A stretch of 64,000 bases of DNA from Petasospora fabianii (taxonomy: Eukaryota > Ascomycota > Saccharomycetes > Phaffomycetales > Wickerhamomycetaceae), in NCBI GenBank assembly GCA_022641835.1, contig CP048716.1, positions 744,001 through 808,000 on the forward strand. Reading direction: 5' to 3'. The translations under genes were made by a program, and so were the position numbers. The notes beneath the pieces were generated by a model. That model searched no databases and was not told the DNA's origin. It saw nothing but the letters and a program-made list of their open reading frames with translations. Shown here in pieces: positions 1 through 64,000 of this stretch. Each line of letters opens with the position of its first letter. Within the stretch, counting starts at the first letter, position 1.

Positions 1-892
1 GAGAGAGAATGTCATGGGTATGACCGTAGTAACTTCTGTATGGAGTATCTTGGAAAACCGAAGCATAATCCATCTTGGTGAAAAGGTTATTGTCTTTACT
101 ATCATCAACACCAGTACCAATATCAATACCTTCATCGTTTAGTGTGGATCCATTAAGCTCGAGACGATCCAAGGGAGAGGATATGACTTTCCAGACCCTA
201 ATAACATTTCCCTTACCAGCACTTGCGAGATATTTACCATCGTGACTGAATTTCAAAGCCCAGATGGAACTTTTCTTGGATTCAGGATCTGAAACAGGAG
301 GTACAATTGAATCGAGTCTCGGTAAAGTCACAAAACTTCCGGTTGTGGAATTGGCTGCATCTTGAGGATTTTCCCAAGTGGAGTCATCTAATCGTACTCC
401 ATCGATTAACTGGTCGAGATCCCCATTGAGTGATGGATGAGCGTTTTGATCAAGTTCTTGGGCCAAGAAAAGACGTTTACAAATTGGTGCAGTCTTGTGT
501 GATTTCCTAAATGTCTTGATATGCTTGGGCTGACGCAGATATTTCTCAAAATCTTCATCGTCAAACATCCGATGGAGACGTTCTGTAAGGTCGGAATCAC
601 CATCGGGATGTCTCTTGCTTGAACCTTTTAAAAAATTGAACTTCAATGGTGCAACGACGGCATGATATGATGTCAGATCAATGGACTTGTCATCGTCCGA
701 GCTCTCTTCGTCCTCCACCACGTTTGAAGGTGCCAGGTCAGATGATATGGATTCTGCTCTGCCAGGCCTGGCGGTTGCGGAGTGGGAGGAGGAAGAGCCA
801 CGAGAGCCAAAGATGCCCATCAATGACAAAGACCGCCGTTTGTGCTTTTTAGAAGATGTGGAGTACGGTTCTGATGACACCGAATTGGCCAT
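1..892 (-). CDS. WD40-repeat protein, Dgr2/YMR102C-like, 5' part only
   Basis: An open frame runs from an ATG at 892 to the left edge of the window without a stop, giving about 297 N-terminal residues. The first 200 residues are Ser-rich and low in complexity, with a basic patch (KKHKRR) and an acidic run (EESSDDDK). WD40 sequence starts near residue 210 (KFSHDGKYLASAGKGNVIRV, then WKV), and the next repeat opens with YYGHTHDILS at the edge. A long disordered N terminus, a first repeat of this type and a VFxxxPYRxxxGHTHD stretch resemble the S. cerevisiae paralogues Dgr2 and YMR102C, whose molecular role is poorly known. The C-terminal half lies outside the window. Family assignment is from remembered similarity; another WD40 family is possible. 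Confidence 0.6.
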   Translation of the reverse strand, partial: MANSVSSEPYSTSSKKHKRRSLSLMGIFGSRGSSSSHSATARPGRAESISSDLAPSNVVEDEESSDDDKSIDLTSYHAVVAPLKFNFLKGSSKRHPDGDSDLTERLHRMFDDEDFEKYLRQPKHIKTFRKSHKTAPICKRLFLAQELDQNAHPSLNGDLDQLIDGVRLDDSTWENPQDAANSTTGSFVTLPRLDSIVPPVSDPESKKSSIWALKFSHDGKYLASAGKGNVIRVWKVISSPLDRLELNGSTLNDEGIDIGTGVDDSKDNNLFTKMDYASVFQDTPYRSYYGHTHDILS

Positions 893-1769
893 TGTGAGAG
901 TGATGTGGCGGCTATTAGGTCAAGTTTCTCAAGAGGATGGTGGCGGGATGCAGGCACAACGGGGGATAACAGGGCGGCTCTTCTTTGTAGCCGAGGTGGA
1001 TATAGGAAAAAAAAGAGCAACTGATGGCAAGAGGATGAAAGAAAGAGCCAAGAGCTTACTTTAGAGGTTAACCGCCGTGTGTAATTGGTATGTTTATGTG
1101 TGTTTGGGGAACCAAAGCCAGATCGGGATTAGATCTAAAGCAAGAGCAAAAAGAGAGAGAGCGGTGTTTGTATCGGCTTCCTTTAGTATTTAGACACGAA
1201 GCGCGCGCGGCGCGGATGTGGAGGCTACGATTTCGGATAGTCATCCGGGTAAAGGAGCCCACGGACCAAAGAAGGGGCCCCTTTTGGTATCATTTTGTAT
1301 GGTATCGATGGTGGAGATGATGATATGTCTCCAATTGACACATAATTTTATCTGTAAAGCGTAATGCTGGTGAAGAGAGAGCCAGAGATAGAGAGACAGA
1401 GAGTGTCTATGCACTGTCATCTATATCCATAAGAGAACCAAATAAGCACCAATCCGGTCTTCGCATGGGTGAAGAAAAAACCGCAACCCATCCAATTCAA
1501 ATTAAACTAAACCACAAAGCTTAAATGATATTCTCAATTGAACACTTGAAGAGGTCTAAGATAGAGTCATGACGTCAGTAGAAGCTCACTCTCTCGCTTC
1601 AAGGATAACGAGCACGAAAATTACTCTTTAAGGAATAACATTTTTTACCCGGCGTACGCGAAGACGCTGAGGCGAAAAAAAAAAGCGGTTCGGAGCTGAG
1701 CACGATCTTCAACAGGTACGTTAAAGTCCTATTAAAAGGTCCTTTTTATTACCCTATACAACATTAATA
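893..1769. promoter_or_regulatory. Divergent intergenic region, WD40 gene / TIF35
   Basis: This 877-base gap has no convincing gene. It holds GA-rich runs (about 1145-1165 and 1375-1405), a CG-alternating patch near 1201-1216 and a perfect CRE/ATF-type palindrome TGACGTCA at 1570-1577, about 200 bases upstream of the TIF35 ATG. Short frames on both strands have no recognisable protein character. Confidence 0.5.
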
Positions 1770-2767
1770 ATGGCTGATATTCAAGAGTGAGTATACTTGA
1801 TTTGATATGTCTTGTTGTTTGTCCGGTTTCGATGCGGCGTTTGCCATCTGGCGGGCCCTGCTTCCTTTACCATGATCAATCATGATCAATGACAACCGAC
1901 CCATCATGTCCCCTCATTAATAGAATTAGAGTACTAACATATCATCAAAGCCGTGTTGCTCAATGGGCAGACGCCGAGGTCGACCAGTCGGCTCCACAGA
2001 TCACAACCAACCCAGATGGTTCCAAGACAGTAATCACATACAGAATCAATGACGATGGTAAGAAAGTGAAAGTGACGCAGAAGATTAAAGAAGTTGTCGT
2101 TAGAGAAACTGTTAACAAATCCGTTGCCGCTAGAAAGAAATGGGCCAAGTTTGGTGCCGAGAAGAACGCTGCTCCAGGTCCAGATTTCAGAACAACACAG
2201 ATTGGTGATCCTGTCTTCCTTAGATTGGGTACCTCTTGGAAGGCTCTTGAGAAGGCTGAGGAGGACAAGGCTGAAGAGGACAAGGCCAAGTCTAATACAG
2301 CACAGCGCCTCAAATGTCGTGCCTGTGGTGGTGCGCACTACACATCCAAGTGTCCATTCAAGGACTCTCTCGGTGCTGTGGATTCTGCTTTGGAAGGTGA
2401 TGCTGCCGCTGCTGCTGCTCCACTTACAGATGCTACTCCAGCTGCTCCAGGACGTTTCGTTCCAAGACATTTGCGTGCTGGTGCCGGTCCTGAAGATAGA
2501 AGAGAGCGTGATGATTCTTCTACATTGAAGATTATGCAGTTGAACGAGATTGTGACAGAGGATATGATTAGAGATGAACTTCTTAGTGGATTTGGTTACA
2601 TTGTTAGATGTAACATCTTGAGAAACAGAGAGACAGGAAGATCTAGAGGTATGGCCTTTGTTCAATTTGCATCTGAAACTGCTGCTCAGAGTGCTATGGA
2701 TCACTTGAACGGAAGAGGTTACCACAACTTGATTTTGCACATTGAGTGGTCCAAGCCAAGAAAGTAA
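1770..2767 (+). CDS. TIF35: Translation initiation factor eIF3 subunit g (Tif35)
   Basis: Two exons (1770-1786 and 1951-2767) give a 277-residue protein, close to the 274 residues of S. cerevisiae Tif35. The 17-base first exon encodes MADIQ plus two bases of the next codon, and splicing continues the frame into DRVAQWADAEVDQ. A CCHC-like zinc knuckle (CRACGGAHYTSKCP) starts near residue 128, and a C-terminal RRM spans about residues 195-275 with an RNP1-like RGMAFVQF. eIF3g is a core subunit of the eIF3 complex in the cytoplasm and supports scanning and reinitiation. Without splicing, the frame begins at an unrelated upstream ATG (1889) inside the intron. The gene converges on RRP43. Confidence 0.93.
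1787..1950 (+). other. Spliceosomal intron in TIF35 (164 nt)
   Basis: Donor GTGAGT at 1787, branch point TACTAAC at 1932-1938 and acceptor AAG at 1950. Removal joins a 17-base exon in frame to the conserved body and restores a normal eIF3g N terminus. Confidence 0.9.
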
Positions 2768-3060
2768 ATTCCATGAGTTATGACACTACCCTTTACCTTC
2801 TCCATCATCCAGCACTTTCCGAAGCTTGTAAATCTCTGATATCCTAAACGAAAAGAGGTTGAGAGACACAAAGGTCGGACAAAAAAGAGACTTAGTTTTA
2901 TTTGCTCTTAATCTTTGTATATTAGTGGGTCCCAATGAGGCACGTTCCATCACACGTTAACTTCTCGATTGTAGCATAACTCCATTAAAGAGAAACGTAA
3001 ATTTGATCTAAGCGCAATCTACAGTGATATTAGTTGCTGTGGAAAGGATTAGTGTCAGGA

Positions 3061-4215
3061 CTATTTGTTTTGAAGTTGTTCTGATCTCTGTCTTGCCAAC
3101 TTTATAGCTTGCTTCAACTCCGACTTAGACACACCTCCGACAACAGTAAGGGACTTGAGTTCCTTACCTGATTGTCCAAGTGTTACGTCCACGGTTTTCT
3201 TTGCAGTGAGTTCTTCCTCTTCACCTTCAAGATCGGCCAAAAGGACACTACGTGTGTCAACGTCCATCTTTTCTTCAAAATCATCCACAGTGGCAGCAGC
3301 TTCCTGATCAATATCAATGATACCAAAATTTGAGGCAAACCCAATTGCATCTTCGTTCAACACTAACTTATCCTTCTTTACAGCATCACATGTGATTTGA
3401 TACTGTTCTCTAATAGAACCGAAATTACCACGGATCTTGATTGGGATCTTTATCCCAGCAGCGTTTTCATCAATGTATGCTCTTGGAAGATTTGTATTCT
3501 TGAGTGCTGCCACGACAGATGCCCATACTAAATCAAATAGGGGACCAGAGCGAGAAAACACCTTGATCTTAGCATAAAGAACATAACTCCATGCTCTTTT
3601 TGGACCAAGATCCAATGATGATTCATCATCATCAGTATTTTCTTGAGATCTGTAATAAATATGTTCAGATCCATCAGTGTCAATGCTTCGAAGGCCTACA
3701 TTAACCTTTAATGCATCCTTAGAGATCATACCTGAGTGCAAAATTGTTTCGTAAAGTTTCTGTGAAAGGATCATCTCTTCATCAGTTGGGGCACCAACTC
3801 TTCCCCTCTCGACTTCGACAACAGGGTAAACGCTTGTATAGGCATCCAATCTTGCCTGTTTACTTTCAATCTCAGACTCAACTTCCTTGGCAAAGACAGC
3901 ATTAACAGCAGCGGCATCTTCATTGATAACTTCAGCCGGAAGGTCCTCTTCAATGATTCCTCCTGAGATTGTGCACACTACCATCGTACCACCGGACCTA
4001 AGCACGGAAGACCCAAGAACGGATGAATCTCCACGGACAGAATCACCATTGTATCGTGAAAGACCTCCTGATGTTGTTGTGATATCTCTGAATTCGTTGA
4101 AAGTACGTAGATTTGGACGCACACCGATGGCGAGATGGCGCTGAAGAGAGAGCTCTGGAGATATGCGCGCGAGGACCTCTGGTGGGAATGTGAGTGGTTG
4201 GAACTCCTCTGTCAT
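3061..4215 (-). CDS. RRP43: Exosome core subunit Rrp43 (RNase PH-like ring)
   Basis: 384 residues, against 394 in S. cerevisiae. The N terminus has the near-invariant stretch LTFPPEVLARISPELSLQRH, followed by LRTFNEFRD, GGIIEED, SVYPVVEVERGRVGAPTDEE and WSYVLYAKIKVFSRSGPLFD, all matching Rrp43. The protein is one of six catalytically inactive RNase PH-fold subunits of the exosome ring that feeds RNA to Rrp44/Rrp6 in nucleus and cytoplasm. The ATG at 4215 (MTEEFQPL) is the only in-frame ATG before the conserved block; the open frame upstream begins with GTG and is probably untranslated. There is an acidic stretch near the C terminus (EGEEEELT), as in the relatives. Divergent from AMN1. Confidence 0.94.
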   Translation of the reverse strand: MTEEFQPLTFPPEVLARISPELSLQRHLAIGVRPNLRTFNEFRDITTTSGGLSRYNGDSVRGDSSVLGSSVLRSGGTMVVCTISGGIIEEDLPAEVINEDAAAVNAVFAKEVESEIESKQARLDAYTSVYPVVEVERGRVGAPTDEEMILSQKLYETILHSGMISKDALKVNVGLRSIDTDGSEHIYYRSQENTDDDESSLDLGPKRAWSYVLYAKIKVFSRSGPLFDLVWASVVAALKNTNLPRAYIDENAAGIKIPIKIRGNFGSIREQYQITCDAVKKDKLVLNEDAIGFASNFGIIDIDQEAAATVDDFEEKMDVDTRSVLLADLEGEEEELTAKKTVDVTLGQSGKELKSLTVVGGVSKSELKQAIKLARQRSEQLQNK

Positions 4216-5821
4216 AATGTTATCGTGTAGGTGAGAATCAAGAATGAATGCCAAAGGAAAGAAGAGGTTAGGACTGTAGTTTGTATACTCTGCTCTCTGA
4301 TGAGCTTCAGAGAGCTTTTGGAAAATTCGCGGATTTGGTGTTGTTGACACGCACTAAAATGACAGCATCTCTGCCATTACTTCACGGGTCAATAGCTCTA
4401 TCTGCCATTAATGTACGGGTCAAGAGCACATAAACGATTTTAGTCTTTTCTCTGTCTCTCCTTTGTCTCTTTGTCTTAATGTTGTTGGTGGCTGGGCCCT
4501 GCGGGCGATAAAGACAGGACGGGTATCGTCTGTGCGTGTTGCTATAAACACATACATAACGTTCTGTCTGAGAGTAAAAATGGTATATATACAAAGGAAA
4601 CAATTGGTTCTTTCCGCTTAGGGCCCTTTTTGACCAGGGTCGTTTAGATGCTGTTGATGGGCTCTCTCTATAGCCCGATCGGAACGAAAACGACGACCTA
4701 CACTACTTTGATGTATCTCTTCATTCCCTAATGTTAGCTGTAGATATGAAACTGTGGGTCGACACGTAATCTATCGAAATCTGGAAGGCCCCCTGTGCCC
4801 TGTGCCCTGTGCCTTATGACCTGCCCCCGCCCCTCTCGCTTTACGAGACTTTAGCGAAGGTGCTTAAAGCCTGCCACGCCAGGTGTTTACGATCACCACG
4901 ACAACTACGGCTATGTAATTACCAAATTGGGTCGTGCGAGTGAACAATAGACAGATGGAAGTTTCCACTAAATTGCGTCTAATCGTTTTGTAAGAGAAAC
5001 ACTAGTAGATCTTATGGCCTAGTCAGAAGGGAACATGGCTGGTTGTGTCAAAATGGCGCGATGCCTTATATGGATGTCTCTCTCTCTATCTCTCTCTTTG
5101 TCTCTATCTCTCTTTAGTTTCTAATACTTTTAGACGATACTACTAAAATTGATATTCAGCTAAAGCCAAAACAGCTAAACCAACAACAATTCCCCCTGAA
5201 ACAGCAGTAAAGAGGTGAAACCAGCAAGGGACAGACCCGCGTGTGGCGCGTACCGCGTCCCCGCCAGCCCCGGACAGGATATAGAGCCAGCCTCCCCATA
5301 CTTCCAACGGCCTTAACACAGGCACACCTACTTCATATGCAGGAAAAATGGCAGGCTACTCCCAAACAGAAGATGTCAGCCACTTCTAACACCCACCATC
5401 AGCCAGCTTACGCAAATCTGAGACGTGCAGTTCTCGGTTGTTATAAAACCACTGAACCCCCATTCCTCCACATTCAAGGAGGTGTTTAATGTCAATACGT
5501 CTCTTTCTCCAGGTCGAGGTCCCGTCTATCCCACTGCTTCATCACTCCTTTAGGAAGCACCACGTTGAGAGGAGCACACCTTCCGTCACATCACCAACCT
5601 TCTCTCCTCCTATCCTTACCGACACCACCTTTACTTTCCCTCACCATACACAGCTCCAATCATTTACAAGCTACTGTCCATTTGACCAATTGCTCTCTCT
5701 CTTGTCACCATTAACTTGCGTTGACGTCCACTCATTTCCAAAGATTTAATCCGTCACTCCTTTAATACCCTATCTATACTTAAATTCCACTCCCTTTCTC
5801 TCTTCAGTTACAATATACAGC
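4216..5821. promoter_or_regulatory. Long divergent intergenic region, RRP43 / AMN1 (1.6 kb)
   Basis: The longest gene-free gap in the window. It contains three tandem copies of CCCTGTG (4791-4811), a CT-rich tract (about 5076-5115) and a TATA-like TTATAAAA near 5440. On the minus strand near 5143-5325 an ATG-less frame ends in a hydrophobic stretch (GGIVVGLAVLALAEYQF) that could be a final exon, but no start, donor or branch point could be matched to it. AMN1 is tightly regulated in S. cerevisiae, and a long upstream region fits that. Confidence 0.45.
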
Positions 5822-7483
5822 ATGCAGAGACTTACATCCACCAAGAGATCTGGAGAAGACTTCCACTCTTCAAGACCGACCAAGAGAAATTCAGTTTCCC
5901 CAAAGTCCTCAATCATCTTTACTCCACCACAGACCCCTAGGAAGAACCAATCTCGGTCATCTCTCACACAGAGAAGTAAGCTTCTGACCACTTTCAAGAA
6001 TGCATTCACCTCTTCATCTCCATCAAGAACGCTACAATCTCCAGTCTCCGATGACGAGTCTGCTCCTTCATCACCAGATATCAGCTCTGTATCTTCCAAC
6101 AATCAGTTCGTTAGCTCACCTGTCTCCCTTTACACACCGGAAGACCACCGTGTTAATCAGAAGCTGTCCTCCTTAAACATCAATGAAAAGGTTTGCAGAA
6201 CTTTAAACTTTGAAGATGATGTCAATGATCGGCTTAAAAACCTCCACCTCACACATTCCACCACCATCATTGACAATTCACATGCTATCTTTCACATTCC
6301 TGAAATCCTCAATAAGATCATCTCATATGTGGATGAGTTCACCTCGGTTCCATGCGAAGAATCTCCAGTGAGAAGACGCCCTTTGTCATATCAGCACGCC
6401 TTGCTCATCTACAAGGATGAACAACGTGCCCACCAAGTTTGGAGCGAAGCTATGCAAAAGACAATGGATGAGAATGGGAATCCAGTGACAAATTTTCAAA
6501 ACAATGTCAATTCACTTTACAGCTGTATGGTGGTCAACAAGCTATGGTATCGTGTTACTCTCGAAGTTGCATCAACTAAATTGTTCTTCTCCGATGAGAC
6601 TAAATGGCAAAATTTTGTCACCAAGACATCTCAAAGACGTCATCTTACTCGTTCTAAATCAAACACAAGACTATTTGTCATGCACAAACTCACAAAGGCA
6701 CATCAATTGGATGTTGATTTGGTCTCTCCAACAATCTCTGGAAACCTAGAATGGATTGAGATGTATATATGTCCCAAAATCCTACCAACTCCACAAATGC
6801 TTAGTGGATCTCTATTAAAGAAACTTGTCATGCCAGGGTCTAAAGTTGTCGATGATGGCTTCCTTAGACTCGTTGCAAAGACCTGTCCAAATTTGGAACA
6901 TCTTGACCTTCGTGCCTGTGGTCTTGTCTCCGACGCTGGTATCACTCATCTTGCCTCCCGTTGCAAATCCCTCGTATCATTGAACTTGGGACGCCACACT
7001 CATACTTCAAGAATCACAGATCTTACTTTGCATGCCATCTCTATCTATACCCATATAGAGACACTTGGAGTTGCCGGTTGTGCCATCACAGATCGTGGTC
7101 TATGGGAACTTGCCCTTCGCTCTAGTGATTCTATCCAGCGTTTATCCCTCAACAACTGCTCAGAACTTACCGACAGTTCCCTTCCAAGGATTTTGGAGAT
7201 GGGGTACCTGCCAAACTTGACTGTACTCGAGATTAGACACCTGTTGAACTTGACAAATGTTGCCCCACTTGTGTCCTTCAAGAGAAAGAAAGAACAAATG
7301 GGTGAACCCGTCTTGATCGAAGGCTGTGAAGTGCTGGAATATCGCATGAGATCCGAAGAATGGCGTCAAGACATGTCACAATCTGCTAGAATGCTGAATG
7401 AAATCCAAAATTGGTGTAATGAGGTGAATGATGGTGATGCTGTGCTTAGTAGGAAAACCCTCTCGAGAGCAGTTTCAGTGTAA
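5822..7483 (+). CDS. AMN1: Leucine-rich-repeat cell-cycle protein Amn1
   Basis: 553 residues, against 549 in S. cerevisiae Amn1. The N-terminal third is Ser/Pro-rich and basic (FTPPQTPRK, SSSPSRT), a likely disordered, phosphorylated region. The middle has an F-box-like helical segment (IFHIPEILNKIISYVDEF). The C-terminal half is an AMN1-type LRR array: LEHLDLRACGLVSDAGITHL, SLNLGRHTHTSRITDLTL, ETLGVAGCAITDRGLWELAL and QRLSLNNCSELTDSSLP. In S. cerevisiae Amn1 antagonises the mitotic exit network by displacing Cdc15 from Tem1 and promotes Ace2 turnover, which controls mother-daughter separation. The same roles here are inferred from family. The gene lies between a long promoter and RPN9. Confidence 0.85.
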   Translation: MQRLTSTKRSGEDFHSSRPTKRNSVSPKSSIIFTPPQTPRKNQSRSSLTQRSKLLTTFKNAFTSSSPSRTLQSPVSDDESAPSSPDISSVSSNNQFVSSPVSLYTPEDHRVNQKLSSLNINEKVCRTLNFEDDVNDRLKNLHLTHSTTIIDNSHAIFHIPEILNKIISYVDEFTSVPCEESPVRRRPLSYQHALLIYKDEQRAHQVWSEAMQKTMDENGNPVTNFQNNVNSLYSCMVVNKLWYRVTLEVASTKLFFSDETKWQNFVTKTSQRRHLTRSKSNTRLFVMHKLTKAHQLDVDLVSPTISGNLEWIEMYICPKILPTPQMLSGSLLKKLVMPGSKVVDDGFLRLVAKTCPNLEHLDLRACGLVSDAGITHLASRCKSLVSLNLGRHTHTSRITDLTLHAISIYTHIETLGVAGCAITDRGLWELALRSSDSIQRLSLNNCSELTDSSLPRILEMGYLPNLTVLEIRHLLNLTNVAPLVSFKRKKEQMGEPVLIEGCEVLEYRMRSEEWRQDMSQSARMLNEIQNWCNEVNDGDAVLSRKTLSRAVSV

Positions 7484-7801
7484 CTTTGCTCCCATCTAAA
7501 TTAATGTGCTGTATATTCTTGCGACTGACGAATCTAATAATGACTAATATGACTATTATGTAGTTCTTTGCAACCAAATAATGAGACAGAGAGATACAGG
7601 GAGATACAGAGAGACAGAGATACCCCGCGATGACAAAGAGATTTCCGAGGGGCTCCTCCCTCGGAACTCCCCCCAATCGCGCCCGGCCGCGATCTCTCTT
7701 TGAGCTCTCAATGAACCAACGCCACCAAAACACTTGTCGACAGATTAAACACCACTGGACGTGACTCTTACGACCAACTCAAATCATATCATACATACAC
7801 A
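7484..7801. promoter_or_regulatory. AMN1 3' region and RPN9 promoter
   Basis: 318 bases. A purine-rich run (GAGACAGAGAGATACAGGGA and similar) lies near 7582-7622. The six-base core GGTGGC sits on the minus strand at 7721-7726, 76 bases before the RPN9 ATG. It matches the core, but not the full GGTGGCAAA, of the Rpn4 site found upstream of proteasome genes. Confidence 0.4.
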
Positions 7802-8947
7802 ATGGACGTTGACGTTCCTGGAATTCTTACCACGCTTCGCACGGAGGCCAATCCACAGCTCGAGTCGCTATTTCTCGCTTTCGAAGACTTGTATGACCGC
7901 AAGCTGTGGCATCAACTCACCAAGACTCTGGAGGTGTTCTACAAGACACCAAGCTCCACAGGTGTGCGCATGAGACTCTACAAGAACTTCATCACACTGT
8001 TTAAGTATAAGATCAACCAGTTGAAGCATGTTGAGTTCCTCCTGGCCTCGTTGGTGGAGGTTAAGGAGGCGTCTGAGTGTAAGGGATATCTCTTGGAGTT
8101 GAAGGAGGAGCTGAAGAAGCAGGACAAGATCGATAAGGAGCAGGCATTGTTGTTCCTCGACATTGAGATTGCAAGATGTAAGCTTCACCTTAAGCAAGAG
8201 GTGGAAGCTAGAGATGACTTGGACAAGATTGACAAGAGCTTTGCACAGATTGATGCTGTTGATCTCAAGTTGAACCAGTCCTACTTCTCCACAAATTCCG
8301 AATACTACAAAGTGAAATCCGACTATAACAACTTCTACTATCAGAGTCTCCTATATTTGTCCACAGTTCAACTCGATGATCTTCAATTAATTGATCAACA
8401 GAGGCTAGCTTATGACCTCAGTATCAGTGCTCTCCTCGCTGACAAGATTTACAACTTTGGAGAGTTGCTTACCCATCCTATCTTGCAGACACTTAAAGGT
8501 GGTGAATACCAGTGGATAATTGATCTCTTAAACTCGCTGAACTCTGGTGACATTGATGCATTTTCGAAGAACTTGCATCATTTGGAGAAGAACACATTGC
8601 TCAAGACTTCTGAGTCATTCCTTAAGCAAAAGATTTGTCTTATGACATTGGTTGAACTCGTCTTTGCCAAGTCTATCAGAGTCATTTCATTCAAGGATGT
8701 GTCTGTGGCTACACTTCTCAGCATTGGTGAAGTTGAGCACTTGGTGATGAGAGCATTGAGTCTGGGATTGTTGAAGGGCTCCATTGATCAAATCTCGCAA
8801 ACTATCAGCATCAATTGGGTGCAGCCAAGAATCATTAACCAGACACAGATTGCCAACATGAAGCAGAAACTTGTCGCATGGGATGCTAATGTGTCTAAGT
8901 TGGGTACTTTTATGGAGCAGAATGGTAAGGAGATTTGGATCGAGTAA
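7802..8947 (+). CDS. RPN9: 26S proteasome lid subunit Rpn9
   Basis: 381 residues, against 393 in S. cerevisiae. Matching blocks include ILTTLRTEANP near the N terminus, LWHQL, RLRLY-like RMRLYKNF, IEIARCKL, NSYFSTNS-type sequence, LLYLSTVQL, RLAYDLSISALLADKIYNFG and, at the C terminus, VEHLVMRALSLGLLKGSIDQ and INWVQPRII of the PCI domain. Rpn9 is a PCI subunit of the 19S regulatory lid and helps lid assembly and Rpn10 retention. CTG at 7904-7906 encodes a leucine conserved in S. cerevisiae (KLW), which is useful evidence for the standard nuclear code. Confidence 0.96.
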   Translation: MDVDVPGILTTLRTEANPQLESLFLAFEDLYDRKLWHQLTKTLEVFYKTPSSTGVRMRLYKNFITLFKYKINQLKHVEFLLASLVEVKEASECKGYLLELKEELKKQDKIDKEQALLFLDIEIARCKLHLKQEVEARDDLDKIDKSFAQIDAVDLKLNQSYFSTNSEYYKVKSDYNNFYYQSLLYLSTVQLDDLQLIDQQRLAYDLSISALLADKIYNFGELLTHPILQTLKGGEYQWIIDLLNSLNSGDIDAFSKNLHHLEKNTLLKTSESFLKQKICLMTLVELVFAKSIRVISFKDVSVATLLSIGEVEHLVMRALSLGLLKGSIDQISQTISINWVQPRIINQTQIANMKQKLVAWDANVSKLGTFMEQNGKEIWIE

Positions 8948-9019
8948 GATATTCTTGCCCATACAAAGAAAAAAGTTGATCATATATATACATTCAATAT
9001 AGATTGTGATCTTCGAAAA

Positions 9020-9739
9020 TTAACGAGGTTGAAAGTATGTGGTGTTGAGATAATCTGCGAGTTTTGTATTGGTGTAGACATCATTGTGTTTCCCTAAGTT
9101 TGCGACTTTGAGCTGATATGGGATATTTAGATCCTGTAGTTGTTTCACAAGCCAATTTGTCTGACTCATACTTAAAAGCTCATCCTCGTAACTCTGAACT
9201 ATGTGCACCTCAACATCTTTCAACTTGTCCAGAGGGATCTCAACACTGGTGTAGTCATCATGAGCCTCATCAACGAAGGACCGATAGTCTGGGTACTCCT
9301 TGAGTAATTCCGGCAAGTCATAGATTCCATCAAGCAAATACACCTTCTCCACGGTGATGTTAGGAGGAAGGGCATTGATAGCCTGTAGACACAGCGTAGC
9401 ACCTACACTGTGTCCAATCAAAGAAATCGTCGTGCTTGCCAGATGCTTAGTGACTAGCTCAGAAGCGGCTAGAACATCTTCTAAAAAGGCAGGATGCTTG
9501 ACCTCTGGACTCAATCTGTAGTCAATGGAGCAGAAGGGTATAGTCTTGTTTAAGAATTCGGCGATCTTGTCTACATCTCTGTCAGTATTGGTCGGGTCTT
9601 TCCATGCTCCACCGTGGATGAAGATCAGTGGTGGAAGATTAAGAGAGTCGACGAAGGCCGGGATGCGGTCGTAGAAGGAGACAACTTGACGTGGATGTTC
9701 ACCATACGAAACCTGGCGATAGAATTGATTATCTTCCAT
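9020..9739 (-). CDS. BNA7: Kynurenine formamidase (arylformamidase) Bna7
   Basis: 239 residues of an alpha/beta-hydrolase, slightly shorter than S. cerevisiae Bna7 (261). The oxyanion motif HGGAW is near residue 41 and the nucleophile elbow GHSVGA near residue 109. A C-terminal GKHNDVY supplies the candidate catalytic His, and an LLDGIYDL stretch follows the elbow. The enzyme hydrolyses N-formylkynurenine to kynurenine in the cytosolic de novo NAD route from tryptophan. It converges on RPN9 and its ATG faces the kinesin gene across 220 bases. Confidence 0.85.
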   Translation of the reverse strand: MEDNQFYRQVSYGEHPRQVVSFYDRIPAFVDSLNLPPLIFIHGGAWKDPTNTDRDVDKIAEFLNKTIPFCSIDYRLSPEVKHPAFLEDVLAASELVTKHLASTTISLIGHSVGATLCLQAINALPPNITVEKVYLLDGIYDLPELLKEYPDYRSFVDEAHDDYTSVEIPLDKLKDVEVHIVQSYEDELLSMSQTNWLVKQLQDLNIPYQLKVANLGKHNDVYTNTKLADYLNTTYFQPR

Positions 9740-9959
9740 AATTAGTGAACTCAGTAAACTCAGAGTGTGGGCAGCCCTGGCTTATCATAAGGCCATGGGG
9801 AAGAGAAGGCTGATAAGTTCAAGCTCAGCGGATCGCGATTTCGCGGAGGAGAAGCTCAAAAGGTAAACAAAGAGATACATTTTCGTAAACAAACATGTAA
9901 CCGCCAAAGGAGTTGAGACTTCAGATCATAAGGACTGTTGAAATATATTCATCACTGAA

Positions 9960-11543
9960 ATGGCCAAAAAGAAGAAATCATCACGTCCAAGTACAGGTGG
10001 TACGAGTGTTGGCGCCGTCCCAGCTGACTCGACAGACATTCCAGTCACACCCAAGAAGGTGTCATCTCCAGCGGTAACCGCCGCTTCGTCAACCGCTTCG
10101 TCAACCGCCACTAATGTCAAGGTGTTTGTGAGATCTCGTCCTCGTGTTCCACGTGAGGAGGAACAGTCCCAACCGGTTCTCGTTTCCATGAATAACAACA
10201 CCACAACGATCCGCAATCCTCTACCCACACAGATGACAAGTCCCTCAAAGTCGCAGCGTCCTGATGAGGAGAAACAGTTCCACTTTGACGGATCCTTATG
10301 GAGTACAGACATATCCAGTCCTAGTTTCAAGTCTCAAAGTGACACCTACGGCATTGTTGGACACGATATCTTGGAACACACATTAAGTGGTTACAATACA
10401 TGTATCTTTGCCTATGGTCAAACAGGATCCGGAAAATCATATACCATGATGGGTAATCGTGCCGAGGAGGATGATATGGGTATTATCCCACGCTGTTGTC
10501 TTGAGTTGTTTGAACGGTGTGAAATGATGGAGGAGAATGTTAAGGCCCAGATCAAAGTTTCTTTCTTCGAGATCTACAATGAACAAGTTAGGGACTTGTT
10601 AGGTGAACAGAAGGAGAAGCAGCAGTTGAAAGTCAGGGAAAACCCAGAGACTGGGCCGTATGTTGAAGGCTTGACCGAGTTTCCAATCCAGAGCTTTGAA
10701 GAGTTTGACAAGTACATGACTATCGGTAATAAAAATCGAACCACTGCAGCCACCAAGATGAATGATCAATCCTCAAGATCTCACGCAGTGTTCACTCTGA
10801 GTGTCAGAATGACAGAGTTCGACATGAACGAAGATATGCTACGAGAGACAAACTCTTGTCTTCGACTCGTTGACTTGGCTGGATCAGAGAGGGCCAACTC
10901 CACAGGTGCCACTGGTGTCAGATTTAAAGAGGGCTCCAACATCAACAAGAGTTTGACAACATTAGGGAGAGTTATATCTGCATTGACCAAAAATGAAAAA
11001 CCACCATACAGGGACTCTACACTCACTTGGATATTGAAGGAGAGTCTTGGTGGTAATTCGAAAACCGCAATGATTGCCTGTATTTCTCCTTGTGACTACG
11101 AAGAGACTATCAGTACGCTCAGATACGCATCTCTTGTTAAGAAGATCAAGTTGAACGCTAAGGTCAACGTCTCTGAAGAGGTCAGAATGCTGAACCAGGA
11201 ACAACTTATGGAGATGCAATCTGAGATTGAACGATTGAAGGAATCTCTTGACAAGGTTAACGATAAGGATAAAGTGATCACGCAGATCACCAACATGAGT
11301 AAATTCTTTGAGAACCAATTGGTGGACCAAGAGACCAAGTACAACTTAGTAAAAGCCCAACTCAGACGTTCTAATGAGCGTGCTGAAAGGTTGAGAGGAG
11401 ATTTGGGCTCAATATTATCCGTGATGAGTGCCTCCAAGCTTAATGCTGTCTCAGAGATCAAGAACCAACATGACAAGTTGTTAGAGAGAAGCAATGCACT
11501 TACTCTTCAATTCGAGCGTGATCTTGCCGAATTTGCCCTTTGA
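9960..11543 (+). CDS. Kinesin-3-type motor protein without FHA/PH tail
   Basis: 527 residues with an N-terminal motor. A low-complexity Ser/Thr/Ala leader (about 45 residues) precedes VKVFVRSRPR. The P-loop GQTGSGKS is at residues 153-160, switch I SSRSH at 271-275 and switch II DLAGSE at 305-310. Kinesin-3 hallmarks are GPYVEGLTEF, NKNRTTAATKMND, the stretch INKSLTTLGRVISAL and DSTLTWILKESLGGNSKTAM. Loop 12 is short (TKNEKPPYRDS) and lacks the poly-lysine K-loop usual in this family. After the motor come only about 130 residues of predicted coiled coil, then the stop. There is no FHA, coiled-coil stalk array or PH domain, and only 90 bases separate it from DYN2. S. cerevisiae has no kinesin-3. 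The cargo is unknown. Confidence 0.85.
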   Translation: MAKKKKSSRPSTGGTSVGAVPADSTDIPVTPKKVSSPAVTAASSTASSTATNVKVFVRSRPRVPREEEQSQPVLVSMNNNTTTIRNPLPTQMTSPSKSQRPDEEKQFHFDGSLWSTDISSPSFKSQSDTYGIVGHDILEHTLSGYNTCIFAYGQTGSGKSYTMMGNRAEEDDMGIIPRCCLELFERCEMMEENVKAQIKVSFFEIYNEQVRDLLGEQKEKQQLKVRENPETGPYVEGLTEFPIQSFEEFDKYMTIGNKNRTTAATKMNDQSSRSHAVFTLSVRMTEFDMNEDMLRETNSCLRLVDLAGSERANSTGATGVRFKEGSNINKSLTTLGRVISALTKNEKPPYRDSTLTWILKESLGGNSKTAMIACISPCDYEETISTLRYASLVKKIKLNAKVNVSEEVRMLNQEQLMEMQSEIERLKESLDKVNDKDKVITQITNMSKFFENQLVDQETKYNLVKAQLRRSNERAERLRGDLGSILSVMSASKLNAVSEIKNQHDKLLERSNALTLQFERDLAEFAL

Positions 11544-11633
11544 TGATTTTTACACGTACAGACATGCAACATAATGATGGTATTAACGTTTCATTACTAT
11601 CGTAGCTCCCTTTAATCTAGTTGTTTTGTTTTA

Positions 11634-11966
11634 TCAACTTGTCTTGAACACCAAGAATGCATATGGACCAATGTAGAAGTAGATGAAGTATCCAAGCTCA
11701 TGTGTCACGTAGGATCCAAAGTTCTTACCGACAATAACGTGCCAAGTGTGTCCATATGTTGAATCCATTTCCTTTTTGATCTGAGCAGCGATGTCCTTCT
11801 CGATCTTGTGGTCTGCAAGTGCCTTGGCAGAGATGTCCAAGACGGCCTGCTGAAGCTCTGGGGCGATGTCCTGTGCCTTGACGATTGCTAAGAGAGGCTC
11901 ATGTTAGTAGAATCCTAAAAGAGCAGCTTGCATTCCATATAACTCACGTTTGTCGTTTGTGCTCAT
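11634..11966 (-). CDS. DYN2: Dynein light chain LC8 (Dyn2)
   Basis: Two exons (11948-11966 and 11634-11887) encode 90 residues, against 92 in S. cerevisiae Dyn2. Exon 1 gives MSTNDK plus one base; exon 2 continues [14 protein letters not shown]. The rest is the LC8 fold: [40 protein letters not shown] and the terminal FLVFKTS. LC8 is a dimerising hub that binds dynein intermediate chain and, in yeast, also nuclear-pore Nup159 and peroxisomal partners. The S. cerevisiae gene likewise has introns near its start. It converges on the kinesin-3 gene and is divergent from the sorting nexin. Confidence 0.95.
11888..11947 (-). other. Spliceosomal intron in DYN2 (60 nt)
   Basis: On the minus strand: donor GTGAGT at 11947-11942, a TACTAAC branch point a few bases after the middle of the intron, and acceptor TTAG ending at 11888. 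Removal restores a complete LC8 N terminus. At 60 bases it is close to the lower limit for yeast introns. Confidence 0.9.
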
Positions 11967-12261
11967 AGTGGTTTGGAGTAGTTGGCTGGATAAATAGATC
12001 TTATAATGAGAGGTTTGATGTTGTTTATGCTTTGTTTTGTTTTCGGCTTCCATTCGCGGGCAAACGATCAATGAGCAACGTCTCTCTGTCTCTCTCTCTG
12101 TCTCTCTTCTCTTATCTTTCCCAGTCAAAAAGGGGAACAACTCAGAATAAACACAAAAGAGAATACGCTCTCTTTCAAGTTCTCAACCTTTGCTTGAATC
12201 CTCTCATTCTCTTCGTCCCGCAAGCTTTCTCAACCAATTGCACGCATTCTCCCTATCGGTC

Positions 12262-13950
12262 ATGGATGAAGACAATAACCCCTTCGCTGGCAGTGGCGTC
12301 TGGGCAGGCAGTTGGGAGGATACATCCACTGCCTTTGGAGGTATGAACAGTGTTTATGGATACACACCCCCCTCTGTGCCTCCTAGTCTTGAAAGTTCCT
12401 CGGTGCTGGCGCCAGAACTTGCACCACAGGAGTCCTTCCCGTCACAGCTCCGCCACGAAGAGGCTGAACATCACACTGAGCACTTGTCAGATGACGACAC
12501 TGAGGACGGGGATTCCGATACAGTCGATATTAATACAGTGGTGTCACACATTGGTTCAGTAAAGGAGTCGCAGTACAAGGAACACATTGCCATTGTGGAC
12601 TATGGGTCCATCAGAGATCATGGCCAGACTGCGGTGGCGTACACAATTGACTACGCTAACACTTTGGTGATGAGACGTTATTCGGATTTTGACTCTTTGA
12701 GAAAGGCCCTGGTGAGACTGTTTCCGACTGTTGTTATTCCTCCCATACCAGAAAAGCATAGCGTCGTGAAATACCTTGTCAATCCATTGAACGCTAAGAA
12801 TGACCTACGAATCATTGAGAAGAGAACAAGGATGCTTAGTGTCTTTCTACAACGTTGTCTAGAGTTGCCACAGGTGCGTGAGCACTACATATGGAGAAAA
12901 TTTCTTGATCCGACCGCTGATTGGGCAGAAGTGATGAGAACCCCACCTATTAGTGTCATCCCACAATCTAATCTCCATGCTCCACCACTTGAACCAACGA
13001 AACCAAGTCCATTGCATCTTCTTCTCCCAATACCACATGCTACATCGATCAATAATTTCAAACCTCGAGAAGAAGATAAGGTTACTGATCAAGAGTTTAG
13101 AGATTATGAGCACATCTTCAAGATGTATCGTGCTCATACCCAGACCATGGAGAAATCCATTAAGCGTCAGAAGCGTCATTTCAAGGGCCTCGTCAAGGAT
13201 CTGGGAGAATTGGGAGCATATTATAACGCATTCTCGCTTGAGAACACATATGAGATGTCCAATGGTATCGAAAAGACGGGTCAGGCCATTGACTCTGCAT
13301 TCCTCAACTCGGAAGCTCTAGCTTTCAAGATCCTCACCACATTACAAGAACCAGTTTCTGACATTTCACGAACTTCAAACGTTGCATTGAGTGTTTTACA
13401 TTTCAGAAAGTTGAAAGAGGTTCAGCTCTTCATCATAGATACCACTATCAAGAGGAGAAGACAGAGAATTGATGCTCTCAAATCCGCTCAGGCACAGGCA
13501 GAACGTTTGAGTCAGGTACTCAGACGTAATGCAGAACAATCACCAACGATTGCCGATGCTGTGAGAAGGTTGGATAAAGGTGAAGGTGTACAGAAGGTTT
13601 CAAACCCATGGGCGAGATTATTTAATGCAGGTTCCAGTGCCACATCTACAGATGATACCTCATTGATGAATGATGCAGAACGTGAAGAAGAAGTTGCAAA
13701 GCTTATGACAGAATTGGACAAGCTTGATGATTGTCACAAGGTCATTTTGAAAGATATTGAGCTTGTCAATAAAGCAGTGAAGGAGAATTGTGGTGAATTG
13801 ATTGCATATTTCCAATCTAAATGGAAGACATTGATGGAAGATTATACCGAGTCGCTTCTCATATGGCTCAGGGAGAACTTGAATGCCTGGGAAGAGGCAA
13901 AGAAAGAGGTTGATGAGATGGAAGTACCTGTGATGCCCTTACCGAGATGA
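12262..13950 (+). CDS. SNX41: PX-BAR sorting nexin, Snx41-like
   Basis: 562 residues from the first in-frame ATG (MDEDNNPFAGSG). The DNNPF opening, PX domain (about residues 110-225, with RRYSDF, PPIPEKHSVVKYL and NPLNAKNDLRII) and the linker ISVIPQSNLHAPPLEPTKPS match Snx41 more closely than its paralogue Atg20. A C-terminal helical BAR region follows (about 290-550), with basic segments such as IKRRRQRIDALKSAQAQAER. The protein binds PI3P on endosomes and, with Snx4, returns cargo such as Snc1 from endosomes to the Golgi. Atg20 is the main alternative. It is divergent from DYN2 across 295 bases that include a CT-rich tract. Confidence 0.75.
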   Translation: MDEDNNPFAGSGVWAGSWEDTSTAFGGMNSVYGYTPPSVPPSLESSSVLAPELAPQESFPSQLRHEEAEHHTEHLSDDDTEDGDSDTVDINTVVSHIGSVKESQYKEHIAIVDYGSIRDHGQTAVAYTIDYANTLVMRRYSDFDSLRKALVRLFPTVVIPPIPEKHSVVKYLVNPLNAKNDLRIIEKRTRMLSVFLQRCLELPQVREHYIWRKFLDPTADWAEVMRTPPISVIPQSNLHAPPLEPTKPSPLHLLLPIPHATSINNFKPREEDKVTDQEFRDYEHIFKMYRAHTQTMEKSIKRQKRHFKGLVKDLGELGAYYNAFSLENTYEMSNGIEKTGQAIDSAFLNSEALAFKILTTLQEPVSDISRTSNVALSVLHFRKLKEVQLFIIDTTIKRRRQRIDALKSAQAQAERLSQVLRRNAEQSPTIADAVRRLDKGEGVQKVSNPWARLFNAGSSATSTDDTSLMNDAEREEEVAKLMTELDKLDDCHKVILKDIELVNKAVKENCGELIAYFQSKWKTLMEDYTESLLIWLRENLNAWEEAKKEVDEMEVPVMPLPR

Positions 13951-14819
13951 AACTTGATGAGACACGTTAAAGATTAACATACTTAATACTGTATGTCATT
14001 CTGCTTGCATAAATCTACCAATGATAATCATCGTAGTCATGCTCCTATTGGTTTCTAGAGAAAATTCTTTCATCTTCCATTGGATAGAGACCCTGGAATT
14101 GAACCCAATTGGGCTACTGTGCATTTCAATTATCCGTAGCATTGATCGGAGATATAGTCATAGTCGTTGGTCGGTGTTTTCGACACACCCAGAGGCACGG
14201 ATCTGCACTTTGCAATGCAAGCTACATGCGATATCCGTGCTATAGGTTATCAGTCGGATATGTGCTTTTAATGAGGACAGGACTGTTGACAGAGGAAGGA
14301 TCTATTAGTACCAGACACTGTTACAGCAGTGTACACCTCTTGGTCAGGCTTCAGTAGCGAGTCAAGGGCAACACCTATGGCTCAATTGTGTTTGACTAGA
14401 TACAATCTACACTGCAACACCTTAATATCTCAACTATCCCCACTTTAACCATACAAGCAGCTACTAAATCTTGATCTAAGCAAAAGAGCCGTAAGGCACC
14501 AATATCGGAAATATGCGGGATGGATTTTTTTCTCCCACCATGGTGTCCGGGTGGTGGGCTCCTCAATTTCTCTCATTTAGTACGCGTATGTATTAATCAG
14601 TCAGCGATTGAAATCCATTGCTAGTTTAGAGATTTGAGGATCAGTCAGACAAATTGTGAGAGGCTTAGTCGTTTGGTTCACTTCTACACACTTCCGTCTT
14701 CCATTGGGCGTACTTATATTCCTTTTGATTTACTCCTTCTTTTCCATCTTCGCTTCCCTCATTGAATACTATCCCTGTAACCCATATTACCTAGTGTGCC
14801 GCAGTTGACCCTCATAACA
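13951..14819. other. Intergenic region upstream of the Dal5-family permease
   Basis: 869 bases with no supported gene. A GAATTGAACCC string at 14096-14106 recalls a tRNA T-loop on the minus strand, but no cloverleaf can be drawn around it. No GATAAG motif was seen close to the permease ATG, although many Dal5-type genes are under nitrogen control. CT-rich sequence precedes the ATG. Confidence 0.4.
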
Positions 14820-16361
14820 ATGGTTGCCTTCGATTCAAGTACAAAGGAGGGTGGAAACTCCAAAGAACGCATTACATGCGATGAGGATGGGTTCCGTTCC
14901 GAAGAGACGACGCTTAGTGACCGTGACAAGGATGAAGCCATGGAGTTCTTACGAAAGACAGATGCTGTATTGATGGAAAAATCAGAAGGTCCACACAGAT
15001 ATCCTCCATCTCTTCAACGTAAAATTGATATTAGAATCATGACAGTTATGTGTGGTGCCTATTTCCTTCAATTTATTGATAAAAACTCACTCAATTTGGC
15101 TGCAGTGTTAGGTATCAAGAAACACTTGACAGGTCATTCAAATGGGTTCGCTAACCTCGGTACCATCTTTTATGTATCATATATCGTTGCTGAGCCATTC
15201 TCATCATATCTACTTCAGATATTACCAACTTCGAAGTTCCTTTCCGGATGTATCATCTTATGGGGTATCGTTGTCGCTTGTCATGCTGCTTGTAAATCAT
15301 ATGCAAGTTTAATGGTTATCAGAACGTTACTTGGTATCTTTGAATCGTCATTATCACCGGGACTCATCATCATCTCTTCGATGTACTATAACAAGAATGA
15401 AAATATGAAAAGAACTGGAATTTGGGTGTCATTTGCAGGTCTCAGTACCATCGTTGGTGGTCTCTTATCCTTTGCCTTCCAACATGTTGATTCGACTTTT
15501 GAGTCATGGCAAATCTTTTTCCTTGTCTTGGGTATCATTACAATAATGTTTGGAGTTGCTATGTACTTTATCCTTCCAAACAATCCAACTAGTGCATCAT
15601 TCCTTACCGAAGATGAGAAACTTATCGTTCTTGAACATATTAGAGAGAATAACACAGGAACAGAGAACAAACATTTCAAGAGTAAACAAATCAAAGAACT
15701 CCTCTTCCGTGATAAGCATACATGGCCATTATTCATCCTCACAATCGTCTCGATGATTTCTACTGGAGCTCTTGGAACTTGGTCCGTCACCATCATTAAC
15801 TCATTTGGCTTCTCACCAAAGGTATCCTCACTTGCTCAAATGCCAGTTGGTGCCGCTATGATCATTGCCATCTTATCAGAATCGTACATCTGTGCCCATT
15901 ATGGTCATCGTACCATCGTATTCATGGTTATGTGTCTACCAGCTATTGCAGGATACGTGATTCTTCTTAAGAATCCACATCGCGTTGCCAATTTGATTGC
16001 TATTTACATGAACATGGGGTCCACTGGAGTCATTGCCCTTCTTTACTCCTGGAACAGTGCTAACACAGCAGGACATACAAAGAAGCTTGCACGTAACGCA
16101 TTGACTATGATTGCATTCTCCATTGGTTCTCTGATTGGTCCACAGTTGTTTAGAGCAGATGAAGCTCCAGAGTATAGAACTGCAAAGATTGTATTGATCT
16201 GTACATCTATAGCATCGATTCCAATTGTGGCACTCGTGGGATTCATCTCTAAATGGGAGAATGAAAAGAAGGAGAAGGCTGGTCCGGTTACCATGCCTCC
16301 AAACTATGAGTTTAGAGATATGACAGATCTAGAGAATCCAAACTTTAGATACTCCTTCTGA
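14820..16361 (+). CDS. MFS permease of the Dal5/allantoate (anion:cation symporter) family
   Basis: 513 residues with about 12 hydrophobic segments between a charged N-terminal tail (about 75 residues) and a short charged C-terminal tail. Family features include IDKNSLNLAAVLGI in TM1, the stretch MVIRTLLGIFESSLSPGLII in TM4-5, GIWVSFAGLSTIVGGLLSFA and SWNSANTAGHTKKLARNA in TM10. These place it with Dal5, Tna1, Fen2, Thi73 and Soa1, proton-coupled importers of organic anions at the plasma membrane. The substrate cannot be read from sequence. The ATG at 14820 is the first in frame. Confidence 0.85.
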   Translation: MVAFDSSTKEGGNSKERITCDEDGFRSEETTLSDRDKDEAMEFLRKTDAVLMEKSEGPHRYPPSLQRKIDIRIMTVMCGAYFLQFIDKNSLNLAAVLGIKKHLTGHSNGFANLGTIFYVSYIVAEPFSSYLLQILPTSKFLSGCIILWGIVVACHAACKSYASLMVIRTLLGIFESSLSPGLIIISSMYYNKNENMKRTGIWVSFAGLSTIVGGLLSFAFQHVDSTFESWQIFFLVLGIITIMFGVAMYFILPNNPTSASFLTEDEKLIVLEHIRENNTGTENKHFKSKQIKELLFRDKHTWPLFILTIVSMISTGALGTWSVTIINSFGFSPKVSSLAQMPVGAAMIIAILSESYICAHYGHRTIVFMVMCLPAIAGYVILLKNPHRVANLIAIYMNMGSTGVIALLYSWNSANTAGHTKKLARNALTMIAFSIGSLIGPQLFRADEAPEYRTAKIVLICTSIASIPIVALVGFISKWENEKKEKAGPVTMPPNYEFRDMTDLENPNFRYSF

Positions 16362-16973
16362 AGGTGTTGAAAGTATACATATACAGATACATTATAGCAT
16401 AGCATTAATTAAATCTAATCGAGACTTAACTAAGTAAATATCGACTAAGTATTGTTATGGGTGGGGGGTTTCCTGATTAGGTAATCAAGTTATACACCCT
16501 AACACCACTATTATTATGTCTCATCAGGGGTAGTGGTAGTAATTATCTTACGATTGGTTGGTGCTATGGAGCTCAAATTTTGTATACATATTCCTGAGAT
16601 ATATATCTGTTTAAGATCTATCAAAAACTTCTGAAATTAAGCGTGTATAGTGCTCTGCCTTGGCATGAGGTGTTTGTGGTTAAGTTGTTCGCGCCCTGTG
16701 TGGAACTGCATACGTGACATCTGAAATCTGTCATATCCTAAGATTGCTTACTACAAGTCTCTTTCTCTCTTCTAAAGGTTGTTCATACTGCTGCCATAGC
16801 ATTAGCTTCACCGACAGACACTTACAAAGGTTTCCGTTGCTTGTTCAGCTTCTTTTTGGCTTGTCTATTCAAGTGCTATTCACCCCTACTAAGCTCATAA
16901 GCAGCATTGCTTTGCTACCCGGCTACGTTTTGACTTAACCCCACATATAAACACCAAGAAAACACACCAAGTG
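16362..16973. other. Intergenic region upstream of the SRF1-like gene
   Basis: 612 bases, AT-rich in the first half with a G-run (GGGTGGGGGG, about 16458-16467). No gene, repeat or strong motif was recognised. Confidence 0.35.
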
Positions 16974-18146
16974 ATGGTAGAAGAGGATAAAGACCACGTA
17001 AATGGAATACCATCCATTGAGATTGAAGATGTGGACCTTAATAATGACAATGGCTCGTCTCTGAAATCGAGGCAACTTCCCTCGGTTCAACTGCACAAGA
17101 GTGAATCCAAGAGTTTTATGAATCCTTATTCTAACATCTCTAACTATTCACATGAGGCAAGCACTGTACCACCATATGTGCTTTATGGGATTGCTAACTC
17201 TGCAAAACAGCAAAAGATTCAGGAAAAACCATTGAAAGTTGTTGAGAGGAAGGATAATTCCACCCAGGTCTTGTATCAGGACCCTTTCATCTCTGCAATG
17301 GGTGGTGATTGGAGTAATTTTTTTCAAACAGTTGATAGTACACCTGCTTTTGCAGATGGTGTACTGTACCGTGATGCAGAGGCTCTTTCTGGTCTTCCTG
17401 ATTTGAGTGGCTCATGGGGTGGTGATGAGAGATTAAAAATTTGTATGAACCAAGAAGGTGTTAACCCATATGAAAAGAATGACAATGGATGGTTTTTATC
17501 TTCTGGATCTTCAAGTGTCTCCACTGATACGCCTCCCAAGAGGAAATCTAAGGCTAAGTATTGGATGTCTACGCAGCAACGTGAGAACTGGAGTCCATAT
17601 TTGAAGAGAGTGTTCTTGTTCAACAACTATGTTCCATTGTTCTTTAGAATCTTTACCATTATATTGAGTGTTATTGCCTTGGCATTATCTATTCGAATCT
17701 TTCGAATCTCTAAGAGGAAAGTACAACTTTCCGATGAGGCAAGTGACAACTCTGAAGTGAGTCAACAACCAAGTACATTGATGGCCATTTGTGTCCAAAG
17801 TATTGGTCTGTTATATTTGTTTTACATTGCCAGAGACGAATTCAATTCGAAGCCATTAGGTATTAGAAACCCTGTGGCTAAGATGAGATTGATCTTGTTC
17901 GATTTACTGTTCATCATTTTCTCTAGTGCCAACTTGGCTCTCTCTTTCAACACTCTTTACGATAGTAGATGGGTATGTGCAATTGATTCTAAATCTATGT
18001 ACCCGAGAGTGGAGTCTATTTGTCGTTATCAAAAGGCATTATCTGCCTTCTTATTCATCATCTTGGTTACATGGGTCGTTACGTTTTCGATCAGTATCAT
18101 GAGAGTTATCTTGAAAGTTTCATCATCATCTGGCCCAGGACATTGA
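16974..18146 (+). CDS. SRF1: Four-TM membrane protein, Srf1 (phospholipase D regulator)-like
   Basis: 390 residues from the ATG at 16974; the in-frame GTG just before it is not used here. The N-terminal 215 residues are hydrophilic. The C-terminal part has four hydrophobic segments: YVPLFFRIFTIILSVIALAL, the stretch TLMAICVQSIGLLYLFYIA, LILFDLLFIIFSSANLALSF and FLFIILVTWVVTFSISI. The pattern, with RNPVAKMRL between TM2 and TM3 and DSRWVC after TM3, resembles S. cerevisiae Srf1, a regulator of the phospholipase D Spo14. Srf1 is recalled, not aligned, so the name is moderate confidence; the topology is directly visible. Confidence 0.65.
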   Translation: MVEEDKDHVNGIPSIEIEDVDLNNDNGSSLKSRQLPSVQLHKSESKSFMNPYSNISNYSHEASTVPPYVLYGIANSAKQQKIQEKPLKVVERKDNSTQVLYQDPFISAMGGDWSNFFQTVDSTPAFADGVLYRDAEALSGLPDLSGSWGGDERLKICMNQEGVNPYEKNDNGWFLSSGSSSVSTDTPPKRKSKAKYWMSTQQRENWSPYLKRVFLFNNYVPLFFRIFTIILSVIALALSIRIFRISKRKVQLSDEASDNSEVSQQPSTLMAICVQSIGLLYLFYIARDEFNSKPLGIRNPVAKMRLILFDLLFIIFSSANLALSFNTLYDSRWVCAIDSKSMYPRVESICRYQKALSAFLFIILVTWVVTFSISIMRVILKVSSSSGPGH

Positions 18147-18699
18147 GACTAAGGACATTTTCTTCTTCTTTTGACTATATGATTCACGTTTTAATGCATT
18201 ATTTATGATAGCTTTCTATAGTAGAGGTAACCAGACATAAGAACAACACTGATGCAGACACAACCACCACCTTACTAGAACCAGTTTCTTCCTAGAAACC
18301 AGATAAACGCATAAATACACAGCCTCTCTTCTCCCAGCACTGCCATAGATCTTAACATTAACACCTTATGGCCTCCAAATGACTATGAAATGACACTGTT
18401 TCATCCAAGATCTATGCACGCAGGCGGAGCAACCGCGAATGGTGACGTCTCGAGGGCTCGTCTCTGATACATTACTTCTAACTTGTTAGTTTAAATGGAC
18501 TTGAATTAGTCATTTTATTCTTTAGATCTTACTCATAAGGAGTTAATCTAACTGAACTTTCCTCTCTACTCGACCGTCGCATCAGATCAAGGACTGTGGT
18601 GTCTTTGAGCTCTCGACAAGATACTTTCCCCCAGAGATTTGCTACATATAATACCTTCACCAAAGACTACAAAGCTCTGTTATATTCTGATACAAGACG
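18147..18699. other. Intergenic region between SRF1-like and K+/H+ exchange genes
   Basis: 553 bases. No gene, repeat or well-defined motif was recognised. Confidence 0.35.
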
Positions 18700-19632
18700 A
18701 TGCTTGGACTTATGCGTGGCTTACGTATTCTTCCTAATCACAAAGGACTAAGGTTTTCCTCGAATAATGCTCTTGCTACTAAGAGTCTTGCTAAGTTGCT
18801 AGTGTTCCCCGTGACGCATGACAAGTACTTCTACTATTTCAAATGGAATGAAAAGGCATTGTTAAATAACAATTCTGTTATTGTCAAATATGAGAATAAG
18901 GCAGTGGAGCTTGCTACAAAAGGTTGGAATAAACTTAGGGACTCGGATAAGTCATATAACAGGAAGATTGTGGAATGGGTTACTAAGTTCCTTGAACAAA
19001 CATCATGGACCGAGGATTCACTACGAACGATTCCATGGAAGCAATCTCTCTTGAGACAAGTTCGTCGTGAGAACTCAGAGAATACTGGGACTATCATATT
19101 GTCTTCTGATCAAATCAGTGAGACGGAGAAACTTGTTAATATCCCAGTTTATTACCCATCAAGTATAATTGAATCCCCATCAACACTTACTTCAAACTTG
19201 ACACAATTGGCTCAAACAGGGGAGAAGACACATAAGAGATATACAATTTTATGTGCTATTGGTGTTCCCCTGTCATTACCATTTGTTATTGTGCCTGTGA
19301 TTCCAAATATTCCTGGGTTTTATCTCTCTTATCGGTTCTATTGTAATCTAAAAGCCATGATGGGATCTCAGCATTTGTTGGATATGAATGAGAAAGGGGA
19401 GTTAAGTATCGAGAAGGATACACTTCTTGATCAAATCTATGGTGATTTGAAAGTCGGAGAGGATAAGATCTTGTTGAATGAAGGTATCATTGATAAGATT
19501 GTGGAGACCTATGATATTCCTAATGCTAGGTCCAGTTTGATAAAAGCATTGAGACAGGAGAGAAAACTGTTGGAGAAGGAGACTGAGAATGATAGTAAGA
19601 AGGAGACTAAAGAGACTGAGAAAGAGAAGTAA
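18700..19632 (+). CDS. Mitochondrial K+/H+ exchange-related protein (YDL183C family)
   Basis: 310 residues, against 320 for YDL183C. A basic N terminus without early acidic residues (MLGLMRGLRILPNHKGLRFS) fits a mitochondrial presequence. The core has KLLVFPVTHDKYFYYFKW, a hydrophobic hairpin around residues 190-215 (GVPLSLPFVIVPVIPNIPGF) followed by LSYRFYCNLKAM, and a charged Lys/Glu-rich C-terminal tail. This layout fits the Mit_KHE1 family, inner-membrane proteins linked to mitochondrial potassium/proton exchange along with Mdm38. The biochemical role of the family member itself is not settled. Confidence 0.72.
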   Translation: MLGLMRGLRILPNHKGLRFSSNNALATKSLAKLLVFPVTHDKYFYYFKWNEKALLNNNSVIVKYENKAVELATKGWNKLRDSDKSYNRKIVEWVTKFLEQTSWTEDSLRTIPWKQSLLRQVRRENSENTGTIILSSDQISETEKLVNIPVYYPSSIIESPSTLTSNLTQLAQTGEKTHKRYTILCAIGVPLSLPFVIVPVIPNIPGFYLSYRFYCNLKAMMGSQHLLDMNEKGELSIEKDTLLDQIYGDLKVGEDKILLNEGIIDKIVETYDIPNARSSLIKALRQERKLLEKETENDSKKETKETEKEK

Positions 19633-20274
19633 AGCTTAAGGCTGCTGATAAGATGTACATAGACTGTGGGGAATACCTAATGATTGATTGATGTTAACCA
19701 ATTGGGATGATTGTAGGGGATTGATAGACTCTAATGCACCTTATATCTTACTAACTATCTAATATCATCATAACAACACTCTTACAACCCAAATCACCTA
19801 TATCAAGCCCATAATCCCTCTAAATAACACTTAACATGGTAGCCCTAGAAGACTATAGGATGAGCCCTTGGATTGATCACGTGCCCCAGCATAGGGCACG
19901 TCCTCGGAACTTACATCCTTAACTATTAGAAAGCGCAATTAAGCAACGTTACGTAATCCGGGAAGCTACCCTCGGAATTCTTTTAGTCCTACCACCCAAC
20001 GCTCGCGATTGCTCCGTTGGACGTTCCGGTGGCTTTTCCCAGAGTTTTTCAACGAAAGTTTCAATACAATTTCCTCCCTTCCACTTCTCTCTCTCTTTTG
20101 GTTCTCTATCCTTCGCATTTTTTAATCTTTTCAGTAAGTGGTGCTGACATTGGGTCAATGGAGTACACTATGGCAATGGCAATGACTCTGAGACTAAGCT
20201 ATTTCTCTTGAAGTGTTGCTTTGCCTGCTCCACCCATAAACAGATTGAAGTACCAGTACTAACAGTATACAGAG
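19633..20274. promoter_or_regulatory. RPL41 upstream region with hairpin and E-box
   Basis: Contains CACGTG at 19878-19883 and an inverted repeat ACGTGCCC / GGGCACGT with a 7-base spacer at 19879-19901. A pyrimidine-rich stretch (20060-20110), typical of yeast ribosomal-protein promoters, precedes the predicted 5'-UTR intron. Confidence 0.45.
20134..20272 (+). other. Predicted 5'-UTR intron of RPL41 (139 nt)
   Basis: Donor GTAAGT at 20134, branch point TACTAAC at 20257-20263 and acceptor TACAG at 20272, two bases before the RPL41 ATG. All three signals are consensus. The intron lies entirely in the leader, so it does not change the protein. A second AG two bases on (20274) is an alternative acceptor. 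Confidence 0.75.
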
Positions 20275-20352
20275 ATGCGTGCTAAATGGAGAAAGAAAAG
20301 AGTGAGAAGACTCAAAAGAAAGAGACGGAAAGTCAGAGCCAGATCCAAATAA
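20275..20352 (+). CDS. RPL41: Ribosomal protein eL41 (Rpl41), 25 residues
   Basis: A 26-codon frame encodes a 25-residue protein beginning MRAKWRKKRVRRLKRK and ending RARSK. It differs from S. cerevisiae Rpl41 at one position (Val10 for Thr). It is among the shortest conserved eukaryotic proteins, a single Arg/Lys-rich helix at the ribosomal subunit interface. Near-identity over the whole length leaves little doubt. The gene is preceded by consensus intron signals in its leader. Confidence 0.97.
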   Translation: MRAKWRKKRVRRLKRKRRKVRARSK

Positions 20353-21387
20353 GCGGACTGAGATGACTGTGATTGTTTGAAGAGATGGAGGTTTGATGTC
20401 ACTTATGGTAGGGTATCGATTATGAAAAGGGTTCTCTCACTTTAGAGAACCTGAGTTGTTCAGTATCTTGTCGGTATTTCTTGCTTTGGAACTTCCCTTT
20501 TGGATTGCTTTCACGCTATTGGTTATTTCATTGAGATCTTGGAATTTTATTACAACGCCTAACTTTTGAACAATTAAGTGTTTACTTGGACTTGTCTAAG
20601 TAAGCTCTTGTTGGATCAAATGTCTGTCCGCTTGAGAAAATAAAATGTATGCTTGTCGTATGTTTAAATTGGTTTGTAGATGTTAACACTCTGGTGATTG
20701 CTTGCGATGGATCATTAGACTATTGGCTATCTTGTCGAACGACTGATGGCGATGTGATTGTCTCTGTTGCTTCGGCCATTGTTGATGGTGTATAGCAATT
20801 AAGAGAATAAGCATAATTGGTCATGGATTCAATCTATACTAGGTTTAATCTATTATCTATACCCCGAAGCAAATGGTTTAGTCTCTTGACTTCAGTCTAA
20901 CCATTCGGCGATGGGCTTTGGTGAGGGGTCAATAGACCTAATCTGATAATTTGACCGGAAATACTTCTACATTGGGCCGTTAGAATTGCTTCAAATTTCC
21001 ATGCTACATAAAGCAATCCCACAGTAACATAACAATCAACTTTCCAACACAATAAAACTACACTACCTCTCTATTCAGCCTCCTATTAAACCAGTAATAT
21101 AAACCACCTCCGTCCAAAAAAAAACAACCGCAGTGGAAACCGGGTAACTGTGCTTATCGTATCCGGGTAACGGTGTCTTTTCGCGAATCCATTTTTGGTT
21201 GGCGGCAATTCGAGGTTTCGGGAAAGCAGCCACATGTCTCTCCTGTTTAAAGCTTCTCTCTTAATAGACCAAAACCAGTACACTCAGCGCACTGAGGATT
21301 ACAGAAGAACGGCCAATCGTCTGGACGAGACCTTTCACATCTGCAATTCTATTAAAGTTCGTGTACTAGCCCTACTCTGCTGTCAAA
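20353..21387. promoter_or_regulatory. RPL41 3' region and VMA1 promoter (1.0 kb)
   Basis: 1035 bases with no supported gene. Mixed sequence with AT-rich stretches at 20480-20660 and an A8-containing run at about 21116-21124. Short frames show no recognisable protein. Confidence 0.35.
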
Positions 21388-24300
21388 ATGGTACGTTTTT
21401 TCCACAAGTTTCCCCGAGGGGTGTAACCTATTGATAAGGAGGAAGCTGACATTTACACTTAATGTTGGCTTTTGGCTCGGTGTTTCTTACACTTATCATC
21501 AAGTTTTCTTTCAATTAGTAGTATACTAACACATTTGTCAACAGGCTGGTGCAATTGAAAACGCCCGTAAGGAGATTAAGCGTATCTCGCTCGAGGACCA
21601 TTCTGAGTCCGAATATGGCCAGATCTACTCTGTCTCCGGTCCAGTCGTGATTGCTGAGAATATGATTGGTTGTGCCATGTACGAATTGGTTAAAGTTGGT
21701 CATGACAATTTGGTTGGTGAAGTTATCAGAATTGAAGGTGATAAGGCTACTATCCAAGTTTATGAAGAGACTGCTGGTGTTACAGTTGGTGACCCAGTCT
21801 TGAGAACGGGTAAACCATTATCCGTTGAACTTGGTCCAGGTTTGATGGAGACCATTTATGATGGTATTCAAAGACCACTTAAGGCCATTAAGGAAATGTC
21901 TCAATCCATTTATATCCCAAGAGGTATTGATGCCCCAGCTTTGGATAGAAGTGTTAAGTATGATTTCAAACCAGCTTCTCTTAAAGTTGGTGATCACATT
22001 GCAGGTGGTGACATCTTTGGTTCCATCTTTGAAAACTCGCTTCTTAACGATCATAAGATCCTCTTGCCACCAAGAGCTAGAGGTACAATTACATCTATCG
22101 CACAAGCTGGTTCTTACACCATTGATGAACCATTGATCGAAGTTGAGTTTGATGGTATCAAACATAGTTACTCCATGTTCCACACATGGCCAGTTCGTGT
22201 TCCAAGACCAGTCGCTGAAAAACTCTCTGCCGATTACCCACTTCTTACCGGTCAAAGAGTCTTGGATGCCTTGTTCCCATGTGTCCAGGGTGGTACAACA
22301 TGTATCCCAGGTGCCTTTGGTTGTGGTAAGACTGTCATCTCGCAATCTCTTTCCAAGTATTCCAACTCTGATGCTATCATCTACGTCGGATGCTTCCGCA
22401 AGGGTACCGATGTTATGATGGCTAATGGTCAAGATAAAGTCATTGAACAAGTTGAGGTTGGTGATCAAGTTATGGGTTCAGATGGTTTGCCAAGAGAGGT
22501 TGTTGGCCTTCCAAGAGGTAACTCCACCATGTACGCCGTTTCTCAATCAATTGAATCTCCATCACTCGATAAGATTGAATTTGTTGTCTCTGAAGACCAC
22601 TTGCTTGTTTTGAAGACTAAGCAGAATGTCACTATCTCCAGAAACGATGATTGCTTCCAGGTTGTGCATTATGAGATGGAGGATGGCGTTGTTAGAGAAA
22701 GAACAGAGTCTATCGACATCAAGACTAATGGTGGTGAGACTCAGGCTAAGGCTCTTGCTGATGCTTACGCTAAGGGTATCGACATTAACGCTGTCTTTGA
22801 CTGGACCGTCACCGCTAAGGACTTCTTTGAAGGTTCTTATGTAAACAGCACCGGTTCAAAGAGAGAAATCGCTGAACGTGTTAAAGATGCTTCTACTCAG
22901 ATGATTCAGCCAGTTCTTTTGGAGTCTGGTAACTTTGCCTCAAAGCTCAACAATGTCTCTATCAAGGGATCAGCTTCTGACATGGCATACCTTCTTGGTG
23001 CCTGGGTCGGTAATGGTCACATTGATACTTCATCTTACTCATTGGCATGTGACAACACCGACTTTGCTAAGAAGATCACTGAATGTGCTGCTAAGCTTGG
23101 TCTTGGTGCCACTCATCACGTCTTCCACGAGCGTCATGCTCCAGCTTCACCAATGAGTGTGGCCTCCGAAGTGTCCTCAGACTTTGAAATGGATGACTGC
23201 TCTATGTTGAGTGATGATGACTCCTCCGCTACAGAGTCCGTTGAAGTTTCTGGCAAGTCTACTTACAGATCACATTCCTCTGCTCTCGACATGTCACTTC
23301 TCAAGGGTGATATGACCGTTACCATCCATGGTGCCGATGTCACTCAGCTTTGTGAGACTTTTGGTGTCAGAAACAATGTTGATGGCTCTTATGAGAAGTC
23401 TGTTCCACTTTCTTTGGCTACTGATGACATTGAGGTCAGAGAGCACTTCATTGCCGGTTTGATCGACTCTGATGGTTCTGTCAAGCATGTCACTAATGAG
23501 AATGTCATTCTCGAGGATGAATTGGCATCTGGCAATATCTCTTGTGCTACACACGCTGTTGTCAACACCATCTACGATGGCGTTGCCCAGGGTTTGGTCA
23601 AGGTTGCTCGCTCCCTTGGTATTGCTGCTTCTATCAACACCAAGGATGCTACTGGTGTTAACCAGATCTACTTGGGTGGTGAGGCTTTGCTTCCTGTTCT
23701 CTCCAAGTGTTCCACTGAGGAGAAGAGAGTTGAGTTTGACTCTGAAAGCTTCACCAGAAAGGCTGTTCCAATGAAATTCACTCTCGATGAACTTCCAAAC
23801 GAGGACTACTACGGTATCACCTTGGCCAAGGAGACTGACCACATGTTCATGTTGTCCAACATGGTTTTGGTGCACAACTGTGGTGAGCGTGGTAACGAAA
23901 TGGCTGAAGTCTTGATGGAGTTCCCAGAGTTGTTTACCGAAATTTCTGGTCGTAAGGAGCCTATTATGAAGAGAACGACATTGGTTGCCAACACCTCCAA
24001 CATGCCAGTCGCTGCCAGAGAGGCTTCCATTTACACTGGTATCACACTTGCTGAGTACTTCCGTGATCAAGGTAAGAACGTTTCCATGATTGCTGATTCT
24101 TCTTCAAGATGGGCCGAGGCCTTGAGAGAAATCTCTGGTCGTCTTGGTGAGATGCCTGCTGATCAAGGTTTCCCAGCTTACTTGGGTGCCAAGTTGGCCT
24201 CTTTCTACGAGAGAGCTGGTAAGGCTGTTGCTCTTGGTTCTCCAGACCGTATTGGTTCTGTCTCCATCGTTGCTGCTGTTTCTCCAGCTGGTGGTGATTT

Positions 24301-24883
24301 CTCCGATCCAGTTACAACTTCCACCTTGGGTATTACACAGGTGTTCTGGGGTTTGGATAAGAAGCTTGCCCAGAGAAAGCATTTCCCATCCATCAACACA
24401 TCCGTTTCTTACTCCAAGTACACCAATGTTTTGAACAAGTACTACGATGGAAACTACCCAGAGTTCCCAGTGCTTAGAGACAGAATCAAGGAGATCTTGT
24501 CCAAGGCTGAAGAGTTGGAGCAAGTTGTCCAGCTTGTCGGTAAGTCTGCCTTGTCTGATTCTGATAAGATTACCCTTGACGTTTCCGCTTTGATCAAGGA
24601 GGACTTCTTGCAACAGAATGGTTATTCGACATATGATGCCTTCTGCCCAATTTGGAAGACTTTCGACATGATGAGAGCCTTTGTCGGATACCACGATGAG
24701 GCACAAAAGGCTGTTGCTAACGGTGCTAACTGGAACAAGCTTGCTGAGCAGACTTCTGACGTTAAGCACTCTGTTTCTTCTTCCAAGTTCTTCGAGCCTT
24801 CGAGAGGTGAGGAGGAAATCAAGGGAGAGTTTGAAAACCTCATCACTACAATCTCTGAGAGATTTGCCGAGGCTGCTGAGTAA
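21388..24883 (+). CDS. VMA1: V-ATPase catalytic subunit A precursor with intein (Vma1)
   Basis: Two exons (21388-21390, the ATG alone, and 21545-24883) encode 1113 residues. Removing the 496-residue intein leaves 617, the same as mature S. cerevisiae Vma1. The host protein is almost colinear with yeast Vma1: MAGAIENARKEIKRISLEDH at the start, the Walker A loop GAFGCGKT, and CGERGNEMAEVLMEFPEL immediately after the intein. Vma1 hydrolyses ATP in the V1 sector to drive proton pumping into the vacuole. The intein sits after mature Gly283, the same point as in S. cerevisiae. Because the insertion lies in the nucleotide-binding core, protein splicing must work for an active pump. Confidence 0.98.
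21391..21544 (+). other. Intron directly after the VMA1 start codon (154 nt)
   Basis: Donor GTACGT at 21391, TACTAAC at about 21524-21530 and acceptor CAACAG at 21544. Splicing joins the bare ATG to GCTGGTGCAATTGAAAAC, giving MAGAIEN as in S. cerevisiae Vma1. Confidence 0.93.
22391..23878 (+). mobile_element. VMA1 intein with degenerate LAGLIDADG homing endonuclease
   Basis: In-frame insertion of 496 residues, against 454 for PI-SceI. Splicing residues look intact: Cys1 (CFRKGTDVMMANG), block B SEDH with His70, C-terminal block VLVHN (His495-Asn496) and a +1 Cys from the host. The Asn/Thr of PI-SceI block B is Ser/Asp here. The endonuclease has two LAGLIDADG motifs. The second, AGLIDSDG, keeps its Asp at residue 361. 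The first reads LLGAWVGNG, with Asn208 at the position of PI-SceI Asp218. Between the motifs is an extra acidic Ser-rich stretch (about residues 250-300). Both Asp residues are needed for cleavage in PI-SceI, so homing activity is probably lost while protein splicing is retained. Confidence 0.95.
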
Positions 24884-25045
24884 ATCAGCTTTTGCCCTTT
24901 TTAAGGCAACACTTGATGACTACTTTTGCTATAGAGTCGTCATGGTCATCATGTGTTGTTCGTCATTTTGTCTACTTTTGTATCATTCAACATCCTTTCA
25001 CATTACTAATTGTAATTGATATCATACACGTTTTAAGCACTCAAT

Positions 25046-26710
25046 CTAAGGTCTGTAATTGTTTGTGACCGTCGTAGCATTGACACTTTGACCCATGTCC
25101 AATACGGATTCGTCGTCCAACGAGCACCCATTACAACAGGTTAATAAGAAGTAAGTATCATCAAAGCAGCCCCAAAGGGCCTCTCTGAACGCATCCCAGA
25201 ATCCAAACCCAATCTCTTCATCATCATCTTCATAATAACTAGGCACTCTCAATCTATATTGCGGCATATGAGGAGTTGGGTCAGGTTCTGCCTTCACCAT
25301 CATCCGGACCTCATCAACAGTGACTGGTAGGGCCTCTGCGGTGCTCGGTTCAAGATAAGGATTTCCAGGTTCATGAAGCTCCTTAGCTGAAGGTGCTATG
25401 GCCTCATTGGAAAGTTCCTGTTCCGATGAAGGACTCTCAGGGCTATGTGACCGTTCACCACTCAAGACTCTTCTCATCGAGAGGGTGATAGATGGGGATC
25501 CAGACCCTGGTGAAACCAGACCTGGGGGACCTGAAGCGAAATACTCATCCAGACTCTCTTGGATGGAGCTGTTGTCCTGTTCTTTGATCACAGTCAACTG
25601 TTGTCGTTCTTCTCCAGACAGTTGATGGGGTGACTCTTCATCATTTGTGACTGGGTTTGAGACACTTCCAGATGACTGGTTGAAAGTCTCTCTGAATGCA
25701 GACTGCAACATCCGTGCTGGATGTCGGGAGAGTCTTGTATTTGAGCGATTCAAGAAAGGGGAACGGGTGATACTTTCGATTGTAGGAGAGGAGACACCAG
25801 TGTATGCTGAAGAGCCATCGGAAGTGTAGAGAGCATTGGAGTCAACCATGTAGATAGGCAAGTCTGGATCCTGAAAAGGGTGCTGCCCATTCATAATCTC
25901 ACCAGAATGGAACAGAGATGGAGGCAGATGCCATCGAATAAACAGTTCTTCCATTCGGTTCTGCACTCTGTCCTCTACTGGGAATATCCTCATGCTCTGT
26001 CTGCTGATAACAGTTTCTCTCAACGAGCGTCCAAGGCTAGTAGACAAATGAGTTGACGGCAAATACGGTGGTAGATGATTCAAATCATCATCAGTGAGTA
26101 CTTCTTCTAGCTCATTGACATCTATTATGTGGCTTCCCAGACTCTCAGATCTCTGTTTAGTGTAACTCAGCTGGCTTGGAGTTAGGGAAGGTGATGAGGT
26201 CAATGGAATTGTACTGGAACTGTCATACCTGAAGATCTGTGGGGCAGGATTATGCAATAATACATTCTTAGGAGTACATGAGACATGTTTGGTATGATGA
26301 AGAGTAGAAGCCCGGCTCGGAATGCTAGTGCGTGCCGTATAGTATATGGTGTTCTGCAAAGACTCGGATCTTCCCATGGGAGAGACCGAATCTGTTGAGG
26401 GGCCATTGTGGGACACTGGAGATAGAGATGATCTTGTCAAAATTGTCCATTCATCTAGTGTAGATCTTTCAATGTCACTGGCTGAAGAGTGTCTCAAACG
26501 AGTGCCTTGACGTTCTCCACCGAGAGCCAGTGGGAGATTTGGTGAGACATCAGGTGTAGCTGCCAGTGTCGTTCCTTCAAACTCAAGTTGTGGATCTCCA
26601 TGAGCTTGTGATGCTATTTCTCTTGGTGAATCTGAGCGCAATGAATTGGCCAGTGAAGGAGGTGAGACTGTCAGTGATCCTGCTGGAAGTCCATCCTGGT
26701 GTGAGGACAT
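25046..26710 (-). CDS. Ser-rich protein of unknown function with C-terminal cysteine cluster
   Basis: 554 residues from the only early in-frame ATG (MSSHQDGLPAGS). About 480 residues are Ser/Pro-rich, low complexity and probably disordered, with many SP/TP sites (SPPSLANS, SPSLTPSQL, SPGSGSPS). The last 70 are distinct: an acidic patch (YYEDDDEEIGFGF), an aromatic amphipathic stretch (WDAFREALWGCFDD) and TYFLLTCCNGCSLDD, where a hydrophobic run meets three cysteines that could be palmitoylated. This suggests a peripheral membrane protein or adaptor with phospho-regulation. I do not recognise the family. It converges on VMA1 across 162 bases. Confidence 0.75.
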   Translation of the reverse strand: MSSHQDGLPAGSLTVSPPSLANSLRSDSPREIASQAHGDPQLEFEGTTLAATPDVSPNLPLALGGERQGTRLRHSSASDIERSTLDEWTILTRSSLSPVSHNGPSTDSVSPMGRSESLQNTIYYTARTSIPSRASTLHHTKHVSCTPKNVLLHNPAPQIFRYDSSSTIPLTSSPSLTPSQLSYTKQRSESLGSHIIDVNELEEVLTDDDLNHLPPYLPSTHLSTSLGRSLRETVISRQSMRIFPVEDRVQNRMEELFIRWHLPPSLFHSGEIMNGQHPFQDPDLPIYMVDSNALYTSDGSSAYTGVSSPTIESITRSPFLNRSNTRLSRHPARMLQSAFRETFNQSSGSVSNPVTNDEESPHQLSGEERQQLTVIKEQDNSSIQESLDEYFASGPPGLVSPGSGSPSITLSMRRVLSGERSHSPESPSSEQELSNEAIAPSAKELHEPGNPYLEPSTAEALPVTVDEVRMMVKAEPDPTPHMPQYRLRVPSYYEDDDEEIGFGFWDAFREALWGCFDDTYFLLTCCNGCSLDDESVLDMGQSVNATTVTNNYRP

Positions 26711-27046
26711 TGTGAGTAGGTGATGGAGGTTATGTGCTTGATAGAACAACCTGGAAACCAGGACCAACAGAGAGAAAGCTTATGTGCAGTAGGTTAAAAG
26801 ATATAAACCTTCATCTGAAGCTGTATATTTCAAGACTTATATTGTTATTTATCGGTCAGTGCTCGGAGGAAGGCGGGGCATGTCCCCGTCACCACAAAGC
26901 CATGATACGCACAAGTCTTTAATGCACTACATCTGTTATTGTATACAGCTGATGTTATGAGTGGTTCATTATTAGTCTACAAACCAATGGATTGGTTTAT
27001 AGATGGAGTCAATAAACAGAAGACTAGGCACAGATCATGTAGCCAA
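26711..27046. other. Intergenic region, SDR paralogue 1 3' side / unknown gene promoter
   Basis: 336 bases between two minus-strand genes. GC-rich patch at about 26866-26895 (GGAGGAAGGCGGGGCATGTC). No gene recognised. Confidence 0.35.
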
Positions 27047-27943
27047 TTAGTAGTTGGTCAAAATGTCCTCCTCAAGTAATGGATACTTTGGGACCCAACC
27101 CAAGCTCTTCTTTGTGATGTCAGCACTTGTTTTACCATTTGCAGAGATGACAAAGGCTAAGAATCCAAAGTATTCAGCATAATGCTCAGGTGGGATAGAT
27201 TTAACCTCCAAACCATGCTTCTTTCCAATGGCCTCTGCAATCTTCTTGGTTGAAATAAGCTCAGACATTCCATGTAGAGCTGAGTCTGCTTCACCCTTCT
27301 CAACGGCAAGTCTGTAGAGAACAGCAGCGTCTCTTCTGTTAATCGCTGGCCAGACATTTGTGCCTTCACTTGGATAAGCAACGAAACCTTTCTCGTTGGC
27401 ACATTTGATCCAATGTGGGACGAAACCTTTATCACCGATATCATGAACAGTAGGAGACAATCTAACACTCATAGACTTAATACCTCTATTCTTCAATCCG
27501 AGAACAAATGCTTCATTCTCAGTTCTTTGACGAACCCAACCTTGTCCCTGGACTTCTCTGAAGTTTTCATCAATGAAGGTATCAGTAGGAACAAGACAAA
27601 AGGCAAGCAGACCATGAGTATAGACCAATGGTTTATCAGACCCTTCGAGGGCATCAGCAAGAGCCTCGACAGCCTCACGATCAATCTTGACAGAAGTATC
27701 CATATCGGCAAAGTTATTAATGAATCCCAAGTGGATAACACCATCACTTTCCTTAGCAGCACTCTTGAGAACATCAAGGCTAGTCAAGTCACCAATGACG
27801 GCTTCACCACCATAAGACTTGATCTTTTCAGCTGATTCTTGAGATCTGGCAAGACCAATAACTTGGTGGCCATTGGAGATGAGCTCCTCGACGACAGCGG
27901 AACCGATGAAACCTGAGGCTCCAGTGACAAAGTATTTACCCAT
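27047..27943 (-). CDS. NAD(P)-binding SDR-like reductase, YLL056C family, copy 1
   Basis: 298 residues, the same length as S. cerevisiae YLL056C. A Rossmann glycine motif TGASGFIG is at residues 7-14, followed by GLARSQES and a GDLTSLD acidic loop. Conserved blocks include GLKNRGIKSMSVRLSPTVHD, FVPHWIKCA and a C-terminal SLGWVPKYPLLEEDI, typical of extended/atypical SDRs of the epimerase/dehydratase class. The usual catalytic YxxxK is not apparent; RQRTENEAF occupies that region. YLL056C is induced by drugs and oxidants, so a detoxifying reductase role is plausible, but the substrate is unknown. A paralogue is at 39455-40351. Confidence 0.85.
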   Translation of the reverse strand: MGKYFVTGASGFIGSAVVEELISNGHQVIGLARSQESAEKIKSYGGEAVIGDLTSLDVLKSAAKESDGVIHLGFINNFADMDTSVKIDREAVEALADALEGSDKPLVYTHGLLAFCLVPTDTFIDENFREVQGQGWVRQRTENEAFVLGLKNRGIKSMSVRLSPTVHDIGDKGFVPHWIKCANEKGFVAYPSEGTNVWPAINRRDAAVLYRLAVEKGEADSALHGMSELISTKKIAEAIGKKHGLEVKSIPPEHYAEYFGFLAFVISANGKTSADITKKSLGWVPKYPLLEEDILTNY

Positions 27944-28645
27944 TGTGTTGTAGTTGTTGTGTGGTTGTTGTTGTTGAATGAAGAGGAGACTAAGACTGAA
28001 AAGACGGATAACTAAGGCAGATCATTGTCAGTATATATACTCCATGGTGTCAAGTAGTGTCAAATACGGCTAAGTAATAATCAAAATCTCATCATATGTT
28101 TAACCAACGCTCAAGATGGCCAAAAAGGGAATTCTGGGCCGGATAAAAGTGAGTCGGATTTTCTCGGCCGGAGACGAAGAGACGGAATTTACGGATTTAC
28201 TCAACATCTCCGAAAGTGGGATTTCTAATGTAATTCAAACTTAGATCAATAGTTAGATATTGTTTTAGACGGAGCCTTCGGAGCCATGGTGGGGTATTTG
28301 CTTACATTTTGGTCTTCTGCTCCTCCCTTGAAGTGGTCAAGAAGTTCTCAGGAACTATACTATGTTAATTCTCTTAGTGGAAGTACAAGCAGTAGAGTAC
28401 GGCTGTGACATGTTCCATTTATATTATTTGTTATATGTCCTATTGATGTCATATAATATGTTCTATAGTCAAAGTTCACTAAACAGCCAGTTTATAACCT
28501 CACTAAACTACAAATGTAGAGAATATATTCAAAGTTTAGTGTGGCTCAGTTTTTTTTAATGGCTCACGGATTTGCCTCCCATAGATAAGAAATTCTAGAA
28601 GATACACATTAAAGTCTCTCCAGTTGTACTACAGGAGCCCAATTT
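27944..28645. promoter_or_regulatory. Divergent region, SDR copy 1 / AlaX-like gene
   Basis: 702 bases. A GTT/TGT-rich leader lies just upstream of the SDR ATG (27947-27976). GGCCGG occurs twice (28137 and 28166 areas) within CG-rich sequence that could hold zinc-cluster factor half-sites. The right part is AT-rich. No gene recognised. Confidence 0.4.
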
Positions 28646-29953
28646 ATGGCCACTCTGATCAGAATGGGAATAGAAGTGACCCCACAGATCGTTGGAGCAC
28701 TCAAGTGCCAGCGCAACTCTTTCCTTAAGGAGTTCTCAACCGTCGTTGTCCATTGTGCCGAGGATGTCCCCACAGAGCCAACGGCTAAGGCTTCTAAGAA
28801 GTCCAAGTCGAAACCAGCTGAGTCATCCAAGAAGAAGTATGCCATTGAACTTCAGGACACGATCCTATTCCCAGAAGGAGGTGGTCAACCCTCCGATCAG
28901 GGATTCATCATCGTTGAGTCTGGTCAAAGACACTTTGTCGAACATGTTAGAAGAGACAAGTTGAGTGCTGTTCATCTCATCGATGAGCCAATGGAACCAG
29001 GTACATCTGTCAAACTCGAGCTGGACTGGAAGAGACGTATGGACCATATGCAGCAACATACTGGTCAGCATTTACTCTCTGCAGTGCTTGACTCTTATGA
29101 GATCCCAACGTTAAGTTGGAGTATGGGTGAGATGGTAAACTATATTGAGCTACCAAGGTCGTTATCCGAAGAAGAGGTTGAAGAAGTGAGTGCTAAGGTC
29201 AATGAGAGAATCATGGAGGGTATCAGTATCACTGTGGAGACACCAGAGAAGGACAATGTCAAACAAGATAAATTACCAGATGACTATGATGTTGACAAAG
29301 GTGTCCTTAGAGTTATCAAGATTGGTGAACTTGACAAGAACCCATGTTGTGGAACACACTTACAATCAACTGCACAGATCCTCTCCATTGCCCTGCTTCA
29401 TCAGACTCCTGTCAGGGGATCAAATTCAAGATTGCATTTCATCGCTGGTGATCGTGTTCGTCAGTATGCGACTCAGTCTCATAAGATTCTTAAGCAATCA
29501 TCTCAGGAATTGTCTTGTCAATTCGAAGATATCACTGATAAGATCGGTCAATTGAACTTGAACTATAGAAAGTCTACAAAGAAGGAGGCTACTTGGAAAG
29601 AGGAAGTTGCTAAGTATCAATCCCTTGATATCCTTTCGCAATTGAAAGAGAAGGACGTTGCACATTTGTACAGAGCCGACGCTGGCTTAGACTACCTCAC
29701 TTTGATATTCAAAGCCACTTCCAAAGAACAACCAGATGGAAAATGTGTGGTTCTAATCTCTGGTCAGGGTAAAGAAGGTGGTTCTGTGATTATCAACTCA
29801 TCTGATGCTGAGAAGACAATGGCCATTGCAAAGCACCTTCAGTCTCTTATCCCAGGACTTAGAGGTGGTGGTAAGACCAAGTGGCAAGGAAAGATCACTG
29901 GGTTTGGTAAGGGTGAGCTTGAAGCTGCTCTTGACTACTTGAAGTCTGCCTAA
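28646..29953 (+). CDS. AlaX-type alanyl-tRNA editing protein (YNL040W-like)
   Basis: 435 residues (429 if the second ATG, MGIEVTPQ, is used; that start aligns better with YNL040W). Hallmarks of the AlaRS editing domain are FPEGGGQPSDQG, HMQQHTGQHLLSA with the two metal-binding histidines, and PCCGTHLQS with the Cys/His pair. A Lys/Ser-rich insertion lies near residues 50-65. The C-terminal half resembles the AlaRS C-terminal region with GGGKTKWQGKITGFGKGELE. Free-standing AlaX proteins deacylate Ser-tRNA(Ala) or Gly-tRNA(Ala) in the cytoplasm and protect translation fidelity. S. cerevisiae YNL040W (456 residues) is the closest relative known to me. Confidence 0.88.
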   Translation: MATLIRMGIEVTPQIVGALKCQRNSFLKEFSTVVVHCAEDVPTEPTAKASKKSKSKPAESSKKKYAIELQDTILFPEGGGQPSDQGFIIVESGQRHFVEHVRRDKLSAVHLIDEPMEPGTSVKLELDWKRRMDHMQQHTGQHLLSAVLDSYEIPTLSWSMGEMVNYIELPRSLSEEEVEEVSAKVNERIMEGISITVETPEKDNVKQDKLPDDYDVDKGVLRVIKIGELDKNPCCGTHLQSTAQILSIALLHQTPVRGSNSRLHFIAGDRVRQYATQSHKILKQSSQELSCQFEDITDKIGQLNLNYRKSTKKEATWKEEVAKYQSLDILSQLKEKDVAHLYRADAGLDYLTLIFKATSKEQPDGKCVVLISGQGKEGGSVIINSSDAEKTMAIAKHLQSLIPGLRGGGKTKWQGKITGFGKGELEAALDYLKSA

Positions 29954-30114
29954 GACAAGAACACTTATTTATAAACAAGACGTATGTATATGCGCAATAA
30001 ATTACAACTTAAGGAGATCTTTCATGTAACTAATGTCATTCAATTGTCCTATAAAAACTGAAATAAACCCATACCAACTCGTAAACCAAAAATCATCAAC
30101 AGATTTCATCATTT

Positions 30115-31431
30115 TTAATCATCTCTTCTGAGGAAGCGAGGCAACAACCCACTGATCCTCCATCTCCATCTCAACTTCTTCTTAGCTTCCAATAGCCAAA
30201 GAGCACTCGTTCTATCCATAGTGGCCCTTGTCTCTCCATTCAATTGTTTCTTTAATCCATCAAGTAATGTCTGTGAGAACTCGTCATTCTTCTGTTTCTT
30301 CAACGCAGGTTGTGCTAATGCCTCTTCGATATCCTCAACGTCTTCCGGAATCGTCTGTAAGCATGAAACAGCCTCATCAAAAGTCTCAAGCAACTTACTC
30401 AATGTTTCATACTTCTCTGTGCAATTACAACACACAAATTCGACAAATCCAGCATCACCACAATGTGAACTAATATCATAAAGTGGCGTCTCACAGATAA
30501 CACAGCTCTTCAAGCGAGAATCCTTTGTGCTGAACTCTGCTGTAGGGGTAATGAAGGCATCAGAGAGTTTGAGTGTTGGGAGTGAACTGGAAATGGATCC
30601 AATTGTATGGAAGGATGGTGCGTAGTAGCTCGAAGAGTCTGCATGTGGGAAATCAAAATGGGCTATTTCGAATGGTATGTCAAGTGCGGGTTTCTCAGGT
30701 GATATACTTGTCTTTGCACTAAAGAACTCGGTGCTCTTGGATGATTCAAGTTCTTGCAAAGGCATTTTTGGTTCTTCCATGTCCGTGTCGATATCCATGT
30801 CAGAGGATGAGACTGTGTTGGTAAGAAGAAGTGAACTCTGTTGTGAAATCTTGCGGATTGTTTGTTGACTTTTCTTCTGTTGGAGTTGTGATTGGTATTC
30901 TGAATGAGTTTCAAGGATTGACTTGGCTCGAGTTAGATAGTTTTCTTGCCCCGTACGAGTATCAACATCGAATGTGCGGAGAGATGCCTTGAGATCTGAA
31001 ACGGACAATTTCATCCTGGCACTTCTAATCGGGATATAGTCCTCCACTAGAACGATCGGATCAATCTCAGAGAGTACATGTGATGAGGCAGGGCTTGATG
31101 TGCATTCATAGGCATTGATATCAGGAGAGCGTAGAACCTCTGTGATTTTTTCGTTGTCCATAGGTGGTGGGGGTGCAAGAGGGAACGAGCTTAGATGTTG
31201 ATCGATCATATCAAGACGTGAACGCTTTTGTTGAAGCCGCTGTTGATACTGTGACTTTGAAAGGTTACTGTTGAAGCTCTCTTGTGGTTGTAATCGAGGT
31301 GGTGTTGTCATAGTAAGAGGTTGACGCTTTGGAGACACGGAACAACTTGGGGAAGGTGATCTTGATGGCTTGAAAGATACCCTTGATCCTCGGTGAAGCC
31401 CACTGTTCACTGTATTTGTGATATCATTCAT
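30115..31431 (-). CDS. Unknown protein with C2C2 zinc-ribbon-like motif
   Basis: 438 residues from the first in-frame ATG (MNDITNTVNSG). The N-terminal 300 residues are Ser/Pro/Gln-rich, with several SP sites (SRSPSPSCSVSPKR). Within them is a hydrophobic conserved-looking patch (VLVEDYIPIRSARMKLSVSD). Residues around 330-370 hold CVICETPLYD then FVCCNCTEKYE, which would bind one zinc ion through CxxC and CxxC about 20 residues apart. The basic C terminus (AKKKLRWRWRISGLLPRFLR) could bind membrane or nucleic acid. I do not recognise the family. A cell-cycle or signalling regulator is a guess from composition only. Confidence 0.75.
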   Translation of the reverse strand: MNDITNTVNSGLHRGSRVSFKPSRSPSPSCSVSPKRQPLTMTTPPRLQPQESFNSNLSKSQYQQRLQQKRSRLDMIDQHLSSFPLAPPPPMDNEKITEVLRSPDINAYECTSSPASSHVLSEIDPIVLVEDYIPIRSARMKLSVSDLKASLRTFDVDTRTGQENYLTRAKSILETHSEYQSQLQQKKSQQTIRKISQQSSLLLTNTVSSSDMDIDTDMEEPKMPLQELESSKSTEFFSAKTSISPEKPALDIPFEIAHFDFPHADSSSYYAPSFHTIGSISSSLPTLKLSDAFITPTAEFSTKDSRLKSCVICETPLYDISSHCGDAGFVEFVCCNCTEKYETLSKLLETFDEAVSCLQTIPEDVEDIEEALAQPALKKQKNDEFSQTLLDGLKKQLNGETRATMDRTSALWLLEAKKKLRWRWRISGLLPRFLRRDD

Positions 31432-31982
31432 CTCGATTGCAAATGAGCTCTTGGACGTCAAATTGGCTATGTGTGTACCTTTGGTTCTGGCTTGTTCTTT
31501 GAGGTGTGGATCGGAGATTGCAATGATCTTGCCGGTGTTGGTATTGGTATTAATGGAAAGTCTAAGCCACGGACAGGGCGAGCTAGCTATTAGATCCTTT
31601 CTCCACTGAGTGGAATGACAAAGACAGATAAAGCTCTGACTAAATCAAAAGACCTCTGGAGATCATATGTTAAGATTAGAACAAGAGTTTCAGAAAGTGT
31701 CTCTAAGCAATGCGCATGGCAGGATGAGAAAAGTAAACAGTGATTTCCTAATTGGGACAATAGCGTGGGCGTACCATTTTTGACAGGCTTCTTTCTCCAC
31801 TACACAGCTCAAATCAAGGAACCAAAGTGGAGTGGAATGATGAGGTTAAAAAAGATGTCGTAGCAGTCATTAATTAGATAAACAGGTCATTTGTATGTGT
31901 GTGGTTCTTTGGGGAAAAAAGCTAAGCGTGCGGGTATTTATGGGGCGTAGCGATCTCTGATGAAGTTTCGAGATACCGAGAA
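31432..31982. other. Upstream region of the zinc-ribbon gene
   Basis: 551 bases. TCC/GTT-type low complexity near 31535-31550 (GGTGTTGGTATTGGTATTAA). A short near-repeat of TTTCTCCACTACACAGCTC-type sequence was looked for and not confirmed. No gene recognised. Confidence 0.3.
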
Positions 31983-32786
31983 TCACTCCAGAAGTGTGAT
32001 CTTCTCAATGACATCAGCACGAGCACTTTTGAAAGCTTCAAGGCCCCTGATACTAGCATCCAGCGAGCTCAGTTTCATCTCGAATAGTGTTTGGTTCTTC
32101 TCCAATTCTCTTATCTTGCGTGCACTGTCCTTGATCTTTATAAAGTTGTTCTGATGTTGTTTGCGCACTTCTTCAAGCTCAACTTTGGCAGAATTACCAA
32201 GAGACTGTTCAGTACGTTCACTCTGGTCTAGTCCAAGAAGTTTAACATATGGTGATGCGTTCTGTAATGGTTGTCTGTGTGCAGCCTCGTGTTGCTTGGC
32301 ATCCCTTGATATTTGATGATGTGGCGCGTCATGTCTCTTATCTGGGGTTCTTGCATCATCATTCTTGTATCTAAGAGACTCCGCTTCTGAACCAGCTGAT
32401 CTGTGAGGATACGATTCTCTTCTATGCGTATCACGTTCACGTTCACGATCACGATCACGATCATATGGACGGCCATGATAATCGTTTCGGTCATGACGGT
32501 CGTATCTGTGGTACCCACCTCTTCCACCATCGTAGCTTCCTCGACCACCGTCATAGCTTCCTCTACCACCTTCATATCCGCCTCTTCCTCCATATCCTCC
32601 CCTGCCGCCATGACCGCCATGACCTCCACGAGGGCCGCTATATGGACTGGAGTATGGGCGTTGGTATCCCCCTCTGTAGTTGTGCCTGGAAGACATGTCA
32701 GTTCTAGCTCCTTTGGAACCTAAGTTGCTCTGTGCTCTAACGTACGATTCTCTGTAGCCCGAATCACCTCTATCTCTTCCAGACAT
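31983..32786 (-). CDS. LGE1: Lge1-like protein: RGG/Tyr-rich region plus C-terminal coiled coil
   Basis: 267 residues. The N-terminal half is rich in Arg, Gly and Tyr (RGGYGGRGGYEGG, GSYDGGRGSYDGGRGGYHRY), followed by an Arg/Asp/His-rich stretch (DRDRERERD). The last 80 residues form a coiled coil (VELEEVRKQHQNNFIKIKD and following). This layout, a sticky RG/Y-rich region and a short C-terminal coiled coil, is that of S. cerevisiae Lge1 (332 residues). Lge1 phase-separates and recruits the E3 Bre1 for histone H2B ubiquitylation in gene bodies. It is head-to-head with SNT1. Low-complexity matches are weak evidence, so confidence rests on the architecture. Confidence 0.7.
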   Translation of the reverse strand: MSGRDRGDSGYRESYVRAQSNLGSKGARTDMSSRHNYRGGYQRPYSSPYSGPRGGHGGHGGRGGYGGRGGYEGGRGSYDGGRGSYDGGRGGYHRYDRHDRNDYHGRPYDRDRDRERERDTHRRESYPHRSAGSEAESLRYKNDDARTPDKRHDAPHHQISRDAKQHEAAHRQPLQNASPYVKLLGLDQSERTEQSLGNSAKVELEEVRKQHQNNFIKIKDSARKIRELEKNQTLFEMKLSSLDASIRGLEAFKSARADVIEKITLLE

Positions 32787-33550
32787 CGTTATTATAAAGG
32801 CTTAAAGATTACTTTTTGCCGTATTGCACAGCAAGAAAAAAGGACAGTGTCGTTATCATCGTCGTGTGCCCTTTTGTTTGTTCCGGTGGTAAAAACGTTG
32901 ATGGAAAAAACCCAGACACCACCATCATCATTTTTTTTCGCCATTTTCTAAAAGCCTGGAGATTACCCAATAAGGAAGTTTTGCGAAATCTCCGCGCAGA
33001 GAAACCCGCGAAACAGCGCAAATTTCTAAGCGCCATTTTGGCAGAGTAGCGAAAAAGGGCGTCTTCAAGACAACAACATCTTTAGATATTCAAACATCAA
33101 CGTCGCTTTCTTCACAGAGGCACAGCGAGTGTATGAGCTTAATCTTAATCGGTGCGTCTTAAATAGAGCTTTCTGCACATACCGCTCACTGCGCAACCGC
33201 ATCTTTTGCTCACATTCCACTGCCGCCTTGTTAAAATCGACATCGCTACTTACCCATCCCCCCGACAGCCACCAACACACATACGTTCACCATTGTGGTT
33301 AGACGATCCTTATTGCTTCTGCTAGCTCACGAAGTCTCTCAGAATTTCACAGAATAGCAGAGATTTGCGTTCCGTGTCCCCAGAGTCTGAAGGTTACCCA
33401 TACAGAGAGCGTCTTCAAACACAAGCAAGATTGAAGAACTATCCTCAGAAGCCGAGACCGAAAGTAATCTATATTGTCATTGCCTCATTGAACTCATCTT
33501 TCAGACAAACGCTTCTGGTTGAGGTAAACTGAAACACATACACACACACA
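32787..33550. promoter_or_regulatory. Divergent promoter, LGE1 / SNT1
   Basis: 764 bases. A run of T (about 32930-32937), CG-containing sequence at 32990-33020, and a CA-rich leader (ACACATACACACACACACA) ending at the SNT1 ATG. No gene recognised. Confidence 0.45.
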
Positions 33551-36500
33551 ATGTCCGGCTACAGACGACCTACTAGCCGTCCTGGTTCATCAGGCCAGGG
33601 AAACGGCTACCGTTACAACCGTGACTCTCAAGAGCCATCAAACAGACCACTCCACTCACAAGGTCCACCAGGAACAGGGTCATCTTACACACCAACATCA
33701 CACTATCAAAGAACCAGTGGCCCATACAGAAGAGATGTTGTTGATCGATACGTTCCAAGAAGAGAACATCCAAGGGACCCATCAACAGGCTATCGCCCAC
33801 AACAATCTAGAAGTGACTCAAGCCCGCATTTCTCCAACATGTACAGGGACAGAGCTGACAGATCAGGGTATGCCCCACGCAATAGTCTGTCTGATAGACC
33901 TCCAAGACGTTATGGCTCCTATGATGATGACCGTTCACGAGACCTGAATTCCTACCAACGTCGAGGTTCAAGGTCTGACTTCAACAGATATGGACCAGCT
34001 GACCAACTGGATTATGACAACGATGGCTCAAGGAGACCATCACGAAGACCGCTGCCACCACAGCAAGACATTCTGGCCTCTCAACAGTCATCACGGAAGA
34101 GCAGGCCTTCTCTTATACCGAAGGACTTCAGAGACGATGATAACGATGATGATGACGATGAAGAAGATCTCCTCGAGAAGGCACTAAGGGAAAGCCTTGC
34201 CAAGCAGAGAGCTGGCCAGCCACGTTATGCCCAAAGAAGAAGTGAACCAGTCAAAATTGAGAGAGACACAGGCGATAAAGGAGTTACGCAGAAAAATGAA
34301 GGTATTGCCGAGAGAATCCCACTCTCTGTCGAACACAAGGAGGAACTCGAGAATGGTGCGTCTGGTGAGTCCAAGGAGACCAGCGTGGACCCTGGTCCAT
34401 CTAGCCGTACTACCCAGTCAGAGAATAATGGAGATCATGAGAAAACTTCTAAGAAACTGGAGACGTCTCCAGACGTGAAGCCACAGACACTTATAGCCAA
34501 ATCCAACGAGGAATCTGATGGTTATGACCCAGAAGATGGTGCTGAAAACGACAACCCAGAAGAAGAAGTGACATCTACAAAGGACCTTGTTGCACAGGCT
34601 AAACCCAAGGCTATGACGGAGGAAATAAAAGAGCCAGAAGAGACTGCCAGTGATGTTGTGATGAAAGATGCTACTCCTGAGACCGAGGCTTCTGCTCCAG
34701 CTTCTGCTCCAGCTTCCGCATCTTCCTCTGCTCCTCCTCCAGCAGTTCCAGCCACGCCATCTGAATCACCTGCTACCAAGGTCGATGAAGATGCCAAGCT
34801 TGAGCCAGTTACTGTGTTGAGTGAAACCATTGTGTCCATTCCTCAACCATTGGAATCCGGTAAAATCAAGCCTCTATCAGACCCAGAAGCTGTTATTTTC
34901 CCATTGAACCGCCTGGAACAGAGACTTTGGGAGTTGAAGAACCACCCAAGGAGTGAGATCCACAAGAGGCTTCCGTATATGTTGAAGAAACCGATCAAGG
35001 ATCTAACAGAGTACCCATTTTATCACGACAACTTTGTCATCCACAAGCAAGGTATCAAGCCATTATTGGCAGAGAAGTTGTCCATCATCAAGAGTGACAC
35101 CTTCTCACACAAGATCAATCTTCTTAGGGAGTATGCTAAGCGCGAGGAGGACTGGAACGCAAGATGTGAAGACATGGAGAACCAGCTTAGAGACTTTTAC
35201 CCACCGGAGGAGAATCAAGATCAAGAGGTGGCGCAAGACTCCACAGCCTCCAATGCTGCGTCTGCCCCTTCAACCACGGCGGAATCAAGAAACTCTAGAC
35301 GTTCTCGTCATGGTGACAGTGTCCGCTCGGAAGCTGAGTTCTTGGAGATTTTAAAGAACTTTGAGAAGAAGAGAGAAGATGACCCACTTTTCCGTGCTGA
35401 GCAATTAGCGGCTGAGGTTCCAGATATGTATCTCAATCCTATGGAAAAGGCTAAGACGATGGTGAATCTTAACAACTTGGTCATTGATAAGAAGCTATGG
35501 GCCCAGAGAATCTTGACTGACCCTATTGACAACTTTACCCAGAGAGAGCACGAATTGTTCTGTGAGGGATTCCTTGCTCATCCAAAGAAGTTTGGCCGTA
35601 TCTCTGCTTATATGAATCATGTCAGATCTGCGGAGGAATGTGTTCTTCACTACTATAAGACCAAGAAGCAGGTGACCGACTTTAAGCAGTTGATGGCCCT
35701 GAAGAAGAGGAAAGGTAAAGGTAGAGGTAAGGGTAAACGTGGAAGGGCCAAGAGTGCTGCCAATACTCCAAATACTGAGACTCCTGCTGAAAGTGGAGAT
35801 GAGTTGAACCTGGAGAACTTCGTTCCTAAGGAGGCCAACGATGAGTTATACACTGAAACAGGTCGTCGCCGCAGGGCAGCTGCTCCGGTATTTGACTCTG
35901 AGAAGAAGGATGAGACCGAGGAACGTAAGAGATCTCTGGAATCTACTCAAGGAACTGATATTGCAGAAGATGAAAAGAAAGGTAAGAAGAAGCAGAGGGC
36001 CGGAAGACCTGCTAAGAAACCTACCTCGTCTTCGGATGCTGTCACTGTTGATGCTGCTGCCCCATCGGTTCACGAAGCTTTGGAGTCGAACACTGTTGAA
36101 GGTGGTAAGACTTTGACGTCGAGTTATTGGAGTGTCAAGGACATTGGTATCTTCTACAGCTGGTTAACGCAGGTTGGTCCTGATTGGAATGTGATTGCTT
36201 CAAAGCTTGGTACCAAGACGCCAACGATGGTGCGTAACTATTATCAGAGGAACGCCGACTCGCATGGTTGGCGAGTTATGGTTGCAGACATGGAGAAGAA
36301 GAATCAATTTGATGGAAGCTCTTCTGATGCTACGCCGGAGTCTACCCAAGCGGCACATCAACCACAGATCCATCAGCAGCCACAGACGCAGATACAGCAC
36401 CAGCCTCCACAGGTACAGCAGCAGGTTCAGCAACATTATGCCCCACAGAGAAATCCACCGCTTGGATTCTTTACTGCTCCTACCAACGTCCCAAGCAACA

Positions 36501-37144
36501 TCACGTATATCCAACCACCATCGCAACAACACCTACCACCTCTTCACCAGGCTGCTGGTTCTCCACAACATTATCTCCCTTCTTTGCAACCAGCTACTGT
36601 TCATCAAGCTTCGCCTGTCAAAAATGAGACTTTACCACCAAGCTTGCCTCCAACGGCAAGTTTCCCTAATGGGTATAGCACACCAGGGACGCAACCTGCG
36701 TTTGCAAGATCCGGTTCTGGCTCCAACTCCAACGAGAGTGAGAGCAGATCTAATCCATTCTCCATTACAAGTCTGCTGAACCCACCAGAAGAGAGGAAGC
36801 CGGTTCCAACTTTCCCAGTGCAGGGCACGTTTACTCCAGTTCTGGAGAAGAGAGAGTTTTATTCCAACTACAATGCACCACAGAGAAATGGTAATACACT
36901 ATCGAGCAGAGTGAACATTCTCAATGATACCACGCCATCTTCCACATCCGCAGATGCGGTGAATCCACTCGATGCTTTGGCGACTGCTGCTGGCCAGAAC
37001 GATGTTAAGCCACAAGCGATACCTGTTATCTCGGGGTCTAGTGGTCCTTCGTTCCCAGGTCGGTCAATCTTGAACCCGAGTGGTGGTGCTGATTCTGGGA
37101 AACGTTCTAATCTTCATAAAATGTTGAACAATGATGGTAATTGA
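33551..37144 (+). CDS. SNT1: Set3 complex subunit Snt1 (NCoR/SMRT-like, two SANT domains)
   Basis: 1197 residues, against 1226 in S. cerevisiae. The N terminus is Arg/Ser/Tyr-rich. An acidic patch (DDDNDDDDDEEDLLEKALRE) is near residue 195. SANT1 is around residues 660-710 (FTQREHELFCEGFLAHPKKF, RSAEECVLHYYKTKK) and SANT2 around 858-910 (SSYWSVKDIGIFYSWLTQVG, VRNYYQRNADSHGW). A basic GKGRGKGKRGRAK linker follows SANT1, and a Gln/Pro-rich tail fills the C terminus. Snt1 scaffolds the Set3C deacetylase complex (Hos2, Hst1, Sif2), which reads H3K4me2. The internal region LEQRLWELKNHPRSEIHKRL resembles the conserved block before SANT1 in NCoR relatives. Confidence 0.9.
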   Translation: MSGYRRPTSRPGSSGQGNGYRYNRDSQEPSNRPLHSQGPPGTGSSYTPTSHYQRTSGPYRRDVVDRYVPRREHPRDPSTGYRPQQSRSDSSPHFSNMYRDRADRSGYAPRNSLSDRPPRRYGSYDDDRSRDLNSYQRRGSRSDFNRYGPADQLDYDNDGSRRPSRRPLPPQQDILASQQSSRKSRPSLIPKDFRDDDNDDDDDEEDLLEKALRESLAKQRAGQPRYAQRRSEPVKIERDTGDKGVTQKNEGIAERIPLSVEHKEELENGASGESKETSVDPGPSSRTTQSENNGDHEKTSKKLETSPDVKPQTLIAKSNEESDGYDPEDGAENDNPEEEVTSTKDLVAQAKPKAMTEEIKEPEETASDVVMKDATPETEASAPASAPASASSSAPPPAVPATPSESPATKVDEDAKLEPVTVLSETIVSIPQPLESGKIKPLSDPEAVIFPLNRLEQRLWELKNHPRSEIHKRLPYMLKKPIKDLTEYPFYHDNFVIHKQGIKPLLAEKLSIIKSDTFSHKINLLREYAKREEDWNARCEDMENQLRDFYPPEENQDQEVAQDSTASNAASAPSTTAESRNSRRSRHGDSVRSEAEFLEILKNFEKKREDDPLFRAEQLAAEVPDMYLNPMEKAKTMVNLNNLVIDKKLWAQRILTDPIDNFTQREHELFCEGFLAHPKKFGRISAYMNHVRSAEECVLHYYKTKKQVTDFKQLMALKKRKGKGRGKGKRGRAKSAANTPNTETPAESGDELNLENFVPKEANDELYTETGRRRRAAAPVFDSEKKDETEERKRSLESTQGTDIAEDEKKGKKKQRAGRPAKKPTSSSDAVTVDAAAPSVHEALESNTVEGGKTLTSSYWSVKDIGIFYSWLTQVGPDWNVIASKLGTKTPTMVRNYYQRNADSHGWRVMVADMEKKNQFDGSSSDATPESTQAAHQPQIHQQPQTQIQHQPPQVQQQVQQHYAPQRNPPLGFFTAPTNVPSNITYIQPPSQQHLPPLHQAAGSPQHYLPSLQPATVHQASPVKNETLPPSLPPTASFPNGYSTPGTQPAFARSGSGSNSNESESRSNPFSITSLLNPPEERKPVPTFPVQGTFTPVLEKREFYSNYNAPQRNGNTLSSRVNILNDTTPSSTSADAVNPLDALATAAGQNDVKPQAIPVISGSSGPSFPGRSILNPSGGADSGKRSNLHKMLNNDGN

Positions 37145-37796
37145 ATGAGTGAATGATTGAAATCCCGGGTTTATGTGTTTAGATTACGTATTATTAATGA
37201 TTGATTATGTCTACTTGAAGCTTTGTACCGTAACAGTTTGCGTCTTAGTTCAACGACGTGGACAGCTATATGTTTAACGTGCATGACGTCCCACTAATCT
37301 ATCATCTTCTCGGGTGCTGTGTTACCAAGACAGGTGCAATGAATAAGATAAAGACCAATACGGCTTTTGTTCCAAAAGTGGGAATAGTTCCGACGGTGGT
37401 CTCGGATAGAGCCTACCGGGGATCAGTTGGCTCCATATGACGTTGTTGGGCGTCGTGTTATCAGTGTGAGCTTATCAATGGGCTGTTCTTTTCCATACTG
37501 TTTGGACAACTAGTTGAGGGTGCATAGGGTGTGGTAGATTTACTATTATATTCTATGGGCTAAAGTATCTCTGAGATAAAGGACTAAAGCAAAGGACGAT
37601 ATCCCAATGGATCAGAGACAACCAGAGCTGACGGAAGGGGAATAAACAGTGATGTTGTTTCGGTACTGATTATGCAGATCATGCATAAGCATTCTCCATC
37701 ATGATTACTGGGTACTTAAGGTGGTTCTGTCCCTACTTCCTCTAGGAATCGTGGGCACTTCGCTTGTCTTATCGGTTACACACATAGCAACATTAA
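37145..37796. other. Intergenic region upstream of the SVOP-like transporter
   Basis: 652 bases. ATGATTGA repeats in the SNT1 3' flank (37145-37205) and a GATCATGCATAAGC stretch near 37677. No gene recognised. Confidence 0.35.
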
Positions 37797-39392
37797 ATGA
37801 GTGTTGAGATCAATGAGAAGAGGCTATCGGCTACAGAAATACTTGAGATTCAGTCATCACTTGAGAATGGTACTATTGATGCCTTCCTTGACGATAACAC
37901 AGAGATTGAGACTAACGATGCCGTTCTTGCCCAAAAGATTCATCTTATCAACGATGCCATCGATGAGATTGGATTCACATGGTATCATGCCAAACTGTTT
38001 TGTATTGCCGGTTTCGGTTATTCGATTGATTCCCAGATGGAGATGATCCAGTCTGCTGTTAAGGTCTATGTTGATTATCAAATGTGGTCTGGATCTTTCC
38101 CACTCTCTAATGAAATCTTCTCTCTGGGGCTCATCACTGGCTCTATTGTGTTTGGTATGGGTTGTGATTTGGTTGGTAGGAAAGTCATATTTAACAGTTC
38201 TGTGTTCCTAACTTCAATATTTGGCTTCTTTACAGGTGGTACTAGCTCATATGCCATGTATTGTATCTTCATGTTCCTCTCAGCTATGGCTGCAGGTGGT
38301 AACTTGGCTACAGATGTCTCTGTGTTTTTGGAGTATTTACCATCCAAGTATCAATATCTCAACACTTCGATGGCTCTCTTTTGGGGTATAGGTCAAACCA
38401 TTGCTGCAGTCATCTCTTGGGCTTTCATTCCAAACTTCTCATGCTCGAGTAAAGAGTACTGTCCGTCCTCAATCAACAGAGGTTGGAGATATTGTTGGTA
38501 TGTCAACTCTGGGATCTGTTTCCTTGCAGCTTTGTTTCGAGTCTTTGTCTTGAAGATGGATGAAACACCAAAGTTCTTGATTATCAATGGGAAAGATGAA
38601 GAGGCTTTCGAAGTGTTGAAGAAGATTGCAGACAAGTACAATAGACCAATGAGTTTGACTGCAGAAGACTTGAGAGCATGTGGTGAGATCAAACATGACT
38701 ATTTCGACCTTGAAAAGGATGGCTACTCTTTCAAGGCCCTTCTCAAAGCTATGTGGACAAACATGAAGATTCTTTTCCAAACTAAGATTGTGGCAAGATC
38801 CACAATCCTCGTGTTTCTCTCTTGGGGGTTCATAGGGCTTGCCTATTCCACCTTCTATGACTTCTTGTACATTTTCATTGCAACACACGGTGGTGATACC
38901 GGTTCTAGTGCTTATATCACTTACAGAAATGCCACTATTGCAAATTTTGTTGGTATCTTTGGTCCAATCTTGGCCGGTTGGTTGATCCTCATCAAGTTTA
39001 AAGTGTTTGGTAAAGAGATAACATTAGGTAGAAAGGGCACCATGGTTTTTGGAGCTCTTTCCTCCATGGCTATCCTATTCGGTTACACCACAGTGAGAAC
39101 ACCATCTGGTGATGCTGGTTTCGGAGCTGCAAGTTACTTCTTCGTTAATGTTTACTATGGGTGTCTATATGCTTATACACCGGAAATCTTCCCAACAAAG
39201 GCAAGAGGTACAGGTATAGGTGCTGCACTTGTTGTTTGCAGAGTGTTTGGTGCTTTTGATCCTGTTGTTTATTACTTTGGTTCAGCTTCTGCCTCAGTTG
39301 TTCCAATTTGGGTCTGTGGTGCAATTATTGGATCTCTTGCCCTGTTGGCTATTCTGATGCCATTTGAACCATCCCTTAAGAGAACAGTTTGA
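37797..39392 (+). CDS. MFS transporter of the SV2/SVOP type
   Basis: 531 residues with about 12 hydrophobic segments. A hydrophilic N terminus leads into IDEIGFTWYHAKLFCIAGFG, similar to the entry of SVOP/SV2-type carriers. MFS loop motifs include GMGCDLVGRKV (A-like, after TM2), LEYLPSKYQY after TM4, and a GYTTVRTPSG and YTPEIFPTKARGTGIG signature between TM10 and TM11. Members of this group move sugars, organic acids or nucleotides; the substrate cannot be deduced. The gene converges on SDR copy 2, with ribokinase beyond, which would suit a sugar or sugar-like substrate, but this is inference. Confidence 0.83.
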   Translation: MSVEINEKRLSATEILEIQSSLENGTIDAFLDDNTEIETNDAVLAQKIHLINDAIDEIGFTWYHAKLFCIAGFGYSIDSQMEMIQSAVKVYVDYQMWSGSFPLSNEIFSLGLITGSIVFGMGCDLVGRKVIFNSSVFLTSIFGFFTGGTSSYAMYCIFMFLSAMAAGGNLATDVSVFLEYLPSKYQYLNTSMALFWGIGQTIAAVISWAFIPNFSCSSKEYCPSSINRGWRYCWYVNSGICFLAALFRVFVLKMDETPKFLIINGKDEEAFEVLKKIADKYNRPMSLTAEDLRACGEIKHDYFDLEKDGYSFKALLKAMWTNMKILFQTKIVARSTILVFLSWGFIGLAYSTFYDFLYIFIATHGGDTGSSAYITYRNATIANFVGIFGPILAGWLILIKFKVFGKEITLGRKGTMVFGALSSMAILFGYTTVRTPSGDAGFGAASYFFVNVYYGCLYAYTPEIFPTKARGTGIGAALVVCRVFGAFDPVVYYFGSASASVVPIWVCGAIIGSLALLAILMPFEPSLKRTV

Positions 39393-39454
39393 GCTAAGGC
39401 TTTTTGATTGATTACTACAGGTTGATTTGGTTTATAGACTTGTTTGTCACTATA

Positions 39455-40351
39455 TCAATAGTAGTTCTCAATATCCTGCTCCAAAGTTGGGCCAACAGGT
39501 TCCCAACCTAGAGTAGATCTAGTGATATCGGTCTTGACTGGAGCATTAAGAGTGATGAATGCCTCCAAGAAGGATAAGTATTTACCAATCTCCTCAACAG
39601 GGACTGATTTAGCCTCGAGACCAAATTTCTTTGCCAATATCTCAGCAATTTGCTTAACAGAGATCCATTCAGCACAGGCATGATAAGAACACCCAGATTC
39701 ACCTTTCTCCATAGCTAATCTGTACAGATTGGCAGCATCATCTTTGTTCACAGCAGTCCATAAGTTTTCACCATCGCCAGGATAAGCAAAGAACCCATTA
39801 TCGTGACCACATTTGATCATGAATGGTACAAATTGATGATCATTTTCACCATGAACAGAGGGAGACAATCTTACACTCATACTTCTAATACCTCTGTCTT
39901 TCAAGTCCAAAACCCAATTCTCAATTTGGATTCTTCTACCAAAGACACCACCAATTGTATCCTCTCTGTATGTCTCATCCTTTGCCTCAACGCCTCTAGG
40001 AATGTCAAGTCCCAAGGAGCCATTGGTATAGATGAGAGGTTTTCCCGTACCTTCATAGACGTCTGCAATTGCCTTCATGGCTTCATGGTCAATATCAAGA
40101 CTCTTGGATGGATCTGAAAAGTTGATGACGAAACCAGCATGGATGGTTCCATCACATTGAGAGGCACCAGTTTTGAGGGACTCGAGGTCGGTAAGATCAC
40201 CTCTAATCACAGAGGCACCAGCAGCAGTGAGCTTAGCAGCAGATTCATCTGAACGGGCAAGTGCAAGGACTTTATGATTGTGGGAAAGGAGATTAGAGAC
40301 AATGGCTGTTCCAACAAAGCCTGATCCACCTGTGATAAAGTATCTTGCCAT
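39455..40351 (-). CDS. NAD(P)-binding SDR-like reductase, YLL056C family, copy 2
   Basis: 298 residues, equal in length to the copy at 27047-27943 and clearly related along its whole length: TGGSGFVG, ALARSDESAAKL, GDLTDLESLK, RGIRSMSVRLSPSVHG and TLGWEPVGPTLEQDI. By eye roughly half of the residues match. As in copy 1, the canonical YxxxK is not visible. Conserved SMSVRLSP and the length point to the YLL056C group. The gene faces RBK1 across 321 bases and converges on the SVOP-like transporter with 62 bases between stops. Confidence 0.85.
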   Translation of the reverse strand: MARYFITGGSGFVGTAIVSNLLSHNHKVLALARSDESAAKLTAAGASVIRGDLTDLESLKTGASQCDGTIHAGFVINFSDPSKSLDIDHEAMKAIADVYEGTGKPLIYTNGSLGLDIPRGVEAKDETYREDTIGGVFGRRIQIENWVLDLKDRGIRSMSVRLSPSVHGENDHQFVPFMIKCGHDNGFFAYPGDGENLWTAVNKDDAANLYRLAMEKGESGCSYHACAEWISVKQIAEILAKKFGLEAKSVPVEEIGKYLSFLEAFITLNAPVKTDITRSTLGWEPVGPTLEQDIENYY

Positions 40352-40672
40352 TTTTGTCCTTTTGTTTTGGTTCTTTTGGTGGACTATGAGTATGATACAA
40401 GGTTAAGGGTCCAATATTTACCTTTTTATCTCTAAGGGAAGTGAAAACTGCTTATAAATACATGTTTATTCCCAATATAAATATATACTATAACGGGGAA
40501 TAGCGGAGCCGAGGTGCAGCGGCCGAGATTACCCTTTTGGGAAAACAAGAGTTTTAAGAGAAATTTTCGCGGACGGTTCGATTCTCGTTTAAAACATGAG
40601 TTTTTATATTGGATTAACAACACATCATCCTTTAATCCATCAATTACAACCACCGTAATAGCCCAGACAGAG
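40352..40672. promoter_or_regulatory. Divergent promoter, SDR copy 2 / RBK1
   Basis: 321 bases. Left half AT-rich with TATATACTATAA near 40482; right half contains CAGCGGCCGAG (40518-40528) and a GGTTCGATTCTCG string that resembles a tRNA B box but cannot be folded into a tRNA. Confidence 0.45.
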
Positions 40673-41674
40673 ATGGTGCAATTCACAGTCATTGGATCAC
40701 TTAATTACGACCTTGTGTCGTACACTTCACGAGCCCCAGAACGTGGCGAGACGTTTAGGGCCGACTCGTTTGAGACACATGTTGGAGGCAAGGGTCTTAA
40801 TCAGACAATAGCTTTAGCTAAGACTATTTCGATATCGACTAAGAGTTCTGTGCGTATGATTGGACATGTTGGTGATGATTCTTTTGGATCACAACTCAAG
40901 GGTGCACTGGAGGAGTTTGGTGTTGATACGAGTGGTGTCAAAGTGTTGGAGAAGCAAAGTTCTGGTGTTGCTGTGATCACTGTTGAGAAGGATACCGGTG
41001 ACAACAGAATTCTCATCACTGCTGGTGCCAATGACCAATCTGAATTCACTCCTTCTCAACTGGAGTCGCTTTTCCCATTAAAGAAGAATGAAGATCAGGA
41101 AGTTGTAGTGTTTCAGAATGAGATCCCAGGAACTCAATCATCGATCGAATGGCTCTCATCGAACAGACCAGGCGTGGAGATTGTTTACAATCCATCACCT
41201 TACTATTCTACAAGTGTTAATTTGTTGAAACACACTGATATCCTGGTGGTTAACGAAGGTGAAGCCATGAGTATCGCAAAGGATATCCTTCCATCTCAAG
41301 AGTACACAAACTTTAGAGATGAGATTGAGAAGGATGACGTTGCCGGATACACACATCTCTCAACTGTACTACAATCACAACTATCTATTAACCATTCGCA
41401 AACTGTTGTGATAACTCTGGGACCAATTGGTTCATTATACACATCTAAGGACAAGTCTGAGTTTATCGAAGCTACCAAAGTTAAGAAAGTAGTTGATACA
41501 ACGGGTGCCGGTGATACATTCCTCGGTGCATTCACTACACAACTTTTCACAGAGAGTAAGGGTAATGTTGGAAAGGCATTAAGATTTGCTGCTCTTGCCT
41601 CGTCTTTGGCTATTCAAAAAAATGGTGCAGCAGAGAGTATTCCATTGTATAGTGAGATTGTGGGGGCGAACTAG
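40673..41674 (+). CDS. RBK1: Ribokinase (Rbk1)
   Basis: 333 residues, the same as S. cerevisiae Rbk1, from the ATG at 40673 (MVQFTVIGSLNYDLV). An open frame extends upstream but has no ATG and is probably leader. PfkB-family signatures are the N-terminal GGKGLNQTIALAK substrate loop, the mid-domain NPSPYY, and the C-terminal VDTTGAGDTFLGAF anion-hole motif with the catalytic Asp. The enzyme phosphorylates D-ribose to ribose 5-phosphate in the cytosol. Its neighbourhood (SVOP-like carrier, SDR) may be connected to sugar use. Confidence 0.93.
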   Translation: MVQFTVIGSLNYDLVSYTSRAPERGETFRADSFETHVGGKGLNQTIALAKTISISTKSSVRMIGHVGDDSFGSQLKGALEEFGVDTSGVKVLEKQSSGVAVITVEKDTGDNRILITAGANDQSEFTPSQLESLFPLKKNEDQEVVVFQNEIPGTQSSIEWLSSNRPGVEIVYNPSPYYSTSVNLLKHTDILVVNEGEAMSIAKDILPSQEYTNFRDEIEKDDVAGYTHLSTVLQSQLSINHSQTVVITLGPIGSLYTSKDKSEFIEATKVKKVVDTTGAGDTFLGAFTTQLFTESKGNVGKALRFAALASSLAIQKNGAAESIPLYSEIVGAN

Positions 41675-42155
41675 TACTACCACACCATGATGCAACTCGC
41701 TCAATGAACAGATATCAACTTTATTCAATACAAGATGATAATTAGTAACTATAATACAAACAACCAAGCCATATCATTGAGCTTTTACAGTGGTTCAGTA
41801 GTCTCGGGACGTTTCCCCTTTCTCGGCCGAGTTTTTTTTTTTTTTTTTTTCTCTCCCCTAAACCTCTCAGCCTATTCCAACAAGGGTAAACACTCGTACA
41901 CTTGTACAATTATATAATTAAAGAACATATACACTAAGTCTAGAGTCAACTTGTTAAAAAGACACATAACAGCTTTTCCCCGCTTAAGACAAGTTGTTCT
42001 TGTGTCCTTCGCCCCCACTCATAAACTCAACTGCCGAATTACGTAATCATTTGAGGGGAACGAAATTTTGATTTTGTTTACTTTTACGTCTCGACGCGTC
42101 TTTTCTTCCACTTTATCTTCTCTATTAAGCTGGTTTGATATAAGTAAAGTCTATT
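41675..42155. other. Intergenic region RBK1 / ELO gene with T19 tract
   Basis: 481 bases. A 19-base T run at 41832-41850 follows the palindrome CTCGGCCGAG (41822-41831). Such tracts exclude nucleosomes in yeast promoters and could serve the ELO gene. No gene recognised. Confidence 0.5.
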
Positions 42156-43172
42156 ATGCTTGCCTCTATTCAGCTTGAGTACGGACTGCCCTCCGTTGAA
42201 CGTCCCTTCGGTGTCCATCTATGGCCTCTCTTCAACTCTTTGGCCTCAACCATCACCTCGGGCCGTTTTGTTCCAGATGAGTTCAACTTTGTCGAAGGAG
42301 AGACTTTCCTCTCAACTTTCCCACCGGTTGTCATTACCATTATAGCTTATTACATCATCATCTTTGGTGGTCAGGCCCTTTTCAAACGTTATAACTGGAC
42401 AGCATGGAAACTAAACTACCTCTTCCAGCTTCATAACCTCACTTTGACTATCATCTCGGGATCATTGCTACTTCTTATGATTGAGCAGCTTGTGCCAATT
42501 TGGTACCATCATGGTCTCTTCTATGCCATCTGCAACATCGGTGCATGGACACCACAACTTGTTACACTCTACTACCTCAACTACATGACCAAGTACCTCG
42601 AGTTCATCGATACTTTGTTCCTCGTTGTTAAGCGTAAGAAAATCATCTTCCTTCACTCTTATCACCATGGTGCCACTGCATTACTCTGTTACACTCAGCT
42701 TGTCGGTACCACTTCCATCTCATGGGTCCCAATCACTTTGAACCTCGGTGTCCATGTCGTTATGTACTGGTATTACTTCCTCGCTGCTAGAGGCATCAGA
42801 GTTTGGTGGAAGCAATGGATTACAAACTTCCAAATCATTCAATTTATCTTGGACTTGGCCTTTATCTACTATGCCTCTTTCATTAAGATTAAACACGATT
42901 GGGGGTTGTTCGGTTGTGACGTTCAAAAATGTATCGATTGTGTTGGTTCCACTACTGCCACTTGGACAGGTGTTGGTATCCTTTCTTCCTATTTGGTGTT
43001 GTTTGTCTTGTTCTACATCGAAATCTACATCAAGAAGGGTAAGAAGTCTAAGGTTGTTAAGAGAATCGATGGATTTGGTAACAAGATTAACGAATACGTT
43101 CAAGTTGATCTCAAGAATGTCGCTACTCCATCTTCATCTCCAGCTCCTGGTATTAGAAGAAGAAAAGCTTAA
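42156..43172 (+). CDS. ELO2: Very-long-chain fatty acid elongase (Elo2/Fen1- or Elo3-like)
   Basis: 338 residues, against 347 in S. cerevisiae Elo2. The catalytic histidine box HSYHH is at residues 167-171, in HHGATALLCYTQLVGTTSIS. Other conserved parts are TSGRFVPDEFNFVEGETFLS near the N terminus, the stretch LNLGVHVVMYWYYFLAARGI, and CVGSTTATWTGVGILSSYLV. There are about seven hydrophobic segments. The tail KINEYVQVDLKNVATPSSSP and a basic end (RRRKA) resemble Elo2. The enzyme condenses malonyl-CoA with long acyl-CoAs in the ER to make C22-C26 acids for sphingolipids. Elo2 and Elo3 are close paralogues, so the exact orthologue is uncertain. Confidence 0.9.
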   Translation: MLASIQLEYGLPSVERPFGVHLWPLFNSLASTITSGRFVPDEFNFVEGETFLSTFPPVVITIIAYYIIIFGGQALFKRYNWTAWKLNYLFQLHNLTLTIISGSLLLLMIEQLVPIWYHHGLFYAICNIGAWTPQLVTLYYLNYMTKYLEFIDTLFLVVKRKKIIFLHSYHHGATALLCYTQLVGTTSISWVPITLNLGVHVVMYWYYFLAARGIRVWWKQWITNFQIIQFILDLAFIYYASFIKIKHDWGLFGCDVQKCIDCVGSTTATWTGVGILSSYLVLFVLFYIEIYIKKGKKSKVVKRIDGFGNKINEYVQVDLKNVATPSSSPAPGIRRRKA

Positions 43173-43497
43173 GCTTTAACATCATATTTATCCCACAAGA
43201 TATTAAAACCCACCATTTATCAAATACCCATCGTCTAGGAATCATTCCCACTGTTGTCTTATGCACTCTTGTACCATAACAGAAAATGTGCTCTTCTTAG
43301 CTATAGTCAAGCACAAACAGACACTGTGATACTAATATTACCTGTCTATATATCAAGTGTACCATTAATCAACTCTAGATGACTAATTTAATTAGACCTA
43401 TGCAAAAAATCTATATTATACGCTAGTGTTTGATGTAGACCTGTTAAGATAGACCTATATGATACCGGGCCCTATCCATCGCCAAAACAAACACCAC
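43173..43497. other. Convergent 3' region, ELO gene / TRS65
   Basis: 325 bases between two stop codons, AT-rich, suited to back-to-back polyadenylation signals. No gene recognised. Confidence 0.4.
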
Positions 43498-44955
43498 TCA
43501 CTCAACAATAACCTCTAGTAACCGATCACAACTCATAGTCTCACCTGTAGCGATATCTGTAATACTAGCCCCACTCAAAGCAGTAACTCCCATCTCTAAT
43601 CCAACAAATCTAATCTCAGTCTCAAACACTGCACCAGCCTCCGCTTTCAAATGAATCTCATTATCTAATGCTAATAATCCAACTGGTTTCAATCTCGACG
43701 TGGCGTACTGTTTCAATACAGTTTGTTGTGGCAAAACAAGTGATTTGATCTTGGGTAACTGTGCAGTATATGTATCCGGGTTGATGGTAAATGTCATCAC
43801 CAAGTTTCTAGGCTTTCGAGTGATATTGTACACTTGAAGAGTTAACTTAAAGGGGCTACCGAGTGTGACTGATTTAGAGCCGACAAACTTAACAGTAAGA
43901 CATGATGCAAGTGAGGATTGTTGTTGTTGTTGTTGATGTAATTGTTGGAGAGATGTAGTGGTTGCAATGTTTGGATTTGAAGAGGTTAAAGATCTGTTTA
44001 ATGGTGCAAAGGGCGTAATGAAGTCGACATTAGTCATAAGCTTTGTAGTGGCTATATGATCATCACATGAATATGTCATTGTGATAAGTGATTTGTAGTT
44101 GATTGGATCATGTGATTCAAGAAGGTATGTGAATGAATATGAAACTTCACCTGAGATCTCAATGGGGAACTCATGTGAGAATCTTGGATGTGTAGTACGT
44201 TGAAACCCATGGTGTACTGATATGAGAGATGTTATAACACCAAGTTCCTTGGCCTTAGAAGATGATTCGAGGTCAATGGTGGACAAGATGGATGATTTTG
44301 ATATACGTGAGTTTCGTATACGGATGTTTAACAACCTGATAATTGGAATAGAAACTGACACATTGATACTTTTCATAATTGAGCTCTCTCTATCACTTTC
44401 TGGTGACCCCTTTTTTGGAATATCCGGAATAATATCAGCCTTGTTGTCCTTAATCAAACTATCCAACAGAACAGATTTAGATGTTCCTCCAATGGGAGCT
44501 AGACCACTTAACAGATTGCGTCTATCAGCAGGGTATCCACTTCTCAAAGTCGGTGTAGCTATCACTGGAGAAGATCGAGACATCATTGATCCTGTGATTG
44601 TGACTTCAATTACTGGATCATCAAGTTTGATCTTGGGGAATTGTACAAGTTGATGGAATCTGTACAACGCACCTTTGCTTGACTCCATCTCGGGCGATTC
44701 TAATGGGACCCTTGCGACGTTCACTGAACCTTCACCTTTACCCCTAGTGGTTAAAGTGGCATGAAGATCATTGATAGACTCATTTTCCAGTCGTGGAATA
44801 TGGACGTATCCCGTTAATGGTGAATCGAAGAAGGCGAGTTGTTGTTGTGATGAGCGAAGTGTAGAGAGAACATCTTCGATTGAAGCCGACTTTTCGAGCT
44901 GGGTGCTTGTCAGAAACACCTCCGGTTGAATATCATCCATATCGCTGATACTCAT
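43498..44955 (-). CDS. TRS65: TRAPP II subunit Trs65-like
   Basis: 485 residues from the ATG at 44955 (MSISDMDDIQ). The C-terminal third looks like immunoglobulin-like beta-sandwich sequence (SVTLGSPFKLTLQVYNITRK, LVMTFTINPDTY). It ends with MGVTALSGASITDIATGETM then CDRLLEVIVE, resembling the conserved C-terminal block of Trs65. A poly-Gln patch (LHQQQQQQSS) lies near residue 358. Trs65 helps assemble and dimerise TRAPP II, the Ypt31/32 exchange factor at the late Golgi. It is not universal, so its presence suggests Saccharomycotina-like Golgi traffic. Assignment depends mainly on the C terminus. Confidence 0.65.
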   Translation of the reverse strand: MSISDMDDIQPEVFLTSTQLEKSASIEDVLSTLRSSQQQLAFFDSPLTGYVHIPRLENESINDLHATLTTRGKGEGSVNVARVPLESPEMESSKGALYRFHQLVQFPKIKLDDPVIEVTITGSMMSRSSPVIATPTLRSGYPADRRNLLSGLAPIGGTSKSVLLDSLIKDNKADIIPDIPKKGSPESDRESSIMKSINVSVSIPIIRLLNIRIRNSRISKSSILSTIDLESSSKAKELGVITSLISVHHGFQRTTHPRFSHEFPIEISGEVSYSFTYLLESHDPINYKSLITMTYSCDDHIATTKLMTNVDFITPFAPLNRSLTSSNPNIATTTSLQQLHQQQQQQSSLASCLTVKFVGSKSVTLGSPFKLTLQVYNITRKPRNLVMTFTINPDTYTAQLPKIKSLVLPQQTVLKQYATSRLKPVGLLALDNEIHLKAEAGAVFETEIRFVGLEMGVTALSGASITDIATGETMSCDRLLEVIVE

Positions 44956-45152
44956 GGGGTTTTTAGTGCAATATATGTGAATAAAAAGATCTCCAAGTTG
45001 AAATATCAGACAAGTATTTAGTACTCTCGCGCATATCACGTGACCTCTCAAATGAGAGTCTATCTCCTTACCTTTTCTGTCTCTTAATTACTACAAACTG
45101 CTGATTAATGTTCATAAAGAAGCCATACATTCATAATATATCCCAAATCTAC

Positions 45153-46160
45153 TTAAACACTGAGGAAAGCATCGACTTGTGGAGTGTATCTGTGGCCATG
45201 AACAGCATTGCCATCGAGTAAAGTCTGGATGGTGGAAAACTCCTCATCGGACAAAGTCACCTTTGCAAAGTTCTCCTGGACTCTACCGATAGAGGAAGAA
45301 CTTGGAATTGGGATGATCTTTGGATACTTAATACCATTAATGGTCTTACCAGAATGGTATTTCAACCATGCGAGGGCTAACTGAGCAGAAGTGACACCTC
45401 TCTTCTCAGCAATCTTTGCGAGTTCTTCAACAACGACTCTATTCTTCTTGATGTTCTCCTCACTGAATCTTCCCAAGTGGTGACGCATGTCACCTTCTGG
45501 AATGTCAGCCTTTGTCTTAATCTCACCAGAGAGGAAACCTCTAGACAATGGGGAGTAGGCAATAATTGGAACATCCAACTCACCGGCAACCTTAGCAACA
45601 CCGTTGTCAGCAATCTCTCTGGTGAACAGAGAAAACTCAACCTCAGCACCTACTGGTTTGTGCTTTGCAATCTTAGCGAATTGTTCCAGGGAATCACCAC
45701 TGCACTCAGACAAAGTGTAAGCCTTGATCTTTCCGGCATCGATGGCAGAGTCAAGAGCAGCAGCAGTCTCTTCAAATGGAACCTGCTTACTCAATCTTGC
45801 TGGCTCAAAGATGTCCAAGTCTGGAATGTACTTGATGATGTTATCGATGGAGTTGGCAATACCCTCTGTGGTTGGGTTTGGGATCAAATTAGCACCAATG
45901 GCACCCTTAATGGACACAATAACGTGCTGTCTAAGCTCTGGATATTGGGCAAAGAAGTCACGGATGTACTCCAAGTTGATGTTGTTTGCACCATAGAACT
46001 CACCACCATTGAAGAAAGTCTTCTTTGGCAAGTTGATCTTGATAGCTTCCTGCATCACACCGAAGGCAGTCTCCTTTGAAACTGGTTCGGGTCTCCAGGT
46101 GAAGTTCATGAGGCCGAGACCCTCGGCTGCGACTTGTGAGAGATCAATTGAGGAAGACAT
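45153..46160 (-). CDS. Aldo-keto reductase, YPR127W/pyridoxal-reductase-like
   Basis: 335 residues of a TIM-barrel aldo-keto reductase, against 345 for S. cerevisiae YPR127W. Shared segments include GLMNFTWRPEP at the N terminus, FFNGGEFYGANNINLEYIRD with the catalytic Tyr, DIFEPARL, VGAEVEFSLFTREIADNGVA, IIAYSPLSRGFLSGEI and IPIPSSSSIGRVQENFAKV, the NADPH-binding tail. S. pombe plr1, a pyridoxal reductase, is a relative, so a vitamin B6 role is likely but not proven. A conserved active-site aspartate/lysine pair was not mapped. It lies downstream of the OCRL-like gene on the same strand. Confidence 0.88.
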   Translation of the reverse strand: MSSSIDLSQVAAEGLGLMNFTWRPEPVSKETAFGVMQEAIKINLPKKTFFNGGEFYGANNINLEYIRDFFAQYPELRQHVIVSIKGAIGANLIPNPTTEGIANSIDNIIKYIPDLDIFEPARLSKQVPFEETAAALDSAIDAGKIKAYTLSECSGDSLEQFAKIAKHKPVGAEVEFSLFTREIADNGVAKVAGELDVPIIAYSPLSRGFLSGEIKTKADIPEGDMRHHLGRFSEENIKKNRVVVEELAKIAEKRGVTSAQLALAWLKYHSGKTINGIKYPKIIPIPSSSSIGRVQENFAKVTLSDEEFSTIQTLLDGNAVHGHRYTPQVDAFLSV

Positions 46161-46674
46161 TGTATGATGATTGTTGCTGTTGTTGTTTAAGAACCGATTT
46201 TATCCCTCTAAGACCAGCAGAATATGCTCCTTTTATACCTGGACCCTGCCTTAGTAAACAAAGTTGTCTTTCTATTGCTGGGGGATTTACCGGCTGATTG
46301 TTGCCAAATGAGGAAATTTTCGAGATTTATGGTCAGGGCAGCATGCATGGACCTGCATGCATAGCTCATCTTCGTCTCTCTTTTAACCAATAATCATTAG
46401 TAAAATGAGGATATTCATAGTATATCTCGCTTTGTTTCAGGTTATTTGCGCTCTAGAATGGTCTATGACGATGACAAATGTTTTGTTTCGGCGGAGAAAG
46501 CGGCCAGGAGGGAGATTACGGCTGTGGAGAGCACAGCCTCCCATACAAGCTTACCCCATATACCTTACCATAGATCTGTATATGTTCTTTATTTAAAGGT
46601 GAAGATCCTCACTAAGCTTTATGATGTGTTGTGTTGAGTATGTATGTCTATTTTAGTACTTCTGACCGACATTA
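46161..46674. promoter_or_regulatory. Promoter of the aldo-keto reductase gene
   Basis: 514 bases. An inverted repeat GCATGCA / TGCATGC with a 6-base spacer is at 46341-46360, a RY-like palindromic element. CGG-rich sequence (CGGCGGAGAAAGCGGCC) lies at 46490-46505. No gene recognised. Confidence 0.45.
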
Positions 46675-49227
46675 TCAGCCCACCAACTTCTCCATGAACT
46701 CCCTTCTTAGCTTCTCGTAGTTTGTTCTGCCAAGTACCATATCCCTCTTACGTCTTTGAGGAACGTCGATAAGTAGGTTTTCGAACTTCTTGAAGATTTC
46801 ATCCTTTGGAATCCCAAAGTCAACACAGAGCCTGAGGAAACTTGCCAAATAGATCAGCAAATTAGCCCTTAGAGGCGGTAAGTTCTCGAGAATCTTCTCC
46901 AAGATCTCATCATCGCCTTTGAAATTAGTGAGTAGAAACGTGGCCAAGTCTTCAGAGACAATACCACCATCCAGATTCCTTAGAAGCAAAAGAAGCACTC
47001 TAGCAACTGCAGTACTGGAACTCCCATCCAAGATCTCATCAGCAGTAGTCAACTCCTTAGTATCCAATTCCTTGTCGTCGTCTAGCCATTGCACAATCTT
47101 CTTCTCCAAATCATGCGTGAAGTTTAGCTTCTCCTCATTAAACATGTCCCTCTTAATGTTCTGTGTAAGATAATTGATCAAAGTATAGATCGGTTTGGGA
47201 ATACCACTACTATGTCCATGGTGTAGCTCATCTACCGTGGCACCAAAGTATGAATCTTTGGCCTCAAACGTAGCAGTTATAAAGTGGTCATGTGAGTTAT
47301 ATGAGCGAAGAATAATCGTGCTAGTGAGTTTCCGACAACCAATTGGTAGCGTAGAGGTGATAGTCAGGGTCTGTGTTGCGGTCTTTGGGAGGACACCTTT
47401 CTTTGGTTCAATGCGTGATGGGATTTGTGCAATTGGGAATCTGGAATCGATTGTGTCAACGGTATCAAGAACCTCCCAGTACGTCTTACAGTTACCTGTG
47501 TTGGTCATTTTGATCTCAATCTTAGTTGGTGAGAGAATAGATGTTGTGACGTGTGGATCAACAGGGTTGATCTCGAGCGTAGTACGCTTTGCATTGTTCT
47601 CCTGGTCATCAATGTGCTTGAGGAATGACGTGACAATAGCTTGGCGCTTCTCATTGTTGATAAGAGGAACTTGTAATGTGTAATCCGTGTACACTGGTCT
47701 GTGGTCTGAAAGAAAGATGTCTGGGGATGAATACGTATCAATCGTGACGTGCTTGGAAGAAGAGTGGAGAATCCTGTCTGTGTAAGATGGTCTGCGATCA
47801 GCCTCGTAACCTTTCTTTAAGACATCAATCTTGTATGTTGGAGGGAACTCAATCTTACCCTCTTTGTAATCCTGGAAGATACGACCTTGATCCTTCTCAA
47901 TGCTCAATGCGTCATAGTCCAAGAGGGCCTGATAATCCTTAGCTTGAATCAGCTGATCAATCAGTTCTCTAGATGCTTTGATTCTATAGTTCATATCACC
48001 ACCAATGAAGATGATATTCTTTTCCCTGTCGTTGGAACTCTCTCCGTCGACTGAGGTTGGTCTTGTCTCTTGCATCATCATCTCCTCGTCTCTTGTATCT
48101 GAAATTGTGAAATCTCCCAAAACGTCATCCTCATCCAATTCTTCATCACTTTCAACTTCTAGTGCCTTGAGAGCTCCTTCCATTTCATCAACATCGAATA
48201 AAATACTTTTATCCTCGTTCATGAGACTTCCATTTGCATGTGGAAGTTTGATATAGTTCTTAATACCTTGAAGCTCCTTGCGTCTCTTCAAGACAAAATG
48301 CTCGCTCTCTCCTGCGGCAAAATGACAATCCAGTAACGTGAAATTGTAATCGTAGATCTTGAAAGAAGTTGCAATGGCACCCTTGTTACCATAAATGTTA
48401 AGAATTCCAGTACCAATTGATGAAATGTTCAAGTCGTTGAAGTTGATGACAAGAGATGTGCGACAGATCAAAATAGAGGCAAGTCCAAGAAGCTTGTTCG
48501 TTTGTAGTACTGTGTACTCATCTCCGAGGATATCAATGATACGTGTGATCCAGTTCTCAACAGGTACATGTGATGATCTGAAGTTCTTTGCGTTGAGTGG
48601 GACGATCTCTTGGAAAGCGACGAAATAGAGATCTAGTTTGTCTCCCTTGCTTGTAGTGAATAAGTCTGAGATGTCTTCTGGTGTTGTATAGATCGGATCA
48701 CCTCTTAGATTCCATGTGAGGAAACGGAACGATAATTTACCATCTTCTAAGTAGTTAGATTCCTGCTCGTGGAGATGTTTACGTAAAGATGATGTCATAT
48801 TTGATGTATCACGAGCCACGGATCCTGTATCCCTAGTCGAAACGAATTCCAATGATTGTTCCCATTGTTTGACGAATTCATCTTTAGCATCATCTTTTGT
48901 TTCTGGTTTGACGTGACCTTCTGGTGCTTTTCTCTTCTTGGCCTTCTTCCCTTTCTTCGCAGGAGTGGACTCATTCATTGGCTCATTCAACTTGGCGCCA
49001 TCTGTATCTAAGTTCTCCGAGGAAAGTACACCAATGCTCTTCCCAGCAATCTTTACAACAGTGACACCATCTTCTTTTTCAAAAGTCAGCTTATCCTCTG
49101 GGATCATACTAATGAAACGTTCACCTCCGGGGACATTTGGCCTTTGGACGGAGTAGCGAGGAACATCATCCTCATCATCAGCTGGGAACAGTCTCAGAAC
49201 TGCACCGTTTGTCAATTCAAGACTCAT
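46675..49227 (-). CDS. OCRL/INPP5B-type phosphoinositide 5-phosphatase (IPPc-ASH-RhoGAP-like)
   Basis: 850 residues from the ATG at 49227. The IPPc domain spans about 165-520: FRFLTWNLRGDP, the catalytic GGDMNYR (Asp411, Asn413), PSYTDRIL (480-487) and SDHRPV (507-512). An acidic insertion of about 60 residues breaks the domain just before GGDMNYR. An ASH-like beta domain follows (about 545-655). The last 190 residues are RhoGAP-like (GIPKPIYTLINYLTQ) and lack the GxFRxSG arginine-finger motif, as in human OCRL. The N terminus carries a Lys-rich stretch (KKGKKAKKRK). It would act on PI(4,5)P2 at endosomes or Golgi. S. cerevisiae has only Sac1-IPPc synaptojanins and Inp54 instead. Confidence 0.87.
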   Translation of the reverse strand: MSLELTNGAVLRLFPADDEDDVPRYSVQRPNVPGGERFISMIPEDKLTFEKEDGVTVVKIAGKSIGVLSSENLDTDGAKLNEPMNESTPAKKGKKAKKRKAPEGHVKPETKDDAKDEFVKQWEQSLEFVSTRDTGSVARDTSNMTSSLRKHLHEQESNYLEDGKLSFRFLTWNLRGDPIYTTPEDISDLFTTSKGDKLDLYFVAFQEIVPLNAKNFRSSHVPVENWITRIIDILGDEYTVLQTNKLLGLASILICRTSLVINFNDLNISSIGTGILNIYGNKGAIATSFKIYDYNFTLLDCHFAAGESEHFVLKRRKELQGIKNYIKLPHANGSLMNEDKSILFDVDEMEGALKALEVESDEELDEDDVLGDFTISDTRDEEMMMQETRPTSVDGESSNDREKNIIFIGGDMNYRIKASRELIDQLIQAKDYQALLDYDALSIEKDQGRIFQDYKEGKIEFPPTYKIDVLKKGYEADRRPSYTDRILHSSSKHVTIDTYSSPDIFLSDHRPVYTDYTLQVPLINNEKRQAIVTSFLKHIDDQENNAKRTTLEINPVDPHVTTSILSPTKIEIKMTNTGNCKTYWEVLDTVDTIDSRFPIAQIPSRIEPKKGVLPKTATQTLTITSTLPIGCRKLTSTIILRSYNSHDHFITATFEAKDSYFGATVDELHHGHSSGIPKPIYTLINYLTQNIKRDMFNEEKLNFTHDLEKKIVQWLDDDKELDTKELTTADEILDGSSSTAVARVLLLLLRNLDGGIVSEDLATFLLTNFKGDDEILEKILENLPPLRANLLIYLASFLRLCVDFGIPKDEIFKKFENLLIDVPQRRKRDMVLGRTNYEKLRREFMEKLVG

Positions 49228-49492
49228 TCTTATTGAGCAGTCTGAACAGCCTTTCAATACCCCAATAAGTCGTTATTCTTCACCGAAATGAAACAAACCG
49301 AGGTTAAGTCTCACTTAATAGCCGTAGTTACATAGTGTGGCCCGGGCCCAATTCTTCGCGAACATGTCCTAGATCCGTCTCCTGTCACTGTATTGTATAC
49401 TTATATATATACATATTTCGTCTAGTGATAATGATGAGTATGTAAGGTAGCTACAATATGTTTTGTAGGAATGATGTATATCTAAACTTTTT

Positions 49493-51010
49493 TCAGTCCT
49501 TCTTGGCCGTTGGTTTTGGTGGCTGTCTTGTACTGTTACCCGAAGATGTTTCGTTATCTTCATCATCAGATCCGAGGTTGAGACTATCAGCATCATCTCC
49601 TGCAACGTTGTGATATCCACCTGTAGATCCATCTTGAAGTGATTGGAGATCGTCAAGCTCAAAGTCAGCGGCATTCTCCGGGTCAGTTGGCAACTGGGAG
49701 GAGGCAGCCAACATGTATGAATACTCTGTTGGTCTCCAGAGGAAGGCAATCAAGTTGAAGATCACAAAGTAAACAAGCGATGGCCAGAAATCAAGGAAGA
49801 AGAAACGGGACTTCCAGTGCTGCTCGATCAACTCGGTTGTAGACATGCCGATGAAGATGAATGAGGAAACGATAATACCGAGAATCAACACCAGTAGGGA
49901 GACAAAGATGATGCGGAACAATTTTCTGTACATGTCGAGTTTGATCTGCTGCTTCTGTGAAGCGAGAAGAGCAGTTGTGGCACCCAATGATTTCAAAGTG
50001 GTGACGTAAAAGATACCTGTTGTTATCACTACTGGGAGTGAAAGAAGACCAACCCATGATCCTTCATCTGCAGCACCTGGTGCTGCCAAGTAGTTTGTGA
50101 TGATGTAGAGCAAGCAGAAGAAAAGGTGAACACCTGCAAAGATTCTGCACTTAAGCATCAATTTTCTGTCGAGCTTTGGATACACAATTCCATAACCCAA
50201 AGCGATAACAAGAAGTAAGAAGAAAGAGAATGTGAACTTGATACTTTGCATAATAGATACAAACACCATGTAAACCTTGACGCCAGCATCAGCAGTTCCC
50301 TTTCTGTTGGTTAGATCGTAGTATCCCCACACCATTACAGATTCAAGTATTAGGAATATGAAGAAAGCCGAGATATACTTCTGCAATGGCAAAATGGAAT
50401 TACGATGTCTGTAGAAACTGAATCCATAATAGAAGAAAGCCAATGCATAAGCAATTGCCAAAGCTGCATAAAGTGCAAGCTTAGGGAACTCAGCAGCAGC
50501 CAAGTTACCAAAGGAGTTTCTGAAGTTAACTGTGACATCGAAATTGGCCTCATATTCATCATAAACAACGGCACAATAGTAACCTGTATGTTTTACCATG
50601 TACTTGATGCCACCATCACCAACTTCACTAAGCTTGTACGAAAGGATCTCAGACTTGTTTTTACCATCGCCAGTATTTGATAGGAACATTCCCTCGTGTG
50701 TCTCACCACATAGTCCAAGATCAATGGCCTCCTTGTCACAGATGTACTTGGTGTTACCATCGCTTAGCTTCTTCCCTAGGAGGTCAAAGTCCTGGTACTC
50801 AAAGATCATAACGGCCATATCGAAACCACCACCATCACCTTTATATGTCTCGAGAGAGGTGGATATGTATGGATTCACATTACCTCCAAAGGCAGCCCTG
50901 TCATACATACCGGAACACGCTTGTTTGCGGTTGGCTGTGAGGTACTCCTTATTAGCGGAACATAGCGAGGCTCCGAAGGCGACACCCGCCAGTATACTCG
51001 TGAGCTGCAT
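49493..51010 (-). CDS. PTM1: Ptm1-like seven-TM Golgi membrane protein (LU7TM family)
   Basis: 505 residues, against 523 in S. cerevisiae Ptm1. A signal peptide (MQLTSILAGVAFGASLCSA) leads to a luminal domain of about 170 residues that has paired cysteines. A seven-TM block follows from about residue 175 (ALYAALAIAYALAFFYYGFS, AFFIFLILESVMVWGYYDL and further helices to about 420). A cytosolic tail is acidic and Ser-rich (DDADSLNLGSDDEDNETSSG). The lung-seven-transmembrane family includes Ptm1 and YHL017W, which travel through the late Golgi; their biochemical role is unclear. It is divergent from UBP12. Confidence 0.88.
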   Translation of the reverse strand: MQLTSILAGVAFGASLCSANKEYLTANRKQACSGMYDRAAFGGNVNPYISTSLETYKGDGGGFDMAVMIFEYQDFDLLGKKLSDGNTKYICDKEAIDLGLCGETHEGMFLSNTGDGKNKSEILSYKLSEVGDGGIKYMVKHTGYYCAVVYDEYEANFDVTVNFRNSFGNLAAAEFPKLALYAALAIAYALAFFYYGFSFYRHRNSILPLQKYISAFFIFLILESVMVWGYYDLTNRKGTADAGVKVYMVFVSIMQSIKFTFSFFLLLVIALGYGIVYPKLDRKLMLKCRIFAGVHLFFCLLYIITNYLAAPGAADEGSWVGLLSLPVVITTGIFYVTTLKSLGATTALLASQKQQIKLDMYRKLFRIIFVSLLVLILGIIVSSFIFIGMSTTELIEQHWKSRFFFLDFWPSLVYFVIFNLIAFLWRPTEYSYMLAASSQLPTDPENAADFELDDLQSLQDGSTGGYHNVAGDDADSLNLGSDDEDNETSSGNSTRQPPKPTAKKD

Positions 51011-51528
51011 TTATCTCGTATTGTGTATAGGGGGACCAACGAGTGAACTGTTTGCCTGCGATTGTGGAGCTTAGCAAAAGGTTCAATTGATCACTGGTGA
51101 AAGAGAATCTTTGTAGTACGTGGCTTCGCCCGCCTCCCTAACGAATCTTCGTGAACCCGAAATGCCCGCCAAGCCTTTTTCTTTTAATTAAATTACTTTG
51201 CTGTGGGATCGAACTGGTGACTATTTTTTTTATTTATCAGAATTGATTACATAAGCAGATCCATCCGGTCTTTCTCCATTTACTCCGGGCAAAAAAGCAG
51301 CCGGCAATCTGACGCTGATGAAGGCAAGACATTGAACTTTAGAGCTAGGTTATAGCACTAATTGCCCAGGCGGCTAATCTGAAAGTCATTCCATCGACTT
51401 CAAAGGCTTTCAGAGTTTCAATAAAGCTTTTCCAGTGGGCTTGAAGCACTGTTCTTTAACCTGATTGGGGCTTCTGAACACAGCACAAACTAGGACCCCT
51501 ACCTCAACTGCAAAGGCAGCCGTGCACA
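51011..51528. promoter_or_regulatory. Divergent promoter, PTM1 / UBP12
   Basis: 518 bases with a T-rich run at 51222-51237. A TTCGATCCC-type T-loop string on the minus strand (near 51205-51213) does not fold into a tRNA. No gene recognised. Confidence 0.4.
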
Positions 51529-54500
51529 ATGGCAGAGGACGAACAAGCTGTTGTTGACCTCACAATGTCAGACTACAGCGATGCCCTGGAGAATCAACCG
51601 ACCTCCCAGGCAACTATCACCCACGCGGACAGTGTGTCCGCTTCCCCAGATCCAGATTCAAATCAAAAGATAGAGACTGCTTCTAAGACGTTACCGCCGA
51701 TCGATGAACAACGATCCATCATCGCCCAGCTCTTCAATGCAACGCCGATTGTCGAGGGTACACTTCTCTTTGTGATCCCCAGTGTATGGTGGAACGCCTT
51801 TTTGGCTGTCGAGTTTGAAAGTACTGAAGACGCTCAGAACAAGTTGGGCGTCATCAATGTGGATGGCATCTTGAAAGAAGGTGATGTCTTCTGTGACCAG
51901 AACCATTTACCGTTGTCTGCTGTCACTGAGAACGTATTCAACCAACTTAGGGAATGGTACGGTGTAAGCAACGATGTTGGTGTCACAACTCATGCCATCA
52001 AGACAGATGACGGTCAACTTATCCCAGAGTTTGCTAAGCCAATGTTCTATCTCCACCATCTTCTTGCAGATAATGGGTTTTCTCACCATTTATCCCGCTA
52101 TAACACCTCCTATGCATCAATCCCAATGTTTTCACTCTCACGTTTGAACACCTTGGGAGACTTGGTACAGAAATCAGTTCAGGTGCTTCTACATAAGGAG
52201 GGAAAGACACTTCGTGAGGCAGCCAACAAGAAGTACCGCTTATGGTTGATCAGAGATCCAAATGAAAGTAGTTTGAACTACCAGTTTTACACATCCACAT
52301 TCACCAACATCAATGAAAAGGCATCAATCAAGAAGGCACATATGGGTACCACTCTCAAGGATGCCGATTTAACAATTATGCATTTGGTAATCGAAGAGAA
52401 GGTAAAGAACCATTCAGAGTCATCATCAACGAGGCGATCATCCATCACAAAATCATACTGGCCCTCAGACTACAACTACCTCTTCCCACCAAAGCCGTCA
52501 GATGGTACAATCGGCTTGCAAAATTTGGGGAACACTTGCTACATGAACTCTGCATTGCAGTGTCTTGTCCATATTCCAGAGTTGACACAGTACTTCATGT
52601 ATGGTTGCTATCAAACCGAACTCAACACAGACAATCCGTTGGGTATGGATGGTAAAGTCGCTATGAGCTTTGCTCATTTGGTCTCTAGCTTATTTGATAA
52701 GAAGTCAAACCGTGGCACCTCTTTCACTCCTCGAGACTTCAAGAGCACAATCGGGTACTTCAACAGTATGTTCTCTGGCTACCACCAACAGGACTCGCAG
52801 GAGTTCTTAGCATTCTTGCTTGATGGCTTGCATGAGGACTTGAACAGAATCATCAAAAAACCAATTACTGAGAAGCCAGAGTTGAATGGTCATGAAGATG
52901 CTAAGAATCTCGACAAGATTGCAGAGTTGGCTCAAAAGAGTTGGGAACAGCATAAGCTCAGAAACGATTCCGTGATCATTGACTTATTTGTTGGTATGTA
53001 CAAGTCTACACTCATCTGTCCTGTGTGCGATAAGATCTCCATCACATTCGATCCATTCAGTGATTTGACTCTTCCTTTGCCTGTGGATGAAGTTTGGAGC
53101 AGAACTATCAATTTATTTTTGGAGGATGGTCCTATCAAGTCTTTCGAAGTTGAGTTGAACAAGACCGCTACATACAGTCAACTCAAGCAATACGTTGCCA
53201 AGAAATTGGATTTGAATCCAGATCATTTGTTCACAGCTGAAGTGTGGAACTCTCAATTCTACAGAAACTTTGAATCTTCAGAGTCACAGTCTGGTTACTT
53301 GCCACTCTCGGAGTTGATGTCCGATGAGGACAACATCTACATGTATGAAGTACGTCATACACCTACTGACATTCTTGTTCCCGTCATTTGCACAGCGAAC
53401 CCACCTTCTAATACGCCATCCGCATTCGGTGTTCCATTCATTATTGCATTGAGTCCAAATGATCGCAAATCGTTTGGTTCTATCAGACAGAAGCTTGAAC
53501 ACAAGGTTGAACAGCTTAGTACTTTCCACTACTTCTCCAAAGTTCGCTCTAATCAGGCAAGTAAGAAGTTTACTCTTAATGACTTCCCACTCTTGTCCCG
53601 CACTTCTGATGGTTATGAATCTGACGTATCTATGGCTAACCCAGAGATCTCTGGTGATTATGCATTTAAGATCAAGCTTTTTGATTCTTCGAGAGAATCC
53701 AAGCTAAGAAACACCAGACGTCGTACACAACGCAGTACAACGTATGGAGCAGGAGGAAGTCAATCATCAGATGATTCTGAGGATAAGGTCTGGTTACCAA
53801 ACTCCCGCAATAATTTCACTAATCTTCCTGATTTGCTTGATCTTCTTGATGATAAGAAGAAATCGCTCTATACATATGCTAAGAAGTTGGATATTGACAG
53901 TTCTAATGAATCTGGTGAGATTTCTACACCGGCATCTAAGGAAGGAGAGGTGATTGAGCTTTCGAGTGATGACGAGGAAGAAGAAGCCCTTACGGAACCT
54001 AAGGAGACTGAAGTCGACATTGGGACTAAGATTAATGATGGTAATTCTGGTACAAGTGCTAATACCGATCTCAAGATGACGACATCGAGTGATGATGACC
54101 AATCAACTCCTGAGTTTGAGATTGAGCCATTGACATCGAGCATAATGTTTGCATCAAAGGCTACTGATAGTCCCGCTGATCCCCCATCTGATCTTGGTCA
54201 AGTTGACTCGCCAATTGAGCCAAGATATCTTGTTAATGCACACACTGCCTTGGTTTTGGAATGGACACCAGACTCATTTGATACATTCTTCTTTGGACAA
54301 GAAGGTGAAGGTGAAGATGGTAAGGATACATGGAGCTCTCCACAGCCAATTGTCAATGAAGAGGTTGACGAATCCAAGAAGAGAAGAGCCTCGAAGAAGA
54401 ACGAGGTTCTCACTTTGGACCAATGTCTCAGATTGTTTTCTAAACCTGAAGTGTTGAGTGATCAAGATTTGTGGTACTGTTCAACATGTAAGGAACATCG

Positions 54501-55386
54501 TCAAGCATCTAAGCAAATCCAGATTTGGAACACACCTGATATCTTAACGATTCATTTGAAGAGATTCCAAAATCAAAGAAGCTTTAGTGATAAGATTGAT
54601 GCAGTTGTTGATTTCCCAATTGAAGGTCTTGATATGTCTCCATACATTGCCTCCTCCTTGGTCAACAAAGATGGTGCTATCTATGACTTGATTGCTGTTG
54701 ATAACCATTATGGTGGTATTGGAGGTGGTCATTACACTGCATATGCTAAGAACTTTATTGATGGTAAATGGTATTACTACAATGATTCCCATGTATCATT
54801 GACTGATCCTGAGAAGTCTATCAGTGGTGCTGCATACTTGTTGTTTTACAGAAGAAGAGGTTGTGAGGCATTAGGTGGTGATAAATTGAAGCAATTGTTG
54901 GCAACTTCGAGAGCTGAACATGATGAGCGTGAAAAGAGACAACGTGAGTTGGATGAAAAGATGTACAAGGAGAACATTGATCCAGATGAGGATGACTCTA
55001 GTGATGATGAAGCTGAATTAGATGGTGCACTTGCTGATAGTGATGAATCGCTTTCTTGTGATGAGCTTGATGTTGAACCAGAGGTGAAACACGTTACTGC
55101 TCATATGATCCCATTAGAGAGCACCGGTGCTGATGATGATTCTAGTGATAACGTTTCTATCCCAGTTGGGACCGATGATGAAGATGATCAATCTGCACAA
55201 CGTCGTAAGCAACGACTGATAAGTCGTCGCAAGGGACTTGACAGATCTTTACTATTTAGTGATTCGGGTATGTCGATGCAGAGTGATCTGGAATCTCCTG
55301 CAGCTACAGGTCCTGGTTCACCAGCTAGTGATGATAACTGTTCAGAGTATTCATCTACGGTGAACCCACCAGTCCAGTCAATTTGA
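51529..55386 (+). CDS. UBP12: Ubiquitin-specific protease Ubp12
   Basis: 1285 residues, against 1254 in S. cerevisiae. An N-terminal DUSP domain lies at about 60-190 (VEGTLLFVIPSVWWNAFLAV). The USP catalytic region is split by long insertions: Cys box GLQNLGNTCYMNSALQ with Cys337, a zinc-ribbon pair (CPVC and later CSTC), and the His box GGGHYTAYAKN with His1068, plus NDSHV (Asp1086). Ubp12 cleaves ubiquitin from substrates including mitofusin Fzo1 and Gpa1-pathway proteins. A ubiquitin-like segment sits in the insertion (about 535-620), as in USP4/15 relatives. The C terminus is acidic and Ser-rich. It is the largest gene of the window and is intact. Confidence 0.93.
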   Translation: MAEDEQAVVDLTMSDYSDALENQPTSQATITHADSVSASPDPDSNQKIETASKTLPPIDEQRSIIAQLFNATPIVEGTLLFVIPSVWWNAFLAVEFESTEDAQNKLGVINVDGILKEGDVFCDQNHLPLSAVTENVFNQLREWYGVSNDVGVTTHAIKTDDGQLIPEFAKPMFYLHHLLADNGFSHHLSRYNTSYASIPMFSLSRLNTLGDLVQKSVQVLLHKEGKTLREAANKKYRLWLIRDPNESSLNYQFYTSTFTNINEKASIKKAHMGTTLKDADLTIMHLVIEEKVKNHSESSSTRRSSITKSYWPSDYNYLFPPKPSDGTIGLQNLGNTCYMNSALQCLVHIPELTQYFMYGCYQTELNTDNPLGMDGKVAMSFAHLVSSLFDKKSNRGTSFTPRDFKSTIGYFNSMFSGYHQQDSQEFLAFLLDGLHEDLNRIIKKPITEKPELNGHEDAKNLDKIAELAQKSWEQHKLRNDSVIIDLFVGMYKSTLICPVCDKISITFDPFSDLTLPLPVDEVWSRTINLFLEDGPIKSFEVELNKTATYSQLKQYVAKKLDLNPDHLFTAEVWNSQFYRNFESSESQSGYLPLSELMSDEDNIYMYEVRHTPTDILVPVICTANPPSNTPSAFGVPFIIALSPNDRKSFGSIRQKLEHKVEQLSTFHYFSKVRSNQASKKFTLNDFPLLSRTSDGYESDVSMANPEISGDYAFKIKLFDSSRESKLRNTRRRTQRSTTYGAGGSQSSDDSEDKVWLPNSRNNFTNLPDLLDLLDDKKKSLYTYAKKLDIDSSNESGEISTPASKEGEVIELSSDDEEEEALTEPKETEVDIGTKINDGNSGTSANTDLKMTTSSDDDQSTPEFEIEPLTSSIMFASKATDSPADPPSDLGQVDSPIEPRYLVNAHTALVLEWTPDSFDTFFFGQEGEGEDGKDTWSSPQPIVNEEVDESKKRRASKKNEVLTLDQCLRLFSKPEVLSDQDLWYCSTCKEHRQASKQIQIWNTPDILTIHLKRFQNQRSFSDKIDAVVDFPIEGLDMSPYIASSLVNKDGAIYDLIAVDNHYGGIGGGHYTAYAKNFIDGKWYYYNDSHVSLTDPEKSISGAAYLLFYRRRGCEALGGDKLKQLLATSRAEHDEREKRQRELDEKMYKENIDPDEDDSSDDEAELDGALADSDESLSCDELDVEPEVKHVTAHMIPLESTGADDDSSDNVSIPVGTDDEDDQSAQRRKQRLISRRKGLDRSLLFSDSGMSMQSDLESPAATGPGSPASDDNCSEYSSTVNPPVQSI

Positions 55387-55760
55387 ATAATTAGAAGAGA
55401 ATGCATGGTAATAGACACCTAAGGACTTATGAATCAAGACTAGATCTTACAAAGCAAGAGACTAACTATTACCCCGCCTAGACCCCTGACTATTGTGTAA
55501 GCGATATCGAACCATCTCCGAAGCAGCCAATCAGCGCGCGACTTTTGCGACTTTTGTCAGCGATGAGCTTTGGGTTCGGGCCCAGGCAATTGTGGGGAGA
55601 TGCCATCCGAGTCTCTTGAAACTGGCAAAGCTGTAGGGTTTAACTGTGGGGGGAGAAATTCATATAAAAGCCGTGCAGTGCCCGCGCAAACATTTTGTAG
55701 TAGCCTAATTGTTCGGTAGTAGTATCATCAGATCATAAGAGATATCCGAGACGAGACATA
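55387..55760. promoter_or_regulatory. Promoter of CCP1
   Basis: 374 bases. A TATA-like CATATAAAAG sits at about 55660-55670, roughly 95 bases upstream of the ATG. CG-rich patch near 55530-55540 (CCAATCAGCGCGCG) includes a CCAAT box, which fits Hap-complex control of a mitochondrial haem protein. Confidence 0.55.
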
Positions 55761-56879
55761 ATGGCCACTGCTATTAGACTTCCACACGTCTCGAGACGTG
55801 CACTTGTTGCATTAACAGGTATTACCACAGTTGCATCTGCTACATATGTTTATTCAAAGCAGAAACAACAGCAACAGAAGACCACTTTTTCCCCCTTTAA
55901 CAACAAGAACAATAACAACAATAAGAATGGTGTTGTTGGAGGTACACTTGCCTCAGCTGTTGCATTGAACCAAGCTGATACGCCCGAGCATAGTAAGGCT
56001 GATTATCAAAAAGTTTACAATGCAATTGCACAACGTATTCGTGATGATGATGAATATGATGATTATATTGGTTGGGGACCTGTCTTAGTTCGTTATGCTT
56101 GGCATTCTAGTGGAACTTATACAGCTCCAACACCTGGATGTCCATTCAGTGGTGGATCATTTGGTGGAACTATTAGACATCCAAAGGAGATTGGTGATGG
56201 TGCTAATAATGGATTACAAAATGCTGAATGGTTTATGAGAGGTATCTACAAGGAATTCCCATGGTTAAGTTGGGGTGATTTAGCTACACTTGGTGGTGTT
56301 GTTGCTATTCAAGAGATGGGTGGTCCAAAGATTGGATGGAGAGCTGGAAGACACGATTCTGGTGCAGAGACAGTTATGGTTTCTAAATTACCAGATGCAT
56401 CACAAAATGCTGATTATGTTAGAAACTTATTTGCAAGAATGGGATTTGAAGATCGTGAAACTGTTAGTTTGATTGGTGCTCATGCACTTGGTTCATGTCA
56501 TGTTGATGCACCAAGATATGAAGGTCAAGAAGGTCCAATTATTAAAGGTTCTGGATACATTGGAAGATGGACAGCATCTCCAAACGTTTTCACTAATGAA
56601 TTCTTTAAATTATTACTTGAAGATGGTAAATGGCATTGGAAGAAATGGGATGGGCCAAAGCAATATTGGAGTGATGATGGATTAATGATGCTTCCTGCTG
56701 ATATGGCACTTGTTGAAGATGCTAATTATAAGAAGATTGTCGAGATGTATGCTAAGGACCAGGATTTGTACTTTAAGGACTTTGCAAAGGATTTCCAAAA
56801 GTTATTAGAGCTTGGTATTGACTTCCCAAAGAGTACTGAGACTTGGTACTTTGATACTCTTGATGAACAAGAGATTTAA
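55761..56879 (+). CDS. CCP1: Cytochrome c peroxidase (Ccp1), mitochondrial
   Basis: 372 residues. The N terminus has a basic presequence (MATAIRLPHVSRRALVAL), a hydrophobic sorting segment, then an Asn-rich spacer (about 46-55), resembling a bipartite intermembrane-space signal. Catalytic residues are present: Arg111, Trp114 and His115 (VRYAWHSSGT), proximal His241 (GAHALG), radical Trp270 (GYIGRWTASPNVF) and Asp314 (MMLPAD). The haem enzyme reduces H2O2 with cytochrome c. Relative to S. cerevisiae there is an insertion at PTPGCPF and another of 13 residues between the proximal His and the radical Trp. The IRHPKEIGDGANNGLQNAEW stretch also recalls the ascorbate peroxidase/CCP hybrid group. 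Codon use is AT-richer than neighbours. Confidence 0.9.
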   Translation: MATAIRLPHVSRRALVALTGITTVASATYVYSKQKQQQQKTTFSPFNNKNNNNNKNGVVGGTLASAVALNQADTPEHSKADYQKVYNAIAQRIRDDDEYDDYIGWGPVLVRYAWHSSGTYTAPTPGCPFSGGSFGGTIRHPKEIGDGANNGLQNAEWFMRGIYKEFPWLSWGDLATLGGVVAIQEMGGPKIGWRAGRHDSGAETVMVSKLPDASQNADYVRNLFARMGFEDRETVSLIGAHALGSCHVDAPRYEGQEGPIIKGSGYIGRWTASPNVFTNEFFKLLLEDGKWHWKKWDGPKQYWSDDGLMMLPADMALVEDANYKKIVEMYAKDQDLYFKDFAKDFQKLLELGIDFPKSTETWYFDTLDEQEI

Positions 56880-56912
56880 GGTGTTATTTATTGAATAAAC
56901 ATATTCTTACAT

Positions 56913-56960
56913 TTACACTTACACTTACACTTACACTTACACTTACACTTACACTTACAC
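56913..56960. repeat. TTACAC hexamer microsatellite, 8 copies
   Basis: Eight uninterrupted copies of TTACAC start 34 bases after the CCP1 stop. An imperfect copy follows. The tract is in the probable 3'-UTR or immediate downstream flank. Confidence 0.95.
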
Positions 56961-57176
56961 ACTTAGATTACATATGAACCTCGGCTCAAGAAGATAATGT
57001 ATCATTATGTAAAGCTTTGTACTCCACTTGACCGAAGGTAACACCCGCACACCATTATTGGTTTTTTAAATAAATTAAATTAATTAAATTAAAATAAATA
57101 AAAGAAATGTAACATCCTAACACCATTTATTTTATTAAATATTTAAATAAATAAAATGAATAAAATCTGGGGCAAA

Positions 57177-57198
57177 CGGAAGATCCCGGGATCTTCCG
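57177..57198. repeat. 22-bp perfect palindrome
   Basis: Two 11-base arms meet without a spacer at 57187/57188, centred on CCCGGG. The left arm is CGGAAGATCCC. It is adjacent to the second pure A/T block. Confidence 0.95.
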
Positions 57199-57575
57199 GT
57201 TAAAGAGAAGAAGAGCAAAGCCGAGAGTCGGCAAAGGGGCATTGGAGCTTAGATAGGTTCATTTGATGGATTCATTTGAATGATAGATTCATTTGAATAG
57301 TTAAGTCATATGATTAGTGATTGGATAGATGGTGTTTATATATTCATAGATACATATTGAAGATATAAGATTAGTATATACAATAGATCATCTATAATGA
57401 AGAAAAGATACCACGGCATAAATAAATACCCCCGCCATCCGGAGCAGCCCGGGTGGCGATAAGAGTCACTTGACTCACCCGGCCCGGAGAAAAAACTGTG
57501 AGAAGGCAGGGGAAATTTTCCATTTAAATAGAAGAAACACCCTTTCCCTTAACACAACTCTGTTGACACCCTTAG

Positions 57576-58769
57576 ATGCTTCGTCTATTGACATCAAATA
57601 GTAAACGTCCCATCACAATGTCAGCACAACAAAGACTCTCCCAGATTGGTGCCCACCTTACTGCAGACCGTAAGAGGGCTTCATTGTCCCCAGTTCATCC
57701 ATATAAAGTTACCGTTATTGGATCTGGTAATTGGGGTACTACAATTGCTAAAGTTGTCGCTGAGAACACTGCTGAGAGACCTGAACTCTTTGAACGTCAA
57801 GTTGATATGTGGGTGTTTGAAGAGAAGATCAATGGTGAGAACTTAACAGAGATTATTAATACTAAGCATGAGAATGTTAAGTATCTTCCAGGTATTAGAC
57901 TTCCAGATAACTTACATGCTGAACCATCTATCGTTAAGGCTGCAGAGAATGCTGATTTACTCATCTTTAACATCCCACATCAATTTTTGCCAAGTATCAC
58001 TAAGCAACTTAAGAATGCAAACTTGAAACCATACGTTAGAGCAATTTCATGTCTTAAGGGTCTCGAAGTTACAACTTCTGGTTGTAAATTGCTTTCAACT
58101 TATATCACTGAGAACCTTGGTATCCACTGTGGTGCACTCTCTGGTGCTAACTTGGCTCCAGAAGTTGCTAAGGAGAAATGGTCCGAGACCACCGTGGCTT
58201 ATAGAACACCTTTGGATTTCCAAGGTGTTGGTAAGGACATTGACAGAGTTGTACTTAGAGCTGCATTCCACAGACCATACTTCCATGTTAGAGTCATTGA
58301 AGATGTTGCAGGTGTTTCTCTCGCTGGTGCTTTGAAGAATGTTGTTGCTCTTGGTGTTGGTTTCGTTCATGGTTTGAACTGGGGTGATAATGCCGCTTCT
58401 GCTATCCAGAGATTTGGTTTGAATGAAACAATCAAGTTTGCAGAGGTTTTCTTCCCAGGTGAAACTAATCAGGACACTTTCACAAAGGAATCTGCTGGTG
58501 TTGCTGATCTTATTACTACTTGTGCCGGTGGTAGAAACGTTAGAGTCGCTAAGGAGATGGCAATCACTGGTAAATCTGCTCAGGAAGTTGAGAAGGAGAT
58601 CTTGAATGGTCAATCTGCTCAAGGTATTATCACTTGTAAAGAAGTTCATGAATTGCTTAAGGCTAAGAACTTGACTAAAGAGTTCCCATTGTTTGAAGCC
58701 ATTTACCAGATTGTTTACGGTACTGAGTCCATTGAGAGATTACCAGAATTGATTGAGGAGTCTGAGTAG
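57576..58769 (+). CDS. GPD1: NAD-dependent glycerol-3-phosphate dehydrogenase (Gpd1/Gpd2)
   Basis: 397 residues, against 391 in S. cerevisiae Gpd1. The NAD-binding motif is IGSGNWGTTIAKV. Conserved segments are IPHQFL, GALSGANLAPEVA, FHRPYFHVRVIEDVAGVSLA, KNVVALGVGFVHGL and AGGRNVRVAKEM. It reduces dihydroxyacetone phosphate for glycerol production in osmotic and redox balance. The N terminus MLRLLTSNSKRPITM is basic and presequence-like. Residues 20-28 (RLSQIGAHL) fit the peroxisomal PTS2 consensus, as in yeast Gpd1, and a second ATG at residue 15 would give a shorter form that starts just before it. Gpd1 versus Gpd2 cannot be decided; the single copy seen may serve both roles. Confidence 0.93.
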   Translation: MLRLLTSNSKRPITMSAQQRLSQIGAHLTADRKRASLSPVHPYKVTVIGSGNWGTTIAKVVAENTAERPELFERQVDMWVFEEKINGENLTEIINTKHENVKYLPGIRLPDNLHAEPSIVKAAENADLLIFNIPHQFLPSITKQLKNANLKPYVRAISCLKGLEVTTSGCKLLSTYITENLGIHCGALSGANLAPEVAKEKWSETTVAYRTPLDFQGVGKDIDRVVLRAAFHRPYFHVRVIEDVAGVSLAGALKNVVALGVGFVHGLNWGDNAASAIQRFGLNETIKFAEVFFPGETNQDTFTKESAGVADLITTCAGGRNVRVAKEMAITGKSAQEVEKEILNGQSAQGIITCKEVHELLKAKNLTKEFPLFEAIYQIVYGTESIERLPELIEESE

Positions 58770-59469
58770 ACTGACTTATCTGTTTGTTGTTTTGATCTTT
58801 ATACATCACTAGAAACCCTCCATTGAGTGGAGGTTTAACAAATCTGCACGTTTACTGTTTGATCTGGCATTTGTAGATGGTTATTGTTATATTCCTTGAT
58901 CTCATTGATCTCATTGATCTCATTGATCTCATTGATCTCATTGATCTCATACATGTCATGTCACATGACTCATGCCCATTAGGAAGGTTAACATTAAAAG
59001 AGATAGTGCACCCGAGGACTAAGCATAGTTGATGCCGTATGGCAGCCGCATAGTTAAGCAAACGCAAGGCACTGTGGCTCATGCGTTGTTCAAGGAAACC
59101 ATTTTCATTATGACATTAAGACATCAATACAATATATACAATAAGAAACATCACTTAATGAGTAGATAAACTACTAATACCAATAACTATAACTATATAT
59201 AGTATATAAATGAAATAAGAGCCTATTCGCCGGAACCGGAAGTTTTCGCGGCCGCAAACGGCGTCTTTTATATACAGCCACCCTCATACAAAGTGATCAT
59301 TCATCATTTTAAAGCCTAAATAAGTTTCGTACGGCGTTGTGTATTGCGGATTTACACTTTAAACTGTACTATTTGGATAAAATCCTGATAAGGGAGATCT
59401 TCAGTTATCCGCTTTTGAAAGATATAACAACAGATATTTGCTGGTTCTTGACATTTACTCCCCTTCTCA
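58770..59469. other. GPD 3' region and SSY5 promoter
   Basis: 700 bases. Holds a 9-base tandem repeat, a CATGTCATGTCACATGACTCATG cluster with repeated CATG words just after it, an AT-rich stretch (59110-59215) and a CG-rich patch GTTTTCGCGGCCGC near 59240. No gene recognised. Confidence 0.4.
58896..58950. repeat. 9-bp tandem repeat, about six copies
   Basis: Unit TTGATCTCA repeats six times exactly, followed by one base of the next copy. It is not inside a supported gene; on the minus strand it reads as a meaningless MRS repeat. Confidence 0.95.
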
Positions 59470-61446
59470 ATGAAACGACTCTTTAACCGTAAGAAGAGTT
59501 CTAACGAGGCCATGTCCTTGCCCACGGACCAGTCACAGGAGCTGTCACAGGAAGACACTAATCAGTCTACACAACAGTCATTTGACTCCCCTGGACAGTC
59601 AAAGGATAAGGAGGTAGATGATGATGATGATGACGACCACAATGATGACAACGAAGACAAGGATACACTACAATCTTTAAACAACAGATCATCCCTTTTC
59701 TCCACACGCAGAACCCTTGACACTTTCTCTACAACACCAACATCCCATGCCTCAACGTCTCGCTCATCTAACTCACGCAAGTCCAAGGGTCGTTACTCAT
59801 CTATAGACTCTATTGGGAAACCATTAAGAGTCATGCCTGCTGATAAGTACAACGAGCTCTCATTGTCTCGTACAAGTACTTCAGCGTCTCAGTCTCAATC
59901 TCAATCACTATTTGGTCAATCAACGATCCATGAACAACCAGAAACGGCAGATTATGATCAAGTTGAATGTGCCCTCGAAGTGTTAACAGAGTCTTTGTTG
60001 GAACTCGTTGATCAAGTTCAACAGAATCTTATGAATGTATCACGTGCTTCAATCAGATTCGTTGAGCTATTGGATGGTTCAATCAGATTCAAGGTGGCTA
60101 ATAACATGTCATGGAAGATCCAAGAGTCATCACCGGTGAGAAACATTGTCAAAGTTTGTCTTCAGTTCCATGATACATATCTTCGTGGTGATGTCTATAC
60201 AGAGTCTAGATCTCTCATTAAGAGATCTCTTGCTGAGTTATTGGATAAGCTCAGGTTCACACCTGTATGTGATGGGTTTGATACCGTACCATTCTTCAGA
60301 AACTTTGCCATTAATGATGCTGAACAATACCCGGCTCAAAACACTTTATCTACGATCATTGATAGGATTGTACAATCAGCATCGAGTTCCTCGTTAGCAG
60401 ATCAAGATGGTTCTTTCTTGGCTCCAATCTTGAGAGGCCTCTCAAGACAAACAGCTGTCCTATCTGTGATGTTTGGATTCCCAGAACCACAACAAGAACA
60501 TTATGAAATCATTAATGCCCTGTCACAAACTTTCTCAGATGTTCATTTCTTTGTATCTAAGAATCAAATCACTCAAGCTGGTACAAAATTCACTCCACCA
60601 TTCCGTGTGCCTACAAGGGACTCCCCAGAGATTTCAATGTCAATCTCTTCAACTGATGCAATCAAGACAAGTGGAACATTAGGTGGATACATCACTCCTC
60701 GTCTCAGTGCAAACGTTGGTCGTTCTTTACAGAAATATAAAGGTCAAAAGTTTGCCATGACATGTGCTCATGTTCTCCTGTCAGAAGATGAAGATTATCC
60801 AGAAGTTCAAATCCCATCCTCAGTTCTACTCAACGCATACAAATCTGCTCTATCTGATGAAGCTGATAATTACCCACCAGAGTCACCTGAACATGAAGCA
60901 TACACTTCTGAATTGGCTAAATGTGATAAATTTGCAATCTCATTAGGTTCAGTCATTTGGGGTGAACGTGTTGTATTGGATCATTCGTTATCAGATGTCG
61001 CTATAGTCAAACTAAGATCTGGTATCAATCCAAGAAACTCATTAGGTGATGATGCAGATCAATTCTCTCCAATGTTCAAGTTTAAGAATCAGATCAAAAG
61101 AGTTGTTACAAAGAATGAGTTTAACTCTTACACTAAAGTGTTTAAAGTTGGTGCTAGTACCAAGTACACTACGGGGAACTTGAATGGGTTAAAGATGGTT
61201 TATTGGCTTAGAGGTACTTTACAAACCTCTGAGTTTGTTGTTGGATCAGGTGAACCGATGTTTTGTAGTAGTGGTGATTCTGGTGCTTTGATCCTTAGTG
61301 ATTTGGAGAAGGAGAGAGGTCTCGGTTGTGTTGGGTTATTACACAGTTATGATGGTGAAGGTAAACAGTTTGGATTGTTTACTCCAATGGAAAATGTTAT
61401 GACAAGATTGAAAGAGGTTACTGGTGTTGAATGGATGTTTGTATAG
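59470..61446 (+). CDS. SSY5: SPS-sensor signalling protease Ssy5
   Basis: 658 residues, against 699 in S. cerevisiae. The N-terminal prodomain region is acidic and Ser-rich (EVDDDDDDDHNDDN; Ser repeats). The chymotrypsin-like catalytic triad is His434 (TCAHVLL), Asp509 (LSDVAIVKL) and Ser604 (SSGDSGALI). Other shared parts are GGYITPRLSANVG, KVFKVGASTKYTTGNLNGLK and EPMFCSSGDSG. Ssy5 cleaves the latent transcription factors Stp1/Stp2 when the plasma-membrane sensor Ssy1 detects external amino acids. Autocleavage separates the prodomain, which stays bound as inhibitor. All key residues are present, so a working SPS pathway is likely. Confidence 0.92.
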   Translation: MKRLFNRKKSSNEAMSLPTDQSQELSQEDTNQSTQQSFDSPGQSKDKEVDDDDDDDHNDDNEDKDTLQSLNNRSSLFSTRRTLDTFSTTPTSHASTSRSSNSRKSKGRYSSIDSIGKPLRVMPADKYNELSLSRTSTSASQSQSQSLFGQSTIHEQPETADYDQVECALEVLTESLLELVDQVQQNLMNVSRASIRFVELLDGSIRFKVANNMSWKIQESSPVRNIVKVCLQFHDTYLRGDVYTESRSLIKRSLAELLDKLRFTPVCDGFDTVPFFRNFAINDAEQYPAQNTLSTIIDRIVQSASSSSLADQDGSFLAPILRGLSRQTAVLSVMFGFPEPQQEHYEIINALSQTFSDVHFFVSKNQITQAGTKFTPPFRVPTRDSPEISMSISSTDAIKTSGTLGGYITPRLSANVGRSLQKYKGQKFAMTCAHVLLSEDEDYPEVQIPSSVLLNAYKSALSDEADNYPPESPEHEAYTSELAKCDKFAISLGSVIWGERVVLDHSLSDVAIVKLRSGINPRNSLGDDADQFSPMFKFKNQIKRVVTKNEFNSYTKVFKVGASTKYTTGNLNGLKMVYWLRGTLQTSEFVVGSGEPMFCSSGDSGALILSDLEKERGLGCVGLLHSYDGEGKQFGLFTPMENVMTRLKEVTGVEWMFV

Positions 61447-61535
61447 TTTTGGTTATGGTTATGGTTTTGTTGTTGTTTATATGGGAACAGGTTTATGATT
61501 AATGTTACGGTTATTGGATTGTATTACAAGTAAAT

Positions 61536-63299
61536 CTAAATACGACAACCAAGAGGAGACTTCATTCTGAAGTGGTATTCACACTTCTCTGGTTCTGAAA
61601 CACCAAGTAACTCATGTTCAGCACCACAAGTCATCTTAATGACAGCACGTCTCTTTGGACCGTTCCAACATTTAGCACCATTCTCATAATAGGCAATAAC
61701 AGCTTCTTCATTCTCATCTTCAACTTGTTCAACACGGTCAAAGACACCAATAAGGGCATTGTTACCATTACCCTTTTGACGAACTTCATTGATAAACTCA
61801 AGCTCATAATCATACTCACCAATCTTGGCCTTAGCAGTGACACCTTCCATTGGTCTAAACAAGTCACCTGGTCCGAAATTCTTAGCAAGTGAGTCCTTGA
61901 TCGAGTTGATGGCTTTCTCCTCCTTAGCTCTCTCAGTTTCAAACTCAGCAATGACCTTATCGTTCTCTTCCTCATTCTCAGGTTCAGGCATCTTGATACG
62001 CTTTGGTGGTGCGATACCGAGGAAGTCATTGATCATGAAATGGGCCTTAGACTTGAGGGTTTCAATGATGGATTTACCAGATGTGGATCCAACTGGAGCC
62101 TTAATATCCTTTTCATCTGTCTTCTTAACCGTAGCTTTCTCCTTGATCTTGATAACTGCATCCTTAACAAAAGAAAGTGAATCAGCAATTGTCTCAAGGA
62201 TATCTTCCTTAATGGTGATAGACTCCTTATTTGAGATATAATCCTGGTATGCACTAACTGCCTTCTTAACATTTGGATCATTGAAGTTTGGATTATAGTT
62301 CTCACTCAAGTATTGTAGATATGACTCCAACTCTCCAAGTTTACTGTTAACACCACTAAACTTGTCAATTGCGGTCTTGATCTGACTGTTTATCCAATCA
62401 TGACTCTCAGTCACGTCTTGTACTGTGCCTGAGAACTTATCAAACACTTCTCTTTGAACTTTATCAAAGTCAAATGCATTAGTGTAAGACCGTTTATGAA
62501 TCTTCAAATGGTTTTCAAAGTCCTCAACGGTCTTCTTAACTGCTGCATCATTCAAGTTCTCATTAAATGTCTCCAAAAGTTCATCCAGGATACTCTTGAC
62601 AGTTTGAAGATTCTTATTACCAAGGGTCATAGCATTGAAGTGATCATAAATCTTTGCTCTTGTCTCATCAGACTTTTGCTTCAATGCCGTTAACTCGGTA
62701 CCAAAGGTCTTCTCCTGTTTCTCCTGGGCAATCTTTCTAAATCTTTCAAGCTCACGCTCATGGAATCCAAGAAGAGCCTCACTAACCTTCAACTCTTCTT
62801 CAAGCTTGCCCCTAAGTCTTTTGGCAGCACGAAGGATCTTTTCCGTCTTATCAATGGCAATCTTTCTCTCTGCAGCATTCTGCTTTCTCTCAGCTTCTTC
62901 TTGATCATGGATCTCCTGACACATGTTCTTACACTCTTTGACACCATACTCATCAGATCCATCACAACAAACGTCATAATCACAAACACCATCACCAACT
63001 AAAGATGAATCGATGAATTGACCTCTATGACCTTCATTATTACACCAAAACTTACCATTTGGACATGCTGATGAGCCCGGCTCATCAGATCCATCTGGAC
63101 AATCACAAAAATCATCATTGACTTGATTCCAATCGAGAATAATCTCTGGATTACCTAGACAAGCCCATTTACCCTGTTCATTAGGTACATACTTCTCCGC
63201 ATCTTGTGGGGAAACACCACGAGGAATGGCATTATCTCCCAAAGAGCAACGAGCCAATGCAGTGAGGATGGCAATAGCTCCGTAATATGTGAGATGCAT
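61536..63299 (-). CDS. GTB1: Glucosidase II beta subunit (Gtb1)
   Basis: 587 residues from the ATG at 63299, shorter than S. cerevisiae Gtb1 (702). A signal peptide (MHLTYYGAIAILTALARCS) is followed by two LDL-receptor class A-like Cys/Asp repeats (CDCPDGSDEPGSSACPNGKF, CDYDVCCDGSDEYG), a long coiled-coil and acidic region, and a C-terminal MRH lectin domain (NGAKCWNGPKRRAVIKMTCG, EPEKCEYHFRMKSPLGC). The protein binds the alpha subunit Rot2 in the ER lumen and guides trimming of the second and third glucoses from N-glycans. No HDEL-type retention signal is visible at the C terminus (ends SPLGCRI), so retention would depend on a partner. Confidence 0.9.
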   Translation of the reverse strand: MHLTYYGAIAILTALARCSLGDNAIPRGVSPQDAEKYVPNEQGKWACLGNPEIILDWNQVNDDFCDCPDGSDEPGSSACPNGKFWCNNEGHRGQFIDSSLVGDGVCDYDVCCDGSDEYGVKECKNMCQEIHDQEEAERKQNAAERKIAIDKTEKILRAAKRLRGKLEEELKVSEALLGFHERELERFRKIAQEKQEKTFGTELTALKQKSDETRAKIYDHFNAMTLGNKNLQTVKSILDELLETFNENLNDAAVKKTVEDFENHLKIHKRSYTNAFDFDKVQREVFDKFSGTVQDVTESHDWINSQIKTAIDKFSGVNSKLGELESYLQYLSENYNPNFNDPNVKKAVSAYQDYISNKESITIKEDILETIADSLSFVKDAVIKIKEKATVKKTDEKDIKAPVGSTSGKSIIETLKSKAHFMINDFLGIAPPKRIKMPEPENEEENDKVIAEFETERAKEEKAINSIKDSLAKNFGPGDLFRPMEGVTAKAKIGEYDYELEFINEVRQKGNGNNALIGVFDRVEQVEDENEEAVIAYYENGAKCWNGPKRRAVIKMTCGAEHELLGVSEPEKCEYHFRMKSPLGCRI

Positions 63300-64000
63300 T
63301 ATCAATTGGCCTTGAAATTGGTAAGAGTATAGTCTCCTAGGGGTTTTAGGGTGTCAAAAGATAAAATGACGTTGGTTCAATTTGGCTTCGTTGGCCATTT
63401 TATCGGGGTGGTGTTCGGGTGTTTTTATTAGTTTTATATTGAAGAAATGTGTTTTACCGGATATTTAAAGGGTTTATTGGTTGGATTTCAGAAAGATATT
63501 ATCTTTGGGTATCAATTAACTCTTCTAGATATCATGTAATAGGAAGGTTAGAGATGTGGAGTCTATTGTTTTGAGTAGTAATGATAGGATATGATATGTA
63601 CTCTATGAGGTTAAATGATCTGCTTGTTTAGTTCTACTAATCAAATACACCACATTATCAATCTCTTAGTATACTATAGAAGAAGAGTTACACACTCATA
63701 GCTATCAAATGACCTAATTATCACCTTAATATGACATCATAATTCAAACTACAATAGTATATTTTATATATCCGAGGGTTACCTCTCATACAATCTATGG
63801 CTTCAGTCACGTGCATAAGACACCATAAAAGTGACCGGAACTTACTCTTTTAGGCTCTCTAAAATTTTCTCCTAAGCTTCAGAAAACAAAAACATCAATT
63901 TTAAAAAACTCCACGTCTCTCCATCACAGCGCTATATAACACATTTTAACGTCATATCTTCTTTTGCTAACTGTCTAATAAGGCATCAGTTCAGTATACA
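63300..64000. promoter_or_regulatory. GTB1 upstream region to the right edge
   Basis: 701 bases with no supported gene. A Cbf1/Pho4-type site GTCACGTG is at 63806-63813. The stretch at 63590-63780 is AT-rich. The next gene presumably begins beyond the window. Confidence 0.4.

Follow-up and report, generated by a model that had tools for sequence, protein, structure and literature searches.

A full-length VMA1 intein with a degenerate, probably inactive homing endonuclease in a yeast genome

A full-length VMA1 intein of 496 amino acids with a degenerate LAGLIDADG homing endonuclease lies at positions 22391–23878 of the window, a stretch of 64,000 nucleotides whose genes, named by eye, look like yeast nuclear DNA. 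It is very probably a splicing intein of the VDE family whose homing endonuclease decayed after fixation, which would place it late in the known homing cycle. Fixation is read here from one genome and carries no population-level judgement. The initial annotation had proposed a splicing-competent, post-homing intein that is probably unable to cut both DNA strands. The sequence analysis supports that proposal and adds further apparent losses: an alanine at the PI-SceI Asp229 position, gaps in the DNA-recognition region and an acidic nuclease domain. All features described below are on the plus strand unless stated otherwise.

VMA1 gene model, insertion site and splicing residues

The inferred VMA1 gene model opens with an exon that consists of the start codon only (21388–21390), an ATG followed by GTACGT. 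Directly behind it is a putative intron (21391–21544), recognized from its sequence by the GTACGT 5′ end, a TACTAAC at 21524 and a CAG 3′ end. Exon 2 opens with AGAIENARKEIKR, as yeast Vma1 does. Across 21388–21661, a scan for open reading frames that begin with ATG starts VMA1 at 21662 and drops its first 40 residues because of the apparent intron after the start codon.

The N-extein (21545–22390) has 282 codons beyond the methionine and matches residues 1–282 of yeast V-ATPase subunit A (3j9t_A, E = 1.4e-166). The C-extein (23879–24883) has 334 codons and a stop, begins with Cys+1, and matches the same chain (E = 2.9e-206). The open frame runs from 21545 to 24883 and passes through exteins and intein without interruption. 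The intein is inserted between the Gly and Cys of IYVG/CGERGNEMA, where the N-extein ends in IIYVG and the C-extein starts with CGERGNEMAEV. PI-SceI occupies the identical insertion site, VMA1-a. With the intein removed in silico, the restored empty site codes for the peptide IYVGCGERGNEMA, the same as in S. cerevisiae, and differs from a provisional PI-SceI site sequence at 9 of 39 bases, each a synonymous change.

Translation of 22391–23878 gives 496 residues and no stops, from Cys1 through His495-Asn496 to the first Cys of the C-extein, and the remaining five frames hold 9 to 58 stops each. A phmmer search of PDB sequences aligned the intein with PI-SceI (1dfa_A) at E = 5.1e-55 in two stretches, 1–243 and 336–496. 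Pfam matches are Hom_end_hint (E = 2e-60) and Hom_end (E = 4.3e-28). The PDB search returned nine sequences, of which six were chains of PI-SceI or Vma1 and three were PRP8 inteins. PI-SceI was the one yeast VMA1 intein found that could be aligned, and inteins of other yeasts were compared through a printed table. A search of viral_contigs with the intein gave no match.

The splicing residues had been annotated as intact, and this stands for the block A nucleophile Cys1 (TGC, 22391–22393, aligned to PI-SceI Cys1), the block B histidine His70 (22598–22600, PI-SceI His79), His495-Asn496 of block G (23873–23878) and Cys+1. The description needs one refinement in block B, which reads S-E-D-H here versus N-A-T-H in PI-SceI, so that of the four residues the histidine alone is conserved. 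Judged from its sequence, the element is a VDE intein at the VMA1-a site by its insertion point, its splicing residues, and its homology to PI-SceI across the splicing and nuclease domains. It shares with PI-SceI (SceVMA) the host gene, insertion site, domain order, Cys1, block B His, His-Asn, Cys+1, and empty-site peptide. The residues and the open frame indicate that the intein most likely still splices out of Vma1. Vma1 would be made as a precursor, from which the intein would cut itself out and ligate the exteins.

Catalytic positions, DNA-recognition region and charge

The first LAGLIDADG motif (block C, MAYLLGAWVGN, residues 198–208, 22982–23014) aligns with LAYLLGLWIGD of PI-SceI. Within the gap-free block LLGLWIGDG / LLGAWVGNG, Asn208 (AAT, 23012–23014) stands opposite PI-SceI Asp218, and AAT is separated from GAT by a single transition. 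The second motif (block E, HFIAGLIDSDG, residues 352–362, 23444–23476) keeps its aspartate, Asp361 (23471–23473), opposite PI-SceI Asp326. Both positions are aligned alike by phmmer and by each of three MAFFT modes, which confirms the initial assignment of an asparagine to the first motif and an aspartate to the second. PMC1508164 states that Asp-218 and Asp-326 coordinate metal and are both critical. Where an active LAGLIDADG nuclease has both catalytic aspartates, the pair found here is Asn208 and Asp361.

Four more PI-SceI residues, Asp229, Thr341, Lys301 and Lys403, were compared, which we take to have catalytic roles. Three are kept, as Thr393, Lys336 (23396–23398) and Lys445, and one of the four is lost, with Ala219 (23045–23047) at the Asp229 position. 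The full set presumed for an active enzyme is therefore incomplete at Ala219. MAFFT and phmmer place Asn208, Ala219, Lys336, Asp361, Thr393 and Lys445 identically.

The DNA-recognition region of PI-SceI was taken as residues 53–181 (129 residues), and the stretch that aligns with it covers intein residues 53–174 (22547–22912), with limits of our choosing. By MAFFT, 24 of the 129 PI-SceI residues have no partner and 17 intein residues are extra; by phmmer, about 20 of the 129, counted by eye, are unpartnered. PI-SceI Arg90, Arg91 and Arg94 are presumed to contact DNA. Arg91 falls in a gap by both methods, and Arg90 falls in a gap by MAFFT or opposite Thr by phmmer. Arg94 is opposite Thr81 by MAFFT or opposite Arg by phmmer, and its loss cannot be claimed because the two methods disagree on its partner.

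Lys/Arg residues number 42 in the intein and Asp/Glu residues 76, for a net charge of −34; the corresponding numbers in PI-SceI are 62 and 60, for a net charge of +2. The shift is seen in the recognition region (−8 versus +6 in PI-SceI) and in the nuclease domain (−22 versus +1). It is partly due to an acidic, serine-rich insert in the nuclease domain at residues about 250–305 (23138–23305, approximate boundaries), which lies mostly opposite gaps in PI-SceI and holds 11 Asp/Glu versus 3 Lys/Arg in 56 residues.

Together, these features distinguish the intein from PI-SceI: the Asp218 and Asp229 positions hold Asn and Ala, block B differs apart from its histidine, the recognition region has gaps, an acidic insert is present, and the net charge is different. 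Cutting is predicted to be lost because the first catalytic centre is without its metal-binding aspartate (Asn208) and a second residue (Ala219). Poor DNA binding is predicted from the missing stretches of the recognition region and the large shift toward negative charge. The freed intein would thus probably be unable to cut an empty site and would probably bind it poorly. Its length and open frame would persist because the cell needs Vma1 and precise loss of the element seldom occurs. Constraint would now act on splicing and translation, and the intein would be a vertically inherited passenger, retained because splicing must work.

Conservation is uneven along the intein. Counts were made at sites identical in PI-SceI and in a provisional sequence of the S. 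cerevisiae HO endonuclease, which presumably keeps both aspartates and Asp229. By this measure, the splicing parts retain 22 of 30 sites (13/17 and 9/13), the recognition region 11 of 38 and the second half of the nuclease domain 29 of 43. The first nuclease half keeps 15 of 40, a count that includes PI-SceI residues 254–300, which two alignments place differently. Fisher tests on these counts, made with the provisional HO sequence, with an alignment uncertain in places and with no active VDE of similar distance as a control, gave p = 0.008 for the first versus the second nuclease half, p = 0.004 for the first nuclease half versus the splicing parts, and p = 0.0005 for the splicing parts versus the recognition region. 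Identity to PI-SceI alone follows a similar trend from N to C terminus (32/52, 35/105, 32/100, 49/100 and 22/44 aligned residues). The comparison comprises one close homolog, PI-SceI, and the provisional HO sequence, so it does not separate decay from ordinary species divergence. The second nuclease half resembles PI-SceI as closely as the C-terminal splicing part does, and this argues against full decay of that half. As a counterpoint to decay, the fair preservation of this half, including both lysines and Asp361, may mean that selection has not entirely lapsed or that the loss is recent.

Related inteins and alternative readings

Substitutions at these positions have been described before. 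PMC1508164 devotes a section to Asp-218/Asp-326 substitutions in VMA inteins. As given there, the active VMA nucleases of S. cerevisiae, S. cariocanus and Z. bailii keep both aspartates; among the inactive ones it covers, only those of two Torulaspora species do. That the proximal (first) aspartate is missing from the D. hansenii VMA intein was noted in 2006, and the inactive VMA nucleases compared there have low dS/dN (PMC1508164). Table 1 of PMC5056185 lists 14 Candida VMA inteins, of which two, from C. homilentoma and C. orthopsilosis, have Asp at both sites. The block C Asp is absent from 10 of the 14, and three of these 10 pair a block C Asn with a block E Asp, as here: CmeVMA (C. metapsilosis), CmaVMA (C. 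maltosa) and CfaVMA/DhaVMA (C. famata/D. hansenii). By that printed table, these are 454, 451 and 395 residues long, respectively, versus 496 here. The Asn/Asp combination is thus ordinary, part of a common and previously described pattern. The novelty that the initial annotation had implied is not supported.

A comparable case is the archaeal PhoVMA of Pyrococcus horikoshii. As described in PMC8966425, its nuclease also lacks active-site residues, there in both LAGLIDADG helices, its surface charge is changed, and its DNA binding is weaker than that of a relative. Its second LAGLIDADG helix is shortened, the nuclease architecture is said to be retained, and archaeal VMA inteins commonly sit at another site, VMA-b (PMC8966425). 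HO, the nearest VDE relative in the phylogenies of PMC7282813, is not an intein and does not splice. In literature searches on PI-SceI Asp218/Asp326, D218/D229 mutants or LAGLIDADG Asp-to-Asn changes, no PI-SceI mutant study was found among the titles.

The preserved second half raises other readings of the domain. The protein might still bind its site and nick one strand through the second centre, where Asp361, Thr393, Lys336 and Lys445 are all kept in the better conserved half; according to the review PMC3943268, point mutations can turn LAGLIDADG active sites into nickases. The missing stretches of the recognition region and the strongly acidic domain weigh against binding. LAGLIDADG nickases have generally been made by changing the lysine and not the metal-binding Asp, and an Asp-to-Asn change generally blocks both strands. 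A literature search on LAGLIDADG Asp-to-Asn changes and nicking found nothing that settles the point, and nicking is considered highly improbable. The initial annotation's alternative of a nickase or regulator gained no support and is unlikely, because the sequence features suggest that DNA binding has been lost too. An enzyme that still makes double-strand cuts, with another acidic residue at the metal site or with Asn208 tolerated, has the least to recommend it and is given almost no weight. Two aspartates follow Asn208, Asp212 by 4 residues and Asp221 by 13, and the structural prediction leaves room for a rearrangement: an AlphaFold2 model of the intein alone, made from a single sequence, has a mean pLDDT of 32.9 and a pTM of 0.22, too poor to judge the metal site. 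Its helices 195–207 and 347–355 overlap both LAGLIDADG motifs and were not counted as evidence. Against retained cutting, no acidic residue occurs at positions 200–211 or within three of Asn208; Asp212, the first acidic residue toward the C terminus, corresponds to an Asp found in PI-SceI alongside Asp218; and the Asp229 position is lost too.

The nuclease-derived domain could instead be kept for a different role, in support of splicing, in folding of the Vma1 precursor, or in regulation through the acidic, serine-rich insert. The domain is of full length, its second half is kept and the insert is new, and a nuclease domain has been suggested to contribute to splicing in an archaeal VMA intein (PMC8966425). 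Set against this, full length alone is expected, because a partial deletion must leave splicing intact, and selection on the insert or on the remaining sites would take relatives to show. Such a role is judged improbable. Little probability is likewise given to the specific proposal that the domain is no longer a nuclease and has been selected for another job, with the second half and the insert now acting in splicing, folding or Vma1 control. Decay of the nuclease after fixation in a splicing intein is the preferred reading. It fits the homing-cycle model and alters nothing in it.

Codon usage and genetic code

Scored against the VMA1 exteins, the intein has a codon index of 0.657, above 26 of the 28 other open reading frames in the window, and its nuclease part has an index of 0.646, above 25 of the 28. 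The exteins, being themselves the reference, score 0.744 and 0.798. The leucine codons of the intein include no TTA, CTA or CTG. This host-like usage fits long residence and translational selection in a well-expressed gene. Such selection would act with or without a working nuclease. Apparent catalytic loss, recognition-region gaps and the charge shift are seen side by side in an intein whose codon usage stays tuned to the host.

The reading of CTG was judged from one gene, the RPN9 homolog at 7802–8947. By eye, its seven CTG codons align with five Leu, one Lys, one Phe and no Ser of S. cerevisiae Rpn9, and CTG is probably read as leucine in this yeast. A CUG-serine origin was set aside because none of the seven aligns with Ser and five align with Leu. 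VMA1 has no CTG codon, so its translation is unaffected by how CTG is read. The hosts of CmeVMA, CmaVMA and CfaVMA belong to the CUG-serine group, as stated in PMC5056185, whereas the yeast here appears to read CTG as leucine and therefore probably lies outside the group of those three Candida inteins. With the present intein, the VMA1 inteins that pair an Asn in block C with an Asp in block E gain one more member, which apparently comes from outside the CUG-serine yeasts.

Elsewhere in the window, two open reading frames of 298 amino acids on the minus strand (27047–27943 and 39455–40351) have similar N-termini and look NAD-epimerase-like by eye. About 12 kb separates the two, which may be paralogs.
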